DNA from: Flavobacteriia bacterium
GTDB lineage: Bacteria; Bacteroidota; Bacteroidia; Flavobacteriales; Flavobacteriaceae
NCBI GenBank assembly: GCA_024635575.1
Contig: JAGXIN010000004.1
Coordinates: forward strand, 1 to 38,578
Direction: 5' to 3'
Length of the DNA stretch: 38,578 nucleotides
The first letter of the stretch is position 1, and each line of letters opens with the position of its first letter. Below, in pieces: positions 1-38,578 of the stretch. The notes below the pieces were generated by a model, which did no database searches, was not told the origin of the DNA, and saw nothing but the letters and a program-made list of their open reading frames with translations. A program made the position numbers and the translations under genes.

Positions 1-2
1 GA

Positions 3-104
3 TTGTTTTTAGATAAAAAGCCTCGGCAGTTTGTTACAATACATGAATTCTCGGAATATACTGGTATTGAGCTCAATATCATAAATGAATACATTTTAGA
101 TTAA
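3..104 (+). CDS. C-terminal fragment of an unidentified CDS truncated by the window edge (…LFLDKKPRQFVTIHEFSEYTGIELNIINEYILD*)
   Basis: Only frame open from the window edge to a TAA at 102-104; protein-like composition; family not recognised. Confidence 0.5.
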   Translation: MFLDKKPRQFVTIHEFSEYTGIELNIINEYILD

Positions 105-219
105 ATAAAAAGGGGGCGATTCGGTGTCAGTTATAAATGGGCACCTCTGTAGCCCTAGTAAAATAAGGGAAGTTTGGAATAGTTCTAGTTCCTTCCTCTC
201 TGCATTAAATGGTTAGTTT

Positions 220-256
220 GAAAGTTAAAAGTGTTTATTTGATACTTTTAACTTTC
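220..256. repeat. Perfect 13-bp inverted repeat GAAAGTTAAAAGT-N11-ACTTTTAACTTTC just upstream of trmN6
   Basis: Arms 220-232 and 244-256 are exact reverse complements. Confidence 0.8.
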
Positions 257-286
257 AAAGCTTTCAATTTTTCAACTTCCAGCCAA

Positions 287-997
287 ATGAAACCTTTTCA
301 ATTCAAACAATTTACCATTCAACAGGATAAAACAGCGATGAAAGTCGGTACTGATGGTGTTTTGTTAGGTGCTTGGGCGAATTTGGATTTTTACCCGAGT
401 AGTATTTTAGATATTGGGGCAGGAACAGGTTTAATCGCTTTAATGATGGCACAAAGAAGCAATGCCGAAACTATTGATGCCATTGAATTGAATGATGCCG
501 CATATGAACAAACGGTTGAAAATTTTGAAAACAGCGATTGGGCTGACCGATTGTTTTGTTACCATGCCTCGTTACAGGAATTTACCGATGAAATTGAGGA
601 TAAATATGATTTTATAATTTCAAATCCCCCTTTTTATACGTCCACTTACAAAGAACTTTCAGAAGAAAGGGCTATGGCACGCCATTCAGAAAGTTTAACT
701 TATTCTGATTTATTGGAATCCACTTCAAAATTATTGTCGGAAAAAGGAAATTGTGCGTTTATAATTCCTTTTGAAGAAGCCGAAAACTTCATAAAAATTG
801 CTGAAGAGAACAAGCTTTATCCAAACAGAATTACAAGCGTTAAAGGTGCAATAAATACAGCGGTGAAAAGAAGCCTGCTTCAATTTTCTTTTGCGAAAAC
901 TGAAACAATCCTCAGAGAATTAACCTTGGAATTGTCGCGCCACAATTATACTGAGGAATATAAAAACTTGGTTCAGGATTTTTACCTGAAATTGTAA
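287..997 (+). CDS. trmN6: tRNA1(Val) (adenine(37)-N6)-methyltransferase (TrmN6/YfiC-like)
   Basis: MKPFQFKQFTIQQDKTAMKVGTDGVLLGAW start, SAM-binding DIGAGTGLIALMMAQR, NPPFY catalytic motif; ATG at 287 preferred over 209 because the upstream 26 codons overlap an inverted repeat. Confidence 0.88.
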   Translation: MKPFQFKQFTIQQDKTAMKVGTDGVLLGAWANLDFYPSSILDIGAGTGLIALMMAQRSNAETIDAIELNDAAYEQTVENFENSDWADRLFCYHASLQEFTDEIEDKYDFIISNPPFYTSTYKELSEERAMARHSESLTYSDLLESTSKLLSEKGNCAFIIPFEEAENFIKIAEENKLYPNRITSVKGAINTAVKRSLLQFSFAKTETILRELTLELSRHNYTEEYKNLVQDFYLKL

Positions 998-999
998 TA

Positions 1000-2370
1000 T
1001 TATCCTGTTACACGTTCAGGATTGTAACCCAAATAAGGTATTTTTTTTTCGTGAAATACAATGCCGTTTTCTTCCAACTCTTTTAGGATTGGTTCATAAA
1101 CTTCTTTGCTAATTGGCATTTGAACACCTGGCGTTGTAATTTCTCCATTTAGTATTTTCAAAGTGGCTATGGCTACAGGCAATCCTACTGTTTTTGCCAT
1201 TGCGGTATAAGTCTGGTTGTCTCCAATGCAAACCATGCTGCTTTCAATTTGCTCTTTTTTGCCATTCAATTCGTAACCAAAAAGATGTTGCATCACAATC
1301 ATATCCTTATCATTTTCATTCAATGTCCAGCTGTCTCTTAATATTTTTTCAAGAATTTGGGCAGGCGTCGCATTTTTAAGCCCAACCATTTTAGTTGAAC
1401 TAAACAAGTCTAATTCGGATAATTTGTCCCAAACAATATCGTCTTGGTCAATTTTTAAATAATAGCGTAATTTTAATTCAACAGAATCAAAAGGGTTATA
1501 AGCTAAAAAGGAGTTTGTAAAATCCCTATAACTCATATGTTCAGAATTTTCAATGGTGTAACTATCATCGGTCATTCCTAATTGAATAAAAACATTCCAG
1601 GCTCTGGAAAAACCTACACGCCTAATGGTTCCCCGGTATAAAGTTAAAATATTGTCTAAGCCATAAACGCTTCTATATTTCAGGGAATCTCTGTTGGCAT
1701 AGGCTTCAAATTTTCCATAACCGTCAATATTCAAAATTTCGGTACGTCTAAATAATTTTTGATAAGGAATGTACTTGTAGGTTCCTTCCTGTATAAATTT
1801 TGCGGCACCGCCTTGTCCGGCCAAAACCACATTTCTAGGATTCCAGGTAAACTTATAATTCCATAAATTATCATCACTCTCCGGAGCTACTAAACCACCG
1901 CAAAAAGATTCAAAAAGGAGCATCTTGCCGTCTTTTTCCCTTATACGGTCTATTACTTGCATCGCACTCATATGGTCAACACCGGGATCTAATCCAATTT
2001 CATTCATGAAAATCAGATTTTTTTCGACCGCTTCTTCATGCAGTGCTATCATTTCATTTGAAATATAAGATGCCGTAACCATACTTTTTCCAAATTCCAA
2101 GCAATCTTTGGCCACATTGATATGTAAATGGGCCGGAAGCATAGAAACTACAATATGGGCATTTTTAATCGCGTCTTTTCTTTCGGCTTCATTTAAAATG
2201 TTAAGTGCCATCGCAGTACCATTTTCATGATTTTTTACTTTGATTTTGGCAAGTTCCAATGAGACATCGGCGACAGTGATATGAAGATTTTCGTTAAATG
2301 ATTTGTTTAATAAATAGGTTATTAATGAAGAAGATGATTGGCCGGAACCAATAACCAAAATATTTCTCAT
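1000..2370 (-). CDS. Saccharopine dehydrogenase family protein (lysine-ketoglutarate reductase / saccharopine dehydrogenase-like)
   Basis: N-terminal Rossmann fold MRNILVIGSGQSSSSLITYLL; GLDPGVDHMSAMQVIDRI motif; 456 aa. Confidence 0.88.
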   Translation of the reverse strand: MRNILVIGSGQSSSSLITYLLNKSFNENLHITVADVSLELAKIKVKNHENGTAMALNILNEAERKDAIKNAHIVVSMLPAHLHINVAKDCLEFGKSMVTASYISNEMIALHEEAVEKNLIFMNEIGLDPGVDHMSAMQVIDRIREKDGKMLLFESFCGGLVAPESDDNLWNYKFTWNPRNVVLAGQGGAAKFIQEGTYKYIPYQKLFRRTEILNIDGYGKFEAYANRDSLKYRSVYGLDNILTLYRGTIRRVGFSRAWNVFIQLGMTDDSYTIENSEHMSYRDFTNSFLAYNPFDSVELKLRYYLKIDQDDIVWDKLSELDLFSSTKMVGLKNATPAQILEKILRDSWTLNENDKDMIVMQHLFGYELNGKKEQIESSMVCIGDNQTYTAMAKTVGLPVAIATLKILNGEITTPGVQMPISKEVYEPILKELEENGIVFHEKKIPYLGYNPERVTG

Positions 2371-2442
2371 TCTGTTATTTTTAAGAATTAAATCAGAATC
2401 CGAAAATACAATTTTTAAGATAAAATTTATAAGTTTATAATA

Positions 2443-2676
2443 TTAATTGCTTTCATCCTCTATCGACGATAATATTTTTTTTGCTTTCTCATAATCTGAA
2501 CTGCTTACTTCTAGTTTATAACCTTCAACATAGGCTGTCCCAATTGTTGACATTATATTTTCATCAAAAATATAACTATGAATTCCATAACTCGACAATA
2601 ATGTTTTTGCGATATGAATTTCATGGAGTAAACTGGCGGTTAAAACCGTGACTAAAGTGTCTGAATTACTTTTCAT
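2443..2676 (-). CDS. DUF2007-type putative signal-transducing protein
   Basis: 77 aa, pattern TVLTASLLHEIHIAKTLLSSYGIHSYIFDENI…GYKLEVSSSDYEKAKKIL typical of DUF2007. Confidence 0.7.
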   Translation of the reverse strand: MKSNSDTLVTVLTASLLHEIHIAKTLLSSYGIHSYIFDENIMSTIGTAYVEGYKLEVSSSDYEKAKKILSSIEDESN

Positions 2677-2762
2677 ATTTCTTAATTTTATCCTAAATAT
2701 ACGAAATGTACTTTTGAAACCGTGATAAATTTTATCTTTACAAGTAAAAAAAATGAATACAA

Positions 2763-3131
2763 ATGAAAATTAATTTGGGAATAGCTTCATTAATAGGAGC
2801 GTTGACAATAGTATTGGGTGCTTTTGGGGCGCATGCATTGCAAGATATTTTATCGGCAAATGGGCTGAAAAGTTTTGAAACGGCTGTTCGTTATCAAATG
2901 TATCATGTTATCGTATTACTTTTTGTGAATTCTTATTCTGAATTCTCCTTAAAAACTAAAAATATCGTCAGTTATTTGTTTTTTGCGGGCATTTTATTTT
3001 TTTCAGGGTCAATTTATGCAATTACATTAGGTGTAAATCCAAAAAGTATATGGTTTATAACACCATTGGGCGGCTTATTTTTTATTTTAGGATGGTTAAA
3101 ATTGGGAATTTCATATTTTAGAAAAGATTAA
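2763..3131 (+). CDS. DUF423 family membrane protein
   Basis: LGAFGAHALQDILSANGLKSFETAVRYQMYH motif and 4 TM segments. Confidence 0.88.
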   Translation: MKINLGIASLIGALTIVLGAFGAHALQDILSANGLKSFETAVRYQMYHVIVLLFVNSYSEFSLKTKNIVSYLFFAGILFFSGSIYAITLGVNPKSIWFITPLGGLFFILGWLKLGISYFRKD

Positions 3132-3255
3132 TTGGTTGATTTGATAATTTACCTAGAATCCTTTAATTTTTTTGTTGTTTACTAAACAAATAAATCTATT
3201 TTTGCCTAATATTTTTTAAAATAAAAAAACGGAAAAAAGATTTTTTTTATCAAAA

Positions 3256-3273
3256 TACGAAAACGATTTCGTA
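3256..3273. promoter_or_regulatory. Palindromic LacI/GalR-type operator candidate TACGAAAACGATTTCGTA (site 1 upstream of pckA)
   Basis: 18-bp palindrome with 2 mismatched positions; AAAnCGnTTT core. Confidence 0.5.
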
Positions 3274-3327
3274 TAAAATCATGTAATAAAAAAATAGTTA
3301 ATATGCATAAATTGAGTGGTTTACGAA

Positions 3328-3345
3328 ACTGAAAACGTTATCGTA
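3328..3345. promoter_or_regulatory. Second LacI/GalR-type operator candidate ACTGAAAACGTTATCGTA (site 2 upstream of pckA)
   Basis: Shares GAAAACG..…TCGTA with site 1; centre-to-centre 72 bp; lies just upstream of a promoter-like TTTTTG. Confidence 0.45.
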
Positions 3346-3456
3346 GATAGTGCGTTTTTGCTGATAAATATCATAAAAGTAACCTTTAGTTAGTTCGAAA
3401 TTTGTAATATAAATGAAATGAGATTACCTATAAACAATATAATTAATACTGAAAAG

Positions 3457-5058
3457 ATGAAAAATATTAAAGTTATTCAGGAGTTACATGATTTGGGAAT
3501 TACAGGATATCACGAGGTATCGTACAATCCTTCTTATGAAGAATTATACCAAGCTGAGGTTTCACACAGAAGAGTTGGATTTGAAAAAGGAGCTGTAACA
3601 GATAGTGGTGCAGTAGCTGTAAAAACAGGTATTTTTACCGGACGTTCTCCTAAGGATAGATTTATTGTAAAAGATGATGTTACTAAAGATACCATTAATT
3701 GGGATGATAAAGTAAATTTTCCAACTACTTTAGAAGTTTATAACGACTTAAAATCTTTAGTGCTTAATCAACTTTCAACTTCAAAAAAATTATATGTGGT
3801 TGATGCTTTTTGCGGAACAAATCCTGACACACGATTGAAAGTTCGTTTTGTGATGGAAGTTGCTTGGCAGGCTCATTTTGTCACCAATATGTTTATAAGA
3901 CCTTCAATTTACGAACTGGAAAACTTTGGTGAACCAGATTTTATTGTAATGAATGGATCTAAAGTTGTTAACCCAAAGTGGAAAGAACAAGGATTGAATT
4001 CTGAAAACTTTGTGGTGTTTAACCTTACGGAAAAAGTTCAATTGATTGGTGGTACTTGGTATGGTGGTGAAATGAAAAAAGGAATGTTTTCTATTATGAA
4101 TTATTATTTGCCACTTCGCGGAATTGCTTCCATGCACTGTTCTGCCAATGTTGGTGAAAAAGGTGATGTTGCAGTGTTCTTCGGATTGTCTGGAACAGGA
4201 AAAACAACACTTTCTGCCGACCCAAAACGTTATTTGATAGGTGATGATGAACATGGTTGGGATAACAATGGCGTATTCAATTTTGAAGGAGGCTGCTACG
4301 CAAAAGTGATTGATTTAAGCGAAAAAAACGAACCGGATATTTGGCGTGCCATTAAGAGAGACGCATTATTGGAAAATGTTGCCGTAAATGAATATGGCGA
4401 AGTGGATTTTCACGATCACTCAATTACTGAAAACTCAAGAGTTTCTTACCCAATTTATAATATAAATAAGATTGTATTGCCTTCTAAAGCAGGGCATGCA
4501 AGTAAAATTATATATCTTTCTGCTGATGCATTTGGGGTTTTACCTCCAGTTTCCATATTGAACGATGCTCAGGCTCAATACCACTTTTTATGTGGATTTA
4601 CCTCTAAATTAGCAGGTACTGAAAGAGGAATTACAGAACCTCAGCCGTCTTTTTCTCCTGCATTTGGAGAGGCATTTTTAACATTGCATCCAACGATGTA
4701 TTCTAAAACATTGGTTTCTAAAATGCAAGAACACAATGCTAAAGCTTATCTTGTGAATACTGGCTGGAATGGAACAGGAAAAAGAATATCTCTAAAAGAT
4801 ACTCGTGCAATTATAGACGCTATTTTAGATGGTTCAATTGATAAATCGGAAACAGTTCAAATTCCTTTTTTAAATTTAAAAGCGCCTAAAAAATTGCCTA
4901 AAGTAAGTAATATTTTAGATCCTAGAACAACTTACTCCAACGTTAAGGATTGGGAAGAAAAAGCCATAAAATTAGCAGGATTGTATGTTAAAAACTTTGA
5001 AAAATATACAGATACTGAAGCCGGAAAAGCATTGGTAATTGCTGGTCCTCAGCTATAA
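3457..5058 (+). CDS. pckA: Phosphoenolpyruvate carboxykinase (ATP)
   Basis: [54 protein letters not shown] motifs; start at 3457 ([15 protein letters not shown]) or 3418. Confidence 0.97.
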
Positions 5059-5084
5059 TAGAAAGTTAATTTATATTGATTTTT

Positions 5085-5114
5085 AAAGTCTTCCTTTTTG
5101 GAAGACTTTTTTTT
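5085..5114 (+). terminator. Rho-independent terminator of pckA
   Basis: AAAGTCTTCC-TTTTT-GGAAGACTTT followed by T-tract. Confidence 0.85.
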
Positions 5115-5147
5115 TATTTCAAAATGGACTATCTTCGTCAATCAAAG

Positions 5148-6461
5148 ATGAAGAAAAAAATAAAATCAGTTAGCGGTTCCTTAAATCAATTTATGCACTT
5201 AGAAACAACAGCAAGTTTGCTTCTTTTTGCATTTTCGATTTTAGCCGTAGTTTGGGCAAATTCACCTTACAGCAATACCTATGAGGAACTTTGGTATTAT
5301 AAGTTAACGATTGGGTTTGCAAACACAAATTTTTATTTGGAAAAATCACTGATTTTATGGATTAACGATGGCCTAATGGCCATTTTCTTCTTCGTCATTG
5401 GTTTGGAGGTTAAACGTGAAATTTTAGCAGGCGAACTAACTACCATGAGAAAGGCTTCACTTCCTATTTTTGCTGCAATTGGAGGTATGCTGTTTCCCGT
5501 GCTGATATTTTTATTTTTCAATCAGGGAAAATCAGGTGGAGATGGTTGGGGAATTCCAATGGCAACTGATATTGCTTTTACTTTGGGAATTTTAAAATTA
5601 TTGGGAAATCGAGTGCCATTGGGATTGAAAATATTTTTAACGGCCTTTGCCATTGTTGATGATATTGGTGCCATTTTGGTTATAGCTGTTTTTTATAGCG
5701 CCAATATTCAATGGGATTTAATAACCTATGCATTGCTAATTGTTGGTGCAGTCGGATTTTTAAGTTATAAGCATATTTACTCCAAATATCTTTATTTTGT
5801 TTTGGGATTTGTGGTTTGGTTATTATTCTTAAAATCGGGAATTCACCCAACTATTGCAGGAATATTGATGGCATTTACCATACCAATGTATCGGGAAATT
5901 AATTTAAGTGAATACGAAAAAGAATTAACAACTCAACTTCAAACTTTTAAAGGTTATAAGTATAAAAATCCACAATTGCTCAATAAAAAACAATTGGAAG
6001 TTGTTGATGAGATAGAAACCATTAGCAATAAAGTGCAATCACCACTACAGCATTTGGAGCATTCGCTTCATGGTTGGGTTTCTTACTTAATTATGCCAAT
6101 TTTTGCATTGGCAAATGCTGGCGTGGCATTAAGTTTTAGCGGGTTGGAAAGTACAGGTCATATATCCTTAAACATTGCGATGGCATTGGTTTTTGGAAAC
6201 ACCTTCGGGATTATGCTGCTCTCTTTTTTAGCCATTAAATTGAAATTGGCCGATTTGCCTGCAGGCGTGGAATTTAAGCAATTATTGGGAGTGAGTATTT
6301 TGGGCGGACTCGGTTTTACGATGTCTTTGTTTATTACCAACCTTGCCTATAATGATGAAAGTTTTATTTCAGCCGCAAAAACAGGTGTAATTTTAGGATC
6401 TCTAATTGCAGGGATTTTAGGATATTTGGTTTTAAGAATGCAACTGAAAGCCAACAAATAA
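5148..6461 (+). CDS. nhaA: Na+/H+ antiporter NhaA
   Basis: WINDGLMAIFFFVIGLEVKREI, GIPMATDIAFTLGILKLLG, FAIVDDIGAI; the ORF-track start (5076) lies before the pckA terminator, so 5148 (or 5124) is preferred. Confidence 0.95.
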   Translation: MKKKIKSVSGSLNQFMHLETTASLLLFAFSILAVVWANSPYSNTYEELWYYKLTIGFANTNFYLEKSLILWINDGLMAIFFFVIGLEVKREILAGELTTMRKASLPIFAAIGGMLFPVLIFLFFNQGKSGGDGWGIPMATDIAFTLGILKLLGNRVPLGLKIFLTAFAIVDDIGAILVIAVFYSANIQWDLITYALLIVGAVGFLSYKHIYSKYLYFVLGFVVWLLFLKSGIHPTIAGILMAFTIPMYREINLSEYEKELTTQLQTFKGYKYKNPQLLNKKQLEVVDEIETISNKVQSPLQHLEHSLHGWVSYLIMPIFALANAGVALSFSGLESTGHISLNIAMALVFGNTFGIMLLSFLAIKLKLADLPAGVEFKQLLGVSILGGLGFTMSLFITNLAYNDESFISAAKTGVILGSLIAGILGYLVLRMQLKANK

Positions 6462-6465
6462 AGAT

Positions 6466-6879
6466 CTAAAAAAATATCTGGTTGTATTTATACTCAACGA
6501 ATTTAAAATAGTTGTAAAGCTTATAATTTACCTCTAAACCATAATCAACATTATAATCATAATCTATTTGGTTTTCATAAATATCGTTGCGATATCTTAG
6601 CGGATTTCGGGTCCTTATATTCCACTCTGTGACATAAAAGTAGTTTTTGGTTTCATAATATTCCTGTGAATAAAAATTCATCGGTTTTGCGATGGTATTC
6701 AAATAAGTTTCAAATCCAATATCTGTAATAATTATTTCATATTCCAAATTATCATTGGCAATTCTAACGGATTCTGCAGGAACGTTTGTATCACTTGTTT
6801 TCGTGGTTTTTGTTGTTGAAGAACATCCAACAATAAATAAACCAAAGGCCATATAATAAAATAACGTTTTCATAATCAT
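6466..6879 (-). CDS. Putative lipoprotein, Tyr/Asn-rich (possibly DUF6146-like)
   Basis: Signal plus lipobox LFIVGCSS; NPLRYRNDIYENQIDYDYNVDYGLEVNYKLYNYF; DUF match is from memory only. Confidence 0.6.
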   Translation of the reverse strand: MIMKTLFYYMAFGLFIVGCSSTTKTTKTSDTNVPAESVRIANDNLEYEIIITDIGFETYLNTIAKPMNFYSQEYYETKNYFYVTEWNIRTRNPLRYRNDIYENQIDYDYNVDYGLEVNYKLYNYFKFVEYKYNQIFF

Positions 6880-6967
6880 TTGGTTTTAGTTCTGTTAAAA
6901 TTACATAAAAAATATCAATTTTTATGTTAATATTTCTAATTTCGCTTTTCATTTAAATTGAACTAAA

Positions 6968-7531
6968 ATGGATAAAATACGTTGTGGCTGGTGTAAAAAT
7001 GACCCACTTTATATGGCATACCATGATACAGAATGGGGTGTTCCAGTTTTTTCGGATGATAAATTATTTGAATTCTTAATTTTGGAAACTTTTCAGGCGG
7101 GTTTAAGTTGGATTACTATCCTGCGGAAGCGAGAAAATTTCAGAAAGGCTTTCGATAATTTTGACTATAAAAAAATTGCCAATTATTCTGAAGCCAAATA
7201 TGAAGAACTTTTGCTTGATGCAGGAATTATCAGAAACAGATTAAAAATTAAAGCTACCATTTCAAATGCCGTTTCCTTTATGGAAGTTCAGCAAGAATTT
7301 GGTTCTTTTTCAAACTATATCTGGAGTTTTACAAATGGGAAACCCATTAGAAATAAATGGAAAACATTGAGTGAACTTCCTGCAACCACCGAATTATCAG
7401 AGATCATTTCAAAAGATTTAAAAAAACGCGGATTTAAATTTGTGGGCTCAACAGTGATTTATGCACATATGCAGGCTACTGGAATGATTAACGATCACAT
7501 AATAGATTGCTTCAGACATCAAGAAGTTTGA
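6968..7531 (+). CDS. tag: DNA-3-methyladenine glycosylase I
   Basis: RCGWCKNDPLYMAYHDTEWGVPVFSDDKLFEFLILETFQAGLSW…TGMINDHIIDCFRH. Confidence 0.96.
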   Translation: MDKIRCGWCKNDPLYMAYHDTEWGVPVFSDDKLFEFLILETFQAGLSWITILRKRENFRKAFDNFDYKKIANYSEAKYEELLLDAGIIRNRLKIKATISNAVSFMEVQQEFGSFSNYIWSFTNGKPIRNKWKTLSELPATTELSEIISKDLKKRGFKFVGSTVIYAHMQATGMINDHIIDCFRHQEV

Positions 7532-7592
7532 TTTTGATTTAAGATGTACGATTCTATGTCTTTTTAATTTTAACCTTTTACGGTCCAACAAT

Positions 7593-7614
7593 AATTCCCC
7601 CTTTGGGGGTTAGG
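7593..7614. repeat. Short palindromic intergenic element AATTCCCCCTTTGGGGGTTAGG (copy 1)
   Basis: CCCCC-TTT-GGGGG hairpin; inverted second copy at 26484-26509. Confidence 0.75.
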
Positions 7615-7629
7615 AGACTTTTTCGGAGG

Positions 7630-8670
7630 TTAGGGAGCGACCGGGATATAAATTTCCGTTACCCACTTTCCCGGATTTGCAGTTTCTTTTGGGCCAACAG
7701 AATAAACCTCAAAGGGTTCGGCGCCTTCAATTTCAGAATAACCTTGAGCGTTCAAGGCATTATAAGCCGCTTCCCAAGCATCATTAGAAAATTTATAATC
7801 CCCTTTAAAAATAGTTTTAAAAACTTTCTGAGGTTTTAAATAGCCAGTTAAAACGTCGCCCGTGGTAATCACCCTTTCTTTTACAGGAATACAGACCGAA
7901 AACATAGCCGTATTATTTTCCTCGTCCCATTTATGATTGAGCGAAAAAGGTTTTCCGGAAGGCTCAATGCTATTATCTGCCATAAATTTTTTAACTACCG
8001 GAAACATTTCACTCATTTTTTTCTCAATATCTTCTATTTTACATGAAGTTGTTTGGTATAAATAATAGCCGCCTCCATAATCAACCGCGCCTATTGGTTC
8101 AAAAGAATGTTTTTCCATTTCTTTTAAAATATGCTGCTCCAGCAATTCCAAACCTCTGTCATAAATTGGCATCGTATTTTTTTCTATGCCTCCTTTAAAC
8201 AGCCAATAAAATTTTTCGGTATAAGAATTTTCGCCACGCATTCCCCAAATAACATCCGTGCCCAAATCACCCTCATTGAATTTCCAATAAACTTCAGGAG
8301 AGCTGCTGTTGCCAAAATTAATTTGATGTATTATTTCTTTGTTTGGTATTAAAGAGACGGTTTTCATAAACCCACTACCACTTTTCCCTTTCCAGCTGTA
8401 TGACGCGCCAACACCCGATGTGGTATCAGGATAAGTGGTTACTATGGTTGAATCTTCTTCAAACCACGGACTCCAATTTTCCCAATTTTTAAACTCATTT
8501 ACATTCTCAAAAATAACTTCTGCAGGTGCTTTTATGACTCGGGAACGATTTATATCATATTTACTTTCGAGAAGAGCACCATAAATAGCCAGTACAATTA
8601 TTGCGGCCAAAAGCAAAAAAATGAAGTATTTTAGATATTTCAAAAGAGAAAATTTAGAATTACTAATCAC
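7630..8670 (-). CDS. Membrane-anchored SRPBCC (polyketide cyclase-like) domain fused to GyrI-like effector-binding domain
   Basis: N-terminal TM, INRSRVIKAPAEVIFENVNEFKNWENWSPW SRPBCC signature; C-terminal GyrI-like region (FSVCIPVKERVITTGDVLTGYLKPQKVFKTIFKGDY…EIYIPV). Confidence 0.8.
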   Translation of the reverse strand: MISNSKFSLLKYLKYFIFLLLAAIIVLAIYGALLESKYDINRSRVIKAPAEVIFENVNEFKNWENWSPWFEEDSTIVTTYPDTTSGVGASYSWKGKSGSGFMKTVSLIPNKEIIHQINFGNSSSPEVYWKFNEGDLGTDVIWGMRGENSYTEKFYWLFKGGIEKNTMPIYDRGLELLEQHILKEMEKHSFEPIGAVDYGGGYYLYQTTSCKIEDIEKKMSEMFPVVKKFMADNSIEPSGKPFSLNHKWDEENNTAMFSVCIPVKERVITTGDVLTGYLKPQKVFKTIFKGDYKFSNDAWEAAYNALNAQGYSEIEGAEPFEVYSVGPKETANPGKWVTEIYIPVAP

Positions 8671-8735
8671 TAATTTAAGGAATTATATTGTTATAAAATA
8701 GTAAATTTGTTGATAAATTTTAAATTATCCATCAA

Positions 8736-10769
8736 ATGAAAATTAAATATTTTTTACCGATGCTGTTAATGGCATCATTCTTCTTTTCTTGTGAAGATCA
8801 AAAGAAAAATGAAAATGACAAAAAGGAAGTCTCAACAGAATTTAAAACTGAAGTTGAGCAATTTGCAGACATTAAAATTCTGCGTTATCAAATTCCGGGT
8901 TTTGAAAACCTAACATTAAACCAAAAAAAATTGGTGTATTATTTGTCACAAGCGGGTATGGAAGGCCGTGATATGATTTATGATCAAAACTACCGCCATA
9001 ACCTGACAATAAAAAGAGCCTTAGAGACTATTTACCAAAATTATGCCGGGGACAAAACGAATGAAGATTGGAAAAATTTCGAAATCTATTTAAAAAGAAT
9101 TTGGTTTTCTAACGGTATCCACCATCATTATTCAAATGATAAATTTAAACCTGAATTTTCATCGGCATATTTTGATATGCTATTAAAAGAAACCAATACC
9201 AATCTTACGGGGGAAGCTTATGAAGTTATTTTTAATGATAAAGATGCTAAAAAGGTAAATCTGGATGAAAGCAAAGGATTGTTGGTAGGCTCGGCCACAA
9301 ATTTTTATTCGCCTGAAGTTACCGCCGCAGATGTAGATAAATTCTATGCTTCAAAAATCGATAAAAATGATAAAACGCCAGTAGAATACGGATTGAATTC
9401 GAAATTGATTAAAAATGCTGACGGATCTTTAGAAGAAAAAGTTTGGAAAGTTGGCGGTATGTATAGCGCATCCATCGAAAATATAATTGGGTGGTTAGGA
9501 AAAGCCATTGAAGTTTCGGAAAATGAAAAACAGGCTGAAGCCCTAAAATTACTAATTGAATATTACAAAACCGGTAATTTAAAAACTTGGGATGCCTATA
9601 ATATTGCCTGGGTAACAAATACCGAAGGTGATATTGACTATATCAATGGATTTGTTGAAGTTTATAACGATCCAAAAGCCTTTAGAGGCTCATACGAGTC
9701 AATTGTCCAGATAAAAGATTTTGATATGTCTAAAAAAATGGCTGTTTTGGCTGAAAATGCCCAGTGGTTTGAAGACAATTCAACATTACAAGAATCCCAT
9801 AAAAAGAAAAATGTGGTCGGCGTTTCCTACAAAACGGTAAATGCAGCTTCAGAATCTGGAGATTCATCTCCTTCAACGCCAATTGGCATAAACTTGCCAA
9901 ATAACAACTGGATTCGTGAACAACATGGCTCAAAATCTGTCTCCCTTGGAAATATTATTGAGGCCTATAATAATGCTGGCGGAACAGACAGATTAAAGGA
10001 ATTTGCTTTTGATGAAGCTGAAGTTGAAACTGAAATAAAATATGGACAAACAGCTGACAAATTGCATACAGCTTTGCATGAAGTAATTGGTCACGCGAGC
10101 GGACAAATAAATAAAGGAATTGGACAACCTAAAGAAACCTTAAAAAATTATTCTTCAACATTGGAAGAAGCTAGAGCTGATTTGGTTGGACTTTATTATT
10201 TACCTGACGAAAAATTGGTTGAAATGAATATTTCACCAAATGCACAAGGAATAGGAAAAGCAGCTTATGATGCTTATATCAGAAATGGTTTAATGACCCA
10301 ATTGATTCGTTTAAATTTAGGCGATGACATTGAAGAAGCGCACATGAGAAACCGACAATTGGTGGCTGCTTGGGCATTTGAAAAAGGCAAAAAAGATAAT
10401 GTCATCGAAAAAGTGATAAAGGACAATAAAACATATTTTGTAATAAGGGATTACGCCAAATTAAGAGTTTTGTTTGGTGAATTGTTGAATGAAATTCAAC
10501 GTATCAAATCGGAAGGAGATTTTAAATCAGGAAAATCTTTGGTTGAAACGTACGGCGTAAAAGTTGATCAAGCGCTTCATAAAGAAGTTTTGGATCGTAA
10601 CAGTCAATTTAAATCGGCACCTTACAGCGGCTTTGTGAATCCAGTACTGACAACTGAATTAGATGCTGAAGGAAATATTACGGATATAAAAGTTACTCAG
10701 CCTGCTAGTTTTGCTGAGCAAATGTTGGATTATGCAAAAAGATATACCACATTGCCTGAGGTAAATTAA
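8736..10769 (+). CDS. Dipeptidyl-peptidase III-like peptidase M49, predicted lipoprotein
   Basis: HEVIGH (HExxGH) and EEARAD motifs of M49; N-terminal lipobox MLLMASFFFSCEDQ. Confidence 0.92.
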   Translation: MKIKYFLPMLLMASFFFSCEDQKKNENDKKEVSTEFKTEVEQFADIKILRYQIPGFENLTLNQKKLVYYLSQAGMEGRDMIYDQNYRHNLTIKRALETIYQNYAGDKTNEDWKNFEIYLKRIWFSNGIHHHYSNDKFKPEFSSAYFDMLLKETNTNLTGEAYEVIFNDKDAKKVNLDESKGLLVGSATNFYSPEVTAADVDKFYASKIDKNDKTPVEYGLNSKLIKNADGSLEEKVWKVGGMYSASIENIIGWLGKAIEVSENEKQAEALKLLIEYYKTGNLKTWDAYNIAWVTNTEGDIDYINGFVEVYNDPKAFRGSYESIVQIKDFDMSKKMAVLAENAQWFEDNSTLQESHKKKNVVGVSYKTVNAASESGDSSPSTPIGINLPNNNWIREQHGSKSVSLGNIIEAYNNAGGTDRLKEFAFDEAEVETEIKYGQTADKLHTALHEVIGHASGQINKGIGQPKETLKNYSSTLEEARADLVGLYYLPDEKLVEMNISPNAQGIGKAAYDAYIRNGLMTQLIRLNLGDDIEEAHMRNRQLVAAWAFEKGKKDNVIEKVIKDNKTYFVIRDYAKLRVLFGELLNEIQRIKSEGDFKSGKSLVETYGVKVDQALHKEVLDRNSQFKSAPYSGFVNPVLTTELDAEGNITDIKVTQPASFAEQMLDYAKRYTTLPEVN

Positions 10770-10793
10770 AAATATAAATAATTTTTATTAAAG

Positions 10794-10828
10794 TCCGTTT
10801 CAATTTTATTGAAACGGATTTTTTTTTA
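10794..10828 (+). terminator. Rho-independent terminator of the M49 peptidase gene
   Basis: TCCGTTTCAAT-TTT-ATTGAAACGGA followed by T-tract. Confidence 0.88.
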
Positions 10829-11011
10829 GTGTAAGGAGAAGGTTATTAAGGTAAAAATAAGGATGATTAAAATAACTGAAATGAGTACAATGAATGAGTT
10901 TTTATAATACTTTTTGTGAATTTTAATGTCCTTTTTATAACTCCAAAACATAGCGATTATAAATACAATTACAAAAATTGCCGCAAAAATTAATTGTCCT
11001 TTACTAAACAT
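10826..11011 (-). CDS. Small membrane protein of unknown function (61 aa)
   Basis: Two predicted TM segments separated by a Lys-rich loop; sits between two genes on the opposite strand. Confidence 0.55.
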   Translation of the reverse strand: MFSKGQLIFAAIFVIVFIIAMFWSYKKDIKIHKKYYKNSFIVLISVILIILIFTLITFSLH

Positions 11012-11055
11012 AATAAATGTGTATATTTAACTTCAAAAATACGTAAATTTTCAAC

Positions 11056-11772
11056 ATGAAAAATGCATTAATTATTGGCGCATCATCTGGAATAGGACGA
11101 GAATTGGCTAAATTATTGACTGAAGATGATTACAATGTAATCATTACAGGCAGAAGGGGACAATTGCTTGAAGAAATTAAGGCAACCAATCCTGAAAAAT
11201 TTGTGGTTAAAATTCATGATGTAAATGATTTGGATTCCAGTGATGTTTTATTCGATACCCTTAAAAATGAATTTAAAACCATTGATTTAATTGTTTACAG
11301 TTCAGGTGTTGGCAATCCAAATTACGAACTTGAATGGGAAAAGGAACTTCCGACATTGCAAACCAACATTATTGCGGCTACCAAAATTTATGGGCTCGCT
11401 TATAATTTTTTCAGGAAACAGGGGTATGGGCATTTGGTTGGGATTTCTTCTATCGCATCAATTCGCGGAAACCGTCATGTGCCGGCATATTTTTCCTCAA
11501 AAGCGTTTCAGGCAAATTATTTGGAGTCCCTTTGGATGAAAGGCAAAAGAAGTAAAGCCGAAATTTACGTGACCGATATTCAGCCCGGATTTGTGGATAC
11601 GCCAATGGCCATAGGCAAGACATTTTGGATGGCTACCACAGAAAAAGCAACCAAACAAATTTATACGGCAATTAAACAGAAACGAAAAAAAGCATATATC
11701 ACAAAACGTTGGCGATTGGTGGCATTTGTGTTGAAAAATGCACCTTCACGTTTGCTTTATAAATTTTTATGA
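11056..11772 (+). CDS. SDR family NAD(P)-dependent oxidoreductase
   Basis: ALIIGASSGIGRELAKLL glycine motif; Ser…YFSSK catalytic variant. Confidence 0.92.
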   Translation: MKNALIIGASSGIGRELAKLLTEDDYNVIITGRRGQLLEEIKATNPEKFVVKIHDVNDLDSSDVLFDTLKNEFKTIDLIVYSSGVGNPNYELEWEKELPTLQTNIIAATKIYGLAYNFFRKQGYGHLVGISSIASIRGNRHVPAYFSSKAFQANYLESLWMKGKRSKAEIYVTDIQPGFVDTPMAIGKTFWMATTEKATKQIYTAIKQKRKKAYITKRWRLVAFVLKNAPSRLLYKFL

Positions 11773-11802
11773 CCATTCAAAAGAACACTAAAATATAATT
11801 AA

Positions 11803-12189
11803 ATGATAAATAAACTGAAAGCCGTTCAGGAATTTCATGAATCCTTCAGATTGGGAATTCAACATAAACCTATTGCAAAACTTGAAGAAAATAAACTTAA
11901 ATTGCGGTTTGATTTAATGGCAGAAGAAAATGAAGAATATTTAGAAGCTGCCAAAAATAATGATTTGGTTGAAGTGGCTGATGCCCTTGGTGATATGCTG
12001 TATATTTTATGCGGAACTATTTTGGAGCATGGCATGCAATATAAAATTGAGGAAGTTTTTAATGAAATCCAACGCAGCAATATGAGCAAATTGGGCGAAG
12101 ATGGCAACCCCATTTATAGAGAAGACGGCAAAGTATTGAAAGGTCCGAATTATTTTAAACCGAATATTTTAAAAATTTTAGAAAATTAA
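11803..12189 (+). CDS. MazG-like / all-alpha nucleoside triphosphate pyrophosphohydrolase family protein
   Basis: LMAEENEEYLEAAKNNDLVEVADALGDMLYILCGTILEHG (EExxE…EvxDalGD pattern). Confidence 0.85.
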   Translation: MINKLKAVQEFHESFRLGIQHKPIAKLEENKLKLRFDLMAEENEEYLEAAKNNDLVEVADALGDMLYILCGTILEHGMQYKIEEVFNEIQRSNMSKLGEDGNPIYREDGKVLKGPNYFKPNILKILEN

Positions 12190-12212
12190 TACCATAATTT
12201 AATAATAAAAAA

Positions 12213-14300
12213 ATGAATGCAAATAAATTATTTTTACTGTTCATTGCAGTAGTGTCAATAAACTATTCTTCTAGCGCACAAGAAAAAATGAAAGAAACGC
12301 ATACCCCTGGATTAGAAATAAAAAATATGGACCTCAGCGTAAGTCCTACTGATGATTTTTTTAGATATGTAAATGGATCTTGGCTAGATAATGCTGAAAT
12401 TCCGGCAGACAGAACTTCTTGGGGAAGTTTTAATGAATTAAGAAAAAAAACAGATGCCGATGTTTTGGAAATTTTAAATGAAGCCATTAAAAATCAAAAT
12501 TCCCCAAAATTAAAAGATGCTCAAGGAAATTTAACGGCCATGTCAGATCAAGAAAAAGCAGTGAATTATTATGAATCGGTAATGGATACCATAACAAGAA
12601 ACATTCAGGGTATCAATCCTGTTCTTCCTTATTTGGCTAAAATTGACGCTGTAAATAATTTGGAAGATTTGAATCATCTTTTGGTTGAAAGCACACCTTA
12701 TGGCGGCGTTGGGTTTTATAATTTTTATATTTATAATGATTTAAAAAACAGCAACAGATATGTTGGATATGTTTCACCGGCAGGATTGGGTTTGTCTCGT
12801 GATTATTATGTAGACCAAGATGACAATACGAAATTAAAGAGAGAAAAATATATTGAACATATTGCCAAAATGCTTCATTTTTATGGTGATTCCAAAGAAA
12901 TTGCGAGTAAAAATGCGCAACGAATTTTTAATTATGAATACAATTTAGCAAAACCGAGAATAACCAAAGAAGAATCCAGAGATCGTCGAAAAACATACAA
13001 TCCAAAAAGCATCGACGAATTAAATGCGCTTACTTCTTCTATTCATTGGAATACTTATTTTAAGGGGATTGGCATTGCTAAAATGGATACCGTTGTGGTA
13101 AGAGAACCAAAATATATGGCAGCAATGGATTCCATCATCAAAGCAAGTTCTATTGACGATATTAAATTGTATTTGAAATGGACCGCGATAGATGGCGCCG
13201 CAAATATGTTAAGTGATGACATTGAAGTTGCAAATTGGGAATTTTACGGTAAAGAATTAACTGGCGCTATTCAACAACGTCCTCGCGATGAAAGAGCTTT
13301 AAGTTCCATAAATGGTGTAATTGGTGAAGCATTGGGAAAATTATATGTAGATAAAAAATTTCCGCCTGAAGCCAAAGCCAAAGCATTAGAAATGATTGAA
13401 AATGTCATGGCCGGCTATGAAATCAGAATTCAAAAATTACCTTGGATGAGTGATGCCACAAAACAAAAAGCCATAGAGAAACTGCATAAATTAACCATTA
13501 AAATTGCCTATCCAGATAAATGGAAAGATTACTCGGCATTGGTGGTTGTTGGCGTAAAAGACGGCGGTTCTTATTTTCAAAATTCAATGAATGCCAGAAA
13601 ATGGAATTTCGATAAAAATATTGCAAAATTGGGAAATCCGGTGGACAGAACAGAATGGGGAATGTCTCCTCAAACAGTGAATGCTTATTTTAATGCCACA
13701 AACAATGAAATTGTATTTCCTGCGGCTATTTTACAACCACCTTTTTATAATTATTTGGCTGATGAAGCTGTTAATTATGGCGGAATTGGAGCCGTAATCG
13801 GTCACGAAATTTCTCATAGTTTCGACGATTCAGGCGCGCGATTTGACGGTGATGGAAATTTAGTTGATTGGTGGACTGCTGATGATTTGGAAAAATTCAC
13901 GGTGCTTGGAAGTAAATTGGCCGACCAATATAGTGCAGTGGAAGCATTGCCAGAAGTATATTTAAACGGAAAATACAATTTAGGAGAAAATATTGGTGAT
14001 TTGGGTGGCGTGAACGCTGCTTTAGAAGGATTGGAATTGTTTTATAAAACAAACGGCCGACCTAAAAATATTGATGGATTTACTGCAGAACAACGATTCT
14101 TTATATCTTGGGCAACAGTTTGGCGCACAAAAATGCGTGAGGATGCATTGCGCAATTTAATAAAAACCGATCCACATGCGCCGGGAATGTTTAGAGCCTA
14201 TATGCCTTTAACAAATGTTGATGCATTTTATGACGCATTTAATATCAAACCAGAAGATAAAATGTATTTAGAGGAGAAAGACAGAGTTAAAATTTGGTAA
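12213..14300 (+). CDS. M13 family zinc metallopeptidase (PepO/neprilysin-like), secreted
   Basis: GAVIGHEISHSFDDSGARFDGDGNLVDWW, ENIGDLGG; N-terminal signal sequence. Confidence 0.95.
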   Translation: MNANKLFLLFIAVVSINYSSSAQEKMKETHTPGLEIKNMDLSVSPTDDFFRYVNGSWLDNAEIPADRTSWGSFNELRKKTDADVLEILNEAIKNQNSPKLKDAQGNLTAMSDQEKAVNYYESVMDTITRNIQGINPVLPYLAKIDAVNNLEDLNHLLVESTPYGGVGFYNFYIYNDLKNSNRYVGYVSPAGLGLSRDYYVDQDDNTKLKREKYIEHIAKMLHFYGDSKEIASKNAQRIFNYEYNLAKPRITKEESRDRRKTYNPKSIDELNALTSSIHWNTYFKGIGIAKMDTVVVREPKYMAAMDSIIKASSIDDIKLYLKWTAIDGAANMLSDDIEVANWEFYGKELTGAIQQRPRDERALSSINGVIGEALGKLYVDKKFPPEAKAKALEMIENVMAGYEIRIQKLPWMSDATKQKAIEKLHKLTIKIAYPDKWKDYSALVVVGVKDGGSYFQNSMNARKWNFDKNIAKLGNPVDRTEWGMSPQTVNAYFNATNNEIVFPAAILQPPFYNYLADEAVNYGGIGAVIGHEISHSFDDSGARFDGDGNLVDWWTADDLEKFTVLGSKLADQYSAVEALPEVYLNGKYNLGENIGDLGGVNAALEGLELFYKTNGRPKNIDGFTAEQRFFISWATVWRTKMREDALRNLIKTDPHAPGMFRAYMPLTNVDAFYDAFNIKPEDKMYLEEKDRVKIW

Positions 14301-14310
14301 TAACAACAAT

Positions 14311-14340
14311 AAAAAAGGAGCTGTTAAAGCTCCTTTTTTA
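14311..14340. terminator. Bidirectional hairpin terminator between convergent M13 peptidase gene and nadB
   Basis: AAAAAAGGAGCT-GTTAA-AGCTCCTTTTTT; A-tract and T-tract on both sides. Confidence 0.85.
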
Positions 14341-15919
14341 TTAAATCCACATTATAAAATCCGCCCCTGTTTTCTTTTCTTTTTTTAGAAAATCGTGTAA
14401 TTAAAAAAGCAGTTGTAATTAAATTTCGCAGCTCACATAAATCAACTGAAAGTTCAGAATGCTCGTAAAGACGCTTATTGTCTTCAAACAATACATGAAG
14501 CTTTCTTTCAGCGCGCAATAAACGTTCATTAGAGCGAACAATACCAACATAATTGCTCATAATGGTTTTTACTTCATTTCTGTCATGCGTAATTAAAATC
14601 TTCTCCATGTTTTTTACCACGCCACTGTCATTCCAATCCGGAATATTTTTTGGTGCTTTAATTTTTTCAAACCGTTGTGTTAAATTTTCAAAAGCCCTAT
14701 GAGCAAAAACAATGCCTTCCAATAAAGAATTTGAAGCCAGTCTGTTTGCGCCATGAAGACCTGTTCTGGTAACTTCACCAGCACCATATAAATTTTTAAT
14801 GGAAGTTTTGCCCTTTTTATTCACATTTACGCCACCACAAATATAATGTGCAGCAGGTGATACAGGAATAAAATCCTTGCGCACATCAATGCCTAAAGAC
14901 ATACATTTTTCGGTAATGTTTGGAAAGTGTTTTTTAAAAGATTCAAACTCTAAATGCGTACAGTCAAGATAAACATTGGGCATCCCGCTTTTTTTAAGCT
15001 CGTGGTCAATGGCTCTTGCCACAATATCCCGTGATGCCAATTCTTCACGTTCATCATATTTATGCATAAATTGGTTGCCATAATAATCTCTTAAAATAGC
15101 ACCTGCACCACGAACAGCTTCTGAAATTAAAAAAGCCGGATATTCTCCGGGATTATATAAAGCGGTTGGGTGAAACTGAATAAACTCAACATCAGAAACT
15201 TCCGCCATCGCTCTATAAGCCATTGCAATTCCGTCACCGGTGGCAACAACCGGATTTGTGGTGGTAAAATAAACTTGTCCGTTTCCGCCTGAAGCCAACA
15301 TGGTTACTTTTGCTGCAAATGTTTTTACCACATTTTTTTTCTCATCCAATACATAAGCGCCATAACAGGTAATTTTTTCTGAAACTGATGTTTGTCTCTT
15401 TTTAACCTGATGTTCCGTAATCAAATCAATTGCGAAATGGTGCGATAAAAATTGAATATTTTTGGTATTTTCTACTTGCGCAATAAGTGCTCTTTCAATT
15501 TCTGCACCTGTAAGATCTTCATGATGTAAAATCCGATCCTGTGAATGTCCGCCTTCTCTTCCCAAAGAAAAGTTTCCTTTGGAGGTCTTATCAAATATAG
15601 CTCCCCATTCCATCAATTCCTTGAGTCGGGCAGGAGCGTCTTCAACCACCATTTTAACCACTTCTTCATCACACAATCCATCACCTGCAATTAAGGTGTC
15701 TTCTATATGCTGTTCAAATGAATCAACAGTTTTATTCCAGACGGAGGCGATTCCTCCTTGGGCATATTTGGTATTGCTTTCGCTCTTTTCGCTTTTTGTG
15801 ATGATAGTGACTGTAGCATCTTTAAAGTAATTTGCCACTTTTAAAGCAAAACTCAGCCCTGCAATTCCAGAACCAATGATTAGAAAATCGGAGTTGTATG
15901 ATTTTTTTTCAGCATTCAT
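14324..15919 (-). CDS. nadB: L-aspartate oxidase
   Basis: FAD-binding FLIIGSGIAGLSFALKVA; TKYAQGGIASVW; HPTALYNPG; GLHGANRLASNSLLEG. Confidence 0.97.
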   Translation of the reverse strand: MNAEKKSYNSDFLIIGSGIAGLSFALKVANYFKDATVTIITKSEKSESNTKYAQGGIASVWNKTVDSFEQHIEDTLIAGDGLCDEEVVKMVVEDAPARLKELMEWGAIFDKTSKGNFSLGREGGHSQDRILHHEDLTGAEIERALIAQVENTKNIQFLSHHFAIDLITEHQVKKRQTSVSEKITCYGAYVLDEKKNVVKTFAAKVTMLASGGNGQVYFTTTNPVVATGDGIAMAYRAMAEVSDVEFIQFHPTALYNPGEYPAFLISEAVRGAGAILRDYYGNQFMHKYDEREELASRDIVARAIDHELKKSGMPNVYLDCTHLEFESFKKHFPNITEKCMSLGIDVRKDFIPVSPAAHYICGGVNVNKKGKTSIKNLYGAGEVTRTGLHGANRLASNSLLEGIVFAHRAFENLTQRFEKIKAPKNIPDWNDSGVVKNMEKILITHDRNEVKTIMSNYVGIVRSNERLLRAERKLHVLFEDNKRLYEHSELSVDLCELRNLITTAFLITRFSKKRKENRGGFYNVDLIKKEL

Positions 15920-15930
15920 TTGATTTATTG

Positions 15931-16923
15931 TTATTTAGAAAGTTCCAGCATACGTTCAATAGAAACCAATGCTTTTTTCCTTAATTCTTCCTCTACATGA
16001 ACCTCTGGCAATTCATGTTTTAAACATAAATACAATTTTTGCATTGTATTCATTTTCATATAAAAACATTCGCTGCAATTACAATTATCATCGTCAACCG
16101 GGGCAGGAATTAAAATTTTATCTGGTGATTCTTGTCGCATTTTGTGTAAAATACCGACTTCGGTAGCTATAATAAATTTTTTCGCTTTGCTTGTTTTTAC
16201 ATAATTCAACAATCCTGAAGTTGAGCCAACATATTTGGCAACTTTCAACAAATGTTCTTTAGATTCAGGATGTGCAATAATTTCGGCATCTGGATTTTCA
16301 GCGTATAATTTCAATATTTTATCTATTGAAAAAGCTTCATGAACCATACACGCACCATCCCAAAGAACCATTTCTCGACCTGTTTTTTTAATCAGCCAAG
16401 CACCTAAATTACGATCCGGAGCAAAAATAATGGGTTGCTCTTTCGGTATCGAATTGATTATTTTTTCGGCATTTGAAGAAGTGCAAACAATGTCTGTCAT
16501 TGATTTTATTTCTGCGGAAGTGTTTACATAAGAAACTACCAAATGGTTTGGATGCTGTTTTTTGAAAGCGGCAAAATCGGCTGGTGGACATGAGTCTGCC
16601 AATGAGCATCCCGCTTTTAAATCGGGCAATAAAACTTTTTTGGACGGATTTAAAATCTTTGCGGTCTCAGCCATAAAGTGCACGCCGGCAAAAACAATAA
16701 TATCTGCACTGGTTTTAGCTGCTTGTTGTGCCAAAGCCAAACTGTCACCCACAAAATCTGCAATATCCTGTATGGCGTCTTCTTGGTAATAATGCGCTAA
16801 AATAACGGCGTTTTTTTCTTTTCTAAGTTTGTTTATCTCTTTTACGTAATCAATATTAGGAGTTTTAATGTCTAAAAACCCTTTTTCCTGAAGTTCATTC
16901 TTAGCTTGTTCTAACGTAGTCAT
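15931..16923 (-). CDS. nadA: Quinolinate synthase
   Basis: [47 protein letters not shown] at 16923 preferred; the ORF-track start at 16965 is a TTG inside a hairpin. Confidence 0.97.
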
Positions 16924-16963
16924 ATCCTGTTTTTTTTGATTGATTAAGACCAAATAATATGCC

Positions 16964-16992
16964 AAACAATCGGATGATAAATCCGATTGTTT
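16964..16992. terminator. Perfect 12-bp hairpin between ilvE and nadA (terminator/attenuator candidate)
   Basis: AAACAATCGGAT-GATAA-ATCCGATTGTTT; short T run only on the minus-strand 3' side. Confidence 0.55.
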
Positions 16993-17047
16993 TAATAGTT
17001 CCCATGCAATAAATGTATGCTTTTTGGCAAAGTTAACCTAATCGAGT

Positions 17048-18100
17048 TTATTTTACTTTATAAGTCCAGCCAAATTTATCATCTGCATTTTTTCGTTGGA
17101 TATCGGTGATGCCTTTTTTTATTAAGGCTGCATAGCTGTTTTCTATTTTAGGCAATTCGAAGTTTTCTCCTTTGTTTGAAAAAGCATTGATGACGCTAAC
17201 TACTGCGGCTGTGCCTGCACCAAACATCTCCAATAATTCACCATTACGGGCCGCTTCCACTATTTCAGAAACTCTGATGGGTCTCACATCAATTTTAATT
17301 CCTTTATCTTCTGCAAATTGAATAATGCTTTTACGTGTTACGCCGTCTAAAATACGATCGCTAACAGGTGCGGTCAATAAGGTGTCCTTTACTCTGAAAA
17401 AGACATTCATAACTCCCGCTTCTTCCAAAAATTCATGAGTACAGGAATCAGTCCATACTACCTGTTGAAAACCTTGTTGATTCGCCAATTTGGTTGGGTA
17501 GAACGAGCCGGCATAATTTCCCGCAGCTTTTGCGGCACCTACGCCTCCGTTTGCTGATCGGCTGAATTTATCAGCAAAAACTACTTTAACCTCTCCTGTA
17601 TAATAGGATTGAACAGGGGAACAGATGATCATAAATTTATATTTGTTTGATGAAGATGCGGATACGCCACATTCGGTTGCAATGATAAATGGCCTGATGT
17701 AAAGTGCGTTATCCCCTCCTTTTTTTACCCAATCTTTATCTAATTTCAACAATTCATTCAATCCTTCAAAGAATAAGTCTTTTGGAAAAGCAGGCATATC
17801 CAATCGCTCAGCTGATTTGTTAATTCTTTCCTGATTTTGGTCAGGTCTAAATAACCAAACATCATCATTGTCGTCTTTATAAGCTTTCATGCCTTCAAAA
17901 ACGGCTTGACCATAATGAAAAACTTTTGCAGAAGGATCCATAATTAAAGGATGGTAGGGTACAATTTGAGGAGTTTGCCATTTTCCATTTTCATAATCGC
18001 ATTCAAACATATGGTCGGTAAAAACCTTTCCAAACGTTAAATTGTTAAAATCAACTTCTGAAATTTTTGATTTTGTTGTTTTTTCAATATGTAAAGCCAT
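17048..18100 (-). CDS. ilvE: Branched-chain amino acid aminotransferase
   Basis: FGKVFTDHMFECDYENGKW, YGQAVFEGMKAYK, GGVGAAKAAGNYAGSFYPTKLANQQGFQQVVWTD, EEAGVMNVFF. Confidence 0.96.
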   Translation of the reverse strand: MALHIEKTTKSKISEVDFNNLTFGKVFTDHMFECDYENGKWQTPQIVPYHPLIMDPSAKVFHYGQAVFEGMKAYKDDNDDVWLFRPDQNQERINKSAERLDMPAFPKDLFFEGLNELLKLDKDWVKKGGDNALYIRPFIIATECGVSASSSNKYKFMIICSPVQSYYTGEVKVVFADKFSRSANGGVGAAKAAGNYAGSFYPTKLANQQGFQQVVWTDSCTHEFLEEAGVMNVFFRVKDTLLTAPVSDRILDGVTRKSIIQFAEDKGIKIDVRPIRVSEIVEAARNGELLEMFGAGTAAVVSVINAFSNKGENFELPKIENSYAALIKKGITDIQRKNADDKFGWTYKVK

Positions 18101-18392
18101 AGTATGTCTATATTTATTTAAGCAAATTTACTTAAATTTTTTAATTCACAGTTTTATTTTTCCCGAAGGTTCCTGCCTTATTTTTAATATATTTGAACAA
18201 AAATATTCATATGGGCAATATGGATAAAATAAAATTGCATTTTTGATATTAATTCACTGGTTTGTGTTATTTTATTATAAAAATGGTGTCAACTAAAATG
18301 GTGTAAATTTGCTGGAATACAAGCTGTTAAACTCAATTTCAGGAATAAAAAAACGAACATTTTTAATTTTAAAAATTTTGGAAAGAAAGATA

Positions 18393-19040
18393 ATGATTAC
18401 TGCCGATGGTTCTACCACCATTCATATTCCTGAATGGGACGAACAGTACCATTCTAAACATGGCGCAATTCAAGAGGCGAAGCATGTGTTTATTAAAAAT
18501 GGCTTGTCCCTTTTTACAAATCAAAGAATAAGTATTTTAGAAATAGGTTTTGGAACCGGACTTAACTGTTTCATTACTTTTTTGGAAGCACCAAAAATGA
18601 ATCTGGCGATTGATTATGTTGGCGTTGAAGCATATCCCTTAGCTTCAGAAGAGGTTGAAAAAATGAATTATGTCAATCAATTGGAAGCGAACGAATTTTC
18701 AAATATTTTTAATCAAATGCACCAACAGGGTTGGGAATTAAGAAATGAAATATCACCTGATTTCTCTTTAACAAAACGCAAACAGTTTTTTAATGAAATA
18801 AATGATGAAAACCTGTTCGACCTCATTTATTTTGATGCTTTCGGCGCAAGAGTTCAACCAGAATTGTGGACAGAAGAAATATTTGAGAAAATGTACAAAT
18901 CCTTGAAAACAGATGGCGTTTTAGTGACCTATAGCGCCAAAGGAAGCGTGAGAAGGGCGTTGCAATCTGTCGGATTTTTAGTTGAAAAATTGCCTGGTCC
19001 ACCCGGAAAAAGAGAAATGCTACGGGGAAAAAAAAGTTAA
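18393..19040 (+). CDS. mnmD: tRNA 5-methylaminomethyl-2-thiouridine methyltransferase MnmD (MnmC N-terminal domain-like)
   Basis: TADGSTTIHIPEWDEQYHSKHGAIQEAKHVFI; LEIGFGTGLNCFITFLEA; FDAFGARVQPELWTEEIF; PGPPGKREML; start may be TTG at 18378. Confidence 0.92.
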   Translation: MITADGSTTIHIPEWDEQYHSKHGAIQEAKHVFIKNGLSLFTNQRISILEIGFGTGLNCFITFLEAPKMNLAIDYVGVEAYPLASEEVEKMNYVNQLEANEFSNIFNQMHQQGWELRNEISPDFSLTKRKQFFNEINDENLFDLIYFDAFGARVQPELWTEEIFEKMYKSLKTDGVLVTYSAKGSVRRALQSVGFLVEKLPGPPGKREMLRGKKS

Positions 19041-19073
19041 AAGTTAAAATCTGAATACTCAATACTAAAATTA

Positions 19074-19211
19074 ATGGAAAATCGATTTAAAAAACGGAAA
19101 AAACCAAATTACAAAAGAGGTGTAGTTTTGGCTATTTTATTGCTTGTTATAATTTATTTATGGATTAATGCCGAAAGTATCATCAATGCACTTTTTGGCG
19201 TAAAATCATAG
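19074..19211 (+). CDS. Small single-TM protein (45 aa): MENRFKKRKKPNYKRGVVLAILLLVIIYLWINAESIINALFGVKS
   Basis: ORF below the ORF-track length cutoff; basic N-terminus plus one clear TM helix; immediately downstream of mnmD. Confidence 0.55.
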   Translation: MENRFKKRKKPNYKRGVVLAILLLVIIYLWINAESIINALFGVKS

Positions 19212-19242
19212 AATAAGCTCGATTTAGCTGAGTTTTGGAATG

Positions 19243-20370
19243 TTATTTTCTAAAGCTTCGGCCTTTCCATTCGTAGTTTTTAAATGCGGATAAACATCCC
19301 GTAAAAACAATGAAAAAAGGATACAATAAACTTACTGGCAAATAGTGTTTTAAAGATTTTGTGTTTTTCAAAAAAATGGAAGTTTGGGTAATTAGGATAA
19401 AATCAACAATGATTTTTGCTGCAAAAACAAGCGTAAAATAGATCCAAAATTCAGGAAATAACAACACGAAAATTCCTAAAATCAGCACCATTAAATTTTC
19501 TAAAAACACAATAATCCCTACAGATTTAGCAAACAAACTTTTATAGGAAGCGGATTTGGAGGCCCAACGTAGCTGCTGATTTAAAAACAGCTTCCAATTA
19601 TTTTCAGCATTGGTTTGTACAATGACTTCATCCGATTTTAAGAATTTAACTTTTTCGGGGAATGCATTAAACATTTTTTCCATTAAAAAAATATCATCGC
19701 CACTGGCAATATGGTTATTGTCTTCAAAACCCTTCAATTTTAAAAAAGCATCTTTGTGGTAACACAAATTGGCGCCATTACACATAAAGGGTTTTTTGAG
19801 CCCGAAACCGCCAAGTGTACTTCCCATTAAACTTATAAAATTCAGATTTTGAAAGTGGAACAGAAATGAATTTTGTGCAATGAATTTTACGGGTGCACTT
19901 ATAAATTGTGGATGCTCATCCTCAATAAATTGATTGAAAAGATGTAACCACAAATCAGGGACTGTACAATCGGCATCGGTGGTAACAATCCATTCAAAAA
20001 TTGCTGAATTTATGGCAGTGTTTATGGCATCTTTTTTAGGAGATTGGGTTTTTCGTTCATTTTGTAAAACCCTCAAGTTTAAGTTCGGATGTTGTTTCCT
20101 GAATTTTTCAATAATCGAAGTAAAATTGTCTTTGGAATCATCATTTATCAATAAGATTTCAAATAAATCTGAAGGGTAATTCAGTTCAGAAAGCGATTGT
20201 AATAAATCGGATAAATTAAGTGCTTCGTTTCTAAAAGGAATTACAATAGAAAACCTGTTTTTGGGTGCAGCATTTTTATTTTTAACGACCGCACTTTTAT
20301 TCATGCCAATTATAAAAGCCATAATCAGCAGAAAATATGAAATCGAAATTATAATGGAGACAAAAATCAT
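19243..20370 (-). CDS. Glycosyltransferase family 2, membrane-associated
   Basis: FSIVIPFRNEALNLSDLLQSL; TTDADCTVP; QQLRWASK (QxxRW); N- and C-terminal TM helices. Confidence 0.92.
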   Translation of the reverse strand: MIFVSIIISISYFLLIMAFIIGMNKSAVVKNKNAAPKNRFSIVIPFRNEALNLSDLLQSLSELNYPSDLFEILLINDDSKDNFTSIIEKFRKQHPNLNLRVLQNERKTQSPKKDAINTAINSAIFEWIVTTDADCTVPDLWLHLFNQFIEDEHPQFISAPVKFIAQNSFLFHFQNLNFISLMGSTLGGFGLKKPFMCNGANLCYHKDAFLKLKGFEDNNHIASGDDIFLMEKMFNAFPEKVKFLKSDEVIVQTNAENNWKLFLNQQLRWASKSASYKSLFAKSVGIIVFLENLMVLILGIFVLLFPEFWIYFTLVFAAKIIVDFILITQTSIFLKNTKSLKHYLPVSLLYPFFIVFTGCLSAFKNYEWKGRSFRK

Positions 20371-21329
20371 TTGGCAGTAACCATTTTAAAGTTTAATACA
20401 AATAGACTTCCTATCAATGCAGGAACGGCGAAATTCAACAGCCACATAAAAGTGGTGACGGATACAATTGTTAATGGGTTTACATGAATAAAATTGAAAA
20501 TAAACACTGCAACTGAGCCTTTAATCACCCAATCAAAAATAGACAAACCAGGAACGATTGAAGCAATAAAATACGTGCTAAAAATCAGGCTCATGAGTGT
20601 GTAATAATCAGCTTCCACTTGAAAAAGTCTTAAAAAAAAGTAAAACTGATGCGAAAAAACCAGGTAACGAAACAGGGAATAAAATATGGTTTTTGCAAGA
20701 ATTTTGGATGGCAATTGTTTTGAGTATCTTAAAATTTTAGATTTTAAATCAGCTATTTTTTTTGTAATTCCAAAGTGTTTTCCAATTAAAAAAAGCAACC
20801 CAAGAATACTTATAAAAAGAAAGAATTTAGGTGCATTAAAAGAGAACATCCCAACTTTGAAATGCGAACTTAAAAAGAATATTCCGATGATTCCGAAAAA
20901 CAGGGTTATTCCCAACTGACTTAAATTTCCGATCAGGTTTAAAACCATGATTTTTTTTTGCTTTTTCTTTTCAAAATACAACGCTTTTGCGCCGTATTCA
21001 CCAATTCTGTTAGGTGTGACAATGGAAGCGGTTAAGGAAGCCAAACATTGTTCATAGGCTTCAAAAAAAGTAATTTTTTTTTCATGGGAAGCCAATGTTT
21101 TCCATTTAAATATTTCCAAAATCCAATTAACATCGGTAAATAAAAGCAATAACAAAAGCAACCAACTGTTTTTAGAAAAAAGCACAGAAATTTGCTGTTT
21201 CAATTGTGAAACCGACAAAAGCTGGTTGTTTGCCAACTGCTGAGATATAAAATAAAACGCGCCAGCAACAATCGCTAATTTAATCAGCAAAAAAATGAAA
21301 CGTTTATATTTGTGCAAGATATTGTACAT
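20367..21329 (-). CDS. Lysylphosphatidylglycerol synthase TM-domain / flippase-like (UPF0104) membrane protein
   Basis: Multi-TM; EAYEQCLASLTASIVTPNRIGEYGAKALYFEKKKQKK signature; 4-nt overlap with downstream GT2. Confidence 0.82.
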   Translation of the reverse strand: MYNILHKYKRFIFLLIKLAIVAGAFYFISQQLANNQLLSVSQLKQQISVLFSKNSWLLLLLLLFTDVNWILEIFKWKTLASHEKKITFFEAYEQCLASLTASIVTPNRIGEYGAKALYFEKKKQKKIMVLNLIGNLSQLGITLFFGIIGIFFLSSHFKVGMFSFNAPKFFLFISILGLLFLIGKHFGITKKIADLKSKILRYSKQLPSKILAKTIFYSLFRYLVFSHQFYFFLRLFQVEADYYTLMSLIFSTYFIASIVPGLSIFDWVIKGSVAVFIFNFIHVNPLTIVSVTTFMWLLNFAVPALIGSLFVLNFKMVTAK

Positions 21330-21353
21330 TTGGATTTACAAATAAACAACTAA

Positions 21354-21905
21354 TTGAGCATAGAAAAAATCATATTGGGAATTGATCCGGGAACAACCAT
21401 CATGGGTTTTGGGTTGATAAAAGTTGTCAATAAAAATATGGAATTAATTCGGATGGATGAATTGATGCTCAAAAAATATGATGACCATTATTTAAAGTTA
21501 AAACTAATTTTTGAACGAACCATACAACTTATCGACACTTATCATCCAGATGAAATTGCGATTGAAGCGCCTTTTTTTGGAAAAAACGTGCAATCTATGT
21601 TAAAATTAGGACGGGCTCAAGGCGTTGCAATGGCTGCAGGTTTGTCCAGAGAAATTCCGATTACTGAATATTCGCCTAAAAAAATTAAAATGGCCATTAC
21701 AGGAAATGGAAATGCGAGTAAAGAGCAAGTCGCTAAAATGTTGCAAAGTTTGCTAAAAATAAAGGAATTGCCAACAAATTTGGATTCCACGGACGGATTG
21801 GCAGCTGCGGTTTGTCATTTTTACAATGGCGGAAATATAACTTCAGAAAAAAGTTATACAGGTTGGGGTGCTTTTGTAAAACAGAATGGTAAAAGAGTGA
21901 AATAA
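21354..21905 (+). CDS. ruvC: Crossover junction endodeoxyribonuclease RuvC
   Basis: ILGIDPGTTIMGFGLI; IEAPFFGKNVQSMLKLGRAQGVA; STDGLAAAVCHFYN; TTG start. Confidence 0.97.
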   Translation: MSIEKIILGIDPGTTIMGFGLIKVVNKNMELIRMDELMLKKYDDHYLKLKLIFERTIQLIDTYHPDEIAIEAPFFGKNVQSMLKLGRAQGVAMAAGLSREIPITEYSPKKIKMAITGNGNASKEQVAKMLQSLLKIKELPTNLDSTDGLAAAVCHFYNGGNITSEKSYTGWGAFVKQNGKRVK

Positions 21906-21958
21906 CAATTGAAAATTTAAAAGTCTCTATTCTCAATACTAAAATCTCAATTCCAATT

Positions 21959-22246
21959 TTAAACAATTACATCACATTCGTAAGTTTCACATCTTTTATC
22001 AATCACCAATTTTCTGTGTTCATGGAAAAGTTGATGTTCTTTGGAAGCTTCCAATTTATCCTTGTCTTCTTTAGAATTCCAGTATTCAACCAAAAAATAC
22101 TTATTTTCTTCGATTCTGTCTTTAAAAATATGAAAATGATCTAAGCCGGCAGGCTTTGCTTCTGTCAATTCCTCGAATTTTTGAAGTTCAATAAATGTAA
22201 TTCCTTCTCCTTCTTTTACCTTAAATGAAACGATATATGCATACAT
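21959..22246 (-). CDS. Antibiotic biosynthesis monooxygenase (ABM/YgiN-like) family protein
   Basis: 95 aa; FHIFKDRIEENKYFLVEYWNSKEDKDKLEASKEHQLFHE typical of dimeric ABM ferredoxin-like fold. Confidence 0.7.
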   Translation of the reverse strand: MYAYIVSFKVKEGEGITFIELQKFEELTEAKPAGLDHFHIFKDRIEENKYFLVEYWNSKEDKDKLEASKEHQLFHEHRKLVIDKRCETYECDVIV

Positions 22247-22359
22247 AATTAGTCAGTTTACTCAAAATTACAATATGCTTTTCAAAAAAAGGTAACAAAA
22301 ATCACTTTTCACAATTTTTTAAAAAAAAGTGTACATTTATAAAATAATAAAAAAACGGT

Positions 22360-23505
22360 TTGGCAGGAATTTATATACACATACCATTTTGTAAGCAAGC
22401 ATGTTATTATTGTGATTTTCATTTTTCGACTTCATTAAAAAGAAAAGAAGATATGCTGACCGCGATAAAAAGGGAATTGGTTTTAAGGAAGGACGAACTC
22501 AGTAAGGAACAAATTGACACCATTTATTTTGGTGGCGGAACACCATCTATATTGACGATTGATGAATTGAGAATATTGATTGACACCATATATGAAAACT
22601 ATGAAGTGGTCGAAGATGCCGAAATTACCTTAGAAGCCAATCCCGATGATCTAACTTCCGAAAAAATAAAGGAATTGGCAAAAATTCCAATAAACCGACT
22701 AAGCATTGGAATTCAATCTTTTTTTGACGATGATTTAAAATTCATGAATCGGGCACATTCTGCGGAAGAATCGAGAAAATGTTTAACAGAAGCAACCAAA
22801 TATTTCGACAATATTACCATCGATTTAATTTATGGAGTGCCCAATATGAGCAATGAAAAATGGTTGTCTAATTTGAAGCAGGCATTCGATTTTAATATTC
22901 CTCATATTTCTGCTTATGCCTTGACCGTGGAAGAAAAAACAGTATTGCATAAGCTGATTGAAAAAGGAAAAGTTCCTCCTGTTGATGAAGATTTGGCTTT
23001 GGAACATTATAATATTTTGGTTGAAGAAACTGAAAAACGAGACTTTGTGAACTACGAAATTTCTAATTTCGGCAAACTTGCTTATTTTTCAAGACACAAT
23101 ACTTCTTATTGGCTAGGTGAAAAATATATTGGAATAGGTCCTTCAGCGCACTCTTATAACGGTTTTGAAAGAAGCTGGAATGTTTCAAACAATACAAAAT
23201 ATATCAACGCTTTGCTTGCCGACGAATTACCTTCAGAAAATGAGCAACTTACCGAAATAAATAGGTTTAACGAATATGTTATGACAGGTTTGCGCACGAT
23301 TTGGGGCGTTTCTTTTCAAAAAGTAGAAAAGGAATTTGGCGCGATGTATTTAGAGGAATTAAAAAAAGGCGCGGAACGCCATATAAAAGCTGGTTTGTTG
23401 GAAATTGAATTGCGTTCTTTTTCGGGCAGCGTTTTGGTCATTACCAAAAAGGGTAAATTTTTAGCTGATGGAATTGCTTCGGACTTATTTAAAATAACTT
23501 CCTGA
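22360..23505 (+). CDS. hemW: Radical SAM family heme chaperone HemW
   Basis: AGIYIHIPFCKQACYYCDFHFST (CxxxCxxC), YFGGGTPSIL, NRLSIGIQSF; TTG start. Confidence 0.95.
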   Translation: MAGIYIHIPFCKQACYYCDFHFSTSLKRKEDMLTAIKRELVLRKDELSKEQIDTIYFGGGTPSILTIDELRILIDTIYENYEVVEDAEITLEANPDDLTSEKIKELAKIPINRLSIGIQSFFDDDLKFMNRAHSAEESRKCLTEATKYFDNITIDLIYGVPNMSNEKWLSNLKQAFDFNIPHISAYALTVEEKTVLHKLIEKGKVPPVDEDLALEHYNILVEETEKRDFVNYEISNFGKLAYFSRHNTSYWLGEKYIGIGPSAHSYNGFERSWNVSNNTKYINALLADELPSENEQLTEINRFNEYVMTGLRTIWGVSFQKVEKEFGAMYLEELKKGAERHIKAGLLEIELRSFSGSVLVITKKGKFLADGIASDLFKITS

Positions 23506-23508
23506 TTT

Positions 23509-23530
23509 ATATGTAATTATAGTTACATAT
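23509..23530. promoter_or_regulatory. Inverted repeat ATATGTAA-N6-TTACATAT upstream of osmC-family gene
   Basis: Perfect 8-bp arms in hemW-osmC intergenic region. Confidence 0.5.
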
Positions 23531-23556
23531 TGCTATTCGTTATCGCAATATCTTTG
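23527..23556 (+). promoter_or_regulatory. Second inverted repeat (ATATTGCTAT-TCGTT-ATCGCAATAT) adjoining an exact TAnnTTTG -7 element (TATCTTTG, 23549-23556)
   Basis: 9/10 arm match; -7 consensus of Bacteroidota primary sigma factor. Confidence 0.5.
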
Positions 23557-23577
23557 CTGAAAATTAAATAGTTAATT

Positions 23578-23955
23578 ATGGAAATACAAATAAAATTTGA
23601 TGAAAACGGTAAAATAGTTCCATTTATGAATGGCACGGAAATTACCATGAATGAATCTCCTTTTTTAATATTTTTGGCAACTGCAGGAATGTGTTCGGCA
23701 GTATTTGTAAGATCGTTTATGCAGCAAAGAGGATTGCCTTTTCAGGAAGTGGGCATCACACAAAAAATGAACTATAATCGAATGACCAATATGGTAAGTG
23801 ATATTGATATGGTTGTTGATTTACCGGCTAATTTTCCTGAAAAATATGTTGGAGCAATTAAAAATGTGATCGCACAATGTCCGGTTAAACGTCATTTGGC
23901 AGAACCGCCAACATTTAATGTTATTGCCAATTTAAATACAGTACTTGAAAAGTAA
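23578..23955 (+). CDS. OsmC family protein
   Basis: NESPFLIFLATAGMCSAVFVRSFMQQRGLPFQEVGITQKMNY…CPVKRHLAEPPTFNV. Confidence 0.88.
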   Translation: MEIQIKFDENGKIVPFMNGTEITMNESPFLIFLATAGMCSAVFVRSFMQQRGLPFQEVGITQKMNYNRMTNMVSDIDMVVDLPANFPEKYVGAIKNVIAQCPVKRHLAEPPTFNVIANLNTVLEK

Positions 23956-23972
23956 TCTCAATTGATTTCATA

Positions 23973-24003
23973 AAAAAAGCAGCTCTTAGAAGCTGCTTTT
24001 TTT
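23973..24003 (+). terminator. Rho-independent terminator of osmC-family gene
   Basis: AAAAAAGCAGCT-CTTAGA-AGCTGCTTTTTT. Confidence 0.88.
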
Positions 24004-24080
24004 ATGTGCAAAGCACAAAATATTTTGGTAATTTTAGAGTTTTATGAACTGTTTCTGTTTAAATATTTAAATAAATTTGT

Positions 24081-24440
24081 ATGAATATCGAAGAATTTAG
24101 AGACTATTGTCTGTCTAAAAATCAGGTCATGGAAAGTTTTCCTTTTGATGAAGTAACCCTGGTTTTTAAAGTAGCCGGAAAAATGTTTGCACTGGCAAGT
24201 ATAGAAAGACACCCTGTAACCGTAAATTTAAAATGCGATCCTGAAAAAGCCTTGGAATTGCGTGAGGAACATGACGAAATTTCTCCTGGTTATCATATGA
24301 GCAAAATGCACTGGAATACGGTAACTATTGAGGGCAGTTTATCGAATAAATTAATCAGGGAATTAACAGATGATTCTTACAATCTAGTGGTAAAAGGAAT
24401 GTCTAAAAAGCAGCAAAAAGAAATGGGATTTGATGTTTAA
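24081..24440 (+). CDS. MmcQ/YjbR family DNA-binding protein
   Basis: FPFDEVTLVFKVAGKMFALASIE…VNLKCDPEKALELREEHDEISPGYHMSKMHWNTV. Confidence 0.93.
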   Translation: MNIEEFRDYCLSKNQVMESFPFDEVTLVFKVAGKMFALASIERHPVTVNLKCDPEKALELREEHDEISPGYHMSKMHWNTVTIEGSLSNKLIRELTDDSYNLVVKGMSKKQQKEMGFDV

Positions 24441-24493
24441 TTATTCAGGTCGAAACAAACTTTAAACTTTAATTTTTTGTGCGACTTTGAGGA

Positions 24494-25345
24494 TTAGGAG
24501 GAGAACTGTTTCCTCCTATAATCTGAAGGTGTTATGCCTTTAATGGCTTTAAATTTCCGATTAAAATTCGCCAGATTGTTGAATCCGGACTTGTATGAAA
24601 TTTCGGTGATGTTCAAATCGTTGTTTTTGGTCAGCAGTTTACAAGCATTTCCAATTCTGATATCAATTAAAAAATTTACAAAAGTCTTGTTGGTTCGCTG
24701 TTTAAAATACCTGCAAAATGCATTGGGTGTCATATTTGCGATATCTGCAACATTATCCAAGGTAACTTCTCTGTGAAAATTATTCATGGTGTATTGAAAA
24801 ATATCACTCATCCGTTTTCCTTCGTCACCATCATATTTTTTTAGGTTTATTAATGACGACAATGTTTGTTTCTCAGCTTCGGAAATTAATGAAATAATTG
24901 ATAAAAAAGAAGTAAACTGTTTGTACTTTGAATAGGTATCAATTTTTGTCAATAACAAAGAAAGTTCCGGTTTGTTGGAAAGTACTTCAAAACCTAAAAC
25001 GGCATCATAAAAAAAGTTGTTGAAATGTTCAAATTCAGGCAAATTAAAAAAATGCTCTCCGTAGGAATTTTTTGAAAAAAATAAGGATATCATTGTCGTT
25101 TCTTTTTCAAAGGCAGCATCTCTTTTAAAAATATGCGGTAAATTTTCACCAATTACAAAAACGTCATTTTTTTTAAATTCTCCTACACAATCCCCAATAA
25201 TGTATGTGCCTTCGCCTTCAAGAAATATACTTATCTGTATTTCTTCATGTTGGTGCAATTTTTCATAAAAGGACTCGCCATCATATTTTTGAATGTATAA
25301 AGTTACATTTTCAGGTTTCGGAATTTTAAATGGCAATACCTTCAT
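24494..25345 (-). CDS. AraC family transcriptional regulator (cupin + two HTH)
   Basis: HEEIQISIFLEGEGTYIIGD; C-terminal VTLDNVADIANMTPNAFCRYFKQRTNKTFVNFLIDIRIGNACKLL…SGFNNLANFNRKFKAIKGITPSDYR. Confidence 0.94.
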   Translation of the reverse strand: MKVLPFKIPKPENVTLYIQKYDGESFYEKLHQHEEIQISIFLEGEGTYIIGDCVGEFKKNDVFVIGENLPHIFKRDAAFEKETTMISLFFSKNSYGEHFFNLPEFEHFNNFFYDAVLGFEVLSNKPELSLLLTKIDTYSKYKQFTSFLSIISLISEAEKQTLSSLINLKKYDGDEGKRMSDIFQYTMNNFHREVTLDNVADIANMTPNAFCRYFKQRTNKTFVNFLIDIRIGNACKLLTKNNDLNITEISYKSGFNNLANFNRKFKAIKGITPSDYRRKQFSS

Positions 25346-25580
25346 TTCTATGAAATATATGTCAAAATTAATCTATTTTTTTGATTTAATGACAAATAGA
25401 AGGTAAAATACTATTATGAATAGATAAAAAAAATGATGGTGTCAAAACTTAGAAAGTATAAATTTGATAAAAAAGTCGAAAGTTGGAAGACTAAATAAAA
25501 TTTCAGCAAAAAAAGATTGAAGTTTAAAATTGATCACTTTGAACTTATTTACATTTAGAACCCGATTTAAATAATTATTT

Positions 25581-26480
25581 ATGAGCGTACAATGGAAGGG
25601 CGTAATGCCAGCGGTTACAACAAAATTTACAGATGAGGACACTTTGGATTTGGTAAATTTTGAAATAAATATTAAAGCACAATTGGTGGCTGGTGTCAAT
25701 GGAATTATCCTTGGAGGCACTTTAGGCGAAGCGAGTACACTTACTGCTGATGAAAAAAAAATCCTGATCAAAAAAACAATCGAAATTGTAAAAGGTAAAG
25801 TTCCCGTAATTATTAATATTGCTGAGCAATCAACCTGCGCTGCTATTGAAGCGGTTCAAAAGGCCGAAGAATATGGAGCAAACGGATTAATGTTGTTGCC
25901 GCCAATGCGTTACAAAGCCGATGCCAGAGAAACGATAACTTATTTCAAAAAAATTGCCAAAAGCACCTTGCTGCCAATTATGATTTACAACAATCCGGTA
26001 GATTATGGTATTGAAGTGACCCTGGATATGTTCGAGGAATTGAAGGAATGTGAAAATATTCAGGCTGTAAAAGAATCTACGCGCGATATTTCAAACGTGA
26101 CCAGAATGAAAACGCGTTTTGGTAGCCGTTTTAAAATTTTATGTGGCGTTGACACCTTGGCATTAGAAAGTTTATTGATGGGTGCCGACGGATGGGTGGC
26201 TGGGTTGGTTTGCGCTTTCCCTGCGGAAACTGTTGCCATTTATAAATTGGTAAAAGCTGGAAAAACAAGAGAAGCCATTGCTATTTACAGTTGGTTTTTA
26301 CCTTTGTTAGAGTTGGATATAAATACTAAATTGGTACAAAATATTAAATTGGCGGAAGTTGCCACTGGGATTGGAACAGAAAATGTGCGAGAACCTCGTT
26401 TGCCTTTGGTGGGTGAAGAAAGAGCAAAAGTATTGGCAATTATTGAAAAAGCTTTAAAAAACAGACCAAACATCAATTAA
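25581..26480 (+). CDS. Dihydrodipicolinate synthase-family protein; likely 1-pyrroline-4-hydroxy-2-carboxylate deaminase
   Basis: GGTLGEASTLTADEK, YNNPVDYG, AVKEST Schiff-base Lys; function assigned from operon context. Confidence 0.85.
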   Translation: MSVQWKGVMPAVTTKFTDEDTLDLVNFEINIKAQLVAGVNGIILGGTLGEASTLTADEKKILIKKTIEIVKGKVPVIINIAEQSTCAAIEAVQKAEEYGANGLMLLPPMRYKADARETITYFKKIAKSTLLPIMIYNNPVDYGIEVTLDMFEELKECENIQAVKESTRDISNVTRMKTRFGSRFKILCGVDTLALESLLMGADGWVAGLVCAFPAETVAIYKLVKAGKTREAIAIYSWFLPLLELDINTKLVQNIKLAEVATGIGTENVREPRLPLVGEERAKVLAIIEKALKNRPNIN

Positions 26481-26483
26481 AAT

Positions 26484-26509
26484 GCCCCCTAACCCCCGAA
26501 GGGGGAATT
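26484..26509. repeat. Short palindromic intergenic element GCCCCCTAACCCCCGAAGGGGGAATT (copy 2, inverted relative to copy 1)
   Basis: Reverse complement AATTCCCCCTTCGGGGGTTAGGGGGC matches copy 1 at 7593. Confidence 0.75.
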
Positions 26510-26607
26510 AACGAAAGTTAAAAGTTTGTGCTAGGTTATTATAGCGTTGAAGTGAAAGTTCAAAAGGGAAAAAGACCAATAATACAATATACTAAAATAC
26601 ATAGAAA

Positions 26608-28191
26608 ATGATTACAGGAAAAAACTACATTGGAAATCTGCTGGCATCAACAGGGAAAGTGAAATTCAAAACATTCAATCCGAAGGAAAATAAGGAAAAC
26701 GATGTTGTTTTTTCTGAAGCTTCTGAAGCAGAAATTGAGATGGCAGTTGAATTGGCAACGGCAGCTTTTAAGGTGTTTCGAAGTATTTCAGGAATCAAAA
26801 AAAGTGAATTTTTAAACCAAATCGCCAATGAAATTGAAGCATTGGGCGATGAATTGATTAAAACCTATTGCTCAGAATCTGGTTTGCCGGAAGGCAGGGC
26901 AATTGGAGAAAGAGGAAGAACTGTTTTTCAGTTGCGCACTTTTGCCAATTTGGTAAAAGAAGGATCTTGGGTGGAAGCAACTATTGATACTGCTGATTTA
27001 AATAGAACACCCATTCCAAAAGTCGACATTCGTAAAATGTTAATTCCATTAGGTCCAATTGTGGTTTTTGGCGCAAGCAACTTTCCATTGGCCTATTCAA
27101 CAGCAGGCGGAGACACGGCAGCAGCATTTGCTGCAGGTTGTCCGGTTATTGTAAAGTCGCACCCAATGCATGCAGGAACTGGAGAATTGGTGGCATCTGC
27201 AATTATAAATGCTGCTGAAAAAACGGGTATGCCAAATGGCGTATTTTCAAATTTAAACAGCAGCGGTATTGAAGTTGGGGTTAAATTGGTGAAGCATCCG
27301 CAAGTAAAAGCGGTTGGTTTCACGGGAAGCGTTGGAGGAGGAAGAGCATTGTACAATTTGGCTTCACAGCGTCCGGAACCCATTCCTGTTTTTGCTGAAA
27401 TGGGAAGCGTAAATCCGGTAATTATTTTCCCAGATGCCACTAAAAATAAAGGGAGTGAATGGGCAAAGATTTATGCGGGTTCCATCACTTTAGGTTCTGG
27501 ACAATTTTGTACAAATCCCGGATTAATTTTAGGAATAAAAGGAGCCGATTTAAACAATTTTATTCAAAAATTATCTGAAGAAATTGTCAAAATTGAACCT
27601 ACTTGTATGTTGCATCCAAACATCATTGGTGCTTATGAAACTAAAAAGAAAATCATGCAAAAGCAAGAAGGTTTGGAAACTACTGCAAGTTTTTCTGATG
27701 AAATCACTGCTAATTTTGGCCGCCAAGCCATAACAACCGTTGAAGGCGCCACTTTTTTAAAAAACACAGCATTGCATCAGGAGGTTTTTGGACCATTCTC
27801 CATGGTGGTTCAGTGTGAAAATACGCAACAATTGGAAGAAATAATCACTCATTTAGAAGGACAGTTAACAGGAACAGTTTTGGCTGAAAATGAAGAATTG
27901 GAAAATTATGGTAAAGTTATAAACGCACTTGAAAATAGGGTGGGGCGTATTATTTTTAATGGGGTACCAACCGGTGTTGAGGTTTGTGCCGCAATGGTAC
28001 ATGGAGGTCCTTACCCAGCGTCAACCGACAGCAGGTTTACGGCCGTGGGAATCAATTCCATTAAACGTTGGGTGCGTCCGTTTAGTTTTCAAAGCTGGCC
28101 AAACGAAATGTTGCCAGACGAGCTTAAAAATGAAAATCCGTTAAAGATTTTCCGTGTTATTGATGGTGTTCAATCGGTAAAATCAATTTAA
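26608..28191 (+). CDS. NAD(P)-dependent aldehyde dehydrogenase, likely 2,5-dioxovalerate (alpha-ketoglutarate semialdehyde) dehydrogenase
   Basis: ALDH fold: VFGASNFPLAYSTAGGDTAAAFAAGCPVIVKSHP, GFTGSVGGGRAL, GSGQFCTNPG catalytic Cys; KGSADH-type sequence. Confidence 0.9.
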   Translation: MITGKNYIGNLLASTGKVKFKTFNPKENKENDVVFSEASEAEIEMAVELATAAFKVFRSISGIKKSEFLNQIANEIEALGDELIKTYCSESGLPEGRAIGERGRTVFQLRTFANLVKEGSWVEATIDTADLNRTPIPKVDIRKMLIPLGPIVVFGASNFPLAYSTAGGDTAAAFAAGCPVIVKSHPMHAGTGELVASAIINAAEKTGMPNGVFSNLNSSGIEVGVKLVKHPQVKAVGFTGSVGGGRALYNLASQRPEPIPVFAEMGSVNPVIIFPDATKNKGSEWAKIYAGSITLGSGQFCTNPGLILGIKGADLNNFIQKLSEEIVKIEPTCMLHPNIIGAYETKKKIMQKQEGLETTASFSDEITANFGRQAITTVEGATFLKNTALHQEVFGPFSMVVQCENTQQLEEIITHLEGQLTGTVLAENEELENYGKVINALENRVGRIIFNGVPTGVEVCAAMVHGGPYPASTDSRFTAVGINSIKRWVRPFSFQSWPNEMLPDELKNENPLKIFRVIDGVQSVKSI

Positions 28192-28204
28192 TGACGTTTG
28201 AGAA

Positions 28205-29215
28205 ATGAGCAGAAAAACTTTTTTTTGCGTTGATGCCCACACCTGCGGAAATCCGGTGCGCCTAGTTGCTGGTGGTGGTCCTCATTTAAAGGGAGCCAAT
28301 ATGAGCGAAAAGCGTCAGCATTTTTTAGAGGAATTCGATTGGATTCGCAAAGGATTGATGTTTGAACCGCGAGGACATGATATGATGAGCGGGAGTATTT
28401 TATTTCCGCCGCATAATGAGGAAAATGATTTTTCGATTTTATTTATTGAAACTTCCGGTAGTTTGCCCATGTGCGGCCATGGAACTATAGGGACAGTAAC
28501 CATTGCCATTGAAGAAGGTTTGATAACGCCAAAAATTCCTGGAAAAATAAGGATGGAAGCACCAGCCGGACTTGTGCATATTGAATACCAAAAAACCGGC
28601 AAAAAAGTAGACTGGGTGAAATTAATCAATGTAAAATCTTATTTGGCTGAGGAAGGATTAACAGTGGATTGTCCGGAATTGGGAGCACTTACTTTTGATG
28701 TTGCTTATGGAGGAAATTATTACGCCATAGTGGACCCGCAAGAAAATTTTAGTGGCATTCATAATTTTACGGCTAACAAATTAATTCAATATTCACAAGT
28801 CGTCAGAACGCGGATCAATGAAAAATATCCCAATTTGTTTATTCATCCCGAAAATGAAACCATTAGAGATGTGCGTCATTTGATGTGGACCGGAAATCCT
28901 ATCCATCCAACTTCTTCAGGCAGAAACGCCGTTTTTTACGGCGACAAAGCAATCGATCGTTCACCTTGCGGCACAGGAACATCAGCGCGTATGGCTCAAT
29001 TGTATGCTAAAGGCAAACTAAAACTTGGTGAAGAATTTATTCACGAAAGTTTTATTGGCTCTAAATTTATTGGAAAAATAGTGGAAGAAACCACTTTGAA
29101 CGGTGAAAAAGCAATTGTTCCCAGCATTCAGGGCTGGGCAAAAATATATGGTTACAACACTATTATTATTGATGAGGAAGATGATCCTTATGCACTCGGA
29201 TTTCAAGTTTTATAA
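28205..29215 (+). CDS. 4-hydroxyproline epimerase (proline racemase family)
   Basis: SLPMCGHGTIG and DRSPCGTGTSARMAQL: both catalytic cysteines present, favouring epimerase over Thr-containing dehydratase. Confidence 0.92.
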   Translation: MSRKTFFCVDAHTCGNPVRLVAGGGPHLKGANMSEKRQHFLEEFDWIRKGLMFEPRGHDMMSGSILFPPHNEENDFSILFIETSGSLPMCGHGTIGTVTIAIEEGLITPKIPGKIRMEAPAGLVHIEYQKTGKKVDWVKLINVKSYLAEEGLTVDCPELGALTFDVAYGGNYYAIVDPQENFSGIHNFTANKLIQYSQVVRTRINEKYPNLFIHPENETIRDVRHLMWTGNPIHPTSSGRNAVFYGDKAIDRSPCGTGTSARMAQLYAKGKLKLGEEFIHESFIGSKFIGKIVEETTLNGEKAIVPSIQGWAKIYGYNTIIIDEEDDPYALGFQVL

Positions 29216-29241
29216 ATATTTAAAGTTTAAACAATCATAAT

Positions 29242-30480
29242 TTGAAAAATGTTATCATCATCGGGGGTGGAATTATTGGATTATGTTCTGCATATTATTT
29301 GGCAAAAGAGGGGTCTAAAGTTACAGTTATTGACAAATCTGATTTGCTGGATGGCTGTTCTTATGGAAATGCGGGAATGATTGTTCCCAGCCATATTATA
29401 CCTATGGCACAGCCAGGCGTAATTCATCAGGGAATTAAATGGATGTTCAATGCCAAAAGTCCATTTTACATAAAACCAGCTTTAAGTTTGGATTTACTTT
29501 CTTGGTTGGTGCAATTTTACAAAAATTCCAATCAGAATCATGTCAACAAATCAATGGTTCCATTGCGGAATCTTTCTTTTTTCAGCAAAGAATTGTATCA
29601 GGAATTAGCGAAATCAACCAATGAATTCGGGTATCAGGAAAAAGGACTTTTAATGCTTTACAATACTGAAAAAGTTGGCGAAGAAGAGATAAAAACTGGA
29701 AAAATTGCTGAAGAATTGGGTATAGAAGTCGATTTTTTAGACCAACAGGAAGTTAAGAAGTTAGAGAAAAATATTAAAGTTAATGCGTTGGGGGCTGTGC
29801 ATTATAAATCGGATGCACATTTGTCTCCAAATCATTTTATGTCGTTTTTAAAATCCGAGTTAAATCTAATGGGGGTGAAAATGATTTCTAATTGTTCACT
29901 GTTGAATTTTAAGGTTTCCAATGAAAAAATTGAAGAATTAATCACCAATAAGGGTAATTTTAAGGCTGATGGATTTGTGCTTGCAACAAGTTCTTGGAGT
30001 GTGGAAATAGCCAAAAAGCTAGGAATTAAATTATATATTTTACCAGGGAAAGGCTATAGTTTTAATGTAGAAAACCTTTTGGTAAAACCAACAATTCCGT
30101 CTATTTTATGTGAGGGAAAAGTGGCTGTAACGCCTTTTAATAATGCTGTTCGGTTTGGCGGAACATTGGAAATCACCAACAATAATGACACTAAAATCAA
30201 TATAAAACGATTGCAGGGAATTGTAGAAAAAGTAAATCAATTTTATCCGGAGATAAAAGTTGACCTCCCAGAAAAGAAAAAAGTATGGCATGGTTTTAGG
30301 CCTTGCACACCAACCGGATTGCCAATTATTGAGAAATCTCAAAAAATTAAGAACTTGACCATTGCAGCAGGACATGCGATGATGGGCTTAAGTTTAGCTC
30401 CGGCTTCCGGAAAATTGGTCAGTGAACTGATAATGGATAAAAAACCATCTATAGACCTTTCAGAATTCAGGAGTACTTAA
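29242..30480 (+). CDS. FAD-dependent D-amino acid (D-hydroxyproline) dehydrogenase, DadA-like
   Basis: VIIIGGGIIGLCSAYYLAKEGSKVTVIDK; WHGFRPCTPTGLPIIEKS…GHAMMGLSLAPASGKLVSELI; TTG start. Confidence 0.9.
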   Translation: MKNVIIIGGGIIGLCSAYYLAKEGSKVTVIDKSDLLDGCSYGNAGMIVPSHIIPMAQPGVIHQGIKWMFNAKSPFYIKPALSLDLLSWLVQFYKNSNQNHVNKSMVPLRNLSFFSKELYQELAKSTNEFGYQEKGLLMLYNTEKVGEEEIKTGKIAEELGIEVDFLDQQEVKKLEKNIKVNALGAVHYKSDAHLSPNHFMSFLKSELNLMGVKMISNCSLLNFKVSNEKIEELITNKGNFKADGFVLATSSWSVEIAKKLGIKLYILPGKGYSFNVENLLVKPTIPSILCEGKVAVTPFNNAVRFGGTLEITNNNDTKINIKRLQGIVEKVNQFYPEIKVDLPEKKKVWHGFRPCTPTGLPIIEKSQKIKNLTIAAGHAMMGLSLAPASGKLVSELIMDKKPSIDLSEFRST

Positions 30481-30503
30481 AATATTTTGGTTACTTTTGA
30501 CGC

Positions 30504-30974
30504 ATGACTTTTATAGAAATTTTAATAAAGCTCAGAAGAATAGTGCGATCCGTAAATTTGGAAAGCAAGCGGGTGGATAAAGAATTGGGCGTGAGTATTC
30601 CTCAATTATTATGCCTTCAATTTTTGGCAGAGCAAGATGAATTTAAGGCAAATGCTTCAAAACTAAAAGGTTTTTTAAATTTAAATGCCAGCACAATTAC
30701 AGGGATTATATCAAGGCTGGAGAAAAAAAAACTTGTTATGAAACTTCCTAAATCCATTGACAAACGAGTTACTTTAATTTCTTTAACAACTAAAGGGAAG
30801 GAACTTATTCAAAATGCTCCAATTACTTTTCAACAAAAATTAAGTGAAAAGTTGCAAGCACTTCCGTCAGAAAAACTTAAAATCATCATTGAAGGAATTG
30901 ATTTGTTGACAGAACTTATGGAAGTTGATGAAATTGATGCCTTACCAATTATTACTTCGGAAGAATTTCTTTAG
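30504..30974 (+). CDS. MarR family transcriptional regulator
   Basis: Winged-helix: NASTITGIISRLEKKKLVMKLPKSIDKRVTLISLTTKGKEL. Confidence 0.92.
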   Translation: MTFIEILIKLRRIVRSVNLESKRVDKELGVSIPQLLCLQFLAEQDEFKANASKLKGFLNLNASTITGIISRLEKKKLVMKLPKSIDKRVTLISLTTKGKELIQNAPITFQQKLSEKLQALPSEKLKIIIEGIDLLTELMEVDEIDALPIITSEEFL

Positions 30975-31047
30975 GACTTATATATAGATACAATCGTTTT
31001 TTTTAAATATTATTTCATTTTCATTTTTTGGATTTAATCTTAAAAAG

Positions 31048-31059
31048 TTTCTGCAGAAA
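31048..31059. promoter_or_regulatory. MarR-type operator candidate, distal site (TTTCTGCAGAAA)
   Basis: Perfect 12-bp palindrome sharing TTTCTRCAGAAA core with the proximal site. Confidence 0.6.
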
Positions 31060-31156
31060 ACATAAAAATAAGTGTATTTTTATCAAAATATTTACCAATA
31101 AATCAACGTTATAGGATTTTGATTACTTGTTTGTTAAATTATTATAATTGATTTTC

Positions 31157-31178
31157 AATAGTTTCTACAGAAACTATT
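31157..31178. promoter_or_regulatory. MarR-type operator candidate, proximal site (AATAGTTTCT-AC-AGAAACTATT)
   Basis: Perfect 10-bp arms; covers the expected -33 region of the promoter with -7 TATTTTTG at 31182-31189. Confidence 0.7.
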
Positions 31179-31181
31179 TCG

Positions 31182-31189
31182 TATTTTTG
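31182..31189 (+). promoter_or_regulatory. Bacteroidota -7 promoter element (TATTTTTG) of the bS21-led operon
   Basis: Exact TAnnTTTG match 31 nt upstream of the bS21 ATG. Confidence 0.55.
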
Positions 31190-31219
31190 CGTCATAACCA
31201 TTAAAATAAAACAAGAAAT

Positions 31220-31414
31220 ATGCTCATTATACAAGTAAAGGAAGGCGAAAACATTGATAGAGCGCTAAAAAGATACAAACAAAAAACCAGAAGAACAAAA
31301 CTGATTAATAATTTAAGAGACCAGAAACAATTTACTAAAAAATCAGTAAAGAAAAGAATGAAATTGGCAAAGGCGGTTTACATACAGGATTTAAGAAATC
31401 AAGAAGAAAAATAA
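31220..31414 (+). CDS. rpsU: Ribosomal protein bS21 homolog, divergent (likely paralog)
   Basis: MLIIQVKEGENIDRALKRYKQK…SVKKRMKLAKAVYIQDLRNQEEK; 64 aa, S21 N-terminus and C-terminal helix; central region divergent. Confidence 0.9.
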   Translation: MLIIQVKEGENIDRALKRYKQKTRRTKLINNLRDQKQFTKKSVKKRMKLAKAVYIQDLRNQEEK

Positions 31415-31416
31415 AT

Positions 31417-31866
31417 ATGGAGACTTTTAAAATTTACAACAATATCACAACACCTTCAGCTGAAGAAAAGGAGGAAGCTATTTCGTTTTTATTTAAGCAC
31501 CTGCAGGAATATGGTGATAAAAAGGAAGATATTGGCAAATGTTTCGATTTTGCGGTAAGGGATTCCAAGGAAGAACTTGGCGGATTTGTATTGATGCTTT
31601 TGGAAAATAACGAAATTAAAGGCGTTACCATCGTTAACAAAACCGGAATGGCCGGATATATTCCTGAAAATATCCTTGTTTATATTGCCGTTCACGAAAA
31701 TGCCCGTGGTAAAGGTTATGGTAAAAAACTAATGAATAAAGCTATTGAATTGGCTGATGGTAATATTGCATTGCACGTAGAACCAAACAATCCGGCAAAA
31801 TTTTTATATGAAAAATTAGGCTTTGAAAATAAATATTTAGAAATGAGACTTAAAAAACAACAATAA
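31417..31866 (+). CDS. GNAT family N-acetyltransferase
   Basis: ILVYIAVHENARGKGYGKKLMNKAIELADGNIALHVEPNNPAKFLYEKLGFE (RGxGxG/A motif). Confidence 0.93.
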   Translation: METFKIYNNITTPSAEEKEEAISFLFKHLQEYGDKKEDIGKCFDFAVRDSKEELGGFVLMLLENNEIKGVTIVNKTGMAGYIPENILVYIAVHENARGKGYGKKLMNKAIELADGNIALHVEPNNPAKFLYEKLGFENKYLEMRLKKQQ

Positions 31867-31873
31867 ACTCTCT

Positions 31874-33277
31874 ATGGCTTTTTTAGACATTGTTGTTTTT
31901 GTTGTTTATATGGCCGCCGTTTTGGGGATTGGGTTTTATTTTTTTAAAAAAAATGAAACTGTTAAGGATTACTACGTCGGTGGAGGTGAAATGAGCAGTT
32001 TGCACGTGGGCTTATCCGTTGTTGCGACAGATGTAGGAGGAGGATTTTCAATTGGATTGGGCGGATTGGGTTTTGTGATGGGAATATCCGGTTCCTGGAT
32101 GTTATTTACCGGACTTATAGGCGCTTGGTTAAGCGCCGTTTTTTTGATTCCAAAGGTTGTTAAACTTGGTAATCTTCATGGTTTTTTAACATTTCCCGAA
32201 TTTTTGAAGCACAGTTACGGAACTACAGTAGCTATGGTTGCTGGTATTATTTCCTTTATTGGCTATTTGGGTTTTACTTCATCACAATTTCTTGCTGGCG
32301 CAAAGTTGGCAGTTGGCACATTTCCTTCTCTTGATTTGAATCAAGCTTTATTGATAATGGGAGGTGTGGCATTGGTTTATACTGTTTTTGGAGGGATGAA
32401 AGCTGTCATTTATACAGATACTTTTCAATGGATTATTTTAATGGTTGGGTTAATATTTGTAGGAATCCCTATTGCTTATAACTACTTAGGAGGTTATGAA
32501 GCGATTGTAAGTGTACTTCCTGATAAATATTTTTCATTGCAAAACGTTTCCTGGGTTCAACTTATAAATTGGTTTGTAATTATTGTTCCTATTTGGTTCG
32601 TTGGAATGACACTTTATCAAAGAATATACGCTTGCAAAGATGAAAAAACAGCAAAGAAGGCTTGGTTTATAGCAGGGCTTTTTGAATATCCTACAATGGC
32701 TTTTATGGGTGTAATTCTTGGTTTATTTTCAAGAGTCGCAGCTGCAAAAGGTATTTTTATTTCAGATGGATTTGAAAGTGAAATAGGGATGGATCCTGAG
32801 ATGGGAATGCCGTTGCTTTTAAAACATGTATTGCCTGTAGGTCTTATGGGATTAATGTTGTCAGCTTATTTTTCTGCAATAATGTCAACAGCAGACAGTT
32901 GTTTGTTGGCAGCATCAGGTAATTTTGTAACTGATATTTTAGGACTTAAGCATCCTAACAAAAGCAATATAAAAATTTCTCAGATTGTGACATTTGCGGT
33001 TGGTGGAGCTTCAATAATTATTGCCACTACTATGCAAAGTGTATTGTCGCTCATGCTATTGTCCTACTCATTTATGGTTTCAGGACTTTTGGTGCCAGTT
33101 TTAGGAATATTATTATCAAAAAAAAGAAAACCTGTAGCAGCTTTGTTCTCAATGATCATAGGAGGGTCTACAACACTGATTTTAACATTTCTTGAAGTGA
33201 AAATACCTTTTGGTTTTGACCCAATATTAATAGGAATTTCATTATCTTCCATTGTCTATTTAACAATTAAGAAATAA
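31874..33277 (+). CDS. Sodium:solute symporter (SSS family)
   Basis: KDYYVGGGEMSSLHVGLSVVATDVGGG; YTVFGGMKAVIYTDTFQWIIL; SAYFSAIMSTADSCLLAASGNFVTDI. Confidence 0.94.
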   Translation: MAFLDIVVFVVYMAAVLGIGFYFFKKNETVKDYYVGGGEMSSLHVGLSVVATDVGGGFSIGLGGLGFVMGISGSWMLFTGLIGAWLSAVFLIPKVVKLGNLHGFLTFPEFLKHSYGTTVAMVAGIISFIGYLGFTSSQFLAGAKLAVGTFPSLDLNQALLIMGGVALVYTVFGGMKAVIYTDTFQWIILMVGLIFVGIPIAYNYLGGYEAIVSVLPDKYFSLQNVSWVQLINWFVIIVPIWFVGMTLYQRIYACKDEKTAKKAWFIAGLFEYPTMAFMGVILGLFSRVAAAKGIFISDGFESEIGMDPEMGMPLLLKHVLPVGLMGLMLSAYFSAIMSTADSCLLAASGNFVTDILGLKHPNKSNIKISQIVTFAVGGASIIIATTMQSVLSLMLLSYSFMVSGLLVPVLGILLSKKRKPVAALFSMIIGGSTTLILTFLEVKIPFGFDPILIGISLSSIVYLTIKK

Positions 33278-33282
33278 CCGAT

Positions 33283-34356
33283 ATGGCATATATAACACTC
33301 AATAAAAAATCATTAACTCATAATTATTCATTTTTACAGTCGTTGTTTGCAAGCCATCAAAAGGAATGGGCTCCTGTATTGAAGTTGCTTTGCGGGAATA
33401 AAACCTTCTTGGAATATGTATTGTCATTAGGCGATGAACAGGTATGCGACGCTCGATTGAGCAATATAAAAAGAATTAAAGCCATAAATCCTGATAAAGA
33501 AACCATCTACATAAAACCTCCTGCGAAGCGAAGCATACCCAATGTAGTTAAATATGCTGATGTAAGTTTTAATACAGAATTAACGACCATGAAATGGTTA
33601 TCCATAGAAGCCGTTAAACAGCAAAAAATCCACCGAATTATTATTATGATTGAATTGGGTGATTTGCGCGAAGGTATTATGGGTGAGTATTTAATGGAAT
33701 TTTACAAAAAAATATTTGAGTTGCCCAATATTCAAGTGGCGGGCATTGGAGCAAATCTAAATTGTTTAAGCGGTGTGATGCCAAGCAAAGACAAGCTAAT
33801 TCAATTGAGTTTGTATGAACAATTGATTGAAGCAAAATTCGGAAAGAAAATTGATTATGTGTCAGGCGGATCTTCCGTGATGATTCCTCTTTTATTAAAA
33901 AAGCAAATTCCTAAGGGAATTAATCATTTCAGAATTGGGGAAACCCTGTTTTTTGGCGTTGATTTATTTACAAATAAAACAATCCCTAAAATGAAGGATG
34001 ATGTTTTTATGCTTTACACCGAAATCATTGAGATTACTGAAAAACCCATTATTCCTTATGGTTATTTAGAAGAAAATCCTTCGGGAGAAACCTTGGAAAT
34101 TGACCCTGAGGATTACGGAAAAAACCACAGCAGGGGAATTTTAGACATAGGGCTTTTGGACATTTCTAATACTGAATTTTTGATTCCAGTTGACAAAGAG
34201 ATTACCTTTATTGGCGCAAGCTCCGATATGTTGGTGGTGGATTTGAGCAAAACAGCAAAAAAATATAAAGTCGGTGACTTGGTTAGGTTTAAAATGAAAT
34301 ATATGGGTGCCTTGCGCGTTATGAACTCTGAATATATTGAAAAGAAACTGGTTTAA
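33283..34356 (+). CDS. Alanine/ornithine racemase family PLP-dependent enzyme
   Basis: Alanine racemase N-domain-like: PVLKLLCGN (candidate PLP Lys), VSGGSSVMIPLL, INHFRIGETLFFG. Confidence 0.85.
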   Translation: MAYITLNKKSLTHNYSFLQSLFASHQKEWAPVLKLLCGNKTFLEYVLSLGDEQVCDARLSNIKRIKAINPDKETIYIKPPAKRSIPNVVKYADVSFNTELTTMKWLSIEAVKQQKIHRIIIMIELGDLREGIMGEYLMEFYKKIFELPNIQVAGIGANLNCLSGVMPSKDKLIQLSLYEQLIEAKFGKKIDYVSGGSSVMIPLLLKKQIPKGINHFRIGETLFFGVDLFTNKTIPKMKDDVFMLYTEIIEITEKPIIPYGYLEENPSGETLEIDPEDYGKNHSRGILDIGLLDISNTEFLIPVDKEITFIGASSDMLVVDLSKTAKKYKVGDLVRFKMKYMGALRVMNSEYIEKKLV

Positions 34357-34489
34357 TGTATTGCTTTCTTTCCAGATTGGTTCGGATGGTATTTAATGGT
34401 ATTAAATTTTCTTCAAAATTTATTTCAAAACGAAAAAACTTCCTTAAATTTAGACGTTTTCAGCAGAGAATTTAACTAAATTAAAGAAT

Positions 34490-35785
34490 ATGAGATATGC
34501 CCAAATTCCTTCCGAATTATTTATAAAAAACAGACAAAATTTTACAGCAAAGATGGAGCCCAACTCCATCGCTATATTCACCTCAAATGATGTGATGCCC
34601 AACAATGCAGATGATGAAATGGGGTTTTCACAAAACAACGATTTGTTTTATTTAAGCGGCGTTGATCAGGAAGAATCTATTTTAGTATTGTACCCGGATG
34701 CTTTATTGCCTGCAAACAGGGAAATTTTATTTGTGAAAGAAACCAGCGATCTCATTAAAATTTGGGAAGGGGATAAGTTGACAAAAGAAAAGGCTTTTGA
34801 AATTTCAGGCGTTAAAAATGTAAAATGGTTGCAGGATTTTGACCTGACACTACAATATATGGCGTTTGAAGCGGATACTTTTTATATGGGTCATAATGAA
34901 CATAAAAAAACATTGACTGCTGAAATGTTGACCCAGCAAGACAGGATGATAGCCAGTTGCAAAGAAAAATATCCATTGCATAATTACAGGCGCGCTGCAA
35001 AAATTACCCGCGAACTTCGTCAAATTAAATCAGATGAAGAAATCGTACTTATGCAAAAAGCTACCGACATAAGTGTTGGTAGTTTTAAGAGGGTTTTAAA
35101 AGCCGTAAAATCAGGTATTATGGAGTACGAATTGGAAGCGGAACTAACCTACGAATTAATAAGAAAAGGTGCTAAACGCCACGCATTTATGCCAATTGTG
35201 GCTTCGGGAGCAAATGCCTGCGCATTGCATTACAACACCAATGATGCTATTTGTAAAGATGGTGATATGATATTAATGGATTTTGGAGTGTGTTATGCAA
35301 ATTACAATTCAGATACTACGCGTTGTTTTCCAGTAAACGGGAAGTTTTCAAAAAGACAGAAAGAAGTGTACAATGCAGTTTTATATTGTTTAAAGGAAGG
35401 GTCTAAATTGTTAAAACCAGGAGTGATTTCAGCCGGATATGAAAAACAAATGGCAAGTTTGGTTGAGCGGCAATTGATTAATTTGGGCTTGCTCGATGCT
35501 GAAAAAGTTAAAAATCAGGATCCTGAAAATCCGTTATATAAAAAGTATTTTATGCACGGAACAGCTCATTTTATTGGTTTGGATGTGCATGATGTTGGTT
35601 TGTATACCCGACCATTTGAGGCGGGAATGGTATTGACCTGTGAACCTGGAATTTATATTCCTGAAGAAGGTATTGGTTGTCGTTTGGAGAATGATTATTT
35701 AATCACCGAAAATGGAAACTTTAATTTAACAGCGGACATGCCTATTGAAATTGATGAAATTGAATCCCTGATGAATGTTAAATAG
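34490..35785 (+). CDS. Xaa-Pro aminopeptidase (aminopeptidase P, M24B)
   Basis: Aminopeptidase P N-terminal domain; MDFGVCYANYNSDTTRCFPVNGKFS; HGTAHFIGLDVHDVG; LTCEPGIYIPEEGIGCRLEND metal ligands. Confidence 0.95.
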   Translation: MRYAQIPSELFIKNRQNFTAKMEPNSIAIFTSNDVMPNNADDEMGFSQNNDLFYLSGVDQEESILVLYPDALLPANREILFVKETSDLIKIWEGDKLTKEKAFEISGVKNVKWLQDFDLTLQYMAFEADTFYMGHNEHKKTLTAEMLTQQDRMIASCKEKYPLHNYRRAAKITRELRQIKSDEEIVLMQKATDISVGSFKRVLKAVKSGIMEYELEAELTYELIRKGAKRHAFMPIVASGANACALHYNTNDAICKDGDMILMDFGVCYANYNSDTTRCFPVNGKFSKRQKEVYNAVLYCLKEGSKLLKPGVISAGYEKQMASLVERQLINLGLLDAEKVKNQDPENPLYKKYFMHGTAHFIGLDVHDVGLYTRPFEAGMVLTCEPGIYIPEEGIGCRLENDYLITENGNFNLTADMPIEIDEIESLMNVK

Positions 35786-36030
35786 CAAAAAATAATAGTA
35801 TAAACTGCCGTTTATTGTCATAAAAAAAACTCCTTTGCTATTTCCGCTTCTATCACAAAAAAGCTTAATTTAGTAACGGATAGAAAATTTTAGTCTTAAA
35901 ACTTTCATGAGTTACACAAGTATTATGTAATTGGTTTTGCTGAATCCTAAAAAATATCGATAAAAATTTAAGAATAAAAGCATAAATTTATCATTCTAAA
36001 TCACATACCCAGAGCCATATTAATGAGACT

Positions 36031-36138
36031 GTGTTATATATTTATAAATTTTTTAGTGCCAAGGAAAAAGCAATTGAACTGGCAGGCAAAATCATTGTGA
36101 ACAGAAAAATGAAATATTTATCATCAAATATTAAATAA
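36031..36138 (+). CDS. Possible small upstream ORF (35 aa, GTG start) overlapping the kinase start as TAATG
   Basis: Open frame …LYIYKFFSAKEKAIELAGKIIVNRKMKYLSSNIK*, stop TAA 36136-36138 overlaps ATG at 36138; weak evidence. Confidence 0.25.
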   Translation: MLYIYKFFSAKEKAIELAGKIIVNRKMKYLSSNIK

Positions 36139-38366
36139 TGAAGGAATCCATTCTCATAGGATTATTACAAAATACAGCTATATTACTTGCTTTTTCATTG
36201 TTGTATCAAAATATATGGATTAAGAACGAGGCTACTAAAAGTATTTCAGCAAAAATTGTAGTTGGACTGGTATTAAGCTGCATCGGCATTATTTTGATGT
36301 CTACGCCTTGGATGTTGATTCCTGGAATTGCTTTTGATATGCGTTCTGTTTTGCTTTCCGTATCTGGTTTATTTTTTGGGCCAATTCCTACTATAATTGC
36401 TATGTTGGTAACTGGGATTGTTCGGGTAACTATGGGCGGAGAAGGATTGTGGATGGGTTTGGCAATAATTATTTTCTCTGGAACAATTGGTTTGTTATGG
36501 CGAAGATATAGACCAAACTGGAAATCCAAAAATTATTATCTTGAATTGTTGGCAATGGGTTTGGTTGTACATATTATAATGTTGGCCAGTACCATCTTCC
36601 TTCCATCTGATAAAATATTTTCAACCTTAAAAACCATAGCCCTTCCCATTATATTTATTTATGCTCCTGCTACAATGTTACTGGGTGTTTTATTGCTTAA
36701 ACAATATAAAAACTGGCAAAATGAATTGGCCCAATTACAATTAAAGGAATATGAACGCCGATTTACACAAATACTGGAAAGTGGAAATATTGTTTCTCTT
36801 ATGCTGAATAATGACGGAAGCATAAACTTTTGTAATGATTACATATTACGAATAACAGGATATGAAAAAGAGGAAGTATTGGGGAAAAACTGGTTTGAGA
36901 TATTTGTTCCAATTGATGAAAGACCAAAATTAAAGCAGTTATTTTCTAAGGGGATGAAAATCAAAGAGTTTTCAAAAAATTATGAAAACAAAATACTTAC
37001 GAAAACAGGGGAGCAATTATATATTTTATGGTATAATATAGCATTAAAATCGGATGAAGGAGAAGTAATGGGAACTGCAAGTATTGGCGTAAACGTTACG
37101 GAGAGCAAAAATCATGAAAAAATGCTCGAAGAAAAAAATGCCGAAATAAAAGCCCAAAACGAATCATTAAAAAAAATAAATCAAGAATTGCAAATAGCCA
37201 AAGAACGTGCTGAAAAAAGCGACCTTTTAAAATCGGCTTTTCTTGCCAATATGAGCCATGAAGTTCGCACACCTATGAACAGTATTCTTGGCTTTTCTGG
37301 TTTATTGAAGGAATCAAATCTCGTTAATGAAAAGCAAAAGAGATATATTGGCGTTATTGAGCATAGCGGAAAACGAATGCTCAATATTATAAACGACATT
37401 CTTACAATCTCAAGAATAGAGTCAGGAACTGTGGAGGTCATTATTTCTGAATTTAATATAAATGAGCAAATAGAAAGTTTATTCACATCTTTTAAAGATG
37501 AAATTGAAAAAAAAGGAATTGATTTCAACTATAAAAATGACTTACCGGATAGTGAAGCCATGATAATTTCTGATGGTGAAAAATTTTATGCTATCTTTCT
37601 CAATTTAATTAAAAACGCCATAAAATTTACAAATCATGGCACCATAGAATTTGGCTATATCTTAAAAATAGATGTTGAACCTGCCGAACTGGAGTTTTTC
37701 ATAAAAGATACTGGCGGAGGCATTCCACAGGAACAACTGGAATTTATTTTTGAAAGGTTTAGACAAGGCAGTGAATCTCTTACCAGAAATTATGAGGGCG
37801 CCGGTTTGGGATTGTCTATTTCTAAAGCTTATACGGAATTGTTGGGCGGTAAAATTTGGGCTGAAAGTGAAGAAGAAAATCTATCCTCCGGTAAGGCAGG
37901 AAAGACGACTTTTTACTTTACTATTCCCTATGATGTGAAACCAAATAAAAAAACAGATATGAAAAATTCAACCTATGAAACAGGAAAAACGCATCAGGAC
38001 AATGAAATGAAAATATTAATTGTTGAAGACGATGTAACTTCTGAAGAGATGCTGGAAATTATGATTGAGGATTATTGCAAAGCCCCTTTAGTTGCGTATA
38101 ACGGATTGGAAGCGGTTCAATTATGTAAAGATAATCCAGATATTGATTTTGTTTTAATGGATATTAAACTGCCTAAATTAAATGGCTATGAAGCCACAAA
38201 GCAAATTAGGCAGTTCAACAAAGATCTTATAATTTTCGCACAAACTGCCTACGCGCTTCCGGGAGACAGGGAAAAGGCAATAGAGGCGGGCTGTAACGAT
38301 TATATTTCAAAACCATACAGTCAAAGCGAATTGACTGGGTTGATTAATAAGTATTTTAAGAAATAA
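36138..38366 (+). CDS. Hybrid sensor histidine kinase: LytS-like 5TM sensor, PAS, HisKA, HATPase, C-terminal receiver
   Basis: MRSVLLSVSGLFFGPIPTIIAMLVTGIVRVTMGGEGLWMG (5TM-5TMR_LYT-like); MSHEVRTPMNSILGFSGLL; GAGLGLSISKAYTELLGG; ILIVEDDVTSEE…VLMDIKLPKLNGYEAT…SKP. Confidence 0.93.
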   Translation: MKESILIGLLQNTAILLAFSLLYQNIWIKNEATKSISAKIVVGLVLSCIGIILMSTPWMLIPGIAFDMRSVLLSVSGLFFGPIPTIIAMLVTGIVRVTMGGEGLWMGLAIIIFSGTIGLLWRRYRPNWKSKNYYLELLAMGLVVHIIMLASTIFLPSDKIFSTLKTIALPIIFIYAPATMLLGVLLLKQYKNWQNELAQLQLKEYERRFTQILESGNIVSLMLNNDGSINFCNDYILRITGYEKEEVLGKNWFEIFVPIDERPKLKQLFSKGMKIKEFSKNYENKILTKTGEQLYILWYNIALKSDEGEVMGTASIGVNVTESKNHEKMLEEKNAEIKAQNESLKKINQELQIAKERAEKSDLLKSAFLANMSHEVRTPMNSILGFSGLLKESNLVNEKQKRYIGVIEHSGKRMLNIINDILTISRIESGTVEVIISEFNINEQIESLFTSFKDEIEKKGIDFNYKNDLPDSEAMIISDGEKFYAIFLNLIKNAIKFTNHGTIEFGYILKIDVEPAELEFFIKDTGGGIPQEQLEFIFERFRQGSESLTRNYEGAGLGLSISKAYTELLGGKIWAESEEENLSSGKAGKTTFYFTIPYDVKPNKKTDMKNSTYETGKTHQDNEMKILIVEDDVTSEEMLEIMIEDYCKAPLVAYNGLEAVQLCKDNPDIDFVLMDIKLPKLNGYEATKQIRQFNKDLIIFAQTAYALPGDREKAIEAGCNDYISKPYSQSELTGLINKYFKK

Positions 38367-38449
38367 GAACTTTATAAATTGAAGTTAAATTTGGTTTTGC
38401 ACAATTTTACCGATTGTTGCAATTAATTTTTTTTAGAACATTTAAAACA

Positions 38450-38578
38450 ATGAAAAAAATACTATTCTTAACAGGAGATTTTACGGAAGATTATGAAACA
38501 ATGGTCCCATTTCAGATGCTTCAAATGGCAGGGTATGAAGTCCACGCAGTTTGTCCTGACAAAAAAAAGGGAGAATCC
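38450..38578 (+). CDS. DJ-1/PfpI family protein, 3'-truncated by window end
   Basis: [43 protein letters not shown]…; ORF open to last base. Confidence 0.85.

Follow-up and report, generated by a model that had tools for sequence, protein, structure and literature searches.

Introduction

In F. johnsoniae, rpsU carries an extended Shine-Dalgarno sequence and is best translated by bS21-less ribosomes, whose anti-Shine-Dalgarno (ASD) is free, and Tyr54 of Bacteroidia bS21 stacks on A1534 (PMC9976891). Francisella tularensis possesses several bS21 homologs, and gene expression is governed by one of these (PMC9578407); the bS21s of Bacteroidota phages diverge at residues 21, 23, 25 and 28 (PMC9723584). 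The C-minus paralogs of the Zur regulon, in the summary given by PMC9976891, are likewise ribosomal protein paralogs under a small-molecule-responsive repressor.

The stretch of DNA analyzed here (the window; 38,578 nucleotides of contig JAGXIN010000004.1, assembly GCA_024635575.1) encodes at 31220-31414, on the forward strand, a 64-aa bS21 paralog, termed bS21-B, as the first gene of an operon. It belongs to the same family as the F. johnsoniae protein (PMC9976891; PDB 7jil) and has the same length and Tyr54; however, it shows basic or hydrophobic changes at residues 23-30 and 41-44, lacks a Shine-Dalgarno sequence, is preceded by palindromic candidate operators, and lies in a catabolic operon instead of rpsU-xerC-hpf-tuf. 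The likeness to Francisella tularensis lies in multiple bS21 paralogs per cell and ribosome heterogeneity (PMC9578407), although Lutibacter, the genus of the window genome and of the relatives compared with it, is from a different phylum, and bS21-B has its own candidate operator, a catabolic operon and no virulence link. As in the phage proteins (PMC9723584), an aromatic residue 54 is kept and divergence falls in the 21-28 region, but bS21-B is cellular, with its own likely regulator and metabolic neighbors. Compared with the Zur-regulon paralogs as that source summarizes them, bS21 binds no zinc, and the likely regulator is of MarR type with catabolic neighbors. No account of Flavobacteriaceae bS21 paralogs came up in our search of the open-access literature, outside which most subscription papers lay.

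The reading we prefer, with slightly more belief than doubt, is that a MarR-controlled bS21-B would escape bS21 autoregulation and replace housekeeping bS21 in new 30S subunits. The gene bears on the question of whether bacteria make specialized ribosomes on demand, and it offers a directly testable natural case, since the switch is clear, the autoregulatory partner is known and Lutibacter hosts are in culture.

Identity and Divergence of bS21-B

The product of 31220-31414 was a true bS21, scoring 50.5 bits against PF01165 (cut-off 27) and 46.9 bits against TIGR00030 (cut-off 28.95), in agreement with the reading frame, 64-aa sequence and identity given in an earlier note on this DNA; its assignment as a paralog drew on the tree, genomic context and Shine-Dalgarno absence. 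Its nearest solved structures were the bS21 chains of Bacteroidota ribosomes, with 7jil first, and the alignment to the F. johnsoniae bS21 of 7jil covered residues 1-61. The earlier note had also described a divergent middle and a retained Tyr54, and both observations held. The middle read KTRRTK or KTRNTK, compared with KFDRTK in the Lutibacter housekeeping copies, and the sampled Lutibacter paralogs differed from the sampled housekeeping copies at residues 23, 24, 28, 30, 41 and 44 (F23>T/V, D24>R, T28>hydrophobic with Q in one, R/K30>N, P41>K and V44>K/R). Tyr54 was unchanged in the window copy and in every Lutibacter paralog. Pairwise omega was approximately 0.08-0.13, similar to that of the housekeeping gene, and bS21-B is under purifying selection.

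These features also bear on whether bS21-B works off the ribosome, binding RNA to regulate either the operon or a small RNA. A precedent is the bS21 that PMC12054373 reports in the OLE ribonucleoprotein complex of Bacillota; full length, Tyr54 and a conserved N-terminal core fit a ribosomal constraint instead, and we regard an off-ribosome role as quite improbable.

The gene at 31220-31414 is a distinct bS21 paralog and not the housekeeping copy. bS21-B was found beside a housekeeping rpsU in 23 of 36 other Lutibacter genomes, all 23 carriers having both. The housekeeping locus had the order rpsU-xerC-hpf-tuf (with a xerC-like gene) in every Lutibacter copy fetched with enough flank, which verified in these relatives the context that had been expected for it, and bS21-B lay outside this arrangement with MarR and GNAT genes as its neighbors. 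A proposed search for a second rpsU thus succeeded in the relatives, while the window's own genome, a 62%-complete MAG, yielded one bS21, the paralog. Neither hpf nor the housekeeping rpsU was found in that assembly; since it is 62% complete and hpf is missing too, the missing rpsU is uninformative, and the housekeeping region is most simply explained as unassembled.

Operon and Catabolic Neighborhood

Four genes followed one another on the forward strand in the order bS21, GNAT, SSS, racemase, with intergenic gaps of 2, 7 and 5 bp, in keeping with the previous proposal that this bS21 heads a catabolic operon. The second gene (31417-31866) encodes a GNAT N-acetyltransferase (PF00583, 51.9 bits), the third (31874-33277) a PutP-like sodium:solute symporter (SSS; PF00474, 147.7 bits), and the fourth (33283-34356) a PLP-dependent, ornithine-racemase-like racemase (PF01168; NF040742 at 308 bits, below the cut-off of 480). 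An M24 Xaa-Pro aminopeptidase (34490-35785, forward strand; PF00557 and PF05195) begins 133 bp beyond the racemase and is possibly on the same transcript. Farther downstream, a hybrid histidine kinase with 5TMR-LYT, PAS and receiver domains (36138-38366 in the window) was retained at some of the Lutibacter loci.

Upstream of the MarR gene and bS21-B, the forward strand of 25581-30480 encodes a DHDPS-family deaminase, an aldehyde dehydrogenase, a 4-hydroxyproline epimerase and an FAD amino-acid oxidase/dehydrogenase (DHDPS, Aldedh, PRK13971 and DAO, respectively), the epimerase scoring 582 bits against PRK13971 (cut-off 376). This gene set presumably serves trans-4-hydroxyproline degradation. 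No operator of the type described below was found before the hydroxyproline genes within the window, which leaves the inducer uncertain.

In every Lutibacter locus, and in approximately half of the other Flavobacteriaceae loci with a GNAT at an identity of at least 50%, GNAT was directly 3' of bS21, loci retrieved via GNAT being a biased sample of bS21 contexts (L163, L187, L191, L213 and L216 came from an unbiased bS21 search). Such adjacency could mean that GNAT modifies bS21-B and that the pair forms one ribosomal unit, and the enzyme did match the RimI model weakly; however, the 32.7 bits obtained left the cut-off of 86.4 unreached, and GNAT occurred with a racemase, peptidase or symporter but without bS21 in several genomes. 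Because GNAT-racemase pairs exist without bS21, the metabolic module is able to work without it, and for the same reason we rank GNAT as a bS21-modifying enzyme low, giving it very little credence.

Promoter, Candidate Operators and MarR-Family Regulator

The bS21-B promoter contained the conserved palindrome GTTTCTRYAGAAAC. In the window, candidate operator O1 (31161-31174, unstranded) is the palindrome GTTTCTACAGAAAC, located just 5' of the -7 box TATTTTTG (31182-31189, forward strand), which is conserved directly 3' of O1. The Bacteroidota -7 element has the consensus TAnnTTTG, which we take TATTTTTG to match. Across the loci compared (24 from Lutibacter plus L163, from G265), the palindrome GTTTCYRYAGAAAC lay directly 5' of a TATTTT-type -7 box in 25/25, at positions -49 to -60 relative to the start codon. 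Candidate operator O2, GTTTCTGCAGAAAA (31047-31060, unstranded), is 114 bp 5' of O1, and 20 of the 25 loci had a second palindrome, among them L034, where it was weak (9/12 positions). The distance was 113-115 bp in 19 loci and 105 bp in one more (L035); no clear second palindrome was seen in the remaining five (L043, L041, L045, L046 and L015). The DNA between O1 and O2 was poorly conserved. As the exceptional spacing in L035 is shorter by about one helical turn, it fits a placement of O1 and O2 on one face of the DNA, from which we infer looping between them.

A scan of 85,462 genomes in which the palindrome had to be combined with the promoter returned 49 stretches, with a nearby bS21 judged by tblastn. 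Those followed by bS21 came only from Lutibacter or close relatives, several of which carry different names in their records (e.g., Gelidibacter sp. and Flavobacteriales bacterium), and the remaining stretches, in unrelated taxa, had no bS21 nearby by tblastn. The locus was carried by the cultured species Lutibacter litoralis, L. oceani, L. flavus and L. maritimus. A few Lutibacter genomes had the palindrome at other places as well. The sites inspected in G018, G019 and G024 fell within a coding gene and lacked a matching promoter, and an extra palindrome in G008 had no promoter match; all were taken as chance occurrences.

The candidate binder of O1 and O2 is the MarR-family regulator encoded at 30504-30974 on the forward strand (PF01047, 39.2 bits). 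Of 38 Lutibacter genomes, 24 had its ortholog, and precisely these 24 also had that of GNAT; they form the set with bS21-B, so that the co-occurrence sought by the earlier note was perfect within the genus (G060, one of the 38, was outside the bS21 search). Two genomes, G002 and G003, had their MarR gene on another contig, still beside hydroxyproline genes, and O1 was intact at bS21-B. Co-occurrence and position indicate that the MarR-family protein is the likely ligand of O1/O2. The conserved paired palindromes point to conditional expression of bS21-B, as had been proposed from the window; the regulation itself is read from promoter anatomy.

Shine-Dalgarno Loss and Proposed Mechanism

Pairing of the leader with the 16S tail was computed for 140 bS21 genes, with pairing below -13 kcal/mol taken as the extended Shine-Dalgarno criterion for a housekeeping rpsU. 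Every housekeeping Flavobacteriaceae copy sampled paired at -17.5 to -26.5 kcal/mol, while leader pairing of all sampled cellular paralogs was above -10 kcal/mol, mostly between -5 and +2. The bS21-B leader (31190-31219, forward strand) is short and A-rich, without a Shine-Dalgarno sequence, and its predicted pairing of approximately -2.3 kcal/mol places it outside the criterion. With such leaders the paralogs are apparently outside the rpsU feedback loop, and bS21-B appears to escape bS21 autoregulation. This loss of the autoregulatory Shine-Dalgarno sequence, overlooked by the earlier note, is the strongest clue, and it predicts a simple circuit in which a paralog silences the housekeeping rpsU.

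In the circuit that we propose, the MarR-family protein would bind O1 and O2, probably with the DNA between them looped, and repress the bS21-B promoter until a metabolite tied to the use of proline, hydroxyproline or D-amino acids relieved the repression, and bS21-B would then be co-produced with GNAT, the Na+ symporter and the racemase. Because no Shine-Dalgarno sequence is needed and Tyr54 is kept, ordinary ribosomes should make bS21-B, which should then fill the empty bS21 site. Once in the ribosome, it would cover the ASD, causing rpsU translation to fall, and new 30S subunits would carry bS21-B, whose altered helix 1-2 surface may change the choice of mRNAs at initiation. By such a mechanism, a Lutibacter cell may be able to alter its ribosome make-up when its food changes.

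Conservation makes replacement of housekeeping bS21 in the ribosome likely. A change in ASD occlusion, suggested before, is not favored since every Lutibacter copy keeps Tyr54; occlusion is probably retained with bS21-B, and as it is expected to persist, any effect would come from the helix 1-2 surface, the region in which phage bS21s diverge (cf. PMC9723584). An effect of bS21-B on mRNA choice is possible. It may instead be incorporated yet functionally equivalent, a spare supply when the operon is on that leaves mRNA choice unchanged. Tyr54, the N-terminal core and the overall length are as in the housekeeping copy, and the two genes are under equally strong selection, all of which suit equivalence. 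The consistent changes at the six positions in the sampled Lutibacter paralogs argue against it, as does the finding that separate bS21 lineages are linked to operons of one kind: divergent, unrelated copies were found in hydroxyproline clusters (L187, L191 and L216) and in GNAT/SSS/racemase clusters (L213 and L258). We consider equivalence unlikely.

bS21 Paralogs in Flavobacteriaceae and Phages

Two or three bS21s were present in 108 of the 301 Flavobacteriaceae genomes of the family sample; of the 145 genomes in the class sample that did not belong to this family, 5 had two. Paralogs without a Shine-Dalgarno sequence are common in Flavobacteriaceae, a point that had also been missed from the window. 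In a tree of 64 columns and moderate support, they separated from the housekeeping copies (support 85/74).

An IMG/VR phage clade fell among these cellular paralogs, and bS21-B was 60% identical to the copy in a 635-kb phage. Together with the phage divergence at residues 21, 23, 25 and 28 (PMC9723584), near the bS21-B changes, this could mean that bS21-B has a phage origin or defends against phages that bring their own bS21. The neighbors are metabolic, though, with no phage or defense genes seen at the loci, and the grouping had weak to moderate support and long branches; a phage connection of either kind is highly improbable. Searching viral contigs with bS21-B yielded no phage copy beyond 48-60% identity, the range of the huge-phage and IMG/VR genes matched (L223, L224, L225, L226 and L227-L246). 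The leader of the phage-type L225 paired at -12.1 kcal/mol.

Returning to the cellular genes, we entertain tentatively, and with more doubt than belief, a wider reading in which the Flavobacteriaceae paralogs lacking a Shine-Dalgarno sequence, each with its own regulatory unit, would supply alternative ribosomes for a nutritional or stress program. Three kinds of unit would be involved, namely MarR with a catabolic operon, a cold-shock cassette, and an additional sigma factor resembling RpoD. We identified the genes for sigma factors, cold-shock proteins and NYN proteins beside bS21 paralogs by eye from sequence. The "KVRKTKQ" type of paralog occurred with a cold-shock protein, an NYN-domain protein and a sigma factor, and the "KHRN" type was usually close to the gene for an additional RpoD-like sigma factor, of which many of the genomes concerned had two or three. 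Rows of sigma factor, bS21 and GNAT in L249, L250, L252 and L253, consecutive in each and with the symporter next in line in L249 and L250, link the sigma-type and catabolic-type contexts.

Among the individual loci, a small cold-shock-like protein was encoded near the bS21 paralog in L168, L188, L199, L202, L212 and L222, accompanied by an NYN-type protein in L168, L188 and L199 and by a sigma factor in L168, L199, L202 and L222. In many Flavobacteriaceae, an RpoD-like second sigma factor (287 aa) was directly 5' of the KHRN-type bS21, as in L171, L174, L177, L179 and L184; the same arrangement recurred in L201, L203, L206 and L207, and also in L198 with a related bS21. The genomes of several of the sigma-bS21 loci among L171-L207 contained two or three RpoD-like sigma genes. 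A palindrome of approximately TTTAGGATAATCCTAAA, which could be an operator or an mRNA hairpin, preceded the KHRN-type bS21 in L171, L174, L177, L195, L203 and L220.
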